Source: Mesorhizobium sp. PAMC28654 (GTDB lineage: Bacteria > Pseudomonadota > Alphaproteobacteria > Rhizobiales > Rhizobiaceae). Taken from it: a stretch of DNA of 64,000 nt. The notes beneath the pieces were generated by a model. That model searched no databases and was not told where the DNA came from. It saw only the letters and a list, made by a program, of their open reading frames with translations. The DNA lies in assembly GCF_020616515.1 (NCBI RefSeq), contig NZ_CP085135.1, positions 6,247,001 through 6,311,000 of the forward strand, written 5' to 3'. A program made the position numbers and the translations under genes. Of this stretch, positions 1 through 64,000 are shown piece after piece (position 1 is the stretch's first letter; the number at the start of each line of letters is the position of its first letter).

Positions 1-129
1 AGCGACTATACCGCCAATCCAATCCTCTTCTATTCCGTGACGGCCATCATCTACATCGCATCCGGCCTGTTGCTGGCCTACTCACTTCGCCGGCTGGAAG
101 TCAGGCTGAACAGGTGGAGGGCCCACTGA
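1..129 (+). CDS. Amino-acid ABC transporter permease, C-terminal end (partial)
   Basis: The first 42 codons visible are the C-terminus of a gene that begins before the window. They encode one hydrophobic helix (ILFYSVTAIIYIASGLLLAY) followed by a basic tail (RRLEVRLNRWRAH), the usual ending of HisM/GlnP-type permeases for polar amino acids. The stop codon overlaps the ATG of the next permease (TGATG at 127-131), so the two are translationally coupled and probably form the heterodimeric membrane channel of one importer. The substrate cannot be read from this fragment; the binding protein and ATPase should lie upstream of the window. Confidence 0.8.
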   Translation, partial: SDYTANPILFYSVTAIIYIASGLLLAYSLRRLEVRLNRWRAH

Positions 130-794
130 TGTTCGACTACCACCTCCTCATCCAGAGCGCTCCGGGGCTGCTGCAAGGTCTCGGTGTCACGATGGTGGTG
201 ACGTTCGCGTCCTTCGTCGTCGCGTCGTGTCTTGGCCTGCTGCTGGGTGCAGCGTCACTGTCGCCGCGATGGCAGATCGCCAGGAGCGCTGGCGCATTCG
301 TCCAGATCGCCCGAGCAACGCCGGAGATCATCGCGATTTTCTGGGCGTATTACTGCCTTCCGATCCTGCTTGGCGCCAATCTGTCGGGCCTCGCCTGCGG
401 TGTCCTGGCACTTGGGCTAATCGGTGGCGGATACATGGCCGAGATCGTCCGCGGCGGGATACTGGCGATAGGCCGGGGCCAGTGGGAGGCCGCCGCTTCA
501 TTGGGGTTGCCGCGCCTCATCGTATGGTCCCACATCATCGCACCGCAGGCCGCCAGGAAGATGCTGCCGGCCGTGGTCAACTATTTCACTGACCTGCTGA
601 AGGCGACGACGCTGCTCGCCGGGGTCGGCGTCAGCGAGGTTGCCTATGTCGCCTACATGAGCGGCTCGGCATCGTTCCGCTATCTCGAGCCTTTGACGGG
701 CGTGGCGATCCTTTTCTTCCTGCTCATTTTTCCCCTCAGCGTGCTTGCCCGCCGTCTCAGCGCGGTAGGCAGCGGCCACTCGAAAAGCCTGTAA
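129..794 (+). CDS. Amino-acid ABC transporter permease (HisM/GlnP family)
   Basis: A 221-residue inner-membrane permease of the polar amino-acid uptake family, close to the usual length of about 220. It has hydrophobic segments near residues 13-40, 55-75 and 85-105 and a final pair, and the cytoplasmic EAA loop that docks the ATPase (EAAASLGLPR followed by IIAPQAARKMLP near residues 121-147). An in-frame GTG lies 15 bases upstream, but the ATG that overlaps the preceding stop is the natural start. Only 4 bases separate it from the Rid-family gene, suggesting that the transporter and a reactive-imine deaminase act on the same amino-derived substrate. Confidence 0.88.
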   Translation: MFDYHLLIQSAPGLLQGLGVTMVVTFASFVVASCLGLLLGAASLSPRWQIARSAGAFVQIARATPEIIAIFWAYYCLPILLGANLSGLACGVLALGLIGGGYMAEIVRGGILAIGRGQWEAAASLGLPRLIVWSHIIAPQAARKMLPAVVNYFTDLLKATTLLAGVGVSEVAYVAYMSGSASFRYLEPLTGVAILFFLLIFPLSVLARRLSAVGSGHSKSL

Positions 795-798
795 TTCC

Positions 799-1908
799 AT
801 GCAACATCAGGATCTTACCTTCCTGCCTTTCGATGCCGTCTGGAAAATGCGGATCGAACATCCCTATTCGCTTCTCGTGAAGGACGGAAACCTCGTCTGG
901 TCATGCGGCCAGTGCCCGCTGGACGGCGCCGGAGAAGTGCTCGCGCCCGGCGACCTGCTGTCCCAGGCCATGGCAGTTGCCGGCTTCATCCGCCAGTTCC
1001 TGGCCGAGATCGGCTGTGATGCATCCGCGGTCGGCCGGCTGGTCGTTTACTACGTCAAGACCAGCGATGGGGACGCCGCACTGCTCGGCGATCTGTTCAA
1101 GGCGCAGTTCGGTCGGGAGGTGCTCGTCGCCCCCATCGCCATCCCGTATTTTTACTATGCGGGAATGCTGATCGAGGTCGATGTATTCGGCTCTGTCTCG
1201 CCAAAGCGGCATCGCGCGTTCGCTGACGATGTCACCGGAGCAAGGCTCGATGTCGTCGACACGGACAGCCTCTCCTGGGTGAACTTCGGCATCCCCCGAC
1301 TGCCGGGCGACGATGCTACCCTCGCGAGCATCCTGCGGCGGTTGATGGAGGAGGCTGGACTGTCGCCCGACAGACTGCTGAGCGGACAATGGTTCGTGGG
1401 CAGCGAGAAAGCCTCGCAGCAGGTGAATTCCACCCGCGAGAGGCTGGCTCTGGACAGTTGCGGCGTCGTCGACGTCGACCGCGACGGTCTCGAAGCCATG
1501 GCGGAACTGACGTTCTCGAAAGCGGCGGTAAGCCATCAATCATTCGACGGGACCGATCGGCGAGAATGGCCCGAAGGTGTCGAGATCACCTTGCGCAAGT
1601 CCGGCGATCAATTCCACATTGGCGGTTGCGATCCGACAGGCGCGCATGGGCTTGTCGGGCAGGCCCAGCGGATCATGCGCGCACTGGAGCAGGTGCTCCG
1701 GCAATCCGGGTTGGATTTTTCCAACGTGCGCAAAGCGACCACATACTATGTGTCCGGCAGCTCCGCCGAGGCGCTGCACGACAACATGGCGGTGAGAAAT
1801 CGCTATTACTCGAAGCCCGGCCCGGCATCGACCGGCCTGCCGGTAAAGGGCTTTGCGCAATCCAAGGCGCTGATATCGGTGAAGCTGGTCGGCACGATCG
1901 GACGGTAA
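799..1908 (+). CDS. Multi-domain Rid (YjgF/YER057c/UK114) family protein
   Basis: A 369-residue protein built from Rid-like units of about 120 residues. The first (residues 15-130) and last (residues 260-369) are recognisable, and a degenerate third lies between (around LASILRRLMEEAGLSPDRL). Rid proteins are normally single-domain trimers that hydrolyse reactive enamines and imines made by PLP enzymes. The arginine that usually precedes the conserved S/T in active RidA is not seen: the last unit reads GPASTGLPV. This copy may therefore bind rather than hydrolyse its ligand. It follows the permease by 4 bases and faces a convergent operon encoding two PLP enzymes, a likely functional link. Confidence 0.75.
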   Translation: MQHQDLTFLPFDAVWKMRIEHPYSLLVKDGNLVWSCGQCPLDGAGEVLAPGDLLSQAMAVAGFIRQFLAEIGCDASAVGRLVVYYVKTSDGDAALLGDLFKAQFGREVLVAPIAIPYFYYAGMLIEVDVFGSVSPKRHRAFADDVTGARLDVVDTDSLSWVNFGIPRLPGDDATLASILRRLMEEAGLSPDRLLSGQWFVGSEKASQQVNSTRERLALDSCGVVDVDRDGLEAMAELTFSKAAVSHQSFDGTDRREWPEGVEITLRKSGDQFHIGGCDPTGAHGLVGQAQRIMRALEQVLRQSGLDFSNVRKATTYYVSGSSAEALHDNMAVRNRYYSKPGPASTGLPVKGFAQSKALISVKLVGTIGR

Positions 1909-1971
1909 GCCGAGCGCATGTCCGCATCCGGCGCCAAAGGCATCGGCATGCTTATCCCGTGCCCGCGGAGG

Positions 1972-3443
1972 CTAGCTGCCAACACCACGATCGGCGAGGG
2001 TGCTGGTGAGATGTCCATGAACCCGTCGATGTCAGTCACGGTCGTGCGATGGTTGACGATGGCGCAGCGCACCACCAATTCGCCGTTGATTGTGGTCCAT
2101 GACGGCGCGGCCAGGCCGGATTCCTGCAGGTCCAGCACCAGGGTCCGGACAAACTCGTCGCTACCCCCACGAATGCCGAAACAGACGATGTTGAGGGCGA
2201 CCGGCGCCTTCAGCTCGAATGCGGGGTGGCGCTCCAGACGTTGGGCGAGATAGCGCGCGAGCATGCAGGTGTGTGCGATCGACTGTCCGATGCGGTCGGC
2301 TCCAAGCGACTCGATCGTCATCCATGTCTTCAACGCCCGGAAGCCGCGCGACAGGTCCGGGCCCAGGTCGCAAGGCCAGGTTTCGCCGGCGGCGAGCCCG
2401 CGATCGGCGCGCTGCAGATAGGCGGCGGGCTGCGCGAATGTACGCTTCTGGGCATCGCCGTCCCGTACCAGCAGGAATCCGGCGTCGTAGGGAACCTGGC
2501 CCCATTTGTGAAAGTCGAGCGCCACCGACGCCGACCGTTCAATGCCCTTGAACAGGTCGCGCAGGGAATCGGACAACATGGCCAGCGCACCGATTGCGCC
2601 ATCGACATGGAACCAGAGATTTTCCCGGGACGCGATATCAGCGATATCGCCAAGCGGATCGATGGCCCCGGTGTTGACCGTGCCCGCGGTTCCGACGACG
2701 AGAAACGGCAGGAATCCCTTGGCGCGGTCTTCTCCGATGATCGTGCGCAACGCGTCGGGCAGCATCCTTCCGGCGGCGTCGACCTCGACCATCCGCAAGT
2801 TCGCCGATCCGATGCCGGATAGCTGCATCGCCTGGGCGATGCATGAATGGGCCTGGGCGGACGTATAGGCGACAAGCTGGCGTTCGCTGCGCAGGCCCGT
2901 CTCCCGGACGGTTTGGCCCAGCACTTCGGTCCTGGCGATCGTGAGCGCGACGAAGTTCGCCATTGAAGAGCCGGTGAGGAACAGGCCGCTCGCCCCATCC
3001 GGGTAGCCGAGAGCCTCGCTCATCCAGCGCACGATCTGCTGTTCGACGACGAGGCCGGCATGGTCGCGGCCGCCACAGTTCATGTTCAGGCCGCTCGCCA
3101 CGATTTCCGCCACCATTCCGACCGGCGTGCCCGCGCCATGCACCCAGCCCAGGAACAGCGGATGCAGATTGCCGGTCGCGAACGGCATGATGTGCGTGCG
3201 CACGTCATCCAGGACATCGCCCAATTCGCGAGACCCGTTCGGCAGCGGGCGGGTAAACCGCCGGCGGGTTTCATCCGCCGGCGCCTGCCATACCGGCCGC
3301 TGCCTGACCGTTTCGATGTGGGTGATCATGTCGTCGAGCAGGCCATGGGCGGTCTGGCGAAACTGATCCCAGTCCGCAGGATCGAGGCTGGGCTCGTCCG
3401 CACCGCTTGCCCCGGCAAATGTCCCGTCGGCGGAAGCTGACAA
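1972..3443 (-). CDS. PLP-dependent group II decarboxylase-like protein, frameshifted near its 3' end
   Basis: Fold-type I PLP enzyme of the aromatic-L-amino-acid/glutamate decarboxylase family. It shows the stacking-histidine region (YTSAQAHSCIAQAM), the cofactor aspartate (WFHVDGAIGA) and the Schiff-base lysine in FHKWGQVPYDAG near residue 310. In the literal frame the ORF runs on to 1806 and overlaps the Rid gene. Adding one base near 2013 restores a family-like ending (DGFMDHLTSTLADRGVGS, stop at 1972-1974), so the extension is a frameshift artefact; the restored protein is about 490 residues. It starts with TTG directly after the upstream stop (TGATTG), so it is the third gene of the operon. 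The substrate is unknown. Confidence 0.72.
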
Positions 3444-4986
3444 TCAGGCACCTCTGAGGTGCTGAAGGACCGCTGACAATCCGTCGAAGAAAACGTCGAG
3501 CCTGGCCTCGATCGGCGCCATGGCCTGAGGCAGGGACTGGCCTTCTGCCATGCCCGCCGAGACAGCGGCCACGTCGGTCGCGGAGCCGGCGACACGCAGG
3601 ACCGCTCGCGATCCCAGGCGCACGGGCTGCCCGATATGACGGATCGGCCCCTGGCCCAGAGTGCGCATCAACAGCTGAATAGCCTGGGATTCCTCGAACG
3701 AGGCAAAGGAGCCTGAGGCATTCGTGATCGTCAACGGCACGATTGCACGCGAGCCGAGGTGGTCGCCATCGTCATGCGGATGAAGCGAGACACCCTCCAT
3801 GCCGTCGATGCGAGAACGCACCAGGCGGACAAATTGCTCCTTGACGAGGCTTTGCCGCGCTTCGGCTATTTCCGCATAGCGCTCGAGATTGGCCAGGGCG
3901 GCAACCCAGCGCAGACCCAGTCCCAGGTTCAATTCCGACTTGAACGCGAAGGCTGTCCGCTGGCGAAGGGCGGCCGGCCAGTCCTGGGCCGCGGTGTATT
4001 CGGCAAGGCCCGCTGGAATGTCGGTCCTCGTCAAACGCTAGGGCCAATGCGGACGGGATGAGAAGCGCGCCCGAAAAAGGCGGGCCGGCGATGAATTTCG
4101 ATCCGGTCAACGCCACCACGAAGCCATCGGCGAGATCCTGCCTCAGGCTGGAAATGGAGCCCCGGAACTGGCAGGCATCGACGATGATGTGCACCCGTCC
4201 GGGGGCAAGCGCGGCAACATGGCGCGCGGCCTGCCGTGTTACGGCCGGCAGGCCGGTTTTCGACGTATCGAGCACATGAACCAGCACATCTCGATCGCGC
4301 CTCAGTTCCAGCTCGACGGTTGCGATGACATCGGCATCGATTTCATGCTGATGCCGGGGTTCGCCGGTTTCGTTGCGGATGGCAATCGTGCGCACCTCGA
4401 TGCGGCCGGGCGGTAGGCCCTCCAGCGGCGCTCCGGCCTCCACGGTGCCGCCGAGCGCGGTCAGATCGGAATAGTGACATCCGGCGGCGGCGCGTGGAAC
4501 GCCATTTCCTGTTTCGTCCGGCGCCACGAGCACATTGGTCAAAGGGCGCTTCGAAAGTCCGGCAAACAGGCACAGCGCGATGAGTTCCGCATCCGTGCCC
4601 GAGGCGGCGAGGACGACCTCGGCACCGACGCAGCCAAGGTTGCGCGGAATCGCGTCACGAATGTCGGCGAACCATTGATCGTAGGCGACAGGCGAGGGCG
4701 ATTCCAGATCGATGAGGCGCCGCAACGCCACGCCCGCCGCCAGGAAACCTTCGGCGGAAACGTTGCTTGCCGTTGTCGACGAGAATGAAATCTCGTCGTC
4801 GGCCGGCACCGCCAGCGTTCCATAGCGATTGCGCCGGGTGATCGCGTCCGGCCAGATGCGCCTGTCGCCGCCCGTTCCGAGCAGCAATGAAATGGAGGCT
4901 GGCGCGTGCGAGAGCTGCTCGGTCTCGCCGGTTTGCGAGAACCGTGTGTTCAGGGCCCGCAGGTTCGCACGCTGAATCGCGGGCAT
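3444..4986 (-). pseudogene. Class V aminotransferase-like PLP protein, frameshifted
   Basis: Two overlapping frames form one gene. The N-terminal part has a class V-like PLP fold with a cofactor-binding aspartate (VHIIVDACQFRG) and a lysine in LTGSKFIAGPPFSGALLIP. The C-terminal part begins RTDIPAGLAEYTAAQDWPAA in another frame. Removing one base from the AAA run at 4033-4035 joins them into about 513 residues. The ATG at 4986 is chosen because GGAG lies 6 bases upstream; an ATG at 5034 would overlap the previous gene and has no such site. It sits between the ATP-grasp fusion and the decarboxylase, with no gap to the latter. A desulfurase, lyase or aminotransferase role cannot be told apart. 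Confidence 0.75.
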
Positions 4987-5020
4987 GATTTTCTCCGTGT
5001 TCAGGGCGAGGTGGTTGCGG

Positions 5021-6725
5021 TCAGAGCGGCTCATTGGCCGTCACGGCACCGGCCAGGGCGGAAATCTCGTCGTGACGGATCAGCGGTTCGAGATCGCTCG
5101 CCCGCTGCGTGAATTCCAGCCCGCATCGGTCGACATAGGAACGATCGACGCGCTCACAGCAACCTGGATCGATGATCTTCTCGCCATCCCAGAAAATGGC
5201 GTGGCCGGTGTCGGGAACGGTCGGCGAAACCACGCCGATGATCGCGGGCCTGGCCCACAGCATGTAGATGCCGCTCAGGAGAACGACGCCGCATTTGTTG
5301 GCAACGTTGCGCATGATGGAATGGCTCATCGGGCCGCCCCGCGGATACGCCGGATCGCAGCTCCCGGCGATCTCCTCGGTCTCCTCGTAGGTTCGGCCCG
5401 TGAACATCGCCAGGGCGCAAACCAGGCAGTCGTCATCCGTCTTCTGATAGACGGCGGGTTTGCCCGTATGGGCGCATTTGACCGCCGGCGTGGACGCCAT
5501 CCGCGCCACGCGCTGTGCCAGCGCATCCTCGAAGGCGGCGAAGAGCTTGCGCATGGCGCTCTTCTTGTAGTGAAACATGCTCTGCCAATCCATCGAATGG
5601 ACGATCATGGCGACATCCGCCTCGAACAGGAGCAGGCGGCCGTCGGCAAGCTCGGCGCAATCGATGGCGAAATAGTCTAGCCCGAGACGCCGATGCAACG
5701 CATCGAAGGAACGCGCGTGGCGAACCGAAAAATCGCTGTCGAAGCTGGCCATCCATGACGCCTCTTCGCCACGCCTGTCTTCGTGCTCGGTCATGCCGGC
5801 GTTCAGATAGTGCACCATCCAATGGCTGGAGACCGAGGTGACTGGCGTAGGCGCGACCATTGATGAACGCGATGCGTTGCTTGCGGAATTTGCCGTCTGG
5901 CCCGCTGTAATCAATGAAGGGCGTAACGAAGAATTCGGCCTCGGCTTGGGAGTCCAGGTAGGTCGAAAGTTCCAATGGGGTGGAAATCTTCTCCATACCC
6001 TTGCCGGCATGCGTGCCCACCGGGCGGACAATCACAGGGTAGGAACCGGCGCCAAGGATCGAGGCGACTTCGATCTGCCCGCAAGCCAGTTGCCCGATCG
6101 CGTCCCGGGAAACGCGCGCGGCGGCGGGCGCGAGTATCGAGGGTTCGTCCTTGAGCGTTTCGGCGACACCATCCCTGGAGAGATCCATGATGCGACGCGG
6201 CGCGTTGTTCAGTATGGGGCCGGGCCAACCACGCAGCAAACGGTCGAGGGTCTCCAGCACCGGGAGATTTGCCGCCGACTCGCCGACAGCCACGAACGCG
6301 ACATCATGCTCGGGAACATCGTTCAAGTCCGCGGTGTCGGCATCGACATAGTGGAGCAGGATGTTGGCGTCGGATTCCTCAAGCAGGAATTCGATCGGCG
6401 TGTTGGCCATGAAGTCGCCGGCGGTGACGAAGACAAGGACGTTCGGGCCTGTGCCGCGTCCGTTGGCTATCCGATATTTCCGGCTGATCTCGAGCGCGGC
6501 CTTCTGGCTGAGCACCGCCTTGTCTTCCTCGCCGATCGCGTGCAGCAGGATCGACACATCCAGGAACGCCGCGGCATCGGTGGGATCGGCCGAAACGCGG
6601 CCAAACAACTCGTCCCATATCGGGGAGATATCCCGCCCTTCAAAGACGGCTCGTACTATGGGTGCCTTGCCCTTGATGAGGTTCGGGTCTTCGAATGTCT
6701 CGATCCGGGCTGCCGCGTTTTTCAA
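5021..6725 (-). pseudogene. TPR-like/ATP-grasp ligase fused to a C39-like cysteine peptidase domain, frameshifted
   Basis: One gene split over two frames; removing a base near the CC at 5833-5834 gives about 567 residues. N-terminus: helical TPR-like segment (about 30-85). Middle: ATP-grasp fold with nucleotide-binding PVIVRPVGTHAGKGMEKI and, after the shift, metal-binding DYFAIDCAELADGRLLLFEA. C-terminus (about 430-567): papain-like domain with DDDCLVCALAMFTGRTYEE as the cysteine region and DTGHAIFWDGEKIIDPG supplying His and Asp. The start is TTG at 6725, since an in-frame stop lies just upstream. The fusion suggests a ligase that makes a peptide-like bond coupled to a hydrolase, transferase or recognition domain; this is inference. 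Confidence 0.7.
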
Positions 6726-6935
6726 GCTCTCAAGCCTTCCGTCACGCGGTGGTTACGGCCGGTTCAGCCTCCACGCCGCCTCGCGCACGATGTGCGGTTC
6801 CACCATCGCTGTCGGCGCTTGTGCGAGCCTTGCGGGTGTCCTGTTGCGTTGGCCGGAATAATTCATGCCTGGCGGAGTGCTGGCGCGGATCGGCTGTCGT
6901 GCGGTTTGGCTGATGGAGGCGATACTCACTTGCCT

Positions 6936-7595
6936 TCACCCGCCATCCCTGGCCGACTTCTTCGCCCCGAACCTCAGCCCGTCCATCAGCAGCCCGACCA
7001 GCCGGCGGGAGCGGTCGCGCCAGTCCTTGGTGTCGGGGGCGGAATAGATGCCCCACAGTGCGTGCAGCACGTCGGAACTGTCGACGTCGCCGCGGATCGA
7101 TCCGTCGGCGACAGCCGCGTCGACCAGGCCGCGCAACGCCAGCGACACGCGGCCGGACGTGTCCGAGAACAGCGTGGAGTTGGTGGTGATCAGGATGCGC
7201 AGGCTGGTCGACAGCCCGCGCTTGGTGGCGATGTAGTCGACGAAACGTTGCATCCACTGTTCCAGCGCCATGTCGGCCGGATGCTGGCGGGCCAGTTCGC
7301 CGGCGGCGGCGCACACTGCCTCCACCTCGCGCCGGTAAACCACCTCGACCAGATGCTCGCGCGTCGGGAAATGCCGGTAGAGCGTGCCGATGCCGACACC
7401 GGCGCGGCGGGCGATCTCCTCCAGCGAAGTATCGATGCCCTGTTCGGCGAAGGCCGCCGCCGCGACCTCGACCAGCCTGTCTCGGTTGCGCCGCGCATCG
7501 GCGCGCAGCGGCTTGTCGGCCACGACCTTTGCGCCGGGTGTGGCGGAGGGCATCTCGACGGGCATGGCGGATGGCTGCGCGGCCAATTTTTTCAC
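6936..7595 (-). CDS. TetR/AcrR family transcriptional repressor
   Basis: A 219-residue regulator. After a flexible 30-residue N-terminus it has a clear TetR helix-turn-helix (AFAEQGIDTSLEEIARRAGVGIGTLYRHFPTREHL, quoted in parts: the recognition region is GVGIGTLYRHF near residue 70) and a divergent ligand-binding C-terminus. It faces away from the molybdenum oxidoreductase genes, and a 28-base inverted repeat lies 57 bases before its start. By analogy with regulators next to aldehyde oxidases it probably represses itself and that operon until an aldehyde or related ligand binds. Confidence 0.88.
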   Translation of the reverse strand: MKKLAAQPSAMPVEMPSATPGAKVVADKPLRADARRNRDRLVEVAAAAFAEQGIDTSLEEIARRAGVGIGTLYRHFPTREHLVEVVYRREVEAVCAAAGELARQHPADMALEQWMQRFVDYIATKRGLSTSLRILITTNSTLFSDTSGRVSLALRGLVDAAVADGSIRGDVDSSDVLHALWGIYSAPDTKDWRDRSRRLVGLLMDGLRFGAKKSARDGG

Positions 7596-8016
7596 TCCAA
7601 CGCGAATTTTCGGCCCGACCCGCTTGAAACGGGAAGGGCGCGGTCTACCTATATGTAAGCGGAGGCTCCTCCGTTTACATGAGCAAGCCTCTCAACAATA
7701 GCGCGCCTTTCATCAATATAGTCAGGGGATCGAGTATGTCATGTCCTTCGAGCCTGCAAGTCGCCGAGAGCGCGATCTCCCTTCCTGAGGAGGAGATGTC
7801 GCCAAAGGCAACAGAGGGGGTCGGTTCGACCGAGGGCGGCCCCTTGGGACAGTATGAGGTTGGCGCTCCACGCGAGAGCACCCCCTCTGGCCTGCCGGCC
7901 ATCTCCCCCTTGAGGGGGGAGATCACCCTCTCCGCCGTATACGCCGCCCTTGCCCGATCCTTCCCCGACACCAGTTCATTCCCCTCCCGCGTCAAGCAAA
8001 CTGGAGCCAGACGCCC
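7596..8016. repeat. Intergenic region with a dispersed rhizobial palindromic repeat (about 7774-7924)
   Basis: This 421-base gap between tetR and the oxidoreductase operon holds the operator at 7653-7680 and then a composite of short palindromes: GATCTCCC/GGGAGATC-type arms at about 7774-7797 and again at about 7901-7924, with CCCTCTGGCCTGCCGGCC between them. Such modules are scattered between genes in Mesorhizobium. An open frame crosses the region but is explained by the repeat. The operon promoter should lie either near the operator, giving a long leader, or in the last 80 bases; it cannot be placed by eye. Confidence 0.6.
7653..7680. promoter_or_regulatory. Inverted-repeat operator of the divergent TetR regulator
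   Basis: A 28-base near-perfect palindrome. The left arm ATGTAAGCGGAGG and the right arm CCTCCGTTTACAT match at 12 of 13 positions, with two central bases. Its GTAA/TTAC-type ends are common in TetR operators. It lies 57 bases upstream of the tetR start, between the divergent transcripts. Confidence 0.7.
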
Positions 8017-8529
8017 ATGACCAATCTTCCTCTTTCTCTCACCATCAACGGACACCGCCACGATTTGGAGGTCGATCCGCGCGTAACCCTGCTCGACTTG
8101 CTTCGCGAGCGGCTTGAGCTCACCGGCACCAAGAAGGGCTGCGACCGTGGCCAGTGCGGCGCCTGCACTGTGCTTGTCGACGGCAAGCGCATCAATTCCT
8201 GCCTGGCGCTGGCGGTCAGCCATGACGGCGCCGATGTGCTGACCATCGAGGGCGTCGCCCATGGCCACGACCTGCATCCGGTGCAGGCCGCCTTCATCGC
8301 CCATGACGGGTTCCAGTGCGGGTTCTGCACGCCGGGGCAGATCATGAGCACGCTTGGCCTCATCGCAGAAGGGCAGGCCGGCGACGATCCCGAACGCATC
8401 CGCGAGGGCATGAGCGGCAATCTCTGCCGCTGCGCAGCCTATGGCGGCATCATCGAGGCCGTGCTGGAGGCGCGAGAGAACCTCGCCCGGAACAATTCAG
8501 AGAAGACCGAGCGGAGGACCGCGGCATGA
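8017..8529 (+). CDS. Aldehyde oxidoreductase, 2Fe-2S subunit (PaoA/YagT-like)
   Basis: A 170-residue small subunit of a xanthine-oxidase family enzyme. It carries a plant-ferredoxin 2Fe-2S site (GCDRGQCGACTVLVDGKRINSC, cysteines near 42, 47, 50 and 62) and a second helical 2Fe-2S domain (QCGFCTPGQI and GNLCRC, near 101-139). Electrons from the Mo subunit pass through these clusters to FAD. No twin-arginine leader is visible, unlike the periplasmic E. coli PaoA, so a cytoplasmic location is more likely. The stop overlaps the next start (ATGA at 8526-8529). Confidence 0.92.
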   Translation: MTNLPLSLTINGHRHDLEVDPRVTLLDLLRERLELTGTKKGCDRGQCGACTVLVDGKRINSCLALAVSHDGADVLTIEGVAHGHDLHPVQAAFIAHDGFQCGFCTPGQIMSTLGLIAEGQAGDDPERIREGMSGNLCRCAAYGGIIEAVLEARENLARNNSEKTERRTAA

Positions 8530-9584
8530 GAGACTTCGATTATATCAGGCCAAGCACCATCTCCGACGCCATCGCGGCGGCGGCCGAGCCGGGTTCGGCC
8601 TATCTGGCCGGCGGCACCAACCTGCTCGATTTGATGAAGGGCGGCGTCGCCAGCCCGGAACGGATCGTCGACATTACCCGGCTGCCGGAGCTCAACCGCA
8701 TCGAGCGGCTGGCCGATGGCGGCCTGCGCATCGGCGCGCTGGTCCGCAATGCCGATCTTGCCCATGACGAGGCCTTCGCCAAGGCCTATCCGGCGGTGGC
8801 GGAAGCGCTTTTGTCAGGCGCCTCGGCGCAGCTTCGCAATGCCGCCACTGTCGGCGGCAACCTTCTGCAGCGCACCCGCTGCAGTTATTTCTACGACACC
8901 GCCAGCGCCTGCAACAGGCGCGAGCCCGGTTCCGGCTGCGACGCGCTGGGCGGTGAGAACCGGCTGCACGCGGTGCTTGGCTGGAGCGAAGCCTGCATCG
9001 CCACCCATCCGTCGGATTTCTGCGTGCCGCTGGTGGCGCTCGACGCCGTGGTCGAGATCGAGGGCAGGGAAGGCCGGCGCCATGTGACGCTGGAGGAATT
9101 CCACCGGCTTCCCGGCGATGCGCCGCAGCGCGAGAATGCGCTGGAAGCCGGCGACCTCATCGTGGCGGTGCGCCTGCCGGCTGAGGCCGCTTCGTTCGCC
9201 GGCAATGCCCGCTATTTGAAAGTGCGCGAACGCACCTCCTATGCCTTCGCCGTCGTCTCGGCGGCTGCCGCCCTCATTGTCGACGGCGGCAAGATCCGCG
9301 CTGCCAGGCTCGCGCTAGGCGGCGTCGCTGCCAAGCCGTGGCGGGCACGTTCGGCGGAAGCCGTGTTGCTTGGCGCGGAGGCGAACGAGGCGACCTTCGC
9401 CAGCGCGGCGGACGCCGCATTGGCCGATGCCACCCCCTCCGGCGACAACGCGTTCAAGATCGAGCTTGCCCGCCGCATCGTGGTCAGGGCGCTGATGTCC
9501 GCCCAAGCGGGAACGCCCGCGCGGATGCCGGCCCTGCCAGCTTCTCCCTTTTTCTCCCTTCCCGGAGCGCGCCATGACGCTTGA
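8526..9584 (+). CDS. Aldehyde oxidoreductase, FAD-binding subunit (PaoB-like)
   Basis: A 352-residue medium subunit of the CO-dehydrogenase flavoprotein type. FAD-binding motifs are YLAGGTNLLDLMK (about 32-44) and RNAATVGGNLL (about 105-115). They are followed by a cysteine-bearing insert (RTRCSYFYDTASACNRREPG, then SGCDAL and SEACIATHPSDFC) like the 4Fe-4S insert of PaoB and 4-hydroxybenzoyl-CoA reductase. The frame is open further upstream, but the ATG at 8526, overlapping the previous stop, is the coupled start. The 3' end overlaps the Mo subunit by 11 bases. Confidence 0.9.
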   Translation: MRDFDYIRPSTISDAIAAAAEPGSAYLAGGTNLLDLMKGGVASPERIVDITRLPELNRIERLADGGLRIGALVRNADLAHDEAFAKAYPAVAEALLSGASAQLRNAATVGGNLLQRTRCSYFYDTASACNRREPGSGCDALGGENRLHAVLGWSEACIATHPSDFCVPLVALDAVVEIEGREGRRHVTLEEFHRLPGDAPQRENALEAGDLIVAVRLPAEAASFAGNARYLKVRERTSYAFAVVSAAAALIVDGGKIRAARLALGGVAAKPWRARSAEAVLLGAEANEATFASAADAALADATPSGDNAFKIELARRIVVRALMSAQAGTPARMPALPASPFFSLPGARHDA

Positions 9585-11832
9585 ACTCAGCCTGAACCAG
9601 CAACCCGCCCACACACGACAGGGCTCCAGCATCGGCCAGCCGCTGACCCGCCGTGATGGCTTTCTCAAGGTCACCGGTGCCGCCCGCTACGCCGCCGACA
9701 ACCATCCGCCCGGCATGTTCTACGCGGTGCTGGCCGTCAGCAGCATAGCGCGGGGCCGCGTCGTCTCGCTGGATGTCGAGGCGGCCAAGGCGCACAAGGG
9801 CGTGGTCGAGGTAATGACGCCGCAAAACCGGCCGGCGCTCGCCGTCGATCCCGATGCCAAGGACCATCCGTTCATGTTCCGGATGGACCTCCTGCAGAAC
9901 GACGGGGTCCGCTATCCCAACCAGTCGATTGCCGTGGTGATCGCCGAGACGCTGGAGGCGGCGACCGAAGGCGCGGTGCTGCTGTCGCCGCGCTATGAGG
10001 TGCTGCCGGCGCGCGTCGGTCTCGACGGCGCCGAGAGTTTCGTGCCTGGCGGTGTCGGCGTCGGCAACCCGGCGGTGCACCACAAGGGCGATGTCGAGGC
10101 CGGACTGAAATCGGCGGCGACGCGCATCGAAGCGACCTACGAAACGCCGGCCCAGTATCACAACGCGATGGAGCCGCACGCGATCGTCGCCGCCTGGGAC
10201 GGCAACAGGCTGTCGATCGACACGCCCAGCCAGGGCCTTGCCATGGCTCAGGGCCGCATCGCCGGCCTGTTTGGCATCGCGCCGGAAAACATCCATATTC
10301 GCAGCCCCTTCCTGGGTGGCGGTTTTGGCTCCAAGGGCATGATTTCCGGGCCGCAGGTGCTGGGCATATTGGCGGCGCGTCTCGTCGGCCGTCCGGTCAA
10401 GCTGGTGCTGCGGCGCGAGCAGATGTACGGACCTGTCGGCCATCGCGCGCCGACCCGCCAGACCTTGCGCATGGGCATGGACGGCGAGGGGCGGCTGACG
10501 GCGATCGACCATCACGCCAAGACCGCGTCGAGCACTTTCGACGATTTCTTCGAGCCGGCGGCGGATGCCTCGCACACGCTCTATGCCAGCCCGGCGATCA
10601 CCACCTCGCACGAGGCGGTGCGTCTCGACACCGGCACGCCGCTGTTCATGCGCGCGCCCGGCGAAGCCGCCGGGTCGATCGCGCTGGAGAGCGCCATCGA
10701 CGAGGCGGCGGAAGCCTGCGGCATGGACCCGCTGGAGTTCCGGCTGCGCAACTATGCCGAGGTCGAGCCGATGACCGGCAAGCCATTCTCCTCCAAGGCG
10801 CTGCGCGAATGCTATGCGCGGGGCGCGGTGCATTTCGGCTGGATGGGCCGGCCGCTCGAGCCGCGCCGGATGCGCGACAAGGATGGTTTCCTCACCGGCT
10901 GGGGCATGGGCACGGCGACATTCCCGGCGCTCATGTTCCAGGCCGAGGCGCGCGCGGTGCTGCGGGCCGATGGCAGCGGCCTGATGGAAACCGGCGCGCA
11001 GGACATGGGGCAGGGCGCCTGGACCGCCTTCGCCCAGATCGCCGCCGACGGGCTGGGGCTCGACATCGACGACGTCGATTTCAGGGCTGGCAGTTCCGAC
11101 CTGCCCAATGCCGGCATTGCTGGCGGCTCGGGCCACACGGCGACGGCCGGCATGGCGATCCACAATGCGGGTGCCGCCGTCATCGCCAAGCTCGCCGATC
11201 TCGCCACCGGCAACGAGGCCTCGCCGCTGTTCGGCGCTGGCAATGAGGGTGTCTTGGCGCGCAATGGCCGGCTCTATCGACGTGACGATGAAAGCCGTAG
11301 CGAAAGCTATGGCGAGATCCTCGCCCGCGCCGGTCTCAAGGAGATCGAGGGCCGTGGCAAGAGTGCCTCGGACCCGGCGGCGCAGGAGGTCTACGCCATG
11401 CACGCGCATGGCGCTGTCTTCGCCGAGGTCAAGGTCGATCCCGATTTCGGCCAGATCCGCGTCACCCGGCTGGTCGGTGCCTTCGCCGCCGGACGGATCG
11501 TCAATCCGCGCATGGTGCGCAGCCAGTATTTTGGCGGCATGATCTGGGGCGTCTCCTTCGCGCTGCTCGAAGAAGCCGTCACCGACCAGCGCACTGGCCG
11601 CATCCAGAACGCCAACCTTGCCGAATACCACGTGCCGGTGAATGCCGACGTGCCGTCGGTGGAGGCGCTGCTGATCGACGAGCACGACCCTTACGTCAAC
11701 GCGCTGGGCATCAAGGGCGTCGGCGAGATCGGCATCACCGGCACCGCCGGCGCCATCGCCAACGCGGTCTGGCACGCGACTGGCGTGCGGCCGAGGCGCT
11801 TTCCGATCCGCATCGAGGATGTGATGGGGTGA
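9574..11832 (+). CDS. Aldehyde oxidoreductase, molybdenum cofactor-binding subunit (PaoC-like)
   Basis: A 752-residue catalytic subunit. Motifs of the xanthine-oxidase family are in order: the N-terminal hammerhead domain (about 25-150), GGGFGSKGMISGP near 249, RAPGEAAGSIALESAIDEA near 358, ETGAQDMGQGAWTAFAQIA near 472 and the glutamate-bearing GVGEIGITGTAGAIANAVW near 715. The glutamate in GVGEIG is the base expected to activate the Mo-bound water. With the two preceding subunits it forms a complete three-subunit aldehyde oxidase. The substrate range cannot be read, but the aromatic-aldehyde PaoABC enzyme is the closest pattern. Maturation genes are not in the window. Confidence 0.92.
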   Translation: MTLELSLNQQPAHTRQGSSIGQPLTRRDGFLKVTGAARYAADNHPPGMFYAVLAVSSIARGRVVSLDVEAAKAHKGVVEVMTPQNRPALAVDPDAKDHPFMFRMDLLQNDGVRYPNQSIAVVIAETLEAATEGAVLLSPRYEVLPARVGLDGAESFVPGGVGVGNPAVHHKGDVEAGLKSAATRIEATYETPAQYHNAMEPHAIVAAWDGNRLSIDTPSQGLAMAQGRIAGLFGIAPENIHIRSPFLGGGFGSKGMISGPQVLGILAARLVGRPVKLVLRREQMYGPVGHRAPTRQTLRMGMDGEGRLTAIDHHAKTASSTFDDFFEPAADASHTLYASPAITTSHEAVRLDTGTPLFMRAPGEAAGSIALESAIDEAAEACGMDPLEFRLRNYAEVEPMTGKPFSSKALRECYARGAVHFGWMGRPLEPRRMRDKDGFLTGWGMGTATFPALMFQAEARAVLRADGSGLMETGAQDMGQGAWTAFAQIAADGLGLDIDDVDFRAGSSDLPNAGIAGGSGHTATAGMAIHNAGAAVIAKLADLATGNEASPLFGAGNEGVLARNGRLYRRDDESRSESYGEILARAGLKEIEGRGKSASDPAAQEVYAMHAHGAVFAEVKVDPDFGQIRVTRLVGAFAAGRIVNPRMVRSQYFGGMIWGVSFALLEEAVTDQRTGRIQNANLAEYHVPVNADVPSVEALLIDEHDPYVNALGIKGVGEIGITGTAGAIANAVWHATGVRPRRFPIRIEDVMG

Positions 11833-11928
11833 GGGCGCTCAGCGAACGGAAAGCCTCGGCTTTCCGGGCGACGAACGCCCGAACGGCCGGTGCGCCGCGC
11901 CAGGTGCGCTCACTCACCTGGCAATGGT

Positions 11929-11960
11929 CAGAAAACCCGCCTTCCAAGGCGGGTTTTCTG
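11929..11960 (+). terminator. Rho-independent terminator after the oxidoreductase operon
   Basis: A perfect 13-bp stem (CAGAAAACCCGCC / GGCGGGTTTTCTG) around TTCCAA, with T-rich tracts in either direction, so it can serve both the plus-strand operon and the convergent small gene ending at 11978. A second hairpin (GCCAGGTG / CACCTGGC, 11899-11922) lies just before it. Confidence 0.8.
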
Positions 11961-11977
11961 TAGCGGCCAAATCGACA

Positions 11978-12208
11978 TCACTGATGGTGCTCGTGCTTGG
12001 CTGGCTCATAGAGATAGATGATTTGAGGAGGGTTTCCGGGCACCGGAAGCTGCCAGGCCTTCGCCTTGAGCCTCCCGCCGTCGTTGCTCTCCTTGAGGTT
12101 GTGCTTCAGAGCCTTCTTGGCTGCGGCAACCGCGCTGGCGGCCTCGACCTCGATTGGCTCGCCCGATGCTCCCATGAGCGTCATTTCCTCCACGAACCAC
12201 TTGGCCAA
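11978..12208 (-). CDS. Conserved hypothetical protein, 76 aa
   Basis: A small protein beginning MAKWFVEEMTLMGASGEPIE and ending in a histidine-rich tail (PAKHEHHQ). There is no signal peptide or membrane segment. An alanine-rich helix (VEAASAVAAAKKALKHNL, about 21-38) is followed by a mixed beta region. The part encoded by about 12106-12196 is repeated as a decayed copy 700 bases upstream (about 12810-12896), so the gene belongs to a small duplicated family. I do not recognise a function. Confidence 0.6.
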   Translation of the reverse strand: MAKWFVEEMTLMGASGEPIEVEAASAVAAAKKALKHNLKESNDGGRLKAKAWQLPVPGNPPQIIYLYEPAKHEHHQ

Positions 12209-12259
12209 GTCAGGTCTCCAGTAAATTTGCGCGATGCTGTCCCAAGGAAGCAGGTAGCT

Positions 12260-12694
12260 TCAAGACGGCAGAGTCCAACTATACGCTGTTACCTGGCCAA
12301 AGTCGGTTGCACATCTGGGGCAGATCTTTGGTCTCCCTGGCCGATATGGCTCAACCAGTCGGAGGAGATGACCTTTCTGTTCACACACAGGACAAAAGGG
12401 AAGGCCAACGGGCCTATCTGAGTCCTCGGCTTTTTCGTAAGTGTAGCCGTTCAAGCGAATGGTGCGATCAGCGCGATATGCAAACAAGGCAGCCAGCCGC
12501 GCTATCTCTTGCTCCTTGGCTCTAATGACTTCGCCGGCGTCGATTACCCCTAACCTCGCGTCAGCCAGCGCCCCTGAAATGTCGGCGATCTTGAGCCTTA
12601 GTTCGGCCTTGTCGAATTGGCCGTCTATCTCGCGAAGATCCTTCACCACCCCAAGCGCCGCTGCCAGCGCTGATAGTGTGCCTGCAATATCCAT
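12260..12694 (-). CDS. Hypothetical protein with a C-terminal zinc-ribbon-like pair of CxxC motifs
   Basis: A 144-residue protein. The ATG at 12694 is chosen because GGAGGG lies 5 bases upstream. The N-terminal half is a long amphipathic helix suited to coiled-coil pairing (LREIDGQFDKAELRLKIADI and on to about residue 85). The C-terminal part holds FCPVCEQKGH and KICPRCATDF, about 30 residues apart, a likely zinc ribbon. It lies between the two copies of the 76-aa gene family. The architecture resembles small phage- or element-borne sensors, but no family is recognised. Confidence 0.6.
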   Translation of the reverse strand: MDIAGTLSALAAALGVVKDLREIDGQFDKAELRLKIADISGALADARLGVIDAGEVIRAKEQEIARLAALFAYRADRTIRLNGYTYEKAEDSDRPVGLPFCPVCEQKGHLLRLVEPYRPGRPKICPRCATDFGQVTAYSWTLPS

Positions 12695-12799
12695 TTCTCC
12701 CTCCGGCGTAAGGTGAGCAACAAACCACCAACCCTGCGGCAAGTCGAGTGGGGTACAAACCAGTGAACGCTAGGCAGCGTTCCAACCGCTACCCGCCCT

Positions 12800-12896
12800 G
12801 TGGTGCCGCCGAGGGCCTTCCTGGCTGCGGCAACCGCGCTGGCGGCTTCGACCTCGATCGGCTCGCCCGAGGCTCCCATAAGCGTCATTCCCTACG
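12800..12896 (-). pseudogene. Decayed partial copy of the 76-aa gene at 11978-12208
   Basis: About 90 bases here match 12106-12196 closely. Both encode MTLMGASGEPIEVEAASAVA followed by AARKAL or AAKKAL. The conserved block lacks the MAKWFVEE start of the intact gene and runs into unrelated sequence after about 26 residues. It is therefore a remnant of a tandem duplication, with the zinc-ribbon gene now between the copies. Confidence 0.6.
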
Positions 12897-12933
12897 GGAT
12901 CATCCGCATGGCAGGCAACCAGCCTGGTCGGGA

Positions 12934-13359
12934 CTATTGTTCGTAAGTGTATGAGGCGCACATCTCGTCATCACTCGACGGTGCTTCATCGCCGGTGAAA
13001 ACAGCGATAACCGAGCCGCTTTCTCCTGAAGCCCAGTTCGCTATGAATGTCACCGCGCCGGAACCGCAAAGGCGGTTGCCATTTTCGAGTTTGGGGTCGC
13101 GCGGCCGGCTGACGCGATAGACGGAGGCCGGAACATCCTCGCCGTCGACACTGAAATGGTCGTTGACGAGGCCCGAGAATTTGAGCGTTTCGCCGTTCGC
13201 GAATGTTATGCCGAAATCATCGAATTGAATGTCACCTGTCACGCCCATGGCCGTGCCGCTGACTGCCGTATAGGAATCCTCATCGGTGTAGGCCGAGGCA
13301 ACGCCGATGGGCGCGACAGAGACAATGGCAGCCACCAGGCCACCGCGAACAAGTTTCAT
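12934..13359 (-). CDS. Secreted hypothetical protein, 141 aa
   Basis: Begins MKLVRGGLVAAIVSVAPIGV and has a signal peptide likely cleaved after ASA, before YTDEDSY. The mature part is acidic and beta-rich (DDFGITFANGETLKFSGLV), with two late cysteines (NRLCGSGAV and DEMCASYTYEQ) that could pair as a disulfide in the periplasm. The start at 13359 is preferred over one 19 codons earlier because it puts the hydrophobic leader at the N-terminus. No function recognised. Confidence 0.62.
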   Translation of the reverse strand: MKLVRGGLVAAIVSVAPIGVASAYTDEDSYTAVSGTAMGVTGDIQFDDFGITFANGETLKFSGLVNDHFSVDGEDVPASVYRVSRPRDPKLENGNRLCGSGAVTFIANWASGESGSVIAVFTGDEAPSSDDEMCASYTYEQ

Positions 13360-13450
13360 ATTTCCCCCAAGCGCAAGACACTGGAATCGTGTCCGCGAAG
13401 CTCTAGAGCAGTTCATCGTTTCACGGAAACGCCGAACCGCTCCATCTCAT

Positions 13451-13507
13451 TGTTTTGACGCAATTCCGGACGGAAAACCGTTTAACACTTTTCCTGGAAT
13501 TGCTCGG
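13451..13507. repeat. Dispersed intergenic repeat, family A
   Basis: Contains GACGCAATTCC, GACGGAAAACCGTTT and ACACTTTTCC before AATTGCTC, an imperfect palindrome around the ACCG core. A second copy with the same order lies at about 59404-59455. The homologous block may begin further upstream, near 13398. It is non-coding. Confidence 0.6.
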
Positions 13508-13585
13508 GATGCGATTGATGGTCGAAACAGTGATTTCGGCATGCCGCGAGGGCGATGGGCTTGAGCGACTGCCGGCCAGTAAGCG

Positions 13586-13906
13586 TTACTGCCTTGCGCC
13601 CGAGAACGATGGCTTTACGAATTTGCCAGTCCCGTGGGTATCGCCACTCACAGCGACGGGCTGTGCGGCGCCTGGGGTGGCGGCGTTGCCGGAACCAATG
13701 CTGCTCAACGGTTCTGGAGCGGGTTTGCCTTCCTGTTCCTTGAAATAAAGGGAAGGATCGATGGTCTGATTTTCACTGTCTCCAAAAAAGACAAAAGACG
13801 GCCATTTGCCGTCGGCCTTCGATTGGGCACCGAACGCGGGAAAGCAGGCGCCGCAGAATGCCGCCAAGACAAGAAGGGATTTTCGCATTTTAGCTGTCGC
13901 TTTCAT
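13586..13906 (-). CDS. Secreted hypothetical protein, about 106 aa
   Basis: Begins MKATAKMRKSLLVLAAFCGA with a signal peptide probably cleaved near AFGA. The mature protein is short, polar and rich in Gly, Pro and Ser (PEPLSSIGSGNAATPGAAQP), so largely disordered. An internal start (MRKSLL at 13888) is an alternative. The frame is open upstream without a leader-like sequence. No recognisable family; probably periplasmic. Confidence 0.5.
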   Translation of the reverse strand: MKATAKMRKSLLVLAAFCGACFPAFGAQSKADGKWPSFVFFGDSENQTIDPSLYFKEQEGKPAPEPLSSIGSGNAATPGAAQPVAVSGDTHGTGKFVKPSFSGARQ

Positions 13907-14230
13907 AATAGGGCGACTGATAGCAAGCATTGATCGCGGATGCGTTAAGCGGCACCCGAAGAATTTAACGATCACTCGGCCCAGCCCGAACCTCGCCGGG
14001 AGATTGGCCTACATCAACGCTTTCGCCCAATGAGCGCTGCCTTTGACCGCGAAGCTGCCCATCACCATATGATTCCTGCCTGATGACGATTGTCCTCCAA
14101 GAGGCGCAGTCATGATCGTTTCCATGGATTGCCGGCCAACGGTCCCCGCAAGGGGCCCGATTGACGCCCTTTGCGACACTTGCCGCGGCATTGCGCGACC
14201 CGATGAGGTCGCGCCAACGGAGTGACGATC

Positions 14231-15082
14231 ATGAACCCCATCACCTTTTTCCTCACCACGGTCTTCGGCCTCTTGGGCATCGGTCTCGGCGCCACGACGA
14301 GCCCGTGGCTCGGCGCGCCCTTCATCATCATCGCGCTGCTCATCGCGGCAGCGCTGAAGATGGCCAACACCTGGCAGAAATTCGTCGTCCTGCGCGCCGG
14401 CAACCTGCAGGGCGTCAGGGGGCCCGGGCTGTTCCTGATCATTCCGGTCATCGACAATGTCGTGGCGGTGATCGACGAGCGCATCCAGACCATGGCCTTC
14501 AACGCCGAGCAGGCGCTGACCAAGGACACGGTCCCGGTCAATGTCGATGCGATCATCTTCTGGCATGTCCATGATGCCCGCCAGGCAGCGCTCGAGATCA
14601 CCAATTATCGGGAAGCGATCGACCGGGTCGCCCAGACATCGCTGCGCGAGATGATCGGCTCGTCGATGCTGTCGTCGCTGTTGTCCGACCGCAAGGCGGC
14701 CGACGAGCATCTGCGCGATGTCATCGGCCTCAAGACCACCCAGTGGGGCGTCACGGTGATGTCGGTCGAGATCCGCGACGTGGCCATCCCCGTTGCATTA
14801 CAGGATGCGATGTCGCGCCAGGCACAGGCCGAGCGGGAGAAGCAGGCGCGTGTCATCCTCGGTTCCGCCGAAGCGGAAGTCGCCGGCAAGTTCGTCGAGG
14901 CGGCCACCATCTATGCCGGCAATCCGGCGGCGCTGCAGCTGCGCGCCATGAACATCATCTACGAGACGACGAAGGAACGCGGCGCCACGATCCTCATCCC
15001 TACCGCCATGGTTGACAGCCTGAACCCGCCCGGCGCCCTAGTGCGCGCCGGTCAAGCGGCTGCGCTCAAGGGTGCGGCTTAA
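14231..15082 (+). CDS. SPFH/band 7 (slipin-like) membrane protein
   Basis: A 283-residue stomatin/prohibitin-type protein. Two N-terminal hydrophobic segments (about 4-20 and 28-43) precede the SPFH domain, which has the characteristic LRAGNLQGVRGPGLFLIIPV, the ERIQTMAFNAEQALTKDTVP strand region and the slipin-like REMIGSSMLSSLLSDR. An amphipathic helix follows (DAMSRQAQAEREKQARVILG). Such proteins oligomerise in membrane microdomains. The usual NfeD partner gene is not adjacent. An in-frame GTG 9 bases upstream is an alternative start. Confidence 0.85.
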   Translation: MNPITFFLTTVFGLLGIGLGATTSPWLGAPFIIIALLIAAALKMANTWQKFVVLRAGNLQGVRGPGLFLIIPVIDNVVAVIDERIQTMAFNAEQALTKDTVPVNVDAIIFWHVHDARQAALEITNYREAIDRVAQTSLREMIGSSMLSSLLSDRKAADEHLRDVIGLKTTQWGVTVMSVEIRDVAIPVALQDAMSRQAQAEREKQARVILGSAEAEVAGKFVEAATIYAGNPAALQLRAMNIIYETTKERGATILIPTAMVDSLNPPGALVRAGQAAALKGAA

Positions 15083-15103
15083 AGCGAGCCGGCAAGGCCC
15101 GGC

Positions 15104-16180
15104 CTATTGGGCGACCGCGACCTGCGGCCGCAATCTGTTGATCTGGGCGAGCAGTTCGGCACTGCGTGCATCTGCGTTGGCGCGGATGCCATCGTGAGAC
15201 TGAAACGACATAAGTCTGGTCTGCATTGAATCATGTACCGCTTGGCTGGCGTCCAGTCGATCAGCCAGTCCGGCATCGGTTGGCGTCGCAGAGGCGAGAG
15301 AACGCGTCGTGCATAGCGTGACGTTGGTGTAGTTCTGCATCTCCCTCCTCATGTTCGCATCCGTCAGTGGCTTGGCTTCAGGCGACAGGTTGTCGATGAA
15401 GTCCGCCAGGATGTTGGCTCTCTGGCAGGAAACATCGAACGAGCTTTTCCTGGCGAGGCCGGCCGATATCTGGTCGACCATGGCTTGGAGCTTGCTCTGG
15501 GGCGCGGTATCGAACTGCGCCAGAAGGTCATTGTCATTCTGTAGCCTGACGGCATCCAGAACACGCCTGAATTGCGGCTGCTGGGGAGCGCTCCTGAGAA
15601 AGTCAGCCGCGCTATAGACGACATCGTCCGGCACCATGTACGCCCAGACTGCCAGATCCCTCGCGACGGTTACAAAACGTTCCGCGACTCTGAGGTCCGT
15701 CTCGTTTGCCTGTCCGTTTGCCAGCCTGTTGTTGGTGTAGATCCACGCCAACCGCGCTTGCTGGTAATAAAGTATCAGCCCATCCATCCGTCTCGGATAG
15801 GGAGTGCCGAGGAACCCAAGGACCATGACCGGATTCCAGTGCTCCTTGACGAGCGCGGCAGCGAGCAAGGGTTGCGGCTGAACAAAATCCCAGAAAAACG
15901 GGACTTCGACGCTCAGCTCGAACTTGGCGAAATCAGTGGGCGGATTGTTCACCGCGACGGTCACGACACCCGACAGTTTCGACGGATCGGGAAAGCTGAA
16001 CAGTGTGACATCCCCGGTCTTTGTCCCGAGTTTGACTGCGTCATCGGCGGAAAGCTCGATGTTGGCATGTGCTGCCTCCGGGATGCCACTGGGCACAACC
16101 GGGATCGTGATTTTTCCAGCGTCCGCCGAGCCGGCGCCCAGAAGCAGTGAAATGAAACATGTTGAAAGCAGATACTTCAT
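15104..16180 (-). CDS. Exported hypothetical protein, 358 aa
   Basis: Signal peptide MKYLLSTCFISLLLGAGSADA, probably cleaved before GKITIPV. The mature region has a beta-rich N-terminal third (to about residue 110) and then a helical domain with conserved-looking aromatic pairs (LILYYQQARLAWIYTNNRLA) and three late cysteines (SCQRAN, TLCTTR). No enzyme motif is seen. Its start overlaps the stop of the upstream membrane gene (16177-16180), so the two are co-translated. It faces a divergent lipoprotein/lysozyme-like pair across an AT-rich promoter, and all four probably form one envelope-associated system. I do not recognise the family. Confidence 0.65.
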   Translation of the reverse strand: MKYLLSTCFISLLLGAGSADAGKITIPVVPSGIPEAAHANIELSADDAVKLGTKTGDVTLFSFPDPSKLSGVVTVAVNNPPTDFAKFELSVEVPFFWDFVQPQPLLAAALVKEHWNPVMVLGFLGTPYPRRMDGLILYYQQARLAWIYTNNRLANGQANETDLRVAERFVTVARDLAVWAYMVPDDVVYSAADFLRSAPQQPQFRRVLDAVRLQNDNDLLAQFDTAPQSKLQAMVDQISAGLARKSSFDVSCQRANILADFIDNLSPEAKPLTDANMRREMQNYTNVTLCTTRSLASATPTDAGLADRLDASQAVHDSMQTRLMSFQSHDGIRANADARSAELLAQINRLRPQVAVAQ

Positions 16181-16710
16181 TTTTTCAACCCCAGTAGTTG
16201 GGTCAGGTAGATCAGTTGAAAGGAAATCATTCCGGCAAAGACCGCACGCAGCAGATCAGGGTTCTTGTCGTCATTGGTCACGTCATGGACGAATTTGGAA
16301 AGCGGTGAAGATACTATGATGTTTGAAATAGTCGCCAGGACAATTCCAATGATCAGGAGGATAATGCTGATCTTTCCCGTGATGTTCAGTATCGTGAGAA
16401 CTTTCGGCGGGTTCTGCGTCGGGTCATATGCAAAGCAGACCGTCGAGACGATCAGCGGCAAAACCGCCAGTAAGGAAGAAATGAGTTGGGCACCGGAATT
16501 GGCAAGTGGCGAGGCCAGGGTGATGAAGTAGTAGTATTGCGTCTTCACGAAAAATGGACCTGGGTTGTCCGTCGTCGCCTGCACAACTAACGAGATCAAG
16601 AACAGCGCACAGGCGAGCGGCAAGAGCAAAAAAAGGGTCAGCTCTATAGCTTGAACGACCCTGCGCACGAATCTATCCGATACCAATCTATCCAATTGAT
16701 TTTCCCCCAT
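16177..16710 (-). CDS. Hypothetical integral membrane protein, 177 aa
   Basis: Four hydrophobic segments: about 20-45 (LTLFLLLPLACALFLISLVV), 62-95, 105-132 (ISIILLIIGIVLATISNIIV) and 155-172. The N-terminus is cytoplasmic and basic. A hydrophilic loop before the last segment (HDVTNDDKNPDLLRA) is the most charged part. Its stop overlaps the start of the exported protein downstream, suggesting a membrane anchor and periplasmic partner. No family recognised. Confidence 0.65.
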   Translation of the reverse strand: MGENQLDRLVSDRFVRRVVQAIELTLFLLLPLACALFLISLVVQATTDNPGPFFVKTQYYYFITLASPLANSGAQLISSLLAVLPLIVSTVCFAYDPTQNPPKVLTILNITGKISIILLIIGIVLATISNIIVSSPLSKFVHDVTNDDKNPDLLRAVFAGMISFQLIYLTQLLGLKK

Positions 16711-16881
16711 AATCTTTAGTCATATTTGACGATGATACTGATCTTTATGGCGCATAGTATGTGAGACAATTCGCTTAGGAAACAAGAATCTTTTAGGGTG
16801 GGCTTGTGTAGGGCGAATGAATTTGGTTTCATCTAAGTTATATAGAAGAACGCGAAAACGTTTTTTGATTTGGGGGCCGCC
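16711..16881. promoter_or_regulatory. AT-rich divergent promoter region
   Basis: This 171-base region between the divergent gene pairs is far richer in A and T than its surroundings, with runs such as GTTATATAG and TTTTTTGATT. For the plus strand a TTGGTT-like element near 16823 precedes TATATA near 16845, a candidate -35/-10 pair upstream of the lipoprotein start. The base composition suggests that the four-gene locus was acquired together. Confidence 0.4.
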
Positions 16882-17961
16882 ATGTACAAACATGTTTGGC
16901 GGGCATGTTTGCTTTTGCCGATTTTTGTCTTGCTGGCGGGCTGCATCGGCGGGCCTGAAAGCGTCGACAAATCCTTTACCGCAACAAGAGTGGTGTCGGA
17001 GTCGGCGAAGGTCAAAACCATTCTGAACGCGCTTGCCGTGGACGCCAATTATTCCGGTCGTTCCTATACGATGTACGACGTGACGCAGGCGGGCTTCAAT
17101 TTCGTCGACACGCAATGCATGGCCTATCTTCAGGGCCTGGCCGACCTTGACAGCAATCGGCGGGCCTTGAAGCAGACGCTCGGCGGCTTCGGCCAGACTA
17201 CCGGCGCCATACTGGGCGTGACCGGTGCCGGGGCACTGTCGATGGCCGTGGTGGCGCAGGCCTTTGGCCTGGCGCAAGGACTGACCGATGTCTACGCCGA
17301 CAGGTTCCTGCATTCGATGCCGCCGGGCTCCACGGAACAGTTCGTGCGCAAGCTGATGGATGCCTACAGGAACGGGACGGCGGACAGGCGCTCGCTCATC
17401 GACTCGGGGCCGGCGGCGTATCATGAAATCCAGAGCTATCTCCGGCTCTGCATGCCCGTGGAGATCGAGGCCCGGATCGTCGATCACATCTCCGATTCAT
17501 CCGCGATACCGGTCCCGGGCAACGGAGCCACGCAAGTGGTTGTCGGCAGCCCCGTAACCACCGAGCAGAAGGCCGTCCGGGACGCCGTCAGGCCAATCGA
17601 AAAGGCCACGGACAAGTTGCCGTCGGTGCGTCCCGTCCAAGCAGGTCTGCCCGGCGCGATAGGGACCGTGGAGAAGGGCATCGACCGATACCAGCTGAAC
17701 GAAATCCAGGCGACGTTTTGCGTGTCCGAGAAAGGCACAGGCGTCTGGGATGGTGCGACTCGAAAGGCGATATTCGACATTCTGGGCGCGGATGGGCTGA
17801 GCCCGACCAAGGATGCGCCGGTAACAAAGGCGCAGTTCGCAGCGCTGCAGAAAACACTGCTTCTCAAGCTGAGGTGCACTTTCGACAAGGACCATCCGCC
17901 TCAGAATCCCGGCGGCGTGAATTACGCCACGGTCGCCCAACTGATTAAGCATCTCCACTAA
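16882..17961 (+). CDS. Lipoprotein with a C-terminal peptidoglycan-binding-like region
   Basis: A 359-residue protein starting MYKHVWRACLLLPIFVLLAG, with a lipobox LLAGC so the cysteine is lipidated at residue 21. The central part contains a hydrophobic helix (GVTGAGALSMAVVAQAFGLA, about 113-132) unusual for a soluble lipoprotein, perhaps a membrane-interacting segment. The last 80 residues (NEIQATFCVSEKGTGVWDGA and on) have the helical spacing of peptidoglycan-binding domains. The TTG 12 bases upstream is a weaker start than the ATG at 16882. It is followed 19 bases on by the lysozyme-like gene. Confidence 0.65.
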   Translation: MYKHVWRACLLLPIFVLLAGCIGGPESVDKSFTATRVVSESAKVKTILNALAVDANYSGRSYTMYDVTQAGFNFVDTQCMAYLQGLADLDSNRRALKQTLGGFGQTTGAILGVTGAGALSMAVVAQAFGLAQGLTDVYADRFLHSMPPGSTEQFVRKLMDAYRNGTADRRSLIDSGPAAYHEIQSYLRLCMPVEIEARIVDHISDSSAIPVPGNGATQVVVGSPVTTEQKAVRDAVRPIEKATDKLPSVRPVQAGLPGAIGTVEKGIDRYQLNEIQATFCVSEKGTGVWDGATRKAIFDILGADGLSPTKDAPVTKAQFAALQKTLLLKLRCTFDKDHPPQNPGGVNYATVAQLIKHLH

Positions 17962-17980
17962 ATCATCCGTGGGAGGTAAG

Positions 17981-19273
17981 ATGGCAGTGATGACCGTTAC
18001 GCGCACCTTGCGCAAGGATGGAGAAGACACGGGGGACGGCTGGTTTCCCGGCGACACGACGGGGATCGACGCTCCTGTCGGGGCCCGTGTCGATGTCATC
18101 GGTGGCCCCAAGAACGGATTTCTTCAAGTACGGCTGTTCGGCGCTCCCGGCAATCCGGAGGGCTGGGTCAGCGTGCTCGCCGTAGATCAGACAAAGGACA
18201 CTTTGGGTCCCCTAGACAAGCTGGCCTTCGCCAACATCTGTGCCTGGGATGCGATCATCGTCAGAACCAGCGCCCATTACATCATGGCGGTCGCCGAGCT
18301 TCGCACCGATATCGTTGACGGCGCCGTTGGCGCCACCACGAACTGGGGACCTTTCGCGCTTTCACCGGCGGAATGGGAGGCATTTCGCAGCAAGCCCGAA
18401 CTCGAGCTGGATTTTACACCCGAAGACATCAAGGACTGGCTCGCGCAATGCATGGTGTTCGCCACCATGGCCAACGCCAGCCAGGCCCGGTTGGCCGCGC
18501 TGCTGTCCGACCAGCCGAACGCGACCGAACTCTATCTGGCTCAGTTGGTCGGCTCAAAGGCGGCATCCGTAGCGTCAGGCGCTCCAGGCCAGCAGATGGA
18601 TACCATCCTTGCATCGGTGAGCGCGGCGGAACTTGCGGTCGAGGCGGTGGATCTGGCCTTGGCAAAGGCGCGAGAGCCCGATCTCCTTGGCGGCGGCAAG
18701 ACGGCGCGCGAGGTGCTCGACGGGCTTGGCGCAAAAATTCAGAAGGCGCTTGATGACACCAAGCAATATATCGCCCAGGTCGGGGCCGAAATCATCGCGG
18801 CGCAATCGCGCCTGGTTTCTTCTGGTGACGTGAACCTGCAGATCAACTTCGACTCAGGTGCCATACCTTCCGATCGACGGCCGATGGCGGAACTCATTTC
18901 CAAGCGGTTTGGCGAAAAGAACTACGGATCCTTGCAGCAGATCGCTGCGATCGCCAACGCCATCGGGGAGTCAGGCCTTGTTGCCGGTGCCAAGGCTGGG
19001 GGAAGCGAAGAGAGCTACGGGCTTTTCCAGTTGAACCGCGTGGGCGGGGTTGGCGCCGGACACACCGTAGCGGAACTCAAAGACCCGGAAATGAATATCG
19101 CCATCATGCTCAACCACATCGCAACTGTGGAAAAGAGCGCCGACACGGACTTCCGGGCAGCCCAGGACATTCTGACGGCTGTATCGATCTTCGTTCGAAA
19201 GTTTGAAAGGCCGGCAAATCCTACCAAGGACATCGCCATCCGGACCGGTATCGCGCAGCGTCTTGTCGTCTGA
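17981..19273 (+). CDS. SH3-like protein with a C-terminal phage-tail-type lysozyme/transglycosylase domain
   Basis: A 430-residue protein with no signal peptide. The N-terminal 70 residues look SH3-like (GARVDVIGGPKNGFLQVRLF). A helical middle spans about 90-300. The C-terminal 120 residues have the lysozyme fold signature IAAIANAIGESGLVAGAKAG followed by ESYGLFQLN; the glutamate in GESG is the probable catalytic acid. The ATG at 17981 follows GGGAGG by 5 bases, better than the GTG at 17969. With the lipoprotein just upstream it forms an envelope-remodelling pair. How it is exported without a leader is unclear. Confidence 0.7.
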   Translation: MAVMTVTRTLRKDGEDTGDGWFPGDTTGIDAPVGARVDVIGGPKNGFLQVRLFGAPGNPEGWVSVLAVDQTKDTLGPLDKLAFANICAWDAIIVRTSAHYIMAVAELRTDIVDGAVGATTNWGPFALSPAEWEAFRSKPELELDFTPEDIKDWLAQCMVFATMANASQARLAALLSDQPNATELYLAQLVGSKAASVASGAPGQQMDTILASVSAAELAVEAVDLALAKAREPDLLGGGKTAREVLDGLGAKIQKALDDTKQYIAQVGAEIIAAQSRLVSSGDVNLQINFDSGAIPSDRRPMAELISKRFGEKNYGSLQQIAAIANAIGESGLVAGAKAGGSEESYGLFQLNRVGGVGAGHTVAELKDPEMNIAIMLNHIATVEKSADTDFRAAQDILTAVSIFVRKFERPANPTKDIAIRTGIAQRLVV

Positions 19274-19316
19274 TCCATGCCGCCGGTTTTGGGTGGACGC
19301 ATAGAGAAAGGACCAT

Positions 19317-19354
19317 AAGCGCGTCGCATGAATCCGTTCAGACGCGACGTGCTT
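19317..19354. repeat. Dispersed palindromic repeat, family B (inverted copy)
   Basis: Arms AAGCGCGTCGC and GCGACGTGCTT surround ATGAATCCGTTCAGAC. It is the reverse-complement orientation of the copy at 22576-22613. Non-coding; such elements are common between genes in Mesorhizobium. Apart from this and the yodC fragment, the gap 19274-19599 shows nothing coding. Confidence 0.65.
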
Positions 19355-19479
19355 TGGCTGGAACAGGGACGAAAGATCGCCCTGGCATCGTCCTCGCGAG
19401 AGGCTTGGCGCCCGCTGGGCGTTTCTGACAGGCAGGAACGCAGCCGCGCTCTTCGGCGCGTCCGGTCAATCGGCGGACG

Positions 19480-19602
19480 CTATTGGGACTGCTCGACCAG
19501 CTTCAACTGGTCAAGCTTGAAGCCGACGTGCTGCGGGACCCAGACGTCGCCTTCGCGATTGAACCAATGGCACAGATACGAGCCCGACGCCGAGCCGTCT
19601 TA
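19480..19602 (-). pseudogene. Truncated 3' copy of the yodC-like (DUF2158) gene
   Basis: The last 40 codons of a DUF2158 gene: DGSASGSYLCHWFNREGDVW, then a tail ending QLKLVEQSQ and a stop at 19480-19482. They match 22175-22290 of the complete copy with several base changes, so the duplication is not very recent. The match breaks exactly at the stop codon of the lysR gene (19600-19602), so the fragment is fused end to end with that gene. Confidence 0.7.
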
Positions 19603-20490
19603 AATTCGCCGCGGAATGGCCTCCGCGAAGAAATCCGTCACTTGGCGGACGCGGGCCGGAACGAAACGGCGTTTCGGCCAGACGAGATTTATATCCCTGA
19701 CATCGCTCATAAATTCATCGAGGATAGTAACGACATCTGGATGGCGGAGTTCATCAGTGAGGGAAACCTTGGCGAACAGGCCAATTCCAACACCGGCCAG
19801 AACCGCGGCCCGGATCGTTTCGACACTGTTAGACCAGAGGTTCCCCCGAACCGGCACGCTGAATCGGCCTTCTCGCCCCACGAACGGCCAATTCGCCGCC
19901 TCTGTTAGGCCGCCATACAAAAGGCAATTGTGCTCAACGAGCTCCGCAGGGGTCTTTGGGATCCCGTGGCGCTCGAAATAACGACCGGATCCGACGCATA
20001 CGAGCGGGGTGATCGCCACGCGCCTGACAACCGCGTCGGGTTCATTGACGGGCCCCACGCGTATCGCCAGGTCGATCCGATCTTCCACCATATCTCGCAT
20101 GGTGTCCGACAGAACGAGATCCACCTGAAGGCCAGGATTAAGTGACAACAGGTTGGGGATGAGCGGCAAAACATGAAGACGGCCGAAAGTACCAGATGCG
20201 GCGATCCTGATTAAACCCGAAACATTCAGCGTGCTGCTGGTCAGTTCGCTATCGGCGTCCTGCATCTCGTCAATAAGTGGCTTCGTGCGATCATAGTATC
20301 TCCGCCCCTGATCCGTCAGGGTCACCCGGCGTGTGCTTCGGTTGAACAGCATCACGCCCAAGCGTTTTTCCAACCCACCGATGGCTTTACTGATGGCGGA
20401 CTGCGAGTCCCCGGTTGTGCGCGCCGCAGCGGAAAAACCGCCTGCTTCAACCACGGCTATGAAGGCGTTCAATTCGTTGAATCGATCCAT
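19600..20490 (-). CDS. LysR family transcriptional regulator
   Basis: A 296-residue regulator. The winged helix-turn-helix occupies residues 1-60 (FNELNAFIAVVEAGGFSAAA, then SQSAISKAIGGLEKRLGVML) and a periplasmic-binding-like effector domain follows from about 90 (GLIRIAASGTFGRLHVLPLI). It is divergent from the SDR gene with 101 bases between them, the classic arrangement in which a LysR protein controls its neighbour from the shared promoter. The sequence resembles CrgA/DsdC-type subgroup members that control small oxidoreductases. Confidence 0.9.
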   Translation of the reverse strand: MDRFNELNAFIAVVEAGGFSAAARTTGDSQSAISKAIGGLEKRLGVMLFNRSTRRVTLTDQGRRYYDRTKPLIDEMQDADSELTSSTLNVSGLIRIAASGTFGRLHVLPLIPNLLSLNPGLQVDLVLSDTMRDMVEDRIDLAIRVGPVNEPDAVVRRVAITPLVCVGSGRYFERHGIPKTPAELVEHNCLLYGGLTEAANWPFVGREGRFSVPVRGNLWSNSVETIRAAVLAGVGIGLFAKVSLTDELRHPDVVTILDEFMSDVRDINLVWPKRRFVPARVRQVTDFFAEAIPRRI

Positions 20491-20591
20491 CCTATTCCTC
20501 CTGGGAATTAATGTTATGGCAACTTAGGCCATTATCGTTGGTTCTGACATCACCCACATACAGATCTCTCAACAATTGAAGGAATGGTGTC

Positions 20592-21386
20592 ATGAATATC
20601 GAACTTACTGGCCGCACGGCGGTCGTTACCGGTTCCACGGCAGGTATCGGCCGAGCCATTGCCGAAGGGCTGGCGGGCGCTGGCGCCGCGGTCGTCATCA
20701 ACGGCCGCGGCCAGCAACGGGTCGATGCCGCGCTTCGCGAGTTGCGCGAGCTTTTCCCAAAAGGTGAATTCACCGGCGTCTCCGCCGATCTTGCGACCCC
20801 GGAAGGCGCGGCGGAGTTGTTCGCGCGGGCGCCGGATGCGGATATTCTCGTCAACAATGTGGGCACGGGACGCGCGAAGCCTTTCTTCGAAATTGGCGAC
20901 AGCGAGTGGATCGATCTCTTCGAGCTGAACGTCATGAGCGGCATTCGCGCCTCCCGCCACTACGTGCCGAACATGACGAAGCGCGGTTGGGGGCGTGTCG
21001 TCTTCATCAGTAGCGAGTCCGCGCTCGCAATCCCCAAGGACATGATCGACTACGCCATGACCAAGACCGCTCAGCTCGCCATTGCGAGGGGCTTGGCCGA
21101 GGAGGTCGGCGGAACGGGCGTCACCGTCAATTCGGTCCTGCCTGGTCCGACGAATTCGGAGATCATGGGCGGTTGGATGAATGCCGCCGCAAAAGAGCAA
21201 GGCATTACGCAACAGGAAGCCGAGCAGCAGTTCTTGAAGACGATGCGCCCGACATCGCTCCTCAACCGCTTTGCGACAACCGAAGAAGTCGCAAACCTGG
21301 TCGTCTATGTCTGTTCAGAACAGGCGTCGGCGACGACAGGCACTTCCTTGCGTGTCGACGGTGGTGTCGTTCGGACTATTGCATAG
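20592..21386 (+). CDS. Short-chain dehydrogenase/reductase (SDR) family oxidoreductase
   Basis: A 264-residue classical SDR. The NAD(P)-binding TGSTAGIGRAIAEGLAG is at 13-29, NNVGTG replaces the usual NNAG near 90, and the catalytic triad is Ser in VFISSESA (about 140) and Tyr/Lys in YAMTKTA (about 154-158). The C-terminal SLRVDGGVVRTIA is standard. Unusually for this class the N-terminal motif ends STAGIG, and several close relatives are annotated as 3-oxoacyl-ACP reductase-like without a proven role. Probably induced through the divergent LysR protein. Confidence 0.88.
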   Translation: MNIELTGRTAVVTGSTAGIGRAIAEGLAGAGAAVVINGRGQQRVDAALRELRELFPKGEFTGVSADLATPEGAAELFARAPDADILVNNVGTGRAKPFFEIGDSEWIDLFELNVMSGIRASRHYVPNMTKRGWGRVVFISSESALAIPKDMIDYAMTKTAQLAIARGLAEEVGGTGVTVNSVLPGPTNSEIMGGWMNAAAKEQGITQQEAEQQFLKTMRPTSLLNRFATTEEVANLVVYVCSEQASATTGTSLRVDGGVVRTIA

Positions 21387-21527
21387 GGCGCCGCTTTTCA
21401 CTCGCTCAACGCGCCTCCGGGAAGGGCCAAAACATCGGTTCCCTCCGGAGGGCAAGCGACAGCCCAAGTCAAACGCGCCAGCATTCGGACGCGTATTTCC
21501 AATTCACACAGCGATCCGGAGGATCTC

Positions 21528-22130
21528 ATGAGTTATGCGATTATAGGTTTTGGCGCCATCGGCCAGGCGCTTGCCCGGGCGTTCGCCCGTAAGAACATTC
21601 ATGTATCCGTGGCGGCCCGGCGGCCGCCCGAAGCGATCGCCCCGCAAGCCAAGGCGATTGGGCCGACGGTCGCCACGAGCTCGCTGCAAGACGCGCTCAA
21701 GGCCCAGATCGTCATCTTGGCGGTACCCTTCGGGTTGCAAAATGAGCTCGCCAAGGCCGCGAACTGGCAAGGCAAGATCGTGATCGACGCCACCAATGCC
21801 TACGGTGTATCACCGGACGAGCTCGGCGGTCTTCCGTCTTCCGTCGTGAACGCCCAGGCTCTGGTCGGCTCGAGACTGGTGAAGGCCTTCAACCATTTGC
21901 CGGCGCGCACGCTAGCGCAGGACCCAGACGTCAAGGGCGGGCGGCGGGTCACTTTCCTGTCGAGCGACGACGACGGTGCGGCCACGCAAGTGGCGACCCT
22001 GGTTGAACAACTCGGCTTCGCGCCCGTCAATCTCGGCAAGCTCGAAGAGGGTGGTCTGCTCGTCCAGGCGCGCGAATCCACTTGGGCTCAGCTGATTTTC
22101 CAGGATTTGGTCAAGTTCAATCAGGCATGA
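21528..22130 (+). CDS. NADPH-dependent F420-reductase-like (NAD(P)-binding) protein
   Basis: A 200-residue protein of the F420H2:NADP oxidoreductase-like Rossmann family: YAIIGFGAIGQALARAFARK at 3-22 is the nucleotide-binding loop, AARRPPE follows the second strand, and ILAVPFG and VIDATNAYG carry the conserved turns. In organisms without F420 such proteins are usually annotated as NADPH-dependent oxidoreductases of unknown substrate. It lies 141 bases after the SDR gene and probably shares its transcription. Confidence 0.8.
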   Translation: MSYAIIGFGAIGQALARAFARKNIHVSVAARRPPEAIAPQAKAIGPTVATSSLQDALKAQIVILAVPFGLQNELAKAANWQGKIVIDATNAYGVSPDELGGLPSSVVNAQALVGSRLVKAFNHLPARTLAQDPDVKGGRRVTFLSSDDDGAATQVATLVEQLGFAPVNLGKLEEGGLLVQARESTWAQLIFQDLVKFNQA

Positions 22131-22164
22131 CGATCGCAATCACAGAGCCGAAAGCGGCGCGAAT

Positions 22165-22356
22165 TCAGGTCGAAGATTGTTCGACCAGCTTCAACTGGTC
22201 GGGCTTGAAGCCGACATGCTGCGGGATCCAGACGTCGCCCTCGCGATTGAACCAGTGGCACAGATATGAGCCGGACGCCGAGCCGTCACTGACGGTCATG
22301 TCCGGGCCTCCGGACTTCAGCTTGACGACGTCGCCTGTCTTGAAAGTGCCGGCCAT
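22165..22356 (-). CDS. YodC family protein (DUF2158)
   Basis: A 63-residue protein, MAGTFKTGDVVKLKSGGPDM followed by TVSDGSASGSYLCHWFNREG. It matches the DUF2158 pattern of a KTGDVVxLKSGGPxM core and a central CxW. The start is supported by GGGAGGAACC just upstream. Function unknown; the fold is probably a small SH3-like barrel. A truncated copy lies 2.6 kb away at 19480-19602, so the intervening LysR-SDR-reductase cassette is bracketed by yodC sequence. Confidence 0.82.
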   Translation of the reverse strand: MAGTFKTGDVVKLKSGGPDMTVSDGSASGSYLCHWFNREGDVWIPQHVGFKPDQLKLVEQSST

Positions 22357-22575
22357 GATGGTTCCTCCCGACGGTTGACTACAACCGATGGTAATCCCCT
22401 ATGGCGCTTGCAGACAAGAAGCATGTATGCGGCCAGTCGATATCATTCGTGAAGCCACAATCCGCACTGATCCGGCATTCGACTAGATTTGGACGCGTGT
22501 GGTTATTGCTTGCGTAATGTCGCAACTCTTCGCAACGACGATTATCCAATATTAGCTGTCGGTGGAATAACTCTA

Positions 22576-22668
22576 AAGCGCGTCGCGTTCGAACGGATTC
22601 ATGCGACGCGCTTGATGCATGTCGTTATCCCAAAACCGGTCAGCACTTTTGGGCGGCATGCATCAGTT
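22576..22668. repeat. Composite dispersed repeat, family B plus adjoining palindrome
   Basis: 22576-22613 is the family B palindrome (AAGCGCGTCGC ... GCGACGCGCTT). It is followed at once by a second imperfect palindrome (GATGCATGTCGTTATCCC ... GGGCGGCATGCATC). Together they fill most of the 306-base gap 22357-22662; nothing coding is seen there. Confidence 0.6.
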
Positions 22669-23040
22669 GCAGTCCGACGTCACGATCTTGCAGGCGTCGT
22701 CATTGCAGCCGGCCATGGCCTGGGTCTCGGCGGTTTTCTGGGTCGAGGACTTGCCCCAGCCGCCGCCCTTGCCGCTGGCCGCATAGGCGCCGCACTGCTG
22801 GTAGCTGACGACGGTCTTGCATTCGGCGCCACCGGCTTCCACGCAGAATTTCTGGGCATTGGCGATGGCTTCGTCCTCGCTACCGCCGCCGCCGACACCA
22901 AAATAGGGGTCGATTTCCGCCGTCTTGAAGTCGATGGATATGGCGCCCCAGGAATCGGCGCTCGCGGACACGGAGCCGAGCAACAGCCCGCCGAACGCCA
23001 GGAGGGTGAGGGCGGCCATCGTTCCGGGGCGGGTGAACAT
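22663..23040 (-). CDS. DUF4189 domain-containing exported protein
   Basis: A 125-residue protein with a signal peptide (MAALTLLAFGGLLLGSVSAS) cleaved near ASA-DSW. The mature part WGAISIDFKTAEIDPYFGVG, then DEAIANAQKFC and CKTVVSYQQCGAYA, with regularly spaced cysteines, is the DUF4189 pattern: beta-alpha repeats stabilised by disulfides. Probably periplasmic or secreted; function unknown. The ATG at 23019 is an alternative start. Confidence 0.75.
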   Translation of the reverse strand: MFTRPGTMAALTLLAFGGLLLGSVSASADSWGAISIDFKTAEIDPYFGVGGGGSEDEAIANAQKFCVEAGGAECKTVVSYQQCGAYAASGKGGGWGKSSTQKTAETQAMAGCNDDACKIVTSDCN

Positions 23041-23153
23041 CTGTTTTGAGTCTCGCTTGCTTCAGAGGGTTTCGTTGCTCTGGCACGGCGGACAGAATCC
23101 CACAAGGCGCAACGGTGCAGCGACGGGCGCAGTCCGATCCGTTGCCTCGGGAC

Positions 23154-24149
23154 TCAGGCGCGTGACGCTTCCAGAATGGAGATCGGCCCCTTGGTCTGGA
23201 TAACCCGGTCAAGCCGCAGCCCTGCTACGGCGAACAGATCTGCATATTGCTCTTCCGACCGCTCGAGCCCTCCGGTGACGGCCAGCATGGTAACGTCGAT
23301 CATCTTGATCTGATGCGGCTCGTTGCCCGGCGGCACAATCGTTTCAGCGAGCAGCACCTTGCCCGCCGGCGTCATCGCCTTGCGGCAGTTGCCAAGGATC
23401 GCGCCGGCGCGCTCGTCGTTCCAATCATGGATGACCTTCTTCAGGACATACACATCGGCGTTTGGCGGGACCGCTTCGAAGAAGTCGCCAGCGACCAGTT
23501 CGGTGCGCGGCAATGCGCCGCCGACCCCTGCCTTGGCCGAGGCGATGCCCGCCGGCAGGTCGAAGAGCACACCGGACAGATGCGGGTTGCGTTTGAGGAT
23601 CGCCGAAAGGAGCTGGCCATGCCCGCCGCCAACGTCGACGACCCGCGAGAGAGGCTTGAAATCGTAGGCCTCAGCTACGGCGTCGTTGCTCCCCTGGCCA
23701 AGCGCGACCATGGCGCGCTGGAACAAGGCGGCCTGTTCGGCATGCTCGGCGAGCCAGTCAAACCTGCGCTTTCCGAAAACCTTGTCGAAGGCCGGCTTGC
23801 CGGTCCGAACCGAATGCATGAGCTGTTCGAAGGCGAGATATGGCTCACTGTTGATCATCCGCACGAAGTCGCCAGGGCCCGAGCGCAGATCGGTGCGCAA
23901 GACAGAGCCGACGTCGGTGAGTGCGAAACGGCGTGGCGACACTTCCTGGAATACGTTCTCGGCGGCCAGGAGTCGCATGATCCGATGAAGTGCGTCACCG
24001 TTCGTTCCTGTGGCGTCCGCAAGGTCGTCCACCGTCCGGTCGTGACCGGCGAGGAGATCTGGAATGCCAAGTTCAATGATGACCCGCAGGGCCTGCGAGA
24101 TAGCAAAACCGAACCCAAGCCTCAAGACTTGTTGCGACGGATTTGACAT
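23154..24149 (-). CDS. SAM-dependent O-methyltransferase (acetylserotonin/COMT-like)
   Basis: A 331-residue family 2 O-methyltransferase. The N-terminal dimerisation/winged-helix domain is at 10-105. The SAM-binding motif VVDVGGGHGQLLSAILKRNP is near 167. The catalytic-base histidine lies in VLKKVIHDWNDERAGAIL near 233, followed by LLAETIVP. Methoxylates hydroxyl groups of small aromatic or polyketide-like molecules. The substrate is not deducible and no biosynthetic partners are adjacent. GGGGG 4 bases before the ATG supports the start. Confidence 0.87.
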   Translation of the reverse strand: MSNPSQQVLRLGFGFAISQALRVIIELGIPDLLAGHDRTVDDLADATGTNGDALHRIMRLLAAENVFQEVSPRRFALTDVGSVLRTDLRSGPGDFVRMINSEPYLAFEQLMHSVRTGKPAFDKVFGKRRFDWLAEHAEQAALFQRAMVALGQGSNDAVAEAYDFKPLSRVVDVGGGHGQLLSAILKRNPHLSGVLFDLPAGIASAKAGVGGALPRTELVAGDFFEAVPPNADVYVLKKVIHDWNDERAGAILGNCRKAMTPAGKVLLAETIVPPGNEPHQIKMIDVTMLAVTGGLERSEEQYADLFAVAGLRLDRVIQTKGPISILEASRA

Positions 24150-24278
24150 GGGACCCCCTCGCCAAAACCGGCCCCAGGTTAGGCAATTGCCAGCTTGGCG
24201 GACAGGAGTAAGCGATCGAATGGCCGGCTTGTCAAATCGCGCTCATGGCTGCTTCCGCGGGCCGGCGCTTCGTTGCTG

Positions 24279-25754
24279 TCACCTCGACATGCCCGACCCG
24301 GTCGAGATCGCGGCTGGCACGGCTTGAACGACCGGTCGCCGCCAGCGCGACACCTTGCCGAGCTTGACCGTCGCGGCGCGCAACTCCTCGTCCGAAAATC
24401 CGGAGAAGCCGAGCACCACGCCCTGTCGCGTGGGACCGTCGACGAACATCGACGACAGGGCGCGGGCGCCGACGCCTGCCGCAATCGCGGCTTCGGCAAG
24501 GCCGGTGTCCGGTCCGTCCCCCTTCAGTGTCGCCACCAGATGCAGCCCTTGCTCGGGCACGATCACGTCGAGATAGTCAGCGCAATGCGCATCGAGCCCG
24601 GCGACCAGCACGTCGCGCGCGGCCTGCACCCGGCGGCGCACGCGGCGCAGATGCGCGGCGAAGTGGCCTTCGTTGAGGAGATCGGTGAGCGCCCCTTCGG
24701 CCAGTGTCGAGGGGAAGCGGTCGGAGCGCGCCCTGACCGCCATGACCGCATCGAGCAGCGGTTCGGGCACCACGACATAGCCGATGCGCAGGCCGGGGAA
24801 GAGGATCTTTGAGAACGTGCCGAAATAGGCGACGCGGCCCGCGCCATCCATACCCTGCAGCGAGGTGAGGGGCGGGCCACCATAGCGGAACTCGCTGTCG
24901 TAATCATCCTCGAATATCCAGGCATCGTTGCGCCCAGCCCAATCGAGCAGGGCCAGGCGACGGCGCATCGTCATGGTCACGCCGAGCGGATATTGATGCG
25001 AGGGCGTGACATAGGCCGCACGCGCTCGAGGACATAGTTGCTCGCCGATGTCCGGATCGAGGCCCTCGGCATCCACGGGCACGCCGACGACCCTGGCGCC
25101 GGTTCCGGCCAGCACGGCATGCGCCATCGGATGGCAGGGGTTTTCAATCCAGACAGCGTCGTCGGGGCGGATGGCGGCGCGCGCCAGCAGGTCCAGCCCC
25201 TGCTGCGTGCCGGAGGTCAGCACGATCTGGCCGGCATCGCAGCGCACGCCGCGCGCGGTCCTGAGATAGGCGGCGATGGCGGTGCGCAGGCCGAGTCCGC
25301 CGCGCGGGTCGCCATAACGGAAATGCTCGGGACCTGGGCGGGCGAGATGGCGCGACAGGAGAATGCGGAACAGGTTGATCGTGCGCGGGTCCGACACGGC
25401 AACGCCGAGGCCGCAGGGCAGGGACGTCGATACGTCGATATCGTCAGCGCGCTCCCGCTTCAGCGTCACCGGCAGGTGCGGTACGTCGGCCGCGACGAAG
25501 GTGCCGGCGCCGACCCTGGCTGTGGCAAATCCTTCGGAGATCAGCATTTCGAAACAGGCAACCGCCGCCGAGCGCGACAGACCGAAACGCTGGGCGAGGT
25601 CGCGCGTCGTCGGCAGCTTGGCGCCGGCGGCCAGCGCGCCGGTTTCGATCAGCCGCCGCAGCGCCGCGTAGAGCTCCCGGCTGCGCGGGCCTTCGCCCGG
25701 CAGGACGGGGATCAGCGTCGACCAGTCCGGCATATTGGTTTGAATTTTGTCCAT
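24279..25754 (-). CDS. MocR family regulator (GntR HTH fused to a PLP aminotransferase domain)
   Basis: About 491 residues. GntR winged helix-turn-helix: LYAALRRLIETGALAAGAKL then TTRDLAQRFGLSRSAAVACF (about 25-75). It is linked to a class I aminotransferase-like domain with the PLP aspartate region and a lysine in AYFGTFSKILFPGLRIGYVV (about 300). Such regulators sense PLP or an amino compound and act on a neighbouring gene. Three starts are possible (25778 TTG, 25754 ATG, 25733 ATG); the last would keep all the ATTGGT boxes out of the coding region. Divergent from a flavin-binding protein gene. Confidence 0.86.
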   Translation of the reverse strand: MDKIQTNMPDWSTLIPVLPGEGPRSRELYAALRRLIETGALAAGAKLPTTRDLAQRFGLSRSAAVACFEMLISEGFATARVGAGTFVAADVPHLPVTLKRERADDIDVSTSLPCGLGVAVSDPRTINLFRILLSRHLARPGPEHFRYGDPRGGLGLRTAIAAYLRTARGVRCDAGQIVLTSGTQQGLDLLARAAIRPDDAVWIENPCHPMAHAVLAGTGARVVGVPVDAEGLDPDIGEQLCPRARAAYVTPSHQYPLGVTMTMRRRLALLDWAGRNDAWIFEDDYDSEFRYGGPPLTSLQGMDGAGRVAYFGTFSKILFPGLRIGYVVVPEPLLDAVMAVRARSDRFPSTLAEGALTDLLNEGHFAAHLRRVRRRVQAARDVLVAGLDAHCADYLDVIVPEQGLHLVATLKGDGPDTGLAEAAIAAGVGARALSSMFVDGPTRQGVVLGFSGFSDEELRAATVKLGKVSRWRRPVVQAVPAAISTGSGMSR

Positions 25755-25779
25755 ATGATTGGTTCTTTTTCGGACCAAT
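25734..25779. promoter_or_regulatory. Candidate MocR operator: three ATTGGT boxes
   Basis: ATTGGTT occurs directly repeated at 25734-25740 and 25758-25764, and its inverse ACCAAT at 25774-25779, between the divergent mocR and flavoprotein genes. Two direct boxes plus an inverted one is the layout known for PdxR/GabR-type operators. Confidence 0.5.
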
Positions 25780-25824
25780 TTTCCGGCGCATGGTTGGCAG
25801 ACCTACAAACAGGATGCAAGCGCC

Positions 25825-26550
25825 GTGAACGACAACCCGACGACAGCCAGCTTTCCGACCAGCAAGCGCAACCGGGTGAAGCGCCGGCATGACCGTGGCA
25901 GCTACGACCATGCGTCGGTGTTCGCGGTGCTCGATGCCGGGTTGCTATGCCATGTCGCCTATACGTTCGACGGCCAGCCCTACTGCACGCCGACCATCCA
26001 TTGGCGCGAGGACGACATGCTGTACTGGCACGGCTCGTCGGCCAGCCGCATGCTGCGCCATCTACGCTCGGGCACGCCGGCCTGCCTGACCGTGTCGCAT
26101 CTCGACGGGCTGGTGCTGGCGCGCTCTGGTTTCAACCATTCCGCCAACTACCGTTCCGCCATGTGTTTTGGCACGGCACGGATCATCGACGAGCCGGAGG
26201 AGAAGCTGAAGGCATTGGCCGGGGTGGTCGACCGCTTCTACCCTGGCCGTGCCGCGACCTTGCGGCCGATCTCGGCGCAGGAAGCCAAGGCAACAACGGT
26301 GATCGGCATGCGTATCGATGAAGCCTCGGCCAAGGTGCGCGCCAAGGGCGTCGCCGACGACGAGGAGGATTACGAGCACCCGGTCTGGGCGGGCGTCATC
26401 CCGGTCAGCATGGTGCTGGGTGCCGTAGAACCATGCCCGCGCCTGATGCCCGGTATGGCGCGGCCGGACTATCTGTCCGGCTATGCCGAGGGCGCCCGGC
26501 TCGATCGGGCACTGACGGAAGCGCAGTTGGCCTATGAGGGCGAGGACTGA
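25825..26550 (+). CDS. Pyridoxamine 5'-phosphate oxidase-related FMN-binding protein (Pyridox_ox_2/NimA-like)
   Basis: A 241-residue split-barrel flavoprotein. The signature region is DHASVFAVLDAGLLCHVAYT, then GQPYCTPTIHWREDDMLYWH and GSSASRMLRHL, matching the NimA/5-nitroimidazole-reductase branch. It probably binds FMN and reduces or sequesters a small compound. The GTG at 25825 is the most likely start; no better-placed ATG in the frame precedes it. The MocR regulator is divergent and its candidate operator lies just upstream, so expression probably depends on a vitamin B6-linked signal. Confidence 0.78.
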   Translation: MNDNPTTASFPTSKRNRVKRRHDRGSYDHASVFAVLDAGLLCHVAYTFDGQPYCTPTIHWREDDMLYWHGSSASRMLRHLRSGTPACLTVSHLDGLVLARSGFNHSANYRSAMCFGTARIIDEPEEKLKALAGVVDRFYPGRAATLRPISAQEAKATTVIGMRIDEASAKVRAKGVADDEEDYEHPVWAGVIPVSMVLGAVEPCPRLMPGMARPDYLSGYAEGARLDRALTEAQLAYEGED

Positions 26551-26580
26551 GGACGACGGGGGCGACAAGGGCGACAAGGG

Positions 26581-26778
26581 CCAAGGTAGGCGCTGCCCCT
26601 CATCGCCCTGCCGGGCACTTCTCCCCGTATAGTGACGGGGAGAAGGGGCTTGTCACAAACCTTGGCGCTCTCTCTGCTGTGTTGATTATTGGCGAAATCA
26701 TTCTCGACAGCGTCTTTCTCCCCGTCACTATACGGGGAGAAATGTCCGGCAGGGCGATGAGGGGCAGCGCCGACTTGG
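26581..26778. repeat. MITE-like element with long terminal inverted repeats
   Basis: A 198-base element with arms of about 60 bases. The left arm reads CCAAG, GGCGCTGCCCCTCATCGCCC and CTTCTCCCCGTATAGTGACG in order, and the right arm is its near-perfect reverse complement ending at 26778. Each arm has an inner CTCCCCGT/ACGGGGAG palindrome. No coding capacity. It fills most of the 327-base gap 26551-26877. No target-site duplication can be confirmed by eye. Confidence 0.72.
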
Positions 26779-26877
26779 GCGGCTGAGCAACGCATGCGCC
26801 AACCCACGCCACCCAGACAAACAAGCGTCACGATGATTGCCTAACCATCCGTCAGGCAATCAGCGGGTCCGCGCGCG

Positions 26878-28149
26878 ATGAACATCCTGTTGCGTCATGT
26901 CCTTACAAGCCTGGTTCGGCAAGGCAGCCTGCTGGTGACCGGCCCTAACGGCGTGACCGACCGGTTCGGCGACGGCACCGGCGCGCCGGCGCATATCCAC
27001 ATCAAGACCGCCATGGCCGAGCGCGCCATCACCATCGACCCGATGCTTGCCTTGCCGGAAGCCTATATGAGCGGCGAGGTCGACCTACCCGGGGGCGGGG
27101 TTCTCGGCCTGATGCGCATCGTCTTCCAGAATATCGGCGATGCCGCCGGCATCGATACGGCCTGGACGCGGGCGCTGGACCGGGTGCGCCACACGTTCCG
27201 GCGTTTCCAGCAGATCAACACGACGCAGCGCGCGCGGCGCAATGTCGAAGTGCACTACGATCTGTCGGTCGATCTCTACCGGCTCTTCCTCGATGAGGAC
27301 CTGCAGTATTCATGCGCCTATTTCCCAAGGCTGGAGATGACGCTCGACGAGGCGCAGTCGGCGAAGAAGCGCCACATCGCCGCCAAGCTGCGGCTGCAGC
27401 CTGATCTTAGGCTGCTCGACATTGGCTGCGGCTGGGGCGGGCTGGGCCTTTATCTTGCTGACACCTTCAAGGTCGATGTGCTGGGGGTGACGCTGTCGGG
27501 AGAGCAGCACGCGGTGGCGACCGAACGGGCGCTTTCGGAGGGGCTTGCGGGCCGGGTCCGCTTCGAGATCATGGACTACCGCGAAGTTGGCGAACGCTTC
27601 GACCGCATCGTCTCGGTCGGCATGTTCGAGCATGTCGGCGTCAACCACTACAAGACCTTCTTCAACACATGCGCGAAGCTGCTGAACCGCGACGGGGTGA
27701 TGCTGCTGCACACGGTCGGCCGCTCCGGCCCGCCTTCGGTGACCAGCGCCTTCGTGCGCAAGCACATTTTTCCGGGCGGCTATGTGCCGGCGCTGTCGGA
27801 AGTGCTGCCGGCCATCGAAAAAGCTGGGCTGGTCGTCACTGACGTGGAAATCCTGCGCCTGCACTATGCCGAGACGCTGAAGCACTGGGGCGAGCGCTTC
27901 GCCGCCAACCGCGACAAGGCCAGGGCCATCTATGACGAGCGTTTCTGCCGCATGTGGGAGTTCTATCTGGCGGCGTCCGAGGCCTCGTTTCGCTGGCAGG
28001 ATCTGGTGGTGTTCCAGATCCAGATCGCCAGAAAGAACGATGCGCTGCCGATGACACGTGACTATATCGCGGACAGCGAGAAGCTGCTGGGGTTGCACGA
28101 GATGGCGCATTCGGGGCAGGCTGAGGCCCCGCACTACCGCGCCAGGTAG
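26878..28149 (+). CDS. cfa: Cyclopropane-fatty-acyl-phospholipid synthase
   Basis: A 423-residue enzyme. It transfers the methylene group of SAM to the cis double bond of membrane phospholipid acyl chains. An N-terminal lipid-binding region (1-110) precedes NVEVHYDLSVDLYRLFLDED (about 122-141) and YSCAYF, both highly conserved in CFA synthases. The SAM loop LLDIGCGWGGLGLYLA is near 178, and EHVGVNHYKTFF near 250 holds active-site residues. Cyclopropanation stabilises membranes against acid and other stress. It is monocistronic, behind the MITE-like element; no EcfG-type promoter is seen in front of it. Confidence 0.92.
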   Translation: MNILLRHVLTSLVRQGSLLVTGPNGVTDRFGDGTGAPAHIHIKTAMAERAITIDPMLALPEAYMSGEVDLPGGGVLGLMRIVFQNIGDAAGIDTAWTRALDRVRHTFRRFQQINTTQRARRNVEVHYDLSVDLYRLFLDEDLQYSCAYFPRLEMTLDEAQSAKKRHIAAKLRLQPDLRLLDIGCGWGGLGLYLADTFKVDVLGVTLSGEQHAVATERALSEGLAGRVRFEIMDYREVGERFDRIVSVGMFEHVGVNHYKTFFNTCAKLLNRDGVMLLHTVGRSGPPSVTSAFVRKHIFPGGYVPALSEVLPAIEKAGLVVTDVEILRLHYAETLKHWGERFAANRDKARAIYDERFCRMWEFYLAASEASFRWQDLVVFQIQIARKNDALPMTRDYIADSEKLLGLHEMAHSGQAEAPHYRAR

Positions 28150-28228
28150 CCGCCATCGACTTCGTAGCATGAGCCAGAAGCCGGCAGGTTGCCGGCGGGA
28201 AGCAGCGGACAGCGTACCCGCGAAATTG

Positions 28229-28636
28229 TCAGGGCGAGACGGAGGCGACCCCCGAGACCGAGCGCACCGTTGCGGGCGAGAAGACCACGAAAGCGAAGAT
28301 GAGCACGGCGGCCGCGACAATCAGCGAACCGACGGCGACGACCGGCTCAAGCGCCGAATTTCCCTGCAGCATCAGGTATAGAGCCGGCAGCATGATCACC
28401 AGGCCGAGATTGTAGACACCGTAGTGGATCATCGCGATCCTGCGGCCGGCCTTTTGCGGGTTCAGGGCATAATAGCCACCAAATATCGCGCTGGTGACCC
28501 ATCCCAGGAGGTTGATGTGCGCATGCGCCGGAAAGGCGCCATGGTCGCCGGAGATAGCCATCTGGAGGCCCGCCGCTATCCCAAGAATAAGAAACACGAT
28601 AGCTGTTTTGAAGAAGAGTTCCGAAACCCTGGGCAT
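28229..28636 (-). CDS. Small four-helix membrane protein with an AHAHINLLGW motif
   Basis: A 135-residue protein starting MPRVSELFFKTAIVFLILGI. Four transmembrane helices are visible (about 8-28, 38-60, 68-95 and 100-125). The motif FPAHAHINLLGWVTSAIFGG carries two histidines, resembling a haem-ligand region of haem-copper oxidase subunit I but in a single short unit; relatives are often called cytochrome-c-oxidase-like membrane proteins. The frame is open upstream with non-membrane sequence, so the ATG at 28636 is taken as the start. Divergent from the gene at 28794. Confidence 0.7.
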   Translation of the reverse strand: MPRVSELFFKTAIVFLILGIAAGLQMAISGDHGAFPAHAHINLLGWVTSAIFGGYYALNPQKAGRRIAMIHYGVYNLGLVIMLPALYLMLQGNSALEPVVAVGSLIVAAAVLIFAFVVFSPATVRSVSGVASVSP

Positions 28637-28793
28637 CTCATTTGCTCCCAATGTCGTTCTGTCACTGGCGCGGATCCCCTCCGTAGCCTGTGCGAGCCTA
28701 GCGCTGGTCGCAGGGTCAAAAAGGGCGGATGAATGGAACAGCATGGAATTCTCTGGAATTCCTGGAAATATGTGCCTGGAAAATGCGTAATGG

Positions 28794-29792
28794 ATGCAAG
28801 GCGTGGCGCGTGCCATGCTCGCGTCGGGCATGAAGGGCGGACGGATGGCACAGCAGATCGCGCGGAAGTTACGGCTGACTTCGGCGCTGCTGGGAACAGT
28901 GACCAGAAAGGATCTGGCGGCGGCGTTCCGGCGCGTCAACCCGGACACGGCATTCGATCTCGGCCGCGCCGACAAATGGCTGCAGGGCCGTGCGCAACCA
29001 CGCCAGCTCAGTGTCTATGACGATTGGTCGAAGCTTCTCGACATCGGTCAATCCGGCGCGTGGATCGCCCATAGCGATCTGCCGAGCTTCACGGCCGCCA
29101 TCTGTGCCCGCCACGGCATCGACAGGACCGAGTTGGAACGCCGCGCCGGCGCGCGGTTCGAAGTCTCCCCGCATGAAGATCGAAGCCTTGGCGTGGCCCT
29201 GGCCGGAACATACGCATGCTATTCCCGTGCCCTGTCGCCCTATTATCGCGGTCAGCTGATACGAGGCAGCCTGTCGATAGAGGCCGGGCCTGGCGTGCAC
29301 GGCTTGACGGCGGTCTATCGCGAGGCATTGCCAACCGGGCCGCTGCTGCTTGGCGGGCCGGTTACGCTCGCGAAACGCGGATTGTATGCGGATCTGAGAG
29401 AGACCGGTGGAGATGCCCAGTTGTTCTTCTGCCTCTTCCCGCCTTCGCAGCCCGGAAGCGTCCTTGGCGGCTACATATGCGGAACCACTGTCATCGATCC
29501 GGAACCGCATCCGTCCATGGCCAGGATTCTGATGATCCGCTTGCGCAATCCGGCACCCCGCGAGGAATGGGGCGGATATCTGCCATCCGACCAGTCGGTC
29601 GCCGGGGATCTGGCATCCCTCGGGCTGTCCATCGAAGAACCACAAGCGCTCGATTGGCAGCTGGCGCAATTTCTCGCCGGACGTGGCGACGATGGCGCCA
29701 ACCAGATTTCACCAGTCGAATTCCGGGCGATCCTGGATGTCTTCGATCGTCATTGGCTACGCCACCAGACGCACCGGGCTCTCGTCGATTGA
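28794..29792 (+). CDS. Hypothetical protein, 332 aa, with a possible N-terminal helix-turn-helix
   Basis: Residues 18-75 are helical and basic (AQQIARKLRLTSALLGTVTR, then KDLAAAFRRVNPDTAFDLGR) and could form a DNA-binding or adaptor domain. The rest is mixed alpha/beta with a repeated GTY/GPV-type strand pattern. No catalytic motif is recognised. Later in-frame ATGs are possible starts; the one at 28794 is the first. It diverges from the small haem-like membrane protein and is followed 100 bases on by an acetyltransferase gene. Probably a soluble regulator, low certainty. Confidence 0.55.
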   Translation: MQGVARAMLASGMKGGRMAQQIARKLRLTSALLGTVTRKDLAAAFRRVNPDTAFDLGRADKWLQGRAQPRQLSVYDDWSKLLDIGQSGAWIAHSDLPSFTAAICARHGIDRTELERRAGARFEVSPHEDRSLGVALAGTYACYSRALSPYYRGQLIRGSLSIEAGPGVHGLTAVYREALPTGPLLLGGPVTLAKRGLYADLRETGGDAQLFFCLFPPSQPGSVLGGYICGTTVIDPEPHPSMARILMIRLRNPAPREEWGGYLPSDQSVAGDLASLGLSIEEPQALDWQLAQFLAGRGDDGANQISPVEFRAILDVFDRHWLRHQTHRALVD

Positions 29793-29892
29793 GATCGCTC
29801 CCTCGGGTGCCGCGTGGATGTGCCGGGCGATCGATCAAGATGCAGGCCAGACGCTATTGCCTGCACCAGCACCGCGCCGTATCCGTTTATCT

Positions 29893-30351
29893 ATGAGCGA
29901 TATAGAATTCCGCCGGGCGCAAGCCCACGACCTTCCGGCCATCGTCGCGCTGCTTGCCGACGATGCGCTGGGCGCGGGCCGCGAAGATGCGTCCACGCCG
30001 CTGGCGCCATCCTATCTCGATGCCTTCCATGCGATTGAAGCCGATCCCAATCAGCTGCTGGTCGTCGCCGTCGACGGCCCCGAGGTCATCGGCACCTTGC
30101 AACTGACCTTCATTCCCGGCCTGTCGAGGAAGGGCGCCTTACGTGGCCAGATCGAGGCCGTTCGCATCGCCAGCCACCGGCGTTCGGGCGGGATCGGCGG
30201 GAAGATGTTCGAATGGGCGATCGAGAAATGCCGTTCGCGTGGCTGCAGCCATGTTCAGCTGACCACCGATAAGGGGCGGACCGAGGCACATGCCTTCTAC
30301 GAGCGACTTGGCTTCACCGCCAGCCATCTCGGTTACAAGATGGCGCTTTAA
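29893..30351 (+). CDS. GNAT family N-acetyltransferase
   Basis: A 152-residue acyltransferase, complete. Motif A, which grips the acetyl-CoA pyrophosphate, is VRIASHRRSGGIGGKMFEWA near 100, and the final FYERLGFTASHLGYKM is typical. The N-terminus MSDIEFRRAQAHDLPAIVAL is the usual first strand and helix. The acceptor is unknown. The frame extends upstream without GNAT-like sequence, so the ATG at 29893 is taken. Confidence 0.87.
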   Translation: MSDIEFRRAQAHDLPAIVALLADDALGAGREDASTPLAPSYLDAFHAIEADPNQLLVVAVDGPEVIGTLQLTFIPGLSRKGALRGQIEAVRIASHRRSGGIGGKMFEWAIEKCRSRGCSHVQLTTDKGRTEAHAFYERLGFTASHLGYKMAL

Positions 30352-30356
30352 CAACG

Positions 30357-30384
30357 AAAATGGGCCAGCCTTGCGGCTGGCCCA
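30357..30384 (-). terminator. Terminator between convergent GNAT and csbD genes
   Basis: A 10-bp perfect stem TGGGCCAGCC / GGCTGGCCCA with loop TTGC at 30361-30384. Read on the minus strand it is followed by TTTTCG, so it mainly terminates csbD. Confidence 0.7.
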
Positions 30385-30406
30385 TCAACAGCTGAACGGT
30401 TAACGG

Positions 30407-30622
30407 TCAGAGGTTCTTGTTGACGGCGGCGGCTGCCTTGTTCGCGGCGTCCTTGGTCGCGGACTTCACATCGCCAACGGCTTTCTGTACCTTGCCCTTG
30501 GCTTCCTGGGCCGCGCCTTCGGCCTGAAGCTTGTCGTTGCCGACTGCCTTGCCAACGCCCTGCTTGACGCTGCCGGCGGCCTGGTTGGCGAGGCCCGCGG
30601 CCTTGTCGCTCGTGCTTCCCAT
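30407..30622 (-). CDS. CsbD family stress protein
   Basis: A 71-residue, alanine- and lysine-rich helical protein. It has the repeat pattern [20 protein letters not shown] then [20 protein letters not shown] of the CsbD fold (a four-helix bundle). CsbD proteins accumulate in stationary phase and under general stress; their biochemical role is unknown. A perfect GGAAC-N16-CGTT promoter lies 46-70 bases upstream, so EcfG-dependent expression is expected. AAGGA before the ATG is a clear ribosome site. Confidence 0.92.
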
Positions 30623-30667
30623 GATGCGGTTCCTTCAATGGTTGTTTGATCGGTGTAGGCAATTGGG

Positions 30668-30692
30668 AACGTCACGTTCGGCGGAAGGTTCC
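30668..30692 (-). promoter_or_regulatory. EcfG-type general stress promoter of csbD
   Basis: On the minus strand GGAAC (30692-30688), 16 bases, then CGTT (30671-30668), an exact match to the alphaproteobacterial EcfG consensus. Transcription would begin near 30660, leaving about 40 bases before the ATG. The box is nearly palindromic, so the plus strand also reads GGAAC-N17-GTT towards the histidine-kinase gene at 30849. Confidence 0.8.
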
Positions 30693-30848
30693 ATAGCCGC
30701 GGAATGGCCCAGCCGCCGACCACCAGGCGCTGCCATTGCGCGACAAGGCTGGTGAGCCGGCGCGTGAAAATGCAGCCTGGCTTTGGCAATGGCGGGCCGG
30801 TCGCATCGCTGATATTGGTGTCGCCCAGTTTCAGCACAGGCCCCGCCG

Positions 30849-31934
30849 ATGACATCCGATACCGAGAAGGCCAATGCGGTCGAGCAGTTGCTCGACACGC
30901 CCGACCTTGCCAGCGCGCTGGAAAGCGAGCAGTTCAAGAAATTCCTCGACCAAGTGCCGATCGCCATCGCGGTTTCGGACCTTGGAGGCAAGGAGCGTGT
31001 GGTCTATGCAAATCCTGAATTCGAGAAACTGTCGGGCCTGACGGCGGCCGCGCTCGCCTGGGAAAACTGGGCCGCGCTATCGGGAACCGGCCTGCACCAG
31101 CAGAACGACCGGACGCTGGCCGAGGCAGTGGTCGAGGACGCCGATTTCGTCGGCACGTTCCGGCTGGCACGCGGCGAGGCCACGCCGGCGATCGTCGACG
31201 TCTATTCCAATGTCATCGAGGACGACAATGGCAAGGTCTGCTTCCGGCTGGTGGCGCTGGTCGATGTCTCCGCCCATGGCGAGAGGGAGGATACACGCAC
31301 CGTCGAGGAACGCATCCGCGAGAAGGACACCCTGCTGCGCGAGTTGCAGCATCGGGTGAAGAACAATCTGCAGATGATCACCGCGCTGATCCGCCTGGAA
31401 ACCCGTAACGCGACCGAGCCGGATGAGAAGCGGTTCGAGCGGCTCGCCGGCCGCGTCGACGCTCTGGCGATCCTCTACCAGACGCTGTCGAGCGACGAGC
31501 AGAGGGACGAGGTCGATCTCGGTGTCTATCTCAGCCAGATCGCTTCGGCGGTGATGAACTCGCATGCCGTGGAGGGCATCCGCCTCGACATGAAGGTTGA
31601 CACCTATCCGGTGTCGCTCAACGTCGCCATGCCGACCGGGCTGGTGGTGAACGAGCTGCTGACCAATTCGTTGAAACATGCGTTTCGCGGCCGCGACGGC
31701 GGCACGATCACACTGCACAGCATCGTCGACGGCGATGGCTGCCGGATCGTGGTCGCCGACGACGGCATCGGCCTGCCGGAGGGCGAGACGTGGCCCAAGC
31801 CCGGCAAGCTCGGCGCGCTCATCGCACGCTCGCTGACCGAGAACGCCAAGGCGCAATTCGACGTCCATTCGAGCGCCAGTGAAGGCACGAAGGTCACCAT
31901 CGTGTTCCGGCGCTCGGTCGCCGTGGCGGCCTGA
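30849..31934 (+). CDS. PAS-domain sensor histidine kinase (HisKA_2 family)
   Basis: A 361-residue cytoplasmic kinase. The PAS domain is at about 28-140 (VPIAIAVSDLGGKERVVYAN). The dimerisation helix carries the phospho-accepting histidine in LLRELQHRVKNNLQMITALI near 163, and the ATPase domain has NELLTNSLKHAF, then DDGIGLPEG and LGALIARSL. No membrane segment or receiver is attached. Kinases of this class feed the PhyR-NepR-EcfG stress switch in related bacteria. The neighbouring csbD with its stress promoter makes this plausible here, but it is inference. Confidence 0.88.
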   Translation: MTSDTEKANAVEQLLDTPDLASALESEQFKKFLDQVPIAIAVSDLGGKERVVYANPEFEKLSGLTAAALAWENWAALSGTGLHQQNDRTLAEAVVEDADFVGTFRLARGEATPAIVDVYSNVIEDDNGKVCFRLVALVDVSAHGEREDTRTVEERIREKDTLLRELQHRVKNNLQMITALIRLETRNATEPDEKRFERLAGRVDALAILYQTLSSDEQRDEVDLGVYLSQIASAVMNSHAVEGIRLDMKVDTYPVSLNVAMPTGLVVNELLTNSLKHAFRGRDGGTITLHSIVDGDGCRIVVADDGIGLPEGETWPKPGKLGALIARSLTENAKAQFDVHSSASEGTKVTIVFRRSVAVAA

Positions 31935-31980
31935 CCGGAACATCGACACAGCCTTTCGAGTCAGCCGGTGCCGCTTCGAC

Positions 31981-32646
31981 TCAAGGCGCTGTTCGCGCCA
32001 GTTTCCGCCTGCCGCCCTCCAGATGCCGTTTCAGCACATGCAAGGCAGCGCTTCTGTCGCCCTCGCGGCAGGCTTCGACGATGCGGCGATGCTCGTGCTG
32101 CGACTGCGCCCGGTGGTCGAAATTCGACAGCAGGAGGCGGACATAGCGATCGGCGGTGCGATGCATCTGTTCGACGAGCATAAGCAGGCGGCTGTTGCCA
32201 CAGAGGCTGTACAGCTCCAGATGGAAGTCACGGTTGAGCTGGCCCCAGCGGCCAACCTCCTGCTCGTGGTCGATCTCCAGCAGGATGGCATCCGCCCTGT
32301 CCAGGACAGCGGCGGTAAGATGCGGAAACGACAGTTTCAGCGCCTTCCTTTCGATCAGCGCGCGGATCGCGTAGATCTCGGCGGCTTCCTTGGCGTCGAT
32401 GCGCGACACAAAGGCTCCGCGCGTGGGATGGATCGAGACGAGACCTTCCGCTTCAAGCAACCTCAATGCATCGCGCACCGGCATTCTGCTCAGCTCGAAG
32501 CGCGCGGCCAGATCGTCCTGCCGCAGGATCGTCTCGGCGGGAATCTCACCCGTGACGATGGCATCGCGCAGCAGATCCGCCACCTGGTCGGCGGCGGTCC
32601 TCGGCTTGTTCACTGCATTCGGGCTCAGTTTGCCAAGGGGGTCCAT
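31981..32646 (-). CDS. GntR family (FadR/FCD-type) transcriptional regulator
   Basis: About 221 residues. GntR winged helix: QVADLLRDAIVTGEIPAETI then DLAARFELSRMPVRDALRLL. FCD effector domain from about 90, with the metal-binding D/H pattern (DREFH-like NRDFHLELYSL, then HRRIVEACREGDR). Such proteins sense carboxylic acids. An ATG at 32694 would extend the protein by 16 residues, but a palindrome (32671-32686) would then lie in the coding region, so 32646 is preferred. Divergent from the C39-like gene. Confidence 0.85.
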   Translation of the reverse strand: MDPLGKLSPNAVNKPRTAADQVADLLRDAIVTGEIPAETILRQDDLAARFELSRMPVRDALRLLEAEGLVSIHPTRGAFVSRIDAKEAAEIYAIRALIERKALKLSFPHLTAAVLDRADAILLEIDHEQEVGRWGQLNRDFHLELYSLCGNSRLLMLVEQMHRTADRYVRLLLSNFDHRAQSQHEHRRIVEACREGDRSAALHVLKRHLEGGRRKLARTAP

Positions 32647-32670
32647 TTGTCGCCCATTTTTTCCGGCACT

Positions 32671-32686
32671 ACCATTCATGAATGGT
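32671..32686. promoter_or_regulatory. Candidate GntR operator
   Basis: A perfect 16-base palindrome, ACCATTCATGAATGGT, 25 bases upstream of the preferred GntR start and 76 bases before the divergent C39-like gene. FadR-type regulators bind palindromes of this size. Confidence 0.55.
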
Positions 32687-32761
32687 TCAATCATTGCCTG
32701 TCAATCCGTATCCTCGTATACGAAGGTATAGGCAATTGCCTGATATTGCTTGGGGATCCGC

Positions 32762-33380
32762 ATGACCACCGTGCCTGAAACCGTCCCGTTTTTCAGCCAG
32801 TGGGAGACGCCGGACATGACGATGGCGGTGCTGGCGGATGGGGCAAGGGTGGCGCTGAGGCGCGACCCACTGTGGCGGGAGTCCGGTGCCGCGACGCTCG
32901 ATGAATATGCTGTCTGGGCCGACAATGTCTGCGGCATGGCCTGCCTGAAGATGATCCTGGCGGCGCGCGGCCAGATCGTGCCGACGCTGGAGCTGGCGCG
33001 GCGCTGCACGGACTATGGCGGCTATGTCGTTGATGCCGACCAGTCGATCAAGGGGCTGATCTACGCGCCTTTCGTCACCTTCGTGAAAGAAGCCTTCGGG
33101 CTGGAGGCCGAGGTGATGACCGGGGTCGCGACCTCGGACATTCCTTCGCTTTTGTCGCGCTCGCGCTTCTTCATCGCCTCGGTCTCCGCCGGTATCCGCT
33201 GGCCCGAGCGAGAGCCACCGAGGAAGGGCGGCCATCTGGTGCTGGTCACGGCGGCCTCGCAGGACGGTTCGCTTCCACAACCCGTCCGGCCATGACCGCG
33301 CCACGCAGCAAAACGCAGTTTTGCCGCCGGCGGCGTTCGACCGCTTCTTCGCCAATCGCGGCATAGCCGTCGCCATCTGA
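32762..33380 (+). pseudogene. C39-like cysteine peptidase family protein, frameshifted
   Basis: Reads VPFFSQWETPDMTMAVLADG at the N-terminus, then the cysteine-bearing ADNVCGMACLKMILAARGQI near 60, and KGGHLVLVTAAS supplying the histidine. After DGS the frame is lost. Removing one base near 33270 restores FHNPSGHDRATQQNAVLPPA and FDRFFANRGIAVAI before the stop at 33378-33380, about 205 residues, with the usual second active-site region. The C39-like fold cleaves or transfers peptide bonds, and standalone members adjoin ATP-grasp ligases. Here the next gene is a D-Ala-D-Ala ligase 17 bases downstream. No transporter or secretion signal is attached. Confidence 0.72.
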
Positions 33381-33397
33381 AAATCGGGGAAATCCAT

Positions 33398-34459
33398 ATG
33401 ACCAGCAAGACCAGGGTCGCGGTGCTGTTTGGCGGCCGCTCGGCCGAGCATGACGTGTCGCGCCTTTCCGCCGCCAATGTGATGAAGGCGATCGACCGGA
33501 CGCGCCATGAGATCGTGCCGATCGCCGTCAGCAGAAGCGGCAGATGGCTGCTGACCAGGGACGAGGTTCCCGAAGGGGATCTCGAAACGGCCGATGGCGT
33601 CGAAGTCGCGCTGTTGCCGGGTGGCGGCGGCAGGCTGGTCGCCGTCTCCGGTGCGGATATTGCTCCGGTCGACGTGCTCTTTCCCGTGCTGCATGGCCCT
33701 TTCGGCGAGGACGGGTCGGTGCAGGGTTACGCGGAGGTGGCTGACATCGCCTATGTCGGCTGCGGCGTCTTCGCCTCAGCGGCGGCCATGGACAAGGACA
33801 TGGCCAAGCGCCTGCTGCGCGAGGCCGGCATTGCCGTCGCCCGCTCGGTGACCTTGCGGCGAAACGACACCCATTCCTTCCAGGAGATTGCCGGGGCGCT
33901 TGGCCTGCCATTCTTCGCCAAGCCGGCCCGCCAGGGGTCTTCCTTCGGGGTGAGCAAGGTGGACGACAGGGATGGTTACCAGAACGCTGTCGACACGGCG
34001 TTCCGCTATGACGACAAGGCGCTGATCGAGGAATTCATCGAGGGCCGCGAGATCGAGTGCGCGGTGCTGGAGCGGGCCGACGGCACGATTACCGTGTCAT
34101 TGCCCGGCGAGATCATTCCCGCCGGCAAGCACGGCTTCTACACCTATGAAGCCAAATACGTCGATGCCGACGGAGCGGTGGTGAAGGCGCCCGCCGATGT
34201 GCCGGCGGCAACCGCCGACAGGGCCAGGGAGATGGCGCGGCAGGCCTTTCAGGCGCTTGGCTGCGAGAGCATGGCGCGGGTCGATTTCTTCCTGCGACCT
34301 GATGGCCAGCTGCTGCTCAACGAGGTCAACACCATTCCCGGCTTCACCAATATCTCGATGTACGCCAAGGCGCTGGCCGCCGGCGGCATCAGCTACGAGG
34401 AGGTCGTCGAGGCGGTGATCGCGCACGCGCTGGCGCGGCATGCGGCGCGGCAGGGCTGA
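33398..34459 (+). CDS. ddl: D-alanine-D-alanine ligase (ATP-grasp)
   Basis: A 353-residue ligase that joins two D-alanines for peptidoglycan. Conserved landmarks in order: VLFGGRSAEHDVSRLSA (9-25), the ATP-grasp entrance LHGPFGEDGSVQGYAEVADI (about 108), the KPARQGSSFGVSKV glycine-rich loop (about 178) and the metal-binding NEVNTIPGFTNIS (about 314). The length is normal for DdlA-type enzymes. Unlike the essential copy in the cell-division cluster it sits behind a C39-like protein and a GntR regulator, so it may be a specialised second copy or act on another substrate. Confidence 0.88.
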   Translation: MTSKTRVAVLFGGRSAEHDVSRLSAANVMKAIDRTRHEIVPIAVSRSGRWLLTRDEVPEGDLETADGVEVALLPGGGGRLVAVSGADIAPVDVLFPVLHGPFGEDGSVQGYAEVADIAYVGCGVFASAAAMDKDMAKRLLREAGIAVARSVTLRRNDTHSFQEIAGALGLPFFAKPARQGSSFGVSKVDDRDGYQNAVDTAFRYDDKALIEEFIEGREIECAVLERADGTITVSLPGEIIPAGKHGFYTYEAKYVDADGAVVKAPADVPAATADRAREMARQAFQALGCESMARVDFFLRPDGQLLLNEVNTIPGFTNISMYAKALAAGGISYEEVVEAVIAHALARHAARQG

Positions 34460-34719
34460 AGTTTCGTCAGGGCATACTGCCACGAGCGTGCGCGGCGGCG
34501 CAGTCCACCATCGCGTTGATTCCCGACCGGGGATATTTCCGAGTATTTTTGGAGCGCTTTTCCGGGAAAATCTGTGTTTCCCGGCTTAATTCTTGTCCGA
34601 TGCAGCAACGAAATTGTCGTGCAATGCATAAATCCCTGCAGCTCTGGACAAGATGTAGGATTGTCAAATACCTTGTGCTGCCAGTGAAGGTGTGAGCGCA
34701 CAAGAGGCATCGTTATCTT

Positions 34720-35679
34720 TTGAAAAAGAGCGTCTTCTCATCGAACGACCTGCCGGGGCACCTCGATGATCGTGCGCGGTTCGCGCTCTGGCAGGACATT
34801 CACGTCGCGGAGATTTGGTCCGTCGAATATGCCACTTCGGACAATGTGCGGTTCGAGGCGGATATCGAAGCCATGGTCGTCGGACCGCTGGTGCTCGGGC
34901 GGATGGCCGGGACGATCAAGAATGCCACCCGCAGGGCGAGCAACATCGCCGATGACGGGCGTGACGGCTACCTGCTGCTGGTCAACAATGGCGACACGAT
35001 CCTCAGCGGCGCCCAGGTCGGCCGCGACTACAGCGTCGGCAAGGGCGAGGGCGCACTGGTCTCCGCGTCGGAAGCGTTGAAAATGATCGGCGGCGACAAG
35101 AACATCTGGATGAATGTGGTGATCCCGCGCGCGATCCTGGACAATGCCTTTGCTGATATCGACGATCGGCTGGCGCTGAGCATCGGGGCCGACAACGAGG
35201 CGCTCGACATGCTCAAGCGTTATTGCCGCTTTCTGGAAGCCGGCCCTGCCGTGATCTCGCCCGATCTTGTCACCCATGCCACCGAAACGATCGTCGACCT
35301 GATCGGCCTGGCGACCGGCGCGAAAGGCGAGACCGCCGAACTGGCGGGGTTGCGCGGCCTGCGCGCGGCAAGGCTTCAGGCCATTCTCAACAAGATGCGG
35401 GACAATTTCGCCGACCCCGCCATCTCGGCCCAGGGCGTTGCCCAGCAATTGCGGCTCTCGGTGCGTTATGTCCACGATCTCCTGCAGGAAACCGGGACCA
35501 GCTTCGCCGAGCGCATTCTCGAACTGCGCTTGCAGCGAGCCCATCGAATGCTCTGCGACAGGCGCAATGACCGCATGCGGGTCAGTGAGATCGCGCTGCT
35601 GAGCGGGTTCTCGGACGTGTCCTATTTCAACCGCTGTTTCCGCCGCCGCTTCGGCATCACCCCGAGTGGCGCCCGCTAG
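34720..35679 (+). CDS. AraC family transcriptional regulator
   Basis: A 319-residue protein. The N-terminal domain (about 20-190) resembles the AraC-binding-like DUF of NahR-unrelated members; the C-terminal pair of helix-turn-helices is clear (AQGVAQQLRLSVRYVHDLLQ, then RVSEIALLSGFSDVSYFNRC). The start is TTG at 34720, with AGAGG 10 bases upstream; no ATG is available nearby. Preceded by a 260-base untranslated stretch containing a GGGAAA/TTTCCC hairpin (34563-34582). Targets unknown; the omp genes downstream are candidates only by position. Confidence 0.85.
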   Translation: MKKSVFSSNDLPGHLDDRARFALWQDIHVAEIWSVEYATSDNVRFEADIEAMVVGPLVLGRMAGTIKNATRRASNIADDGRDGYLLLVNNGDTILSGAQVGRDYSVGKGEGALVSASEALKMIGGDKNIWMNVVIPRAILDNAFADIDDRLALSIGADNEALDMLKRYCRFLEAGPAVISPDLVTHATETIVDLIGLATGAKGETAELAGLRGLRAARLQAILNKMRDNFADPAISAQGVAQQLRLSVRYVHDLLQETGTSFAERILELRLQRAHRMLCDRRNDRMRVSEIALLSGFSDVSYFNRCFRRRFGITPSGAR

Positions 35680-35810
35680 ACCCTGTTCCATCCGATGGAA
35701 TCGGGATGGGCTCTATCTGCTCTAGCCCGTCGTGCCCCGGCCAAGCCAGAACGGCTCCCGCCATTCGACTGAGGCTGGATGGCCACACGGATCGAGAAAG
35801 CGCCCCAGCA

Positions 35811-35849
35811 CTTCCCAGGACAATTCCGGTGCGGCCCAGCCCAAGACGC
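35811..35849 (+). promoter_or_regulatory. Conserved upstream block of omp copy 1
   Basis: CTTCCCAGGACAATTCCGGT followed by GCGGCCCAGCCCAAGACGC, ending 100 bases before the ATG. The same block lies before copies 2 and 3 (36784-36822, 37663-37701). It may be a shared promoter or leader, or a residue of tandem duplication. Confidence 0.55.
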
Positions 35850-35948
35850 CGGCGGCGGATGATGTAACACCGAGGTGGGGATCATCCGGCTTTCAGCGGA
35901 GCATTTCCGCGTTTTGGGACGACAAATTGGTGGGGCAGCAAACAAACG

Positions 35949-36665
35949 ATGAAAACGATTCTTTTCGCTACAGCGATTATTCTCATGCCTGTCGGCGCGG
36001 TGTTCGCGGCGGACATCAATCAAACCTTGCCGGCTGCGACTTACAACTGGTCTGGCGCCTACATTGGCGCGCAGGCCGGATATGCCTGGGGAGACGGCAG
36101 GGTCGGGCTGAATTCCAATCCCAACTATTACGATAACTTTGGATGGGACTACAGTCTGTCCGGTGGCTTTGGTGGTCTGTACGCCGGCTACAACCATCAG
36201 TTCGACGGCGGCGTGGTTCTCGGCGTGGAGGGCGACTACAATTTCGCCAGCCTGAAGGACGACGCGCTGTATCAAGCCATGGGCGTGGATCTGCCCAACA
36301 TGGGCGGCGTGCTCGAACTGCATTCAGTGGGATCTATTCGTCTCCGGGCCGGCTACGCGATGGATCGATGGCTTCCTTTCGTTACTGGCGGACTGGCCGT
36401 GGCCACGTACGAGCACACTACCGTGCACCTGCCGGGCGGCGCTCCCTTTGGCATCGCCAAGGATACGATAACCGGATACACGCTGGGCGCCGGCGCCGAA
36501 TACGCCGTGACGGACAATTGGGTGGTTCGGGGCGAGTACAGGTTTGCCGATTTCGGCCGCCAGTCCTCGGTACGTCAGGTTGTGGGTGGCGGATCGGCGT
36601 ACAATCCAGATGAGATCGAGCTGACGACGCACGATATCCGGGTCGGTGTCGCCTACAAATTCTGA
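35949..36665 (+). CDS. Outer-membrane beta-barrel protein (Omp25/31-like), copy 1
   Basis: A 238-residue porin-family barrel. Signal peptide MKTILFATAIILMPVGAVFA, cleaved before ADINQ. The mature part starts YNWSGAYIGAQAGYAWGDG, the characteristic first strand, repeats aromatic-alternating strands (GGLYAGYNHQF, GVEGDYNFASL) and ends HDIRVGVAYKF, with the terminal phenylalanine needed for BAM assembly. Family members stabilise the envelope or act as small porins. First of three tandem paralogues. Confidence 0.87.
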   Translation: MKTILFATAIILMPVGAVFAADINQTLPAATYNWSGAYIGAQAGYAWGDGRVGLNSNPNYYDNFGWDYSLSGGFGGLYAGYNHQFDGGVVLGVEGDYNFASLKDDALYQAMGVDLPNMGGVLELHSVGSIRLRAGYAMDRWLPFVTGGLAVATYEHTTVHLPGGAPFGIAKDTITGYTLGAGAEYAVTDNWVVRGEYRFADFGRQSSVRQVVGGGSAYNPDEIELTTHDIRVGVAYKF

Positions 36666-36783
36666 CCGCCGTGCTGCCGCCGCAAACCCGGGCCTCGCAC
36701 CTGGGTTTGCTCACCCCCGGTGCTGGCTGGCTGACCGCCGGATGATGCCGAATGGCCACGCTGACCGAGAAAGCACCGTGGCG

Positions 36784-36822
36784 CTTCCCAGGACAATTCT
36801 GGTGCTGTCCGGCCCAAGACGC
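36784..36822 (+). promoter_or_regulatory. Conserved upstream block of omp copy 2
   Basis: CTTCCCAGGACAATTCTGGT then GCTGTCCGGCCCAAGACGC, 95 bases before the ATG; matches the block before copy 1 with few changes. Homology to copy 1 begins further out, near 36750 (GAATGGCCACGCTGACCGAG). Confidence 0.55.
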
Positions 36823-36916
36823 GGGCGAGGGACAATGCAACACCGGAGCCTCGACAGGCTCTCGGCGCGACCGGGAGAGGTCGCTAACGGCACATCATCG
36901 GTGGGACCGCATGCGC

Positions 36917-37603
36917 ATGAAAACGGTACTTTTGGCTTCGACTGTATTTCTCGTCGCCACCAGGGTTGCTCTCGCCGCCGACGCGGTGGCGCCGGACATC
37001 ATCCCCGCCGGTTTTGTCTGGACCGGCGGCTATGTCGGTCTGCAAGCTGGATATGCTTGGTCCCGCTCACACAACACCACCGCCGACGGCGTGTTTTCGG
37101 ACGCTAATCCGGCCGGTGTCTTCGGCGGCGTCTATGCCGGCTACAATCACCAATTCCAGAATGATTTCGTGCTCGGCATCGAAGCGGACATGAATGTCTC
37201 CGGAATGTACGGGCGGACCGACATCTTTTTTCCCGACGGCGGGAAGGACCTGGATCATCAGTTTGATTCCGAGGTCAGATGGAACGGCGCGCTTCGGGCT
37301 CGCCTTGGTTATGCCGTGGGCCGTTTCATGCCTTACGTTGCCGGCGGCCTGTCGGTGGCGCGGTATGAGTTTGGACTGTACCGCGACGATTCCGAATACC
37401 CGCGCCAAAAGGCGACCTGGACCGGCTGGAACATCGGCGCCGGCGTCGAATACGCGGCCACCGACAGACTGCTGGTGCGGGCCGAGTACCGCTACACCGA
37501 CTATGGCGACAAGGCATCCGACCTCCCCTGGGGCGCCTCCTACCCGTCGCGGACAAGCCTCACCAGCCACGACATCCGCCTCGGCGTTGCCTACAAATTC
37601 TGA
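36917..37603 (+). CDS. Outer-membrane beta-barrel protein (Omp25/31-like), copy 2
   Basis: A 228-residue barrel starting MKTVLLASTVFLVATRVALA, cleaved before ADAVAP. Strand motifs are FVWTGGYVGLQAGYAWSRSH, FGGVYAGYNHQFQNDFVLGI and the terminal HDIRLGVAYKF. The frame is open upstream, but the ATG at 36917 aligns with the starts of copies 1 and 3. An ATG two codons earlier is also possible. Same order of strands as its neighbours, with divergent loops. Confidence 0.86.
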   Translation: MKTVLLASTVFLVATRVALAADAVAPDIIPAGFVWTGGYVGLQAGYAWSRSHNTTADGVFSDANPAGVFGGVYAGYNHQFQNDFVLGIEADMNVSGMYGRTDIFFPDGGKDLDHQFDSEVRWNGALRARLGYAVGRFMPYVAGGLSVARYEFGLYRDDSEYPRQKATWTGWNIGAGVEYAATDRLLVRAEYRYTDYGDKASDLPWGASYPSRTSLTSHDIRLGVAYKF

Positions 37604-37662
37604 GCGCGGGCAGCACGCCGATGATGCCGAACGGCAACACTGGCCGTGCAAGTGAGCCGGCG

Positions 37663-37701
37663 CTTTCCAGGACAATTCAGGTGCGGCCCAGCCCAAGACG
37701 C
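37663..37701 (+). promoter_or_regulatory. Conserved upstream block of omp copy 3
   Basis: CTTTCCAGGACAATTCAGGT then GCGGCCCAGCCCAAGACGC, 124 bases before the ATG. It matches copy 1 in nearly every base. Confidence 0.55.
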
Positions 37702-37824
37702 TGATGGCGTGACGGTGCGACACGAAGGCTCGGCAATCTGGTCGCGCCGGGCGGCGCGGGAGAGGGCCATCTCGCGGGCATTTCCGCGAGAATCCGTGAC
37801 GACATATTTTGGGGATAGCATGCA

Positions 37825-38487
37825 ATGAAAACGATCCTTCTCGCCTCGACCTTCCTGTTGGCCGTATCGGGCGCGGCGCTGGCCGCCGACGCGGTTTTGA
37901 CCGAGCGCGCACCGGAACCCGCGCCGGCCGCCTTCACCTGGACGGGTGCGTATATCGGCGTTCAGGGCGGTTACGCCTGGACGCATGGACAGCTTGATAT
38001 CAACCAGGAGACCTATTTCGACGGCAATCTCAATGGTGCTTTGCTGGGCGCCCACGCCGGCTACAACTGGCAGCCCCGCGGCAATTTTGTCGGTGGCGTC
38101 GAGGTGGATGTCGAGCGTGTCTGGAACACCCGGGATTTCGTCGGTGGCGACGGCGTCGAGACCCATGTGGCCGGCGACATCGGCACCGACTGGCAAGCCA
38201 GCGCCCGCTTGCGCGCGGGCTACGCTGTCGAGCGCACATTGTTCTTCACGACGGGCGGCGTGGCCATGGCGCATGGCTTCCTGAATCTGTCGGGGGTGGA
38301 CTACCACCAAAGCAAGAATTTTGTCGGCTGGACCGCCGGCGCCGGCATCGAACATGCGTTCACCGACAACTGGATTGGCCGGCTTGAATACCGCTATGCC
38401 GACTTCGGTTCGCAGTCGTTTCCCCAGGACGTGGTGTTCGGCTTCAAGCAGCACTCGCTGCGCGCCGGCATCAGCTACAAGTTCTGA
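37825..38487 (+). CDS. Outer-membrane beta-barrel protein (Omp25/31-like), copy 3
   Basis: A 220-residue barrel. Signal peptide MKTILLASTFLLAVSGAALA, cleaved before ADAVLTER. First strand FTWTGAYIGVQGGYAWTHGQ, later LGAHAGYNWQPRGNFVGGVE and GRLEYRYADFGSQSF, terminal HSLRAGISYKF. The shortest of the three and the most diverged at the C-terminal strand. The tandem arrangement with retained flanking sequence indicates duplication followed by divergence of the surface loops. Confidence 0.86.
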   Translation: MKTILLASTFLLAVSGAALAADAVLTERAPEPAPAAFTWTGAYIGVQGGYAWTHGQLDINQETYFDGNLNGALLGAHAGYNWQPRGNFVGGVEVDVERVWNTRDFVGGDGVETHVAGDIGTDWQASARLRAGYAVERTLFFTTGGVAMAHGFLNLSGVDYHQSKNFVGWTAGAGIEHAFTDNWIGRLEYRYADFGSQSFPQDVVFGFKQHSLRAGISYKF

Positions 38488-38685
38488 GCGCCGTTTTCAT
38501 GTCTCGGCCTTGAGCCGGGGGGCAAAGCTCCGTCGATCCGCGACATCTTCGTTCACGACTATGTGAGCGGGTGTTTCCGGCCATTTGCCGGCAAAAGCTC
38601 GGATTTTAATAAATCGGTTTCAGCGACCTTCAATCTTGGCGGGTACGCCAGAAAGCATTGGACAGACATCCTTTGTGGGACGCTC

Positions 38686-40071
38686 ATGAAACCGATTGCT
38701 GTGATTGGCGCCGGCATTGCCGGCTTGACTGCCGCGTTGGAACTGAAGAAGCGAGGCCTGCCGACACTGGTCTTCGAGGCTGGCAAGTCGATCGGCGGCA
38801 TGGCCTCGTCCTTCAAGGACGCCGAGGGTTTCTCTTATGATTTCGGGGCGCATTTCGTCAGCAACCGGCTGGCCAATGCGCTCGGCGCCGGCGGCATATG
38901 CCGGACCGTCAAGCATTATGGCGAGGCCGTGCATCTGCGCGGCAAATCCTACAGCTACCCGTTCGGCCTGATGCTGTCGCCGCGTTTCGCGCCGCCGGCC
39001 ATCGCCGAGCGCACCCGCGACCGCAAGGTGGTTTCCGCCGCCGACTGGTTTACCAAGAAATACGGGCAGGCGCTGGCCGAGGAGGTCGCCATTCCGCTGG
39101 CCGAAGCGTGGTCGGGCGCGGTGGCCGAGGAGCTGTCGCCGGCGATCGGCCAGAAGTTCGGTCCGCGCATCCTGAAATCGCTCTACCTCCACGCCGCCGC
39201 GAGGGTGACGGGCAGGGCGGTGTGCAACGGCTATTCGCATGAGATGCCGGAAAGCGCCGACGTCTATCACGTCTACCCCGAGGGTGGCATGTCCAAGCTG
39301 CTCGAACCGATGGCCAACGAGGTCAGGGACATGGTCCGTCTGGAATCGCCGGTCGAAAAAATCCTGGTCGAGGACGAGCAGGTGAAGGCGGTTCGGGTCA
39401 AGGGCGAGACGATCGAGGTGTCCGCCGCGATCAGCACGGCGCCCGTGCATATCCTGCCGAAGCTGGTCAGCGGGACCACGGCACTCGAGCCGATGGCGGC
39501 GTTCCGCTACCGGCCGATGATCTTCGTCAATCTGCGCTTCACGGGCCGTGGCCTGCTTCCGGACACCGTGATGTGGGTGCCCGACCGCGCGCAGCCCTTT
39601 TTCCGGCTGACGGAAACGCCGATCTCGATGCCCTGGCTGGCGCCCGAGGGCAAGACGCTGATCACCTTCGACATTGGCTGCGAGGTCGGTGACGCCTACT
39701 GGACGATGAACGACGAGACGCTCGCCCAGGTCTGCCTCGACGGTATCTGCGAGATGTATCCGCAACTGCGCCGTTCCTTCATCAGCGCCGGCGGCGTCAT
39801 CCGCACGCCGATCTCCTATCCCGTGTACCTCATGAAATACGAGGAGCAGCGGCAGCGCTTCGCCAATTCGACCGGCGTCGACGGCCTCTACAGCATCGGC
39901 CGCAACGGCGAGTTCGCGCACAGCCTGATGGAGGATGTCTACTGGCGCACCATCAGGCGCATGGGCGACGTTGCCGACTATGTCAGTGGGGTGCCGGAGG
40001 ACCTGCCCTTCGCGGCGGAAATCCAGCGGATGATGAACCCGTCCGAGGAAGAACGCGTCCGCGCCGCGTAA
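38686..40071 (+). CDS. FAD-dependent amine oxidase-like oxidoreductase (protoporphyrinogen oxidase/desaturase-like)
   Basis: A 461-residue flavoprotein. The Rossmann motif PIAVIGAGIAGLTAALELKK is at 3-22 and continues into LVFEAGKSIGGMASSF. The central domain carries YVHP-like substrate-lid sequence, and the C-terminal FAD contact is GVDGLYSIGRNGEFAHSLME near 406. It belongs to the NAD(P)-binding amine-oxidase superfamily (PPOX, phytoene desaturase, UDP-galactopyranose mutase-like). The ATG at 38686 is taken because the Rossmann fold begins there. No haem or carotenoid genes are nearby, so the substrate is open; sugar or lipid modification is equally possible. Confidence 0.78.
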   Translation: MKPIAVIGAGIAGLTAALELKKRGLPTLVFEAGKSIGGMASSFKDAEGFSYDFGAHFVSNRLANALGAGGICRTVKHYGEAVHLRGKSYSYPFGLMLSPRFAPPAIAERTRDRKVVSAADWFTKKYGQALAEEVAIPLAEAWSGAVAEELSPAIGQKFGPRILKSLYLHAAARVTGRAVCNGYSHEMPESADVYHVYPEGGMSKLLEPMANEVRDMVRLESPVEKILVEDEQVKAVRVKGETIEVSAAISTAPVHILPKLVSGTTALEPMAAFRYRPMIFVNLRFTGRGLLPDTVMWVPDRAQPFFRLTETPISMPWLAPEGKTLITFDIGCEVGDAYWTMNDETLAQVCLDGICEMYPQLRRSFISAGGVIRTPISYPVYLMKYEEQRQRFANSTGVDGLYSIGRNGEFAHSLMEDVYWRTIRRMGDVADYVSGVPEDLPFAAEIQRMMNPSEEERVRAA

Positions 40072-40098
40072 GGCGAGGACGTTCTTGCGACCTTGCCA

Positions 40099-41056
40099 TC
40101 AGCGGGCGGGCGATGCGCCCGGCCAGGTGACACCGGTCAATTCCTGCGAGACTTCCCAGAGCCGGGCGGCGACGGCTTTGTCCTGTGCCTGCTTGCCGAT
40201 CCTTGCCTCGCCGACCGCGCCCTTCATCTCGAACAGGCCTTGCGGGCCGTAATAGCCGCCCGGCCTGGCATCGGGCGCTGTCGCGGCAAACAGCGTTGGC
40301 AGCGCGCCTTCCGCAGCCGATTGGGAAAGAACCGGCGCGATCAACCAGCCAAGCCAATCGAACGGTGACGGACGGCCGCCGCGCCCCATGCGTGGGCCGC
40401 TGGTCTGCAGGTCGGTGAGGGCGTAGCCGGGATGCGCTGCGTTGCTCAGCAAATCCCAGCCAAAGGCGTCGCTGCGACGCTGCAGTTCGAAGGCGAACAG
40501 GATCATGGCCAGCTTGGATTGCGCATAGGCGGGCCAGGGCCTGTAGCGTTGCCGCCATTGCAGATCGTCGAAATGGATCGCCGCCTGGATGCGGTGCGCG
40601 CCGCTGCTGAGATTGACGACGCGCGTTTGCCGTCCCTTGCGCAGCATCGGCAGCAGGCGTTCGGTTAGGGCGAAATGGCCGAGATAGTTGGTGCCGAGCT
40701 GCAGTTCGAAGCCGTCGACGGTCTCGTGGCGGGTTGCCGGCGTCATCACGCCGGCATTGTTGACCAGAAGGTCGATGGCCTCCTGTTCGCCGGCAAGCTG
40801 GCCGGCGAAGGCCTCGACCGAGGCCAGGTCGGCAAGGTCGAGATGGGCATAGCGCACAAGCAGCGCTGGGGACAGCAGCCTGGACGCGGCTCAGCGCGTC
40901 CCGGCCCTTGGTGGCGTTGCGTCCGGTCATCAGCACGTCCGCTCCGGCCCGCGCCAACTCGAGCGCGGTCTCGTAGCCAAGTCCGCCCGTCGCACCGGTG
41001 ATGACCACCTTGCGCCCCTGCTGGGGCGGGATGTCGTGTGTCGTCCAGGCGTTCAT
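40099..41056 (-). pseudogene. SDR family oxidoreductase (retinol-dehydrogenase-like), frameshifted
   Basis: The first 60 residues (RKVVITGATGGLGYETALEL) and the rest ([47 protein letters not shown]) lie in different frames. Removing one base near 40858-40862 gives about 318 residues with the full SDR motifs: TGATGGLG, NNAG, Ser in NLSSGAHR and YAQSK. The start at 41056 overlaps the stop of the upstream SDR gene (ATGA), so the two are coupled. Both lie under the TetR-type operator. Relatives act on lipid-like alcohols and aldehydes. Confidence 0.75.
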
Positions 41057-41922
41057 GATTGCATCGCTCCGGAAAGGAACGACAGGTCGACGCCCTCGAT
41101 GTCGATGGAGGTGCTGACGGGCGCCCACTCCTTCGCCGCCTGCTGGCGGGCCGCCTCTGCTTGCCCAAAGACATGCAGGGCATCGCTGCCAAGGATCAGG
41201 TGAGCGGGCAGTGAGTCACGTCCCGCAATATCCACGACCACATCAGCGACCTTTTTCGGGTCACCGATGGCGTTGCCGGCATAGATCTTGAGCATGCCGA
41301 GGACGGCGCCAACACTTGGTTCATAGTCGGGCAGCAGTGCCGGAGCGTCGGCGATGGCGGTGGCGCCCCAGTCGGTGCGCATACCGCCCGGCTCGACCGA
41401 GATGATCTTGACGCCGAAGGGGGCGAGTTCCAGCGCCAGGACTTCGGTGAAACCGCCAACCGCCCATTTTGCCGCCTGGTAGGCGCTGAGGCCCGCCGCG
41501 GCCGTCCGCCCGCCGACCGAGGAGATGTTGATGATATGGCCCGAGCGCTGGGCGCGCATGACCGGGACGACTGCCCGGGTGAGATTGACGACGCCGTAGA
41601 GATTGGTGTCGATCTGCGCCCGGAAATCCGCCTCTTCGGTCTGCTCGAAGGGGCTGACATGGCCGAAGCCGGCGTTGTTGACGAGAACATCGAGGCGACC
41701 GAACGCGTCGATCGCGAAGTCCACGGATGCCTGCGCGGCGGTGGCATTGGTGACATCGAGCGCAAAGCTGCGCAGTTGCCCGGGGTAGCGGCTTTCGAGA
41801 TCGGCGAGGCGGCCGACATCGCGGGCCGTTGCCACGACACTGTTGCCGGCGGCGAGTGCAGCTTCGGTGATATCGCGACCCAGTCCGCGGGCGCTGCCGG
41901 TGATCAACCATATCTTCGACAT
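41053..41922 (-). CDS. Short-chain dehydrogenase/reductase family oxidoreductase
   Basis: A 289-residue classical SDR. Cofactor loop WLITGSARGLGRDITEAALA at 5-24, ALDVTNATAAQASVD region, NNAG in VLVNNAGFGHVSPFEQTEEA, catalytic Ser in NISSVGGR and Tyr/Lys in YQAAKWA (about 152-156). The C-terminal third matches the group typified by bacterial 3-ketosphinganine- or hydroxysteroid-like SDRs. First gene of the pair controlled by the divergent TetR; the operator lies 34 bases before the start. Confidence 0.88.
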   Translation of the reverse strand: MSKIWLITGSARGLGRDITEAALAAGNSVVATARDVGRLADLESRYPGQLRSFALDVTNATAAQASVDFAIDAFGRLDVLVNNAGFGHVSPFEQTEEADFRAQIDTNLYGVVNLTRAVVPVMRAQRSGHIINISSVGGRTAAAGLSAYQAAKWAVGGFTEVLALELAPFGVKIISVEPGGMRTDWGATAIADAPALLPDYEPSVGAVLGMLKIYAGNAIGDPKKVADVVVDIAGRDSLPAHLILGSDALHVFGQAEAARQQAAKEWAPVSTSIDIEGVDLSFLSGAMQS

Positions 41923-41955
41923 TGTCTTGTCCTTTCAGGGAGTTGATAGATAAAA

Positions 41956-41979
41956 GAGTGATTAGGCACTCATTTATTG
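41956..41979. promoter_or_regulatory. TetR operator before the SDR operon
   Basis: GAGTGATTAGGCACTC followed by ATTTATTG. It shares 20 of 24 bases with 42634-42657 at the tetR gene, and the same half-sites GAGTGA / (T/G)CACTC. Confidence 0.7.
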
Positions 41980-42048
41980 CGTTGATTTGCTCTTGGTTTG
42001 TGGGTGGTCGTGGTCTGCGTAGGGCTGCTTGAGGCGGTATCCGGGCCG

Positions 42049-42618
42049 TTACTTGGAAATACCGTTCCAGAAGAATGCGAACCCGGCGTCCTTGTACTGT
42101 TCGCGTTGTTGCGGATCGCGGGCGATGAATTCGAGCGTCGTCTCGGCCAGCGCTTCGAAAATGCCGCCGGCAAAGGTCATAGAGCAGCCCTTCAGCACGC
42201 CGTCGGCAAGGCTTTCCTCGATCATCCTGTTGATATCGCCGAACGCCGCGTTACCCTGCTGCTTGCTCTGTTCCGTTATCCGCTCGGAGACGGTGAGCTG
42301 GCGCATGGCCTTGCGTTTCATCGGGTGCTTCGCGCCCCAGTCGATGAAGTTGTTCCAGACGTGGCGGCTGCGATCGCGCACGCTGGCTTGCGACGGATAT
42401 GAAGTCAGCAAGGCGATGCCGAGATCGGCCTTGATCGCCAGGTAGAGCTGGTTGAGCAGCTCATCCTTGCTGGCGAAATAATTGAAGAGCGTGCCTTCGG
42501 CGAGGCCGGCATCCCTGGCGATCCTGGCCGTGGGCGCGCCGGTCCCTTGCGTCGCCACCAAGGCGGCGGCCGAGGCCAGGATTGCCTGGCGCTTTTCTTC
42601 ACTGAGGGGGCGGGCCAT
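42049..42618 (-). CDS. TetR/AcrR family transcriptional repressor
   Basis: A 189-residue protein starting MARPLSEEKRQAILASAAAL. Helix-turn-helix APTARIARDAGLAEGTLFNY is followed by FASKDELLNQLY. An earlier ATG at 42651 is rejected because it would place the operator (42634-42657) across the start and first codons; starting at 42618 leaves the operator upstream, as expected for autorepression. The matched operator before the SDR pair indicates the regulon. Confidence 0.88.
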   Translation of the reverse strand: MARPLSEEKRQAILASAAALVATQGTGAPTARIARDAGLAEGTLFNYFASKDELLNQLYLAIKADLGIALLTSYPSQASVRDRSRHVWNNFIDWGAKHPMKRKAMRQLTVSERITEQSKQQGNAAFGDINRMIEESLADGVLKGCSMTFAGGIFEALAETTLEFIARDPQQREQYKDAGFAFFWNGISK

Positions 42619-42633
42619 GCTCGATACCAATTT

Positions 42634-42657
42634 GAGTGAGCGATCACTCATTTATTG
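42634..42657. promoter_or_regulatory. TetR operator before its own gene
   Basis: GAGTGA-GCGA-TCACTC is a perfect 16-base palindrome, followed by ATTTATTG. Second member of the operator pair. Confidence 0.75.
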
Positions 42658-42766
42658 AGAGGTGCGGGTTTTGTCAAGTGCGCTCACCCATCCGAACCTG
42701 CCCAATGGTGGATGAGCAGCAGTTCGTCAGCGGCAAAAGTTGCACGCCGGCTCAATATGCCCGATC

Positions 42767-44782
42767 ATGGCTGACAGCAGGGGAAGACATCAAGTGGCGG
42801 CCAATCGTCGAAACGGCATGGCGTCTCCGGGTCACGGCCTGGAGGACATTCTTTCGGCCGCCGGCCCCCAGCCGCGAACGTCATTGCCCAACGTGGCAAC
42901 CATCGTCACGACGGTGGCGGCTCTGTATTTCGGGCGCGAGGTTTTCCTGCCGATCGCCATCGCGCTGCTGCTGACTTTCGCGCTCGCGCCCTTGGTTTCG
43001 GCGCTCAAACGGGTCGGCATGCCCCGGCTTCCCGCTGTCATCGTCAGCGTGTTCGGCGCTTTCGCGGCACTTGCCCTGTTCAGCTTCATTGTCGTCACGC
43101 AGGTCAGCGAACTGGCGCAGAATATCCCGGTCTACCAGACCAACATCCTGACCAAGATCCGTTCGCTCAAGGAAACCGGCGTCGGGGGAGGGATCATTGC
43201 CAGATTGAGCGGCGTGGTCGAGCGTGTCGGCCAGGAGATCGACAAGCAGGACGCCTCGCTGCCGGCCGCCACCGCTGACAAGCCGCAGCGTGAGCCGCTG
43301 CCCGTCGAGATCGTCTCGCGCGAAAAACCGCTCGAAGTTCTGCAGAACATAGTCGGCCCGCTGATCAGCCCGCTCGGATCGGCCGGACTGATTGTCATTG
43401 TTGTCATATTCATGCTGCTCGAACGGGAGGATTTGCGCGACCGCTTCATCCGGCTTGTCGGTTACGGTGACCTTCACCGCACCACCGAGGCGCTTCGGGA
43501 TGCCGGCAAGCGGGTGGGCCGCTATCTGCTCATGCAATTGGTCGTCAACATCGTCTATGCCATACCGATCACGGTCGGCTTGTGGATACTCGGCATTCCG
43601 AATGCACTGCTGTGGGGACTGCTGGCGCTGGCGTTGCGTTTCGTCCCCTATATCGGGCCGGCTATCGGCATGCTGCTGCCGCTGTTCCTGGCGCTGGCCG
43701 TGGCGCCCGGCTGGTCGCTCGTCCTGTGGACGGCGGCCTTGTTCGTGGTGATGGAACTGGTCACCGGCAACGTGGTCGAACCCTGGCTTTATGGTTCGCG
43801 AACGGGGCTGTCGCCGCTGGCGATCATCGTCGCGGCCATCTTCTGGACGTGGCTCTGGGGGCCACTGGGACTGGTCCTGTCAACGCCGCTCACCGTCTGC
43901 CTGGTGGTGCTGGGCAGGCACGTGCCGCAGTTTGAATTCCTTGACGTGCTGTTCGGCAACGAGCCCGTGCTCGAACCCCATGCGCGGCTCTACCAGCGGC
44001 TGCTGGCTGGTGATCCGGACGAAGCAACCGACCACGCCGAGGAGATGCTGGAGGAGAAATACCTGGTCGAATTCTACGACAAGGTGGCCATTCCCGCACT
44101 TCTGCTGGGCGAGCGGGATCGTGTGCGCGGCGTGATGGGCGACCCGCAAAGACGGCAGGTCGCGGCCAGTGCCCTGACGCTGGTGGCCAACCTCGACGAG
44201 AACGCACAAGAGGAAGCGGACGAGGAGGATGGCCCAATCGTGACCGGGGAGGCGAGCGATGACGGCGATGCCGCTGGCGAGGATGAGGCCGACCTGCCCG
44301 ATGGCACGGACATGTCGGTGCTTTGCGCCGGCGGGCGTGGCGAACTCGACGATGCCGCCGCCGCCATGCTGGCGCAGGTGCTGGAAGTCCAGGGCGCGAC
44401 AGCGTCGAAGGCGGGCTTTGCCGATATGGAACCGTCAAGCATCCGCGGCCTTGAGCTCGACATGATCGACACTGTCGTGGTCGGCTTCCTGAACCGGGAT
44501 TCCGTCAAGCACGCCCGGTTCCTGGTCCGGCGGCTGAAGCGCGCGAAGGCGGCGCTGCGGGTGGGGATCGTGTTCTGGTCGGAGGCCGGCAATGAAGACA
44601 AGGAAGCCGCCGCCAAGCTGGCCCAGGATATAAACGCCGATTTCGTGGCGCTTGGCATGGTGGACGCCGTGCTGGGCGCGCTGTCAAAAGAGCCGCCGGT
44701 TGCCCTCAAGCTCGTCGCCAAACGCCGCATGCGCCGCAAGCGGGCCGCGCCAAAGAAGGTTTCGGCGGTAGCCGCGAGCTAG
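42767..44782 (+). CDS. AI-2E family transporter with a long cytoplasmic C-terminal extension
   Basis: About 671 residues. The first 370 are the PerM/AI-2E fold with the expected helix pairs (VATIVTTVAALYFGREVFLP, VSALKRVGMPRLPAVIVSV, and later LRFVPYIGPAIGMLLPLFLA), a large loop between. Residues 380-671 form a soluble domain that normal AI-2E proteins (about 350 residues) lack. It is acidic in the middle (QEEADEEDGPIVTGEASDDG) and then has a Rossmann-like part (GLELDMIDTVVVGFLNRDSV). The family exports small molecules or ions; the transported species is unknown. TTG, ATG and a later ATG are possible starts. Confidence 0.82.
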   Translation: MADSRGRHQVAANRRNGMASPGHGLEDILSAAGPQPRTSLPNVATIVTTVAALYFGREVFLPIAIALLLTFALAPLVSALKRVGMPRLPAVIVSVFGAFAALALFSFIVVTQVSELAQNIPVYQTNILTKIRSLKETGVGGGIIARLSGVVERVGQEIDKQDASLPAATADKPQREPLPVEIVSREKPLEVLQNIVGPLISPLGSAGLIVIVVIFMLLEREDLRDRFIRLVGYGDLHRTTEALRDAGKRVGRYLLMQLVVNIVYAIPITVGLWILGIPNALLWGLLALALRFVPYIGPAIGMLLPLFLALAVAPGWSLVLWTAALFVVMELVTGNVVEPWLYGSRTGLSPLAIIVAAIFWTWLWGPLGLVLSTPLTVCLVVLGRHVPQFEFLDVLFGNEPVLEPHARLYQRLLAGDPDEATDHAEEMLEEKYLVEFYDKVAIPALLLGERDRVRGVMGDPQRRQVAASALTLVANLDENAQEEADEEDGPIVTGEASDDGDAAGEDEADLPDGTDMSVLCAGGRGELDDAAAAMLAQVLEVQGATASKAGFADMEPSSIRGLELDMIDTVVVGFLNRDSVKHARFLVRRLKRAKAALRVGIVFWSEAGNEDKEAAAKLAQDINADFVALGMVDAVLGALSKEPPVALKLVAKRRMRRKRAAPKKVSAVAAS

Positions 44783-44977
44783 GGTAAAAACCCGATCACT
44801 CGGAATGACCGGGTTGAGCCAAGGCGGACTCTCCAAGGTGAAAGCGCACATGACGGCTTTGCGCCATATCTTGGCCGCTTGACCGAGAAAATGACTTCGT
44901 TGGGCGATTTATTGACATCGCGAGCCGACCGACGGAGTGTCATGATACGCATCGCCAATGCACAAGAGAATGATTTC

Positions 44978-45811
44978 ATGTTCCTAAGTCGTCGCATTGC
45001 CTTGAAATTCGTCGCTCTGCTCGGAGTTTCGATCGGTGCTTTCTGCGCTTCGACGGCATTCGCGGAAAGCGTCGATCCGGTACTCCAGAGCCTGATCAGC
45101 GGCCCTCAGCGCTCACAGGCTAACAGTGTGCGGGACAAATATCGCCATCCCGGCGAAGTGCTGACATTCTTTGGCGTGAAGCCTGACAGCGCCGTCGTCG
45201 AAATCCTTCCTGGCGCAGGTGGATATTGGACCGAGATCCTGGCGCCCTACCTGAAGCAAAACGGTCGCTATATCGCCGCGAATGGCGAGAAGGCCTCGCC
45301 TTCCGCTGACGTCCAGAAAGACAATGCGGCCCTGGCAGCCAAGCTTGCCGCCGATCCAGCCGACTACGACAAGGTCGAAGTCACCGAATTTGCCGCGGAC
45401 AAGCATGCAATCGCGCCGCCAGGAAGCGCGGACTTCGTGCTGACCTTTCGAAACATCCATAACTGGATGAGTGCGGGCACGACCGCGGATGCTTTCGCCG
45501 CCTTCTATAAAGCACTGAAGCCTGGTGGCATTCTTGGAATCGAGGAGCACCGGGGCAAGCCGAACGAACCGCAAGATCCGCTCGCCAAGTCTGGCTATGT
45601 ACGCCAGGACGTTGCGATCGGATTTGCGGAAGCGGCTGGTTTCAAATTTGTCGGTAGCTCCGAGGTCAACGCCAATCCGAAGGATACAAAGGATTATCCG
45701 GCCGGTGTTTGGACCTTGCCGCCAACTTTCAAGCTCGGCGCGCAAGATCACGCAAAGTACGCGGCCATAGGTGAGAGCGATCGCTTCATCCTGAAATTCC
45801 AAAAGCCGTAG
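44978..45811 (+). CDS. Exported class I SAM-dependent methyltransferase-like protein
   Basis: A 277-residue protein with a clear signal peptide (MFLSRRIALKFVALLGVSIG, cleaved near AFA-ESV). It then has a methyltransferase-like fold: VVEILPGAGGYWTEILAPYL replaces the SAM glycine loop, LTFRNIHNWMSAG follows, and KPGGILGIEEHRGKPNEPQD closes the core. A Sec-exported methyltransferase is puzzling because SAM is not expected in the periplasm. Relatives are annotated only as predicted methyltransferases. Possibly an exported binding or scavenging protein on a methyltransferase scaffold. Single gene. Confidence 0.72.
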   Translation: MFLSRRIALKFVALLGVSIGAFCASTAFAESVDPVLQSLISGPQRSQANSVRDKYRHPGEVLTFFGVKPDSAVVEILPGAGGYWTEILAPYLKQNGRYIAANGEKASPSADVQKDNAALAAKLAADPADYDKVEVTEFAADKHAIAPPGSADFVLTFRNIHNWMSAGTTADAFAAFYKALKPGGILGIEEHRGKPNEPQDPLAKSGYVRQDVAIGFAEAAGFKFVGSSEVNANPKDTKDYPAGVWTLPPTFKLGAQDHAKYAAIGESDRFILKFQKP

Positions 45812-45882
45812 GAACACTCCAATACTGGGGATTTGAGCACGAGCTTTTCGAAACCGCTTCGGCCCTTTTTCGGGGGCATGCT

Positions 45883-46941
<1,059 letters not shown>

Positions 46942-47146
46942 TCAATTCCCACAGCGGCTTGGCTGTCGACAGCATGGGGCATGACGCCCAGCGTGCCGGC
47001 AAGGCGCGCGCCGCTTTGCATCGGCATTGCGTCGTTCGTTGCGGTGCGCAGCGGCGCGATGTCGCTGTTCTCGCAATAGACGCCTCCATGCCGTCGAGGG
47101 CAGGGCTGGTCGCGCACCAGACGCTGGGGATCGGGAGGAATAACCG

Positions 47147-47407
47147 CTATCCGGCAGTCACCAGGGTCAGTGCGTATGTCGCGCAGGAAATTCCGATTGA
47201 AATCAACGATATGATGAGGCTGGTCCTGGCGAGCTGAATGGCGCGCGGGTAGCGACCACGCGTCGCGAGGAAGAACAGCCCGCAGATTGCGCCGAATAGA
47301 ATGAACAGCGTCGCTGCGACTGCCGATCCAAACAGGGCTGCAAACCATAATATTATGGCAATTGCGCCGACCAGTCCAAATGCCATGTTCTGCAAGAATT
47401 CCATCAT
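47147..47407 (-). CDS. Small hypothetical membrane protein, 86 aa
   Basis: Two or three hydrophobic segments: GLVGAIAIILWFAALFGSAV (about 11-30), AATLFILFGAICGLFFLA, then after a basic loop (TRGRYPRAIQLARTS) a final helix LIISLISIGISCATYALTL. No motif is recognised. Convergent with nothing; it follows a 256-base untranslated gap (46891-47146) in which no other gene is apparent. Confidence 0.55.
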   Translation of the reverse strand: MMEFLQNMAFGLVGAIAIILWFAALFGSAVAATLFILFGAICGLFFLATRGRYPRAIQLARTSLIISLISIGISCATYALTLVTAG

Positions 47408-47527
47408 CGTTCCCCCGGCTGCCCAAGAGCTGAGATCAGAAGAATAGAATGATTTTCTTCGGGGCTGGAAATCTTGTCTATTTTCTGGGCATCGAATTGT
47501 CGCAAGGCACCTCTCTGGGGTCGGACC

Positions 47528-48268
47528 CTAAGCCGCGAGCTTCAGCGGTTGGGCAAAAACCACCCTGTTGCGGCCCTGTTCCTTGGCCTCGTAGAGGCAG
47601 CGGTCGACCTGCCGCATCAACTGGGTGCGGCTTTGGCCTGCTTGCGCCATGGCGACGCCGATGCTGACGGTCAGCCTGTGTGCGCGCGAGCCATCCGGGC
47701 GGAAGTCGATCTGCTCGACGGTGGCGCGAACACGTTCGGCGATCGTCGCCGCCTCTTCGCGACTGGTGTCGGGCAGGAACACGCAAAACTCCTCGCCGCC
47801 GACGCGGCCGACGAAATCCAACTCCCTGATCGAGCCGTGGATCGTCCGCGAGATCATCACCAGCGCCTCGTCGCCGGTCAGGTGGCCAAACGTGTCGTTG
47901 ATGCGCTTGAAGTGGTCGGCGTCGATCAGCAACAGCGCTCCCGCATCGCTCTGCCGCCGGCTCTGCTTCATCTGTTCGAAAAACGCTTCCCGGCTGAGGA
48001 AGCCGGTCAGGCCGTCGCGTCTGTATTTTTCATGCAGTTGCGCATGCGCCCGCGACAGTTCGGCGAGCGCGCGTTTCAATTTGCCGTTCTGCAGGAAGAT
48101 GATGAAGGCGGCCGGGAAGGCGGTGACGACTGGAAGTATCGAGTTCATGGCGAAGACGAACAGGGTGAAGGGCTGCCCGGCCGAAGCGCGGATCGCAAAG
48201 GACAGGATCTGGCTGACGGCGATGACGCCCCGCGTCACCAATACGGCCTTGAACGCGATCTTCAACAT
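47528..48268 (-). CDS. Membrane-anchored diguanylate cyclase (GGDEF)
   Basis: A 246-residue protein. Two N-terminal transmembrane helices (about 8-25 and 36-58) and a short coiled linker (NGKLKRALAELSRAHAQLHE) lead to a GGDEF domain with active-site GRVGGEEFCVFLP near 159. An intact RxxD inhibitory site (RELD) lies 5 residues before it, so the enzyme should make cyclic di-GMP and be product-inhibited. Small periplasmic loop only; the sensed signal is unknown. Confidence 0.88.
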   Translation of the reverse strand: MLKIAFKAVLVTRGVIAVSQILSFAIRASAGQPFTLFVFAMNSILPVVTAFPAAFIIFLQNGKLKRALAELSRAHAQLHEKYRRDGLTGFLSREAFFEQMKQSRRQSDAGALLLIDADHFKRINDTFGHLTGDEALVMISRTIHGSIRELDFVGRVGGEEFCVFLPDTSREEAATIAERVRATVEQIDFRPDGSRAHRLTVSIGVAMAQAGQSRTQLMRQVDRCLYEAKEQGRNRVVFAQPLKLAA

Positions 48269-48437
48269 GTCCCGGCCCTCGGCATTTCAACAGGCCGGCT
48301 GATAACGTCCAAGTGTTAAGGGCAGCCAAAAATATTCAGGCAAAGGCCGGCTACCATGGACCCTCCATCACGGCCAATGGCCGATCGCCCAACTTTGTCG
48401 AAGGGTCGGCGGGTCCTGCCGCCTTCCTTCCCGCCCG

Positions 48438-48671
48438 TCACGAATGGTGATGGATATGCTTTTCGGCGTCGACTTCCCCAACCGTGAGGCTCTGGAAGCC
48501 CGGCATCAACTGCCATATCGCCGCAAGGCCGATGACCACATAGGCCAGTCGGGCCAGTGTGGCGCCGCCGAGGATCGTGCCAATCATGTCATGGCCCGAT
48601 ATGCCCATGGACAGCCAGTTGAGGCCTCCAAGAATAATGAGGACGAGGGTGACGAGATTCATGGCGCGCAT
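48438..48671 (-). CDS. DUF378 family membrane protein
   Basis: A 77-residue protein with two helices: NLVTLVLIILGGLNWLSMGI (about 4-23) and ATLARLAYVVIGLAAIWQL (about 37-56). The IxGGxNWLxxG pattern and second-helix YxxIGLAAI are diagnostic of DUF378. A hydrophilic histidine-ending tail (EKHIHHHS) follows. Function unknown. An exact EcfG-type promoter 31-55 bases upstream places it in the general stress response. Confidence 0.85.
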   Translation of the reverse strand: MRAMNLVTLVLIILGGLNWLSMGISGHDMIGTILGGATLARLAYVVIGLAAIWQLMPGFQSLTVGEVDAEKHIHHHS

Positions 48672-48701
48672 AAACGCCTCCTGATGTTGCCTGACGAGAA
48701 A

Positions 48702-48726
48702 AACGGCTGTTGTTACAGACGGTTCC
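48702..48726 (-). promoter_or_regulatory. EcfG-type promoter of the DUF378 gene
   Basis: Minus strand GGAAC (48726-48722), 16 bases, CGTT (48705-48702). Exact consensus; the start codon is 31 bases downstream. Confidence 0.8.
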
Positions 48727-48850
48727 TTCGGTCACGACATTGTGACCGGTCACCTACAACTGGATGCGGACGATATCAGGTTCGATGGCGCGCCCGCGGC
48801 CCAAGGCGGGACGCCTTGTTCTATCAGGACACCCCTATTTGATCAGGACA

Positions 48851-49096
48851 TCATTCGATCAGAACATGGGCCTCGCGCGCGGCGTCGACGAAGGCCTCCC
48901 TGGCGATCTCGGGCGACACGTCGCCGCTCATGGCACGGCGGCATGCCCTCAGCGCGGCCTGGTGTTTCAGGCTGCCGGAATCGCGCCAATGCGTGGTGAG
49001 CAGATCAATGGCTTGCTGGGTATTGGACAGATTACGGATCGAACCGGTGATGCCGACGGAGATCATCACGGGTTTGGAAAACCATGCGGTTTGCAT
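48851..49096 (-). CDS. DUF982 family protein, copy 1
   Basis: An 81-residue protein, MQTAWFSKPVMISVGITGSI, then TQQAIDLLTTHWRDSGSLKH and ARRAMSG-like ACRRAMSGDVSPEIAREAF. This matches DUF982, a small rhizobial family of unknown function with an N-terminal strand region and helical core. AGG 5 bases before the ATG at 49096 fixes the start over one five codons earlier. Two further DUF982 genes lie at 53843-54339. A near-consensus stress promoter is upstream. Confidence 0.85.
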   Translation of the reverse strand: MQTAWFSKPVMISVGITGSIRNLSNTQQAIDLLTTHWRDSGSLKHQAALRACRRAMSGDVSPEIAREAFVDAAREAHVLIE

Positions 49097-49124
49097 ATGA
49101 ACCTCGAGCACGTTTGACTCGACA

Positions 49125-49149
49125 AACGCGTCTCCGAGCGCCCGGTTTC
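49125..49149 (-). promoter_or_regulatory. Near-consensus EcfG-type promoter of DUF982 copy 1
   Basis: Minus strand GAAAC (one mismatch), 16 bases, then CGTT at 49128-49125. Spacing as in the exact copies elsewhere in the window. Confidence 0.45.
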
Positions 49150-49230
49150 ATCACCGTGACGTGAGGCCGGCCACAGGGGACGGCATGGCACCGTCCAGAT
49201 CCCAAGCGGCATGCCGGACCACAACGGACC

Positions 49231-49437
49231 CTAGAGGATGCTGGTCGTTACCTCGACAACGATGGCGGCGCCGTCCAGCGAGCCATTCGGCATATGCACG
49301 ACGCGGGACACGCGCAAATCCTGGGCATTTCCGTCGATCGGCAGCGAAACGCTTTCGCCGATGCGCGGAACCGCCTGGAAGACGACGTCGGCTGATTCCT
49401 GACGGTTGTCGATCGATACGCGGCAACTGACGGTCAT
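49231..49437 (-). CDS. Small hypothetical protein, 68 aa
   Basis: Starts MTVSCRVSIDNRQESADVVF and ends in a beta-rich stretch (SLDGAAIVVEVTTSIL). GGAGAC lies 8 bases before the ATG. Predicted all-beta, without signal or membrane segment. A near-consensus stress promoter (TGAAC-N16-CGTT) precedes it. Conserved pattern unknown to me. Confidence 0.55.
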   Translation of the reverse strand: MTVSCRVSIDNRQESADVVFQAVPRIGESVSLPIDGNAQDLRVSRVVHMPNGSLDGAAIVVEVTTSIL

Positions 49438-49474
49438 GGATAGTCTCCGATGCTTCTGATGAACCCTATCCGTC

Positions 49475-49499
49475 AACGCGGGTGCCACGAAATGGTTCA
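49475..49499 (-). promoter_or_regulatory. Near-consensus EcfG-type promoter of the 68-aa gene
   Basis: Minus strand TGAAC (one mismatch), 16 bases, CGTT at 49478-49475. Confidence 0.4.
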
Positions 49500-49580
49500 A
49501 CGCCGGCGTTGCGGCGATCCGCGAAAGCGGGAAATCGCGGTGGCGGACGGGAAGAAACCAGTCCATCACATGTCGGCGAC

Positions 49581-49654
49581 TGGTTCCCGCTCATGGGCTC
49601 GAACCACGATTCACGCCTTCAAAGGGCGCTGTCCTACCATTAGACGAAGCGGGA
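49581..49654 (-). tRNA. tRNA-Gln (anticodon TTG)
   Basis: A 74-base cloverleaf including an encoded CCA. The acceptor stem pairs TCCCGCT with AGCGGGA, the T arm has CGTGG-TTCGAGC-CCATG, and the anticodon stem/loop is GCGCC-CTTTGAA-GGCGT, giving anticodon TTG. The U1-A72 first pair suits glutamine identity. The D arm and body resemble tRNA-Glu, as expected where Glu-tRNA(Gln) is made by a glutamyl-tRNA synthetase and converted by GatCAB. No integrase is adjacent. Confidence 0.88.
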
Positions 49655-49746
49655 AAAGTCAACGTGACGTTACCCCTAACCGGTTCGGCCGGCGGGATCA
49701 ACGCGTCCCGAGCATTGTCGGTGCGTTTCGGCCAACTGCAGGCGGA

Positions 49747-50037
49747 TCAATTCGTGAAACTGCCCACCGGCTCTTCGCATCGATAGAGAGGGCACGGGCC
49801 GTCGCTTGTATTGACATAGGCCGACGTCGGCACTTGCGGGTAGCATTCAGAGCTGAACTGCTGGACATAGCGGTCATAAGTGTTCTGGCCGGTGGTCAGC
49901 ACCGCCCCGTTCTGGTTCCGGATCAGCGCCTGGGCCTGTTCGCAGGTCATTTTCCGCGTGTCGGGCCGGGCCTCGGCAAAACCCGTGGCGGCGATCAGCA
50001 TCGCCGCGGTGCATAGCGCAATCTTGCGAATGGTCAT
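49747..50037 (-). CDS. Exported hypothetical protein, 96 aa
   Basis: Signal peptide MTIRKIALCTAAMLIAATGF, cleaved near AEA-RPDT. The mature part (RKMTCEQAQALIRNQNGAVL, then YDRYVQQFSSECYP and PCPLYRCEEPVG) contains four cysteines, likely two disulfides. Small secreted proteins of this type are widespread in rhizobia without known function. GGAT 8 bases before the ATG supports the start. Confidence 0.7.
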   Translation of the reverse strand: MTIRKIALCTAAMLIAATGFAEARPDTRKMTCEQAQALIRNQNGAVLTTGQNTYDRYVQQFSSECYPQVPTSAYVNTSDGPCPLYRCEEPVGSFTN

Positions 50038-50524
50038 GACGGCATCCTCATAAACATCATCCACTAAATTCGCATCTTGCGAGGCGGTTCCGCAACAGCC
50101 CCGCTGTCACGATGCAGCGAGCGGCGGATGCCAAAATCCGGCCACACGCTTTGGCGACAACAGACCCGGCAACCAAATCGCAGGTGGCGCATTCCTGGTC
50201 ATGGACAGCAGAAAACCCTACGAGACGCCGAGATGGTGGACTGGAAACCAGGACCGCCAAGGGATGTGTTGCGCCCGCTGCGGCAGTCGCGATCATGGTT
50301 ATGAGCAGTGCCCGCAAAACGATTTTTCGTCCGCGCCGCCCGCTGCTTCGCCCGAAAATGGCGGTAGCCGACCTGGCTGAGCCAGCCATCCTGTCCGGGA
50401 TTTTGGCTCGTTAAGAAAATTTCCACCTTGTTTGGTCCACCATCATCGCATGGGGCATGCTGCCCTGGCTCGGATTCCCGGCGCGCCGTTCGATGTGGAA
50501 CGCGCCCGGCCAGTGAGGCCAGGC

Positions 50525-51054
50525 ATGTCTTCGATATTTCCCGTGAACACCACGGCCTTGCTGATCCTGCGGCAGTCCCGCCCATTGGCCGGGTCATCCG
50601 ATGGCAGCCTCGATGCCAGCGGTGCTTCGGGACTGATCGGCGCCGGTTCGCCGCTGACGCAGGCGCGGGCAAAAATCTCCGATGCCATGTTCAGCGTCAA
50701 CAGCGTTGACCCAACGGAGATGAAGGTCAGGCTGATCGAGCGCCTGGGCGAGGAATTCGGCATCAAGCAAAGCGACTACACCTCGGTCGCCTCTTATGGC
50801 TGGGACATTAGAAGGGCTGTCGACGAACTGAAGGCGAAACCCGGCTCGGCGCTGGCAATCGCGGCGATCGAAAAGAGGCTGGGGCTGGACAGGCTGGGTG
50901 TCTCGCTCGACGATCTCGTCGATGCGACCATCGATCCGAAGAGCGACGGCGGCAAAAAGCTCGACGCGGCGCTGGCGAAACAGGCAGGTTGGCCAAGGGC
51001 AGGGGATTCACCGGCTCGCTCCAGCCGGACGAGATCGGAATCTACGGCCGCTGA
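50525..51054 (+). CDS. Hypothetical protein, probably frameshifted near the 3' end
   Basis: Starts MSSIFPVNTTALLILRQSRP; a helical region MKVRLIERLGEEFGIKQSDY, then LGVSLDDLVDATIDPKSDGG, runs to about residue 155. In the literal frame the ORF continues to 51205 with low-complexity Arg/Ser sequence. Adding one base near 50988 instead gives a natural ending GLAKGRGFTGSLQPDEIGIY and a stop at 51052-51054, about 176 residues. The latter resembles C-termini of small rhizobial flagellar- or surface-linked proteins, but no family is assigned. Confidence 0.5.
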
Positions 51055-51248
51055 GGCGAATTCCCGCCAGGGACTTCGCCGTGCGCCAGCCTCGCAAGGA
51101 TCAGCTCCCGACAACGCCTCTGACAGGCCGGGCGAGCGCGAATACGGAATGTCGAGCACTGATCGCAACCAAAATGCCTCGCCGTGCATTGCTTGGCACG
51201 GGTGACTAAATTCCGTGGTGGTCGCGGACCGGAGAGGCAGGCAGGGGC

Positions 51249-52310
51249 ATGACAGAATTGGCGGGCATTGGTCTGACCGTCATCCCAGCCAGCGCAAGGC
51301 TGGCGGCTATTGTCGATTCCTCCTTCGATGCCATCATCAGCAAGGATATGAACAGCGTCATCACCAGCTGGAACGGGGCGGCGCAACGCATGTTCGGTTA
51401 CACGTCCGAGGAGGCGGTCGGCCGGTCCATACTCATGCTCATCCCCGATCATCTCAGGGACGAAGAGGCGGATATCATCGGCCGGGTTCGCCAAGGCGAG
51501 CGCGTGGCCAGCTATGAGACCGTCCGTCAGCGCAAGGACGGCAGCTTCGTGGCGGTGTCGCTGACCGTCTCGCCGATCAGGAATGAAGCGGGCGAGATCA
51601 TAGGCGCGTCGAAGATCGCGCGCGACATCACCGCGACCAAGGAGAGCGAGCGCCGGATCAGGCTCCTGATGCGGGAGGTGAACCATCGCGTCAAGAACCA
51701 GTTCGCGGTGATCCTGTCCATGGTCAGGGAGACAGGCAGGCGCTCGACCGACCCGCGCGAGTTCGAGGAACTGATCCGCTCCCGCATCATGGCGCTGTCG
51801 CGGTCGCATGACCTGCTAGTGAATTCGGAGTGGGCGGGAGCCAGCCTCTTCGACCTCATCCAGGAGCATCTCAAGCCGTTCGGCCACGAAGGGCAGGTGT
51901 CGCTGTCTGGACCGCTTCTGACCCTGCAGCCGAACGCGGTGCAGAATCTCGGCATGGCATTTCACGAACTTGGCACCAACTCGTCCAAGTACGGCGCGCT
52001 TGCCAGCGGCAACGGGCGGCTCGAGATCACCTGGCAGATCGCTACCGGCATTTCGGGCGAACGGGAACTTCGGCTGATCTGGGACGAGACATCGCCTGTT
52101 CGTGCCGGGGAGACCGAAAGCACGCGCAAGGGGTTTGGCACCATCGTGCTGCAGCGGGTCGCACCGCAATCGCTGAATGGTTCGGCGGTCCTGGAGCGTT
52201 GTCCCGGCCATGTCACCTGGGCCCTGACCGCGCCGCTGGATTCGATCATCGTTCCGCAACTCGGCGTCGAGATAAAAGCCGCCGAAAGCGTGCCGGCCTT
52301 CGGCCTGTGA
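51249..52310 (+). CDS. PAS-domain HWE-family sensor histidine kinase
   Basis: A 353-residue soluble kinase. PAS domain at 15-135 (IVDSSFDAIISKDMNSVITS, NGAAQRMFGYTSEEAVGRSI, with PAC region). HWE kinase: histidine in LLMREVNHRVKNQFAVILSM near 150, N-box FHELGTNSSKYGALASG near 240, and WDET supplying the W-x-E. Responds to a cytosolic ligand or redox signal. No receiver partner is adjacent; such orphan kinases often feed the general stress PhyR system, which fits the EcfG-rich neighbourhood. Confidence 0.88.
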   Translation: MTELAGIGLTVIPASARLAAIVDSSFDAIISKDMNSVITSWNGAAQRMFGYTSEEAVGRSILMLIPDHLRDEEADIIGRVRQGERVASYETVRQRKDGSFVAVSLTVSPIRNEAGEIIGASKIARDITATKESERRIRLLMREVNHRVKNQFAVILSMVRETGRRSTDPREFEELIRSRIMALSRSHDLLVNSEWAGASLFDLIQEHLKPFGHEGQVSLSGPLLTLQPNAVQNLGMAFHELGTNSSKYGALASGNGRLEITWQIATGISGERELRLIWDETSPVRAGETESTRKGFGTIVLQRVAPQSLNGSAVLERCPGHVTWALTAPLDSIIVPQLGVEIKAAESVPAFGL

Positions 52311-52402
52311 GTTTCAGGCACCGGCTCCGCCATGTCATTGGCATCGGTGCCGGATGACCCGGCTCCCGTCCAGGTGGGTTTCGATTTCACAAGGGGCCGA
52401 AG

Positions 52403-52427
52403 GGAACTGGCGCGCGGCGGTTACGTT
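52403..52427 (+). promoter_or_regulatory. EcfG-type promoter of the mgtC-family gene
   Basis: GGAAC (52403-52407), 16 bases, CGTT (52424-52427). Exact consensus, 29 bases before the ATG at 52456. Confidence 0.78.
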
Positions 52428-52455
52428 GTGGGCGTCAGGCTTTCAGAGGGAATTC

Positions 52456-52986
52456 ATGGAACAACTCATCGAGGAATTCGGCCATCCCACCTACACGTCG
52501 TTTCCGGTCATCGCGGCACGACTTCTCCTGGCGACGCTTTTCGGCGCTGTCATCGGCTTCGAGCGTGAATGGCGCAATCGTCCCGCCGGGCTGCGCACTC
52601 ATGTTCTCGTCTGCCTGGCGGCAGCGACATTCGGTATCCTGACCATCGAGATCATCCATGCGCCGATGTTCGCGCGGGAGTCGGTCAAGGTCGATCCGAT
52701 CCGCGTTGTCGAGGCGGTCACCGCCGGCGTTGCCTTCCTGGCCGCCGGCTCAATCATGCTTTCCCGGGGCGAAGTACACGGCCTGACGACGGGTGCCGGC
52801 ATGTGGCTTGCCGGCGGCATCGGCCTGGCATGCGGGCTTGGCCTGTGGCAGGTGGCCGGCTTCGGAACGCTGCTGGTGCTGATCGTCTCGGGCCTGCTGG
52901 CGCGCCTGTGGATCCCGACGAGCGACGAGCCGCCAAAGCCGCAATCGAAATCGCCGCGCGCTTCCACCACAAAACGCCGAACCTAG
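52456..52986 (+). CDS. MgtC/SapB family membrane protein
   Basis: A 176-residue protein with about five helices. The family signature is ARLLLATLFGAVIGFEREWR (about 20-40) with RPAGLRTHVLVCLAAATFG following; then GVAFLAAGSIMLSRGEVHGL and TTGAGMWLAGGIGLACGLG. MgtC-type proteins support survival at low magnesium or under stress and can act on the F-ATPase in intracellular pathogens; the role in free-living relatives is unclear. AGAGGG precedes the ATG. An exact stress promoter drives it. Confidence 0.86.
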   Translation: MEQLIEEFGHPTYTSFPVIAARLLLATLFGAVIGFEREWRNRPAGLRTHVLVCLAAATFGILTIEIIHAPMFARESVKVDPIRVVEAVTAGVAFLAAGSIMLSRGEVHGLTTGAGMWLAGGIGLACGLGLWQVAGFGTLLVLIVSGLLARLWIPTSDEPPKPQSKSPRASTTKRRT

Positions 52987-53176
52987 CGCGTTGGTCGCCG
53001 TCATGGCGCTCCACAGGGGCGCGTCTGACGACCGCCCTATATCCACGGTTGGTCCCGCCAGCGCGGATGCCATCCGTTTTTCCGGCCAACCTTTTTGCAA
53101 CATGGACGTTAGCCCTTCGTAATACGAAGGAGATGCCCATGCTGGCCAGGTCCGATACGTCGAGAAGAGGGAGGCG

Positions 53177-53482
53177 ATGATGAAGCCGCTTCTCATGCTG
53201 ACTGTCGCCCTGACGCTCACGACGGCGCCCGCCACGGCCCAGACCGAGCAGGGCGACAACCCGCGGGCGGCGACCCGGCCGACGGAAAAATGCCGTGCGC
53301 AAACGGACAGCAGCAAGCAAAAGCCCGCCGACAACACGCTCAGCGAGACGCTGGACAATTGCGGCGGTGTGCTGAATCCGCCCGCCACCGGCGACCAGGG
53401 CATGACGACGCCGCCTCCGGCCGAGGGCAACACGCCGGTGATCAAGCCAGGCGAGGTGCCGGCGCAACCGCCGAAACAGTAG
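53177..53482 (+). CDS. Exported hypothetical proline-rich protein, 101 aa
   Basis: Signal peptide MMKPLLMLTVALTLTTAPAT, cleaved near ATA-QTE. The mature part is polar, with two cysteines (EKCRAQT and LDNCGGVL), and ends in a proline-rich tail (GNTPVIKPGEVPAQPPKQ). The 190 bases before it hold a CTTCG/CGAAG hairpin near 53112. No family recognised. Followed by a strong terminator. Confidence 0.6.
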   Translation: MMKPLLMLTVALTLTTAPATAQTEQGDNPRAATRPTEKCRAQTDSSKQKPADNTLSETLDNCGGVLNPPATGDQGMTTPPPAEGNTPVIKPGEVPAQPPKQ

Positions 53483-53504
53483 TCATTGGCATGAGGAGCA
53501 GAGT

Positions 53505-53536
53505 AAAGGCGGGGAAACCCGCCTTTCAGCTTTTTT
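53505..53536 (+). terminator. Terminator after the proline-rich protein gene
   Basis: Stem AAAGGCGGG / CCCGCCTTT with loop GAAA, then TTTTTT at 53531-53536. Confidence 0.8.
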
Positions 53537-53589
53537 GGACTCACCACTCAATTCTTCCGAAGGACAGAATTACGGCGCGATGAGGACGA

Positions 53590-53614
53590 GGAACCTCCGC
53601 GTTAACAAAACGTT
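53590..53614 (+). promoter_or_regulatory. EcfG-type promoter of the 43-aa membrane peptide
   Basis: GGAAC (53590-53594), 16 bases, CGTT (53611-53614). Exact consensus, 36 bases before the GTG at 53650. Confidence 0.78.
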
Positions 53615-53649
53615 TCTGTCACAAGAGAAAATCTGAAAAGGAATTGAAC

Positions 53650-53781
53650 GTGAGAAATATTGCCAGCACCGCTGCATTTCTTGCCTCGATCGCCATCGTG
53701 ATCGTCATGATGCTGATGGCTCCGAAGAATTTTGGTTTTGATTCTTCCCATCCCATTGTTGAGGCTGGCGCATCGAAATAG
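53650..53781 (+). CDS. Small membrane peptide, 43 aa
   Basis: Begins with GTG after AAGGA (8-base spacing): MRNIASTAAFLASIAIVIVM, then MLMAPKNFGFDSSHPIVEAG and ASK. One transmembrane helix (about 6-24) and a short soluble tail. It is too short for routine gene callers. An exact EcfG-type promoter lies at the right distance, which is the best evidence that it is a real gene. Function unknown; probably a stress-induced membrane peptide. Confidence 0.6.
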   Translation: MRNIASTAAFLASIAIVIVMMLMAPKNFGFDSSHPIVEAGASK

Positions 53782-53842
53782 GGCGAGGCACATGGTTCCA
53801 GTGGCTTGGGATTCCAGGGAGCCTAGTTGCCTGAACAGGGCT

Positions 53843-54088
53843 CTATCCAACCACCACGCCGGCATGGTCGCATAGCGCCGTAAAGACTTCCTGGGCTTGG
53901 GAAGCGCTCTCATCACCATTCATGGCTGCTTCGACCGTCTCGCGCGCGGCCTGATAGAAAGGGCCGCGCCTGGCATGTGGCCAATCGATCAGGATTTCGC
54001 TTGCGTCCTTGAGGGTCGCGACATGGCGGATCGTGTCCGAACCATGCGGCTTGATCCGCATCGGTGCGACCATGGGCAGGTCAACCAT
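53843..54088 (-). CDS. DUF982 family protein, copy 3
   Basis: An 81-residue protein. After a longer N-terminus it reads TIRHVATLKDASEILIDWPH, then GPFYQAARETVEAAMNGDES and ALCDHAGVVV, matching DUF982. Its start overlaps the stop of the DUF982 gene upstream (TGATG), so both come from one stress-promoter transcript. The copies differ widely in sequence. Confidence 0.8.
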   Translation of the reverse strand: MVDLPMVAPMRIKPHGSDTIRHVATLKDASEILIDWPHARRGPFYQAARETVEAAMNGDESASQAQEVFTALCDHAGVVVG

Positions 54089-54339
54089 CAGGATCTCCCG
54101 CCGTCGGACAGCACCGCGGCTTCGCGCGCGGCATCGATCATGGCCTTCATCGCCTTCTCAGGCGGTGTCCAGCCGTCGAGAGCATCACGGCAACTGCGCA
54201 CCGCTGCCCGGTACCGGCGGCCGCCATGTGTCGGCCAATCCCCCAGGCATTCAAGGCCTTCCCAGGCGCTGCGTACGACGCGTTCCCGTGCCGGGCCGAA
54301 TTTCAACCTGACCGGGTGAGGGAAAATCTTGTCGTTCAA
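54088..54339 (-). CDS. DUF982 family protein, copy 2
   Basis: An 83-residue protein: FPHPVRLKFGPARERVVRSA, WEGLECLGDWPTHGGRRYRA and AVRSCRDALDGWTPPEKAMK are in the order of the DUF982 core (strand pair, W-P, AxxxCxxA). Its stop overlaps the start of copy 3. The exact EcfG-type promoter begins 31 bases before the start, so the pair is a small stress operon. Confidence 0.82.
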   Translation of the reverse strand: MNDKIFPHPVRLKFGPARERVVRSAWEGLECLGDWPTHGGRRYRAAVRSCRDALDGWTPPEKAMKAMIDAAREAAVLSDGGRS

Positions 54340-54369
54340 GGTGGTTCTCCGTCGCTTGGAACGCCGGAT

Positions 54370-54394
54370 AACGCTACTGACTGCCCGAGGTTCC
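54370..54394 (-). promoter_or_regulatory. EcfG-type promoter of the DUF982 pair
   Basis: Minus strand GGAAC (54394-54390), 16 bases, CGTT (54373-54370). Exact consensus, 31 bases before the start at 54339. Confidence 0.8.
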
Positions 54395-54408
54395 TGCCCG
54401 GAACGGTT

Positions 54409-54588
54409 TTAGCTCCGTGCGGCCATGTAGGAGTCGAGTTTGCGCCGCGACGGGCCATAACGCTTGATGATGGTCTGGGCTTCGCTCTGTGGGATGCCGT
54501 ATTTCCGCGCGAAGGCGGCGGCTTCGTAGGGTTCTTCACCGGCGACCGGTTTGCGATCCAGGCTGGTCTTCGATTTGACGTCTGTCAT
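54409..54588 (-). CDS. DUF3606 domain protein, 59 aa
   Basis: Starts MTDVKSKTSLDRKPVAGEEP and continues with helical YEAAAFARKYGIPQSEAQTI and IKRYGPSRRKLDSY, matching DUF3606, a single-domain family from Proteobacteria of unknown function. AGGA 7 bases before the ATG at 54588 decides the start. No EcfG-like box was found here, unlike its neighbours. Confidence 0.78.
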   Translation of the reverse strand: MTDVKSKTSLDRKPVAGEEPYEAAAFARKYGIPQSEAQTIIKRYGPSRRKLDSYMAARS

Positions 54589-54767
54589 GGGAAAATCCTC
54601 ATATCTGTTGCCGGAGGAGCCAGGTCTCATTCGCCTGACTGCATTGCCACGGTGGCTCGGGGACGGCCCGGCTGTTTGACGGTACAGATGGGGACTGCGG
54701 GCCCGGCATACAACGGTCAAGGCCCGCCAGCGCGGTTGCCCCTGCGGACCCCGCCCTGCCTCCGCGA

Positions 54768-55049
54768 TCAGGAAGGCGCCTGCATGGCTTGCGATGCCTG
54801 TTCCGCGTCAGCTTCGTGGGGTTGCGGGCAGGTGGTGCACCGGGTGCTTTGTCCGGGGCAGCCACGCTGTTGCGTGCCGGCGGGACAGCAATGACCATTG
54901 GTGTCGTCCCACCGATGGCACTGGAAAACCTGGCCCGCACCGCCGCAGCCATGGCATTCCGGCGCCGTTGACCGGACCAGAAGTGAACGCACCCCGTACT
55001 TCGCACTTACGCCCGACATATGCCCCCACTCGAATGCCTGCCACGGCAT
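54768..55049 (-). CDS. Cysteine-rich small protein (CxxCxGxG motif), tentative
   Basis: An open frame of 93 codons with many cysteines in its second half: ECHGCGGAGQVFQCHRWDDT, then GHCCPAGTQQRGCPGQSTRC and TTCPQPHE. CHGCGGAG resembles one repeat of a DnaJ-type zinc finger. The N-terminal start is not clear (an ATG at 55049 and later ones). It occupies a gap in which no other frame looks coding. The flanks 54589-54767 and 55050-55350 hold nothing recognisable. Confidence 0.35.
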   Translation of the reverse strand: MPWQAFEWGHMSGVSAKYGVRSLLVRSTAPECHGCGGAGQVFQCHRWDDTNGHCCPAGTQQRGCPGQSTRCTTCPQPHEADAEQASQAMQAPS

Positions 55050-55350
55050 ATCAGCCCAAGCTTATATTAAAACGGGAGCAGTTACAGATAAGTTTCACGG
55101 CGCCGGAGCCCGATGGACCCGGTCGAGCGCAAGGCGGTTTCATCCGGATTGAATCCGGTTTCTCCTCTATCCTTTTGTTGGAAATATCTTTTCCGGTAGC
55201 CGGCCCCTGCCTTTCGGGTTCGAAGACGGCCCAGGTCGGCCTGCTGACGGACAGCCGTGGCAGGCTGGTGTCGACCCGCATTGCAGGCAAGTCCTGCAAC
55301 TCTACCCCGTAGCGGTGCGACCGGAATCCGCTCGGTTTTCGGATGGCGCT

Positions 55351-55542
55351 TCAGGCCGGCTTCAGATGCATGGCCGACAGATACATGAGCGCCGAGGCGG
55401 CCTGCCTGCGGTCCCAGCCGGCGGCCTCGACCTTATCGAGGAGCGCCTCGAGGTGAGGGGAAAGCACGTCCCGGCATTCCTTCTCATAGGCGGCGTGCAT
55501 TGCCTTGTGTTGCGGGGCATTGATGGTGAGTGCCTTGGCCAT
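55351..55542 (-). CDS. Small conserved hypothetical protein, 63 aa
   Basis: MAKALTINAPQHKAMHAAYE, then KECRDVLSPHLEALLDKVEA and AGWDRRQAASALMYLSAMHL. All-helical, acidic and soluble. GGAGGGG 10 bases before the ATG at 55542 decides the start over a longer frame. The DRRQAASALMYLS pattern resembles other tiny rhizobial proteins, but no family is assigned. Confidence 0.6.
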   Translation of the reverse strand: MAKALTINAPQHKAMHAAYEKECRDVLSPHLEALLDKVEAAGWDRRQAASALMYLSAMHLKPA

Positions 55543-55834
55543 GTCCGATTTCCCCTCCGTCCAGTTCATGAATCTATAACACCCGCACAGGAATCGGAAT
55601 CGATTTCTGCGAGCCCGGCACATGGATTCAACGGCTTAGAGGCTTTCTGGCCACCCGTTTCGGCAGCCGGCTTGCCCTACCGTATGGGGCGTGCGTCGGA
55701 TTTCACGCGGATCGTCCGCTTGTCGGCATGCGGAAGCCGCTTTGGCGCAGGGCACCCGCCCGCGCAAGCGCATGGCTTCGCGGCCGCCGAGGCTTGGCGT
55801 CAAGATGAACGGACTGGCGAGCATTGATGCGCAA

Positions 55835-55858
55835 AACCCGGCAAGGGGCTGCCGGGTA
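55835..55858 (-). terminator. Terminator of the 56-aa gene
   Basis: Stem ACCCGGCA / TGCCGGGT around AGGGGC, followed on the minus strand by TTTTG. The rest of the gap 55543-55866 shows nothing coding. Confidence 0.6.
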
Positions 55859-55866
55859 AGGCCTGC

Positions 55867-56037
55867 TCAGCGGTCGTCGGCCAGCGTATTCTCGATTGCC
55901 GCGATGTTGAGCTCCAGCCGTGCCACCATCTGCAACGTGCTTGCGCTCGGCATTGTCGCCATCTCGGCCGCCGCGTAGAGGAGCTGGCGTTGCTCAGCCT
56001 TCAGGCGCGCCAGCAATGACTGCAGTTTTTGTTCCAT
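55867..56037 (-). CDS. Small helical hypothetical protein, 56 aa
   Basis: MEQKLQSLLARLKAEQRQLL, then YAAAEMATMPSASTLQMVAR and LELNIAAIENTLADDR: an amphipathic helix-turn-helix likely to dimerise. AAGGGGG before the ATG at 56037 supports this start. A start at 56106 would add 23 residues, but then a near-consensus stress promoter (GGAAC-N16-CGAT, minus strand, 56133-56109) would be too close to the start. Function unknown. Confidence 0.55.
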   Translation of the reverse strand: MEQKLQSLLARLKAEQRQLLYAAAEMATMPSASTLQMVARLELNIAAIENTLADDR

Positions 56038-56214
56038 GTCCCATTCCCCCTTGGCTCGTTGTGCGTCCAAACGGAGGCGCAGCGTGTCCCAAGTTGTTGA
56101 ATCCATGCATCGTGGGTGCCGAAAACCGGTTCCGGTCCTCCGGCCGATGCAACAGCCCGCTCGCGGCCTATAAGGCAGATGGCACAACGTCTCAAGGACG
56201 ATCGGAGAGCAGCC

Positions 56215-56367
56215 ATGAACAATCCGTTCAGCCATGCGAATTCGTGGCGAATTCGTGCGGATTTCCGCACCTCCGCCACGTCGGCTGCCCGCCCGCGCTG
56301 GCTGCCGAGAAGTCGGGGAACCTTGAGCGGACCAGCATCCGGCAAAAAAAGTTTGACGAGCCTGTAG
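56215..56367 (+). CDS. Possible small basic protein, 50 aa
   Basis: MNNPFSHANSWRIRADFRTS, then ATSAARPRWLPRSRGTLSGP and SGKKSLTSL, strongly basic. GGAG lies 9-12 bases before the ATG. Only composition and a ribosome site support it. It is the only candidate in the 318-base gap between the 56-aa gene and the doxX gene. Confidence 0.25.
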   Translation: MNNPFSHANSWRIRADFRTSATSAARPRWLPRSRGTLSGPASGKKSLTSL

Positions 56368-56424
56368 GCGGCGGCCACGGTTGGCCGTCCTTTGGGGAAA
56401 CCAACACCCCTGGGGGACCAAGTC

Positions 56425-56844
56425 ATGTCATCGGAAACCGTTCAATCGCCGCTGAAAACGTCAGCCATTCTCATCGGCCGCCTGATCTTCGCCGCCGTCT
56501 TCCTGATGGCCGTGTCTTTCAAATTCATGGGCATGGGCGCCACCGCCGGCTACATCGCCGCCGCTGGATTTCCCTTTCCCTTGTTCCTGGCCTGGTGCGC
56601 GGCGCTGCTTGAATGCGCCCTGGTCATCTGCTTCCTGACTGGCGCCTTCTTTTCACAGGCCGCCCTTGTCGCCGCCGTCTATGTCCTGTTCCTCGGCTTT
56701 TCCTTTCATGGGCCAGGACACTGGGCCGCCAACCAGGATGAGTTCGGCTTCTTCATCGACCATTTCACGTTCCTGGCCGGACTGCTGTTCGCCGCCGTCA
56801 ACGGGCCAGGCCGCGTGCTGACGCTGACTCCCGGCGGATCCTGA
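56425..56844 (+). CDS. DoxX family membrane protein
   Basis: A 139-residue protein with four helices. AILIGRLIFAAVFLMAVSFK and GYIAAAGFPFPLFLAWCAAL, then LLECALVICFLTGAFFSQAA and the FLAGLLFAAVNGPGR end, give the DoxX pattern (helix 1 RxxxAxxFxxxGxxK, helix 2/3 P...E). DoxX-like proteins influence redox stress and sulfur oxidation complexes. GGGGG before the ATG at 56425 decides the start. Confidence 0.82.
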   Translation: MSSETVQSPLKTSAILIGRLIFAAVFLMAVSFKFMGMGATAGYIAAAGFPFPLFLAWCAALLECALVICFLTGAFFSQAALVAAVYVLFLGFSFHGPGHWAANQDEFGFFIDHFTFLAGLLFAAVNGPGRVLTLTPGGS

Positions 56845-57067
56845 CCTGGGCAAGCTTTGACGATGTGGCGAGCAATCGTCGCATCGTTATTGCGATCGTT
56901 GGCCCCAGCAGACCTTCGGGTTTGCAGGTTGGCATTCATTGTTCCATGGCCAGGGGCCAAATGTGTGGGAGCTCGTTGTCATCCGGATGGCGACATGTGG
57001 TGCGGCGGGCTCCGCCCCTTGACTTCGCTGCATTCCGTCCCAGTTTGATGAGGCGGGAGTTTTCAAA

Positions 57068-57184
57068 ATGCGACACAGCTGGCGAAAGCCGTCCAGTTTC
57101 CTGGAACGGTATTTCGGCGTGGTCATCGCCGTTGGCCTGGTTGCCGGATTGTCGCTGATGGCGATGCTTGGCTATACGCCTTGA
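57068..57184 (+). CDS. Small single-helix membrane peptide, 38 aa
   Basis: MRHSWRKPSSFLERYFGVVI, then AVGLVAGLSLMAMLGYTP. One transmembrane helix after a basic N-terminus, so the C-terminus is probably outside. GGGAG is 9 bases before the ATG. It lies alone in a gap between doxX and the cupin gene. Too short for routine callers. Confidence 0.45.
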   Translation: MRHSWRKPSSFLERYFGVVIAVGLVAGLSLMAMLGYTP

Positions 57185-57212
57185 TGCCATCGCTCTCCAC
57201 AGGCTCCTCGCT

Positions 57213-57647
57213 TCAACCCGGCCGCGGCGCGACGGGGATCAGGCCATGGCGCAGCATGACCTCTTTCATCTTTACCGGGTCGGGCGCGCCGGCGCCAAGG
57301 AGCGCGGCGATCTCGCGGAAATAGCCGGGGCCCAGCGCACCCGGCGTGAGCACGCAGAGGCACGTCGCCGGCGCTTGCGTCTTGTTGGCGAAGCCATGCA
57401 CCACGCCGCGCCTGATGAAGGCGGATTGTCCGGGGCCAATGGCAGTGTCCTGACCGTCGATGTGGAAATTGATGGTGCCGTCCAGCCCATAGACGGCCTC
57501 GTCCCAGCTCTCGTGATAATGCGGGACCGGCATGCGGGCATTGGGCTGCGCCGTCATCTCGAACATGTCGATGCCGCCGTCGGTGGTCTCCCTGGACTGC
57601 AGGAACCGCAGCTCCAGCCCGCCAATGCTTATCGTTTCGGTTGCCAT
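57213..57647 (-). CDS. Cupin-domain protein
   Basis: A 144-residue single-cupin protein. The metal-binding motif 1 is PVPHYHESWDEAVYGLDGTI (near 40, H-x-H then E), and motif 2 is FIRRGVVHGFANKTQAPATC (near 77). Such proteins bind a divalent metal; many are uncharacterised isomerases, dioxygenases or sensors. GGAG before the ATG supports the start. It could be an antibiotic- or sugar-linked cupin; the substrate cannot be read. Confidence 0.82.
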   Translation of the reverse strand: MATETISIGGLELRFLQSRETTDGGIDMFEMTAQPNARMPVPHYHESWDEAVYGLDGTINFHIDGQDTAIGPGQSAFIRRGVVHGFANKTQAPATCLCVLTPGALGPGYFREIAALLGAGAPDPVKMKEVMLRHGLIPVAPRPG

Positions 57648-57796
57648 CTTCCGCTCCTTCAGGGCGTCCGGTCGCGCGCGGCGCCGGAAAAGGCATCATC
57701 ATCACCCTGTGCGAAAAAAGCCAAGGCCTACTTGGCCTCATCTGCCGTTCCCCGAGCAGAGCGCCGCAAAAGGCCTGCTCAATTCCCAGGGAACGC

Positions 57797-58393
57797 CTAT
57801 TGCGGCCTCAGCCAGTTGGCGAGCAGGGTCAGCGGCCAGATCAGTATGTAGGCGATGGAGGCATCGGTCGGCCGCACGAAGGCGACGGCCACACTGGCCA
57901 GCGCGCTGATGCCGATGATCAATGCCGACCGCCAGCCAGTATCGTGGCCCTCGGCCGTGCCGTCCGAAAACAGCGCCGGGTGGGCCCGAAGATGCAGGTT
58001 GCGCAGCACCGCCACCAGTTGGATGGCAACGATGTTGACGGCGTAGATGATGTGCGACTGCGGCAGTTCGTCATGCTCGCCGATCAGCGTGGTGGTGAAG
58101 GGCACGACGCTGGTCACCAGCAGCCAGAGCACCACCAGCCTGAACAGCCGCCCGTCGATATGGCCGACCTGGCGGAAATCCTTGACATGGCGCTGCCAGC
58201 AGAGCGCCAGGATGAGGAAGCTCACCACCCATGAAACGATCTTCGGCCGCAGCGTGGCGAGCGCGCCGAACAGATCGCCATGGATATCGTCGGGCAGCTT
58301 CAACCCGAAGACGAGCAGCGTCATGGTGATGGCGAGAATGCCATCGACGAGGGCGTCCAGGCGATTGCGGGGGAGGTAGGATGGTGCCGGCAT
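57797..58393 (-). CDS. TMEM175-like (DUF1211) potassium channel family protein
   Basis: A 198-residue protein with six hydrophobic segments, the length of bacterial TMEM175 subunits. The N-terminal signature is RNRLDALVDGILAITMTLLV; the family usually shows FSD before GxxAI, and here it reads LVDGI. Later RLFRLVVLWLLVTSVVPFTT is a typical helix pair. It is expected to tetramerise into a K+-leak channel. Starts at 58393 where the signature begins. A 20-base palindrome lies 8 bases upstream. Confidence 0.82.
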   Translation of the reverse strand: MPAPSYLPRNRLDALVDGILAITMTLLVFGLKLPDDIHGDLFGALATLRPKIVSWVVSFLILALCWQRHVKDFRQVGHIDGRLFRLVVLWLLVTSVVPFTTTLIGEHDELPQSHIIYAVNIVAIQLVAVLRNLHLRAHPALFSDGTAEGHDTGWRSALIIGISALASVAVAFVRPTDASIAYILIWPLTLLANWLRPQ

Positions 58394-58400
58394 TTTCCGG

Positions 58401-58420
58401 TTATACGCGATGGCGTATAA
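58401..58420. promoter_or_regulatory. Palindrome before the TMEM175-like gene
   Basis: A perfect inverted repeat, TTATACGC-GATG-GCGTATAA, followed 8 bases on by a further half-site ATATACGC. It lies just upstream of the start at 58393, so it may be an operator or stem-loop in the leader. Confidence 0.45.
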
Positions 58421-58498
58421 ATTTGGATATACGCGACAAAAGCTGGTCGAGCGATCAGGACCGGCCGGCTTCAAATGCACGACAGCTGCGTGGCGGCT

Positions 58499-58804
58499 TC
58501 ACATCTGGTCGTTGTAGGCTTCTTTCATTTGGCCGACCATTCGCGCCAGTTTTGAAAATGAAGGAATGTCGGCTTCCGGCTGGCACTGATTGGCCAGTTC
58601 CAGCAGCCGGATCGGGAAATTGACGGCGTCGCGGCTCGATGACGACATGCCCTCTGACCGTTCTTCGCTGGTCTCGCTGGCTTCGGCCTTCCGCAAGGCG
58701 ATGTCGATTTCCTCGGCGGAGAGTACACCCTTGCGGACTAGCGCGTGGTTGATGGCTGCTATTGCCATCAGCAGACCTTCGATTTGCAGATTGGCTACGT
58801 TCAT
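58499..58804 (-). CDS. Hypothetical protein, 101 aa
   Basis: MNVANLQIEGLLMAIAAINH, then ALVRKGVLSAEEIDIALRKA and EASETSEERSEGMSSSSRDA. Helical and acidic, with a polar linker in the middle and a last helix SFSKLARMVGQMKEAYND. GGGAG before the ATG at 58804 decides the start. It resembles small rhizobial proteins of the DUF-type with an AEEIDxALRxAE helix; function unknown. Confidence 0.6.
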   Translation of the reverse strand: MNVANLQIEGLLMAIAAINHALVRKGVLSAEEIDIALRKAEASETSEERSEGMSSSSRDAVNFPIRLLELANQCQPEADIPSFSKLARMVGQMKEAYNDQM

Positions 58805-59021
58805 GGCTTTGCTCCCATTGACAGGGTCCAACGCGCGACGGCCGGTTACGATCCGAATGACAGTCGGGCCTCGCAAGGCGCGCCGCGCATGAACTGATTC
58901 ATGCGAAGCGCTTAAGCCGTTGTTTCCATGCAGGTCTGACCCTTCGGACGTGGCCGCGATGCCTTGCGTGCGAAATGCGACTATGATGGCCTTGGGCTGG
59001 GTTCGAAGCAGGGAGGTTGTC

Positions 59022-59390
59022 TTGCGCCTTTTACTGGCTATTGGTTTTGCCGTGGCGATGACGACGGCAGCGTCCGCCGGCATGACGATGAATTTCGAAT
59101 GGGGCCCGACGGCCAAGTGCTTTGATCCGAAATCGCCGCCGATCACGCTTTCCGGTGTTCCCGCCGGGACGAAGACCCTGGCGTTCAACATGGTCGATCT
59201 GGATGCTCCCAGCTTCAAGCATGGCGGTGGCACGGTTGCCTTCGGCGGCCAGAAAAATCTGCCCTATGGAGCGTTCAGCTATCGCGGACCATGCCCACCC
59301 AGGCCGCATACCTACGAGATCTCGGTGAGGGCACTCGATGGCAGCGGCAAAGCCCTCGGCACTGCAAAAGCGCGACGACGTTTTCCCTGA
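59022..59390 (+). CDS. YbhB/YbcL-like (PEBP family) exported protein
   Basis: A 122-residue protein. The most likely start is TTG at 59022, five bases after GGGAGG, giving MRLLLAIGFAVAMTTAASAG as signal peptide. The mature part has PEBP landmarks: SPPITLSGVPAGTKTLAFNM, VDLDAPSFKHGGGTVAFGGQ, then YRGPCPPRPHTYEISVRALD. Ligand-binding DxD/P and GPCPP are kept. The family binds small anionic ligands. The C-terminus is short but complete (GTAKARRRFP). Confidence 0.78.
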   Translation: MRLLLAIGFAVAMTTAASAGMTMNFEWGPTAKCFDPKSPPITLSGVPAGTKTLAFNMVDLDAPSFKHGGGTVAFGGQKNLPYGAFSYRGPCPPRPHTYEISVRALDGSGKALGTAKARRRFP

Positions 59391-59403
59391 CGCCGTCGTT
59401 TCC

Positions 59404-59455
59404 TTGACGCAATTCCTGACGGAAAACCGTTTCACACTTTTCCCGAAATTGCTTC
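59404..59455. repeat. Dispersed intergenic repeat, family A (second copy)
   Basis: CTTGACGCAATTCC, GACGGAAAACCGTTT, ACACTTTTCC and AAATTGCTTC in the same order as 13451-13507. Confidence 0.6.
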
Positions 59456-59723
59456 AGCCCTCGCTCCAGCGCTCGCCATATTCGCGCCACAGCGCCTTCA
59501 CTTCCAGGCTGCCGAGGCGGCGCGTCGACGGATCGCCATAGGCGATGGCGACGGCGCTGATGTCGTAGTGGAGATGAGCGGAAGCGACGAACCGGATTGC
59601 CTCGCCCAGCGAACGGCTGCCGATGACCGGATCGGCCTGTCCCCGACCAAGGCTGCGGATGCCGGAAACCGTGGCCGGTGCATGGCGCATCCTGAAGACG
59701 GATGCCATGGCTGGTCTGTCCAT
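59454..59723 (-). CDS. Hypothetical protein, 89 aa
   Basis: MDRPAMASVFRMRHAPATVS, then SLGEAIRFVASAHLHYDISA and VAIAYGDPSTRRLGSLEVKA. A soluble, mixed alpha/beta protein. Twelve residues upstream another ATG exists, but MDRPAMASVF follows a GGAGGC site. A repeat-bearing intergenic region overlaps its 3' end by 2 bases. No family recognised. Confidence 0.5.
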   Translation of the reverse strand: MDRPAMASVFRMRHAPATVSGIRSLGRGQADPVIGSRSLGEAIRFVASAHLHYDISAVAIAYGDPSTRRLGSLEVKALWREYGERWSEG

Positions 59724-59900
59724 GTTGCCTCCGAGTCCCCCGGACGGATGATTCCACAACCGTTGGCGGATAACCAGCCCACACGAAAAGCTGGTTCCAG
59801 CGCCGGCTGGAGAGGTTGCCGAACGGCAAGCCGGTTGCCGGGTGGGGGCAATTGTGCTATTGATTCAGGTATAGCGCTGATTTGCGCCGTGACCTTCCAG

Positions 59901-59925
59901 ACCCGCCGCCGAGGCGGGTTTTTTG
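59901..59925 (+). terminator. Terminator hairpin, copy 1 of a repeated module
   Basis: ACCCGCC-GCCGA-GGCGGGT followed by TTTTTG. Preceded by GCTGATTTGCGCCG, as in the second copy at 60631-60665. Confidence 0.7.
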
Positions 59926-59989
59926 TTTTCACTCCGCGCAAAGCCGCCGGCTTGTCGAACCGGTTGATGTCTGGCATCCTGACCGCGAT

Positions 59990-60036
59990 GGGAATGGAGT
60001 TCTCCCGAAACCGCCGATAATGGCTGATGACTCCTG
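59990..60036 (+). ncRNA. Fluoride riboswitch (crcB motif)
   Basis: The conserved core is present: GGGAATGGAGTTCTCCC, then GAAACCGCCGATAATGGCTG and ATGACTCCTGC. GGGA (59990-59993) pairs with TCCC (60003-60006), and GGAGT (59996-60000) pairs perfectly with ACTCC (60030-60034), the pseudoknot of this class. The expression platform may be the CCCGCC/GGCGGG hairpin near 60065-60080, upstream of the crcB start. It should turn on crcB when fluoride binds. Confidence 0.88.
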
Positions 60037-60111
60037 CCGCGAAACCGCGGTGGGAATCTGTCGATCCCGCCGCAATGGCGGGCTTCGTGCTCGCCTCAGA
60101 GAGGATCGAGC

Positions 60112-60541
60112 ATGTCGTTCACGAATTGTCTTCTGGTCATGGTTGGCGGCGCGCTGGGCACGCTGGCGCGCTATCTCGTCTCCACATGGGCGCTGCCGGT
60201 GAGCAGCCAGCTGCCCTGGGGCACGATCGTCATCAACATCAGCGGCTCGCTGCTGATCGGCTTCTTCGGCACGCTGACCCTGGCCAGCGGGCGGTATCCG
60301 GCCTCCGAAAGCCTGCGCCTGTTCGTGATGATCGGCCTGTGGCGGCTACACGACGTTCTCCTCGTTCAGCCTGCAGACGCTGGACTTGCTACGGGCTGGC
60401 GGGCTCGGCCGGGCGGCGCTCAACATCGGCCTGTCGGTGGTGCTGTGCGTGGGCGCGGTGGCGCTCGGCCACGTCATCGCCGCCCGCATCAATGGCGGTG
60501 GCGTGCAGATCGCCCAGATCAGCATTGAGGAAGAGGCTTAG
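60112..60541 (+). pseudogene. crcB: Fluoride exporter CrcB/Fluc, frameshifted
   Basis: The N-terminal half reads VGGALGTLARYLVSTWALPV and GTIVINISGSLLIGFFGTLT, the fluoride-channel signature. The frame breaks after FVMIGL. Two missing bases near 60338-60344 would restore [20 protein letters not shown], then [20 protein letters not shown], ending at 60541; about 143 residues, normal for CrcB. The conserved aromatic/serine lining ([10 protein letters not shown]) is intact after the shift. It lies 76 bases after the fluoride riboswitch. Confidence 0.82.
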
Positions 60542-60643
60542 GAGCGGGCTTCTATTGAGCAAGGAATTTTTTCCTAGAAAATCGTTGCCCGGGTGAGGGC
60601 AGCAATGTTATATATTTGCCCATGGTGCTGATTTGCGCCGATG

Positions 60644-60665
60644 ACCCGCCGCCGAGGCGGGTTTT
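60644..60665 (+). terminator. Terminator hairpin, copy 2 of the repeated module
   Basis: ACCCGCC-GCCGA-GGCGGGT, then TTTG, downstream of crcB. Shares GCTGATTTGCGCCG with copy 1. Confidence 0.65.
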
Positions 60666-60704
60666 GTGTTTCTGGCTTTGCCTGCCGTATTTGCCGACCG
60701 CCCT

Positions 60705-61166
60705 TTACCTCGACTGCGGTGTTCGCTTGACCACCTGAAAGGTCGGTTCCTTGGCCGACAGAACGTCAAGGCATGTCCAGCCGGTCACGAAGCGATAGTG
60801 CGTTGCCGGGTTCTGTGTGAACTTCCAGGTCTCGGATTGCGTTGCCTCGAAGACGGCTCCTTCGATCCGATAGGCGAAGTGGTGGGGAACGAGACCTTCG
60901 TTGGGCGTGCTCTCATTCTCGGTGCTCAGCGGCATTTCATCGAGAATGCGGATGATCACCGAATGATTGGTGAACAGCACACGCAAGACATGGTGTTCGT
61001 CGCCGGGGATTATGAAGTCCGCGACGACCTCGTCGTCCGTCCAGCGCAATTCGCGCAAGTCGCTTTGGACGCAGTCGAAGTCGGGACTTACAGCGATGGG
61101 ATGGTATCGAGGCAAATCAGGTCCGCTTTCCAGTTGGCTATTGCGACAGGAAACAGCCCACTGCAT
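60705..61166 (-). CDS. Hypothetical protein, 153 aa
   Basis: Begins MQWAVSCRNSQLESGPDLPR and continues as a beta-rich domain (VLRVLFTNHSVIIRILDEMP, then YRIEGAVFEATQSETWKFTQ). Fold unknown; it looks like a small immunity or accessory protein because it pairs with another small gene that overlaps its start by 29 bases and has a similar pattern. The start could be internal. No family recognised. Confidence 0.6.
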   Translation of the reverse strand: MQWAVSCRNSQLESGPDLPRYHPIAVSPDFDCVQSDLRELRWTDDEVVADFIIPGDEHHVLRVLFTNHSVIIRILDEMPLSTENESTPNEGLVPHHFAYRIEGAVFEATQSETWKFTQNPATHYRFVTGWTCLDVLSAKEPTFQVVKRTPQSR

Positions 61167-61496
61167 CGCCTACGACATAGGAGGCACGGAGGCTGCCGTC
61201 GCTGTCCTTGAACAGCAGAACGAATGCACTCGTCCCGACGTCGAAAGCCAGAAAATAACCTAGGCGGTCGTCGCTGACCACGGCGTAAGGGGCGGCAGGC
61301 GCATCCGCGTGCTTCCCGAATGCACAATGGCGTCAGCCCAGTATGGCTCGACCAAGGCGTCCTTCATTGCCTGCACACCTTCGACAAAGAACGTGTCTGG
61401 CAACGGCGTGCCCACAAGGCCCTCCGGACGCTCGATCACGTAAGTGTCGATTTCCATTCTGACCAACCGTCTGATTTCCTGAAGATCCACGCCCAT
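61138..61496 (-). pseudogene. Hypothetical protein paired with the 153-aa gene, frameshifted
   Basis: The 5' frame reads MGVDLQEIRRLVRMEIDTYV, then GTPLPDTFFVEGVQAMKDAL. Adding one base near 61310 continues it as ADAPAAPYAVVSDDRLGYFL, then AFDVGTSAFVLLFKDSDGSL and YVVGDAVGCFLSQ, stop at 61138-61140; about 119 residues. Both halves look genuinely coding. It overlaps the downstream 153-aa gene, like toxin-immunity or regulator pairs, but this is only a layout analogy. The 5' flank borders the IS21 end. Confidence 0.58.
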
Positions 61497-61610
61497 ACCT
61501 CATTCCGCCATCATCATCTTCCCATCTAGCCACCATTTCCACAACGCGCGGCGCACTGGCTATAGCGCGACGATCTGGATGAGACGTGAGCGGCGATCTG
61601 GATGAGATTC

Positions 61611-64000
<2,390 letters not shown>

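Follow-up and report, generated by a model that had tools for sequence, protein, structure and literature searches.

A conserved cluster of EcfG-type promoter boxes before small genes in Mesorhizobium, a probable satellite of the general stress response

The closest described systems are the EcfG regulons of alphaproteobacteria, such as those of EcfG1 in Rhizobium etli and RpoE2 in Sinorhizobium meliloti, and the PhyR-NepR-EcfG switch considered here is taken from published work. The EcfG1 motif given in the available part of the R. etli study is GGAAC-N16-CGTT (PMC3892343), i.e., the same -35/-10 pair with the same 16-base spacing as in the locus described here. For S. meliloti RpoE2, 150 of the 202 dependent genes lack a predicted function according to the accessible text (PMC3616915), as do most of the genes here. 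Deviating forms are on record in excerpts from two further studies: GCAAC, TGTT and AGTT forms occur among the genes that depend on EcfG in Sphingomonas melonis (PMC6599016), whereas in promoters of the Sphingopyxis general stress response (GSR) the AAC triplet, which is common to ECF factors, is constant, GGAAC and GCAAC are commonest and the -10 box is variable, csbD being among the targets (PMC7083833). The AAC triplet is likewise kept in the locus presented here, and the -10 variants of Sphingopyxis granuli occur in real targets; its authors weighed differing use by two EcfG paralogues (PMC7083833, excerpt), whereas the genome studied here has one clear EcfG, and each gene keeps its own variant.

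As in these systems, NepR (E 6.8e-16), PhyR and EcfG are encoded in the genome of Mesorhizobium sp. PAMC28654. Its core ecfG-nepR-phyR locus (G000, 4.681-4.690 Mb) has nine exact boxes in 9.1 kb and HWE kinase genes nearby. The cluster analyzed here, part of a 64-kb stretch of DNA (the window), is likewise dense in exact boxes, but it comprises outputs and one kinase, with none of the genes for EcfG, NepR and PhyR detected there. In contrast to the described EcfG regulons, the targets here make up a second dense group on the chromosome, in which box variants specific to single genes are preserved throughout the genus. Neither this cluster nor a Mesorhizobium EcfG regulon was found described in titles and abstract openings of the openly accessible literature, where DUF982 came up in one paper. 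Judged from sequence comparison, the locus is very probably a satellite of the alphaproteobacterial GSR.

Predicted boxes and their local density

The features of the locus are listed below; boxes named exact were located by pattern scan.

30668..30692, minus strand: exact box before a csbD-like gene (30407-30622; named from reading the sequence), outside the cluster
48438..48671, minus strand: DUF378 protein, 77 aa (Pfam PF04070, 53 bits)
48702..48726, minus strand: exact EcfG-type box of the DUF378 gene
48851..49096, minus strand: DUF982 copy 1, start taken from relatives (PF06169, 80.6 bits)
49125..49149, minus strand: variant box GAAAC-N16-CGTT of DUF982 copy 1 (GAAAC form in 9/10 relatives)
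49231..49437, minus strand: conserved small protein of 68 aa without accepted family, recognized from orthologues
49475..49499, minus strand: box of the 68-aa gene, TGAAC here, GAAAC-N16-CGTT in relatives
49581..49654, minus strand: tRNA-Gln (TTG), intact and syntenic in relatives
49747..50037, minus strand: 96-aa protein, i.e., the 105-aa ORF from its conserved start (32 orthologues besides the window)
50067..50091, minus strand: decayed box of the 105-aa ORF, two mismatches, from comparison with relatives
51249..52310, plus strand: PAS-HWE histidine kinase (PF07536, 85 bits; PF00989, 73 bits)
52403..52427, plus strand: exact EcfG-type box of the mgtC-like gene
52456..52986, plus strand: MgtC-family membrane protein, 176 aa (PF02308, 115.5 bits on a longer frame)
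53086..53110, plus strand: variant element CCAAC-N16-CGTT of the 101-aa gene, from unanchored alignment
53177..53482, plus strand: 101-aa protein (start at 53180 in relatives; median pN/pS 0.34)
53590..53614, plus strand: exact EcfG-type box of the 43-aa gene
53650..53781, plus strand: 43-aa peptide, GTG start (26 orthologues, median pN/pS 0.21)
53843..54088, minus strand: DUF982 copy 3, overlapping copy 2 (PF06169, 46 bits)
54088..54339, minus strand: DUF982 copy 2 (PF06169, 64.6 bits)
54370..54394, minus strand: exact EcfG-type box of the DUF982 pair
54409..54588, minus strand: DUF3606-like protein, 59 aa (DUF3606 at 21.7 bits, under the 24.3 cut-off)
55351..55542, minus strand: 63-aa protein, no conserved box
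56109..56133, minus strand: one-mismatch box before a 56-aa ORF (55867-56037), from pattern scan, unsupported
56425..56844, plus strand: DoxX protein (PF07681), edge of the conserved block

A sequence-only reading of the window had proposed eight boxes, and all were recovered: 5/5 exact ones and 3/3 with one mismatch, namely GAAAC at 49125-49149, TGAAC at 49475-49499 and CGAT at 56109-56133, all on the minus strand. The spacer was 16 nt in every one of them, and the distance to the start, proposed as about 25-70 nt, was 25-71 nt with the starts used here (46 nt for csbD). Exact boxes (N16-17) number five in the window as compared to a shuffle mean of 1.06, a count reached in 0/100 shuffles, while 28 boxes with at most one mismatch compare to a mean of 13.9, with 1/100 shuffles reaching 28.

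The bare pattern carries no signal across the whole genome, since exact N16 boxes gave 100 matches versus 107 for the reversed pattern and N17 boxes 40 versus 68; therefore, whole-genome counting alone would suggest chance. The local enrichment suspected from the sequence is, however, found between genes: four exact intergenic boxes in 3.67 kb at 48400-56450 compare to three in the 70.7 kb that lie between genes in 20 randomly chosen 20-kb stretches (400 kb), a density about 26-fold higher (Poisson P 2e-5), in a near-equivalent of the comparison with random intergenic windows on which the claim of unusual density had been staked. With at most one mismatch allowed, seven intergenic boxes were found at the locus where 1.25 were expected (P 3e-4). 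Gene calls for this comparison were made with a simple codon-usage script, which at the locus failed to call the 43-aa gene and DUF982 copy 2. Of trials with uniform placement, 0.6-1.0% produced a group of four boxes within 5.7 kb at any position, and the only other group of at least four exact boxes within 6 kb in this genome is the ecfG-nepR-phyR locus. In the relatives G021 and G009 further three-box groups within about 6 kb occur, and the core locus of G009 holds ten boxes.

Conservation of box forms gene by gene

Conservation across relatives is the strongest evidence for the predicted promoter cluster. It was scored in 34 loci chosen for carrying a close DUF982 copy-2 orthologue, from species related to each other, so that the counts overstate independent events. 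Before DUF982 copy 2, which has a TTG start in 32/35 loci (window included), an exact N16 box lies within 200 nt in 32/34 loci and an exact N17 box in the other two. The box of the 43-aa gene is exact in 24/25 relatives, with N17 in the remaining one, that of mgtC in 14/16, with N17 in one more, and that of DUF378 in 6/6 orthologues with enough upstream sequence. Exact boxes thus precede DUF378, mgtC, the 43-aa gene and the DUF982 pair; only variants precede DUF982 copy 1, the 68-aa gene and the 101-aa gene. For the 68-aa gene, GAAAC-N16-CGTT is present in 17/18 relatives and this strain with TGAAC is the outlier; its protein has 19 orthologues outside the window, of which one contains an internal stop, and a median pN/pS of 0.20. 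The GAAAC boxes of DUF982 copy 1 and the 68-aa gene are variants kept gene by gene and not mere mismatches.

Three conserved elements had been overlooked in the initial reading, two of which are decayed or lost in this strain. The 101-aa gene carries [CA]CAAC-N16-CGTT in 23/24 relatives, the 105-aa ORF GGAAC-N16-[AG]GTT in 19/22, a form absent from the window, and the DUF3606-like gene GGAAC-N16-TGTT in 25/30, its best match in the window having three mismatches and the box thus being lost here. The variant patterns (GAAAC, CCAAC, [AG]GTT, TGTT) were defined after inspection of the alignments; shuffled upstream regions matched the per-gene patterns in 0 to 0.2%, and in box-blind alignments both elements stood out as conserved blocks for 9/9 genes boxed in relatives. 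Neighbouring genes lack boxes with at most one mismatch: DUF982 copy 3 (0/30), which likely shares an operon with copy 2, the 63-aa gene (0/15), the HWE kinase (0/22 orthologues; 1/19 fetched relatives) and DoxX (0/28, even at two mismatches).

Taken together, the claim that locally dense EcfG-type boxes stand before tiny genes held, and most of them are conserved across the genus. Six of the eight boxes originally proposed are upheld by conservation, that of the 68-aa gene differing by one letter here, while the box at 56109 is unsupported: the 56-aa protein gave no tblastn match in 20 relatives and no match in 34 further loci.

Alternative explanations and origin of the locus

That a GC-rich genome yields such pattern matches by chance would agree with the genome-wide equality of pattern and reversed control and with the unsupported box at 56109. 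It is contradicted by the local enrichment and by boxes conserved in up to 34 loci on either side of diverged spacers, which leaves it highly improbable; for the conserved elements their conservation already refutes it, and it may hold only for the box at 56109. AAC-type -35 elements are also used by other ECF sigma factors, and the genome contains, besides one clear EcfG, 12 further ECF-like matches with 26-38% identity to EcfG. Another ECF factor might thus be the main reader of the variant boxes, if not of all of them, given that the -35 forms GAAAC and CCAAC are kept per gene and were not seen among the well-scored EcfG targets in the available parts of the cited literature. We consider this unlikely, as exact boxes of identical spacing fill the ecfG-nepR-phyR locus and equal the published EcfG motif (PMC3892343, available part). 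Control of these boxes by EcfG, including its binding, and their induction by stress are predictions from sequence.

The locus had further been called an accessory island serving the GSR. The gene content of the block differs between species, so that mgtC, DUF378 and other single genes may fairly be termed 'accessory'; a mobile or acquired block is not supported. Insertion of a recent stress island at the tRNA-Gln gene might be suggested by a tRNA gene within a block of such variable content. However, the tRNA is intact and adjoins the 105-aa ORF in 11/13 fetched relatives carrying DUF982 copy 2, the block has genes on either side of it, the GC content of 0.619 is ordinary (0.55-0.64 in 20 random stretches) and no integrase was found among 20 proteins scanned between 47147 and 59233. 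Recent acquisition was rejected on synteny, intact tRNA and ordinary GC and is very improbable. The locus is better regarded as old and chromosomal, with single small genes that come, go and lose their boxes.

The kinase, the DUF982 family and a possible stress output

The kinase combines an HWE catalytic core (HWE_HK) with a PAS sensor domain, and its matches to the NCBIfam PhyK and blue-light-kinase models were far under the cut-offs; it may have a role in the GSR. In this genome, an exact box is found no more than 2 kb from 5/8 non-core HWE/HisKA_2 kinases (against 5% expected, P 2e-5) and no more than 5 kb from 7/8, as compared to 0/12 and 3/12 for other ECF sigma genes; two of the five linked boxes overlap the reading frame of a kinase, one on the opposite strand. 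The linkage replicated weakly in G009 (0/7 within 2 kb, 3/7 within 5 kb) and G021 (1/4 and 2/4) and was dropped as a general rule, being kept as a lead. Relatives without the DUF982 pair keep the kinase, and in 6/7 such loci a CsbD-like gene with an exact box lies 1-3 kb away. It is conceivable, albeit doubtful, that the locus is a docking place where, during the evolution of the genus, EcfG-driven small genes with fixed promoter strengths were gained, lost and swapped beside a GSR sensor kinase, which together with these outputs would make up a second GSR module complete in itself.

The strong claim that the DUF982 family as a whole marks the GSR was rejected: exact boxes precede 32/34 close copy-2 orthologues versus 0/45 distant relatives (Fisher 4e-20), 1/45 of the latter having a one-mismatch box. 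Of the DUF982 copies in this genome, 7/15 carry an N16 box, one mismatch being allowed, no more than 250 nt from the domain (baseline 172/4000 random 250-mers of window positions 1-45000). Among DUF982 loci from other genomes (150 genomes of the order searched), 13/25 were boxed versus 71/1684 random pieces, with 9/12 in the same genus and 4/13 outside it. The association is confined to certain orthologous groups. The structure model of DUF982 (mean pLDDT 89) had a single match at E <= 0.001, the NMR structure 2kpq from Agrobacterium, and since this is uncharacterised the model yields no function. A profile search with the 43-aa peptide listed 55 proteins, all species-named ones from Mesorhizobium. 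The peptide apparently has one membrane span, the 101-aa protein is apparently secreted and the N-terminus of the 96-aa protein reads as signal-peptide-like.

We propose that under stress HWE-type kinases would phosphorylate PhyR, which would then pull NepR off EcfG, whereupon RNA polymerase with EcfG would initiate at the N16-spaced boxes of the locus and turn on about seven short transcripts, for DUF378, the three DUF982 proteins, the 43-aa peptide, MgtC and the 68-aa and 101-aa proteins. The box form differs per gene (GGAAC/CGTT, GAAAC/CGTT or CCAAC/CGTT; in relatives also GGAAC/TGTT and GGAAC/[AG]GTT), and because a given gene retains its form throughout the genus, this points to set, graded promoter strengths. 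The patch thus looks like a real, little-studied output station of the GSR. Conservation ties nameless tiny proteins (DUF982, DUF378, the 43-aa peptide and others) to a known stress sigma factor, and each thereby gains a condition in which to seek its function. Moreover, how EcfG reads imperfect boxes could be tested on this series of naturally occurring promoter variants, each constant for its gene over about 30 species.

Density of exact EcfG-type boxes

The five exact (GGAAC-N16-CGTT) and three one-mismatch boxes described by the sequence-only reading were all confirmed in position, each with a spacer of 16 bases. The host genome is a single contig of 6.70 Mb, of which the window occupies positions 6,247,001-6,311,000. 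Scanning it for GGAAC-N16/17-CGTT revealed no genome-wide enrichment: the exact N16 pattern gave 100 matches as compared to 107 for the reversed control, and the N17 form 40 as compared to 68. Since the bare pattern is no commoner than its reversed control, many single matches must be noise. By contrast, local density between the genes of the cluster (window 48400-56450) was high and clearly not equal to that of random intergenic sequence, namely four exact intergenic boxes in 3.67 kb (Poisson P 2e-5) as compared to three in the 70.7 kb between predicted genes of 20 random 20-kb stretches. The ecfG locus held eight in 1.83 kb of intergenic sequence (Poisson P 3e-14). No place in the genome other than these two loci has at least four exact boxes within 6 kb; when boxes were placed uniformly, a group as tight as the cluster arose in 0.6-1.0% of trials. 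Two relatives with complete genomes, G021 and G009, have three exact boxes each at the syntenic place (in 3.2 and 1.9 kb, respectively) and 8 and 10 at the core locus (in about 7 and 9 kb); as both genomes carry further three-box groups elsewhere, the syntenic cluster is dense there, though not unique. Counted post hoc, the 444 kb at 5.94-6.38 Mb of the host genome hold 19 of its 100 exact boxes as compared to 6.6 expected, and several of the 19 precede small genes and DUF982 copies.

The genes for NepR, PhyR and EcfG are grouped at 4.684 Mb of the same genome. Three HWE-kinase matches lie no more than about 4.5 kb away to either side, and there are nine exact boxes in 9.1 kb; the second-closest sigma factor shares 38% identity with EcfG.

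Conservation of exact and variant boxes

Conservation was analyzed in 20 loci from same-genus genomes and 34 loci found via DUF982 copy 2. The titles of the latter name Mesorhizobium in 33 cases and only 'Bacterium' in one, so that the window is assigned to Mesorhizobium; the nearest protein with a species name comes from M. shangrilense (90%). Of the 34 loci with a close DUF982 copy-2 orthologue, 32 carry the exact N16 box within the 200 nt ahead of that gene and the remaining two the exact N17 form. The exact box was found upstream of none of 45 more distant DUF982 relatives (one-mismatch box in 1/45) and in 5 of 2261 random 200-mers from all 79 loci. It likewise stands upstream of the 43-aa gene (24/25), mgtC (14/16) and DUF378 (6/6). 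In the same loci, no box with at most one mismatch was detected upstream of DUF982 copy 3 (0/30), the DoxX gene (0/28), the 63-aa gene (0/15) or the PAS-HWE kinase (0/22), which has no conserved box; among 19 fetched relatives with a kinase, one has a one-mismatch box upstream of it.

Other genes retain variant forms of the box, gene by gene: GAAAC upstream of DUF982 copy 1 (9/10) and the 68-aa gene (17/18), CCAAC or ACAAC upstream of the 101-aa gene (23/24), GGAAC with TGTT upstream of the DUF3606-like gene (25/30), and GGAAC with AGTT or GGTT upstream of the 105-aa ORF (19/22). The variant patterns were picked after the alignments had been viewed; in shuffled upstream regions, the nine patterns match in 0 to 0.2% of cases. 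In box-blind alignments, each of the nine genes showed both elements as conserved blocks separated by a more variable spacer; DoxX and others showed different blocks. This strain departs from its relatives in having TGAAC rather than GAAAC upstream of the 68-aa gene; its boxes for the 105-aa ORF and the DUF3606-like gene are decayed, with two and three mismatches, respectively. Three elements of the conserved set had been missed by the sequence-only reading, and the box it placed before a 56-aa gene is unsupported, because none of the loci examined contains a match to that gene.

Gene content and organization of the locus

The small genes of the cluster are genes: median pN/pS was 0.10-0.34 across the twelve genes tested, the kinase among them. 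Internal stops occurred in one orthologue each of the 68-aa, mgtC and DUF982 copy-2 genes. A GTG or TTG start is kept in 26 of 27 cases for the 43-aa gene (window 53650-53781), and a TTG start in 32 of 35 for DUF982 copy 2 (window 54088-54339). A single-sequence search with the 43-aa peptide returned three related proteins. A profile search gave 55; no Pfam domain is precomputed for any of these, and every one that bears a species name is a hypothetical protein of Mesorhizobium. The genome contains fifteen DUF982 copies, and only nine of 150 genomes of the order, this one included, carry any.

The block is ordered as follows, kinase and mgtC being set in brackets:
DUF378, DUF982, 68-aa, tRNA-Gln, 105-aa, (kinase), (mgtC), 101-aa, 43-aa, two DUF982, DUF3606, 63-aa, DoxX

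The label of island does not hold, as this order is much alike in many species, the tRNA-Gln neighbourhood is kept and GC is ordinary (0.619 as compared to 0.55-0.64 in random stretches). The tRNA-Gln adjoins the 105-aa ORF in 11 of 13 fetched relatives with DUF982 copy 2; in one of the two exceptions, L067, the contig starts at that ORF. Gene content varies: the kinase lies on the opposite side in some loci, and mgtC and DUF378 are present in some and absent from others. An additional 75-aa frame that has an exact box lies in the block of one relative (L066:14927, +) and suggests gene gain there; it is DUF982-like by weak matches and by reading of the sequence.

The kinase is kept in seven same-genus loci that are more distant (L076-L082), in which no close orthologues of the 43-aa gene or the DUF982 pair were found. 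An exact box of similar sequence lies within about 1-3 kb of the kinase in every one of them. In six, a 67-aa protein, CsbD-like as read from its sequence, starts 30-32 nt past this box; a motif search for such a protein in the seventh, L080, found none.

Kinases and the proposed regulation

The PAS-HWE kinase of the cluster (window 51249-52310, +) scores far below the cut-offs of the PhyK and blue-light-kinase models. Elsewhere in the window, at 30407-31934, a second, HisKA_2-type kinase (30849-31934, +) is divergent from a csbD-like gene that has an exact box. A further exact box (6156193-6156217 of the host genome; L226:1694, -) overlaps an HWE kinase open frame beyond the HWE domain, 34 nt ahead of a 136-aa frame for a putative receiver-domain response regulator, judged by its sequence.

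HWE/HisKA2 kinases are described as phosphorylating PhyR, which draws NepR from EcfG (excerpts of PMC12148442), and the cluster boxes agree with the motif given for EcfG in Rhizobium etli (PMC3892343). EcfG-dependent genes elsewhere include variant -35 and -10 forms (PMC6599016; PMC7083833, both in part); among the well-scored variants in those portions, GAAAC and CCAAC are absent. Judged from comparative sequence analysis, the cluster is a real, conserved set of putative EcfG-type promoters, as had been correctly seen from the sequence alone. EcfG would turn on the cluster genes under stress, and the box variant of each gene would set its promoter strength.
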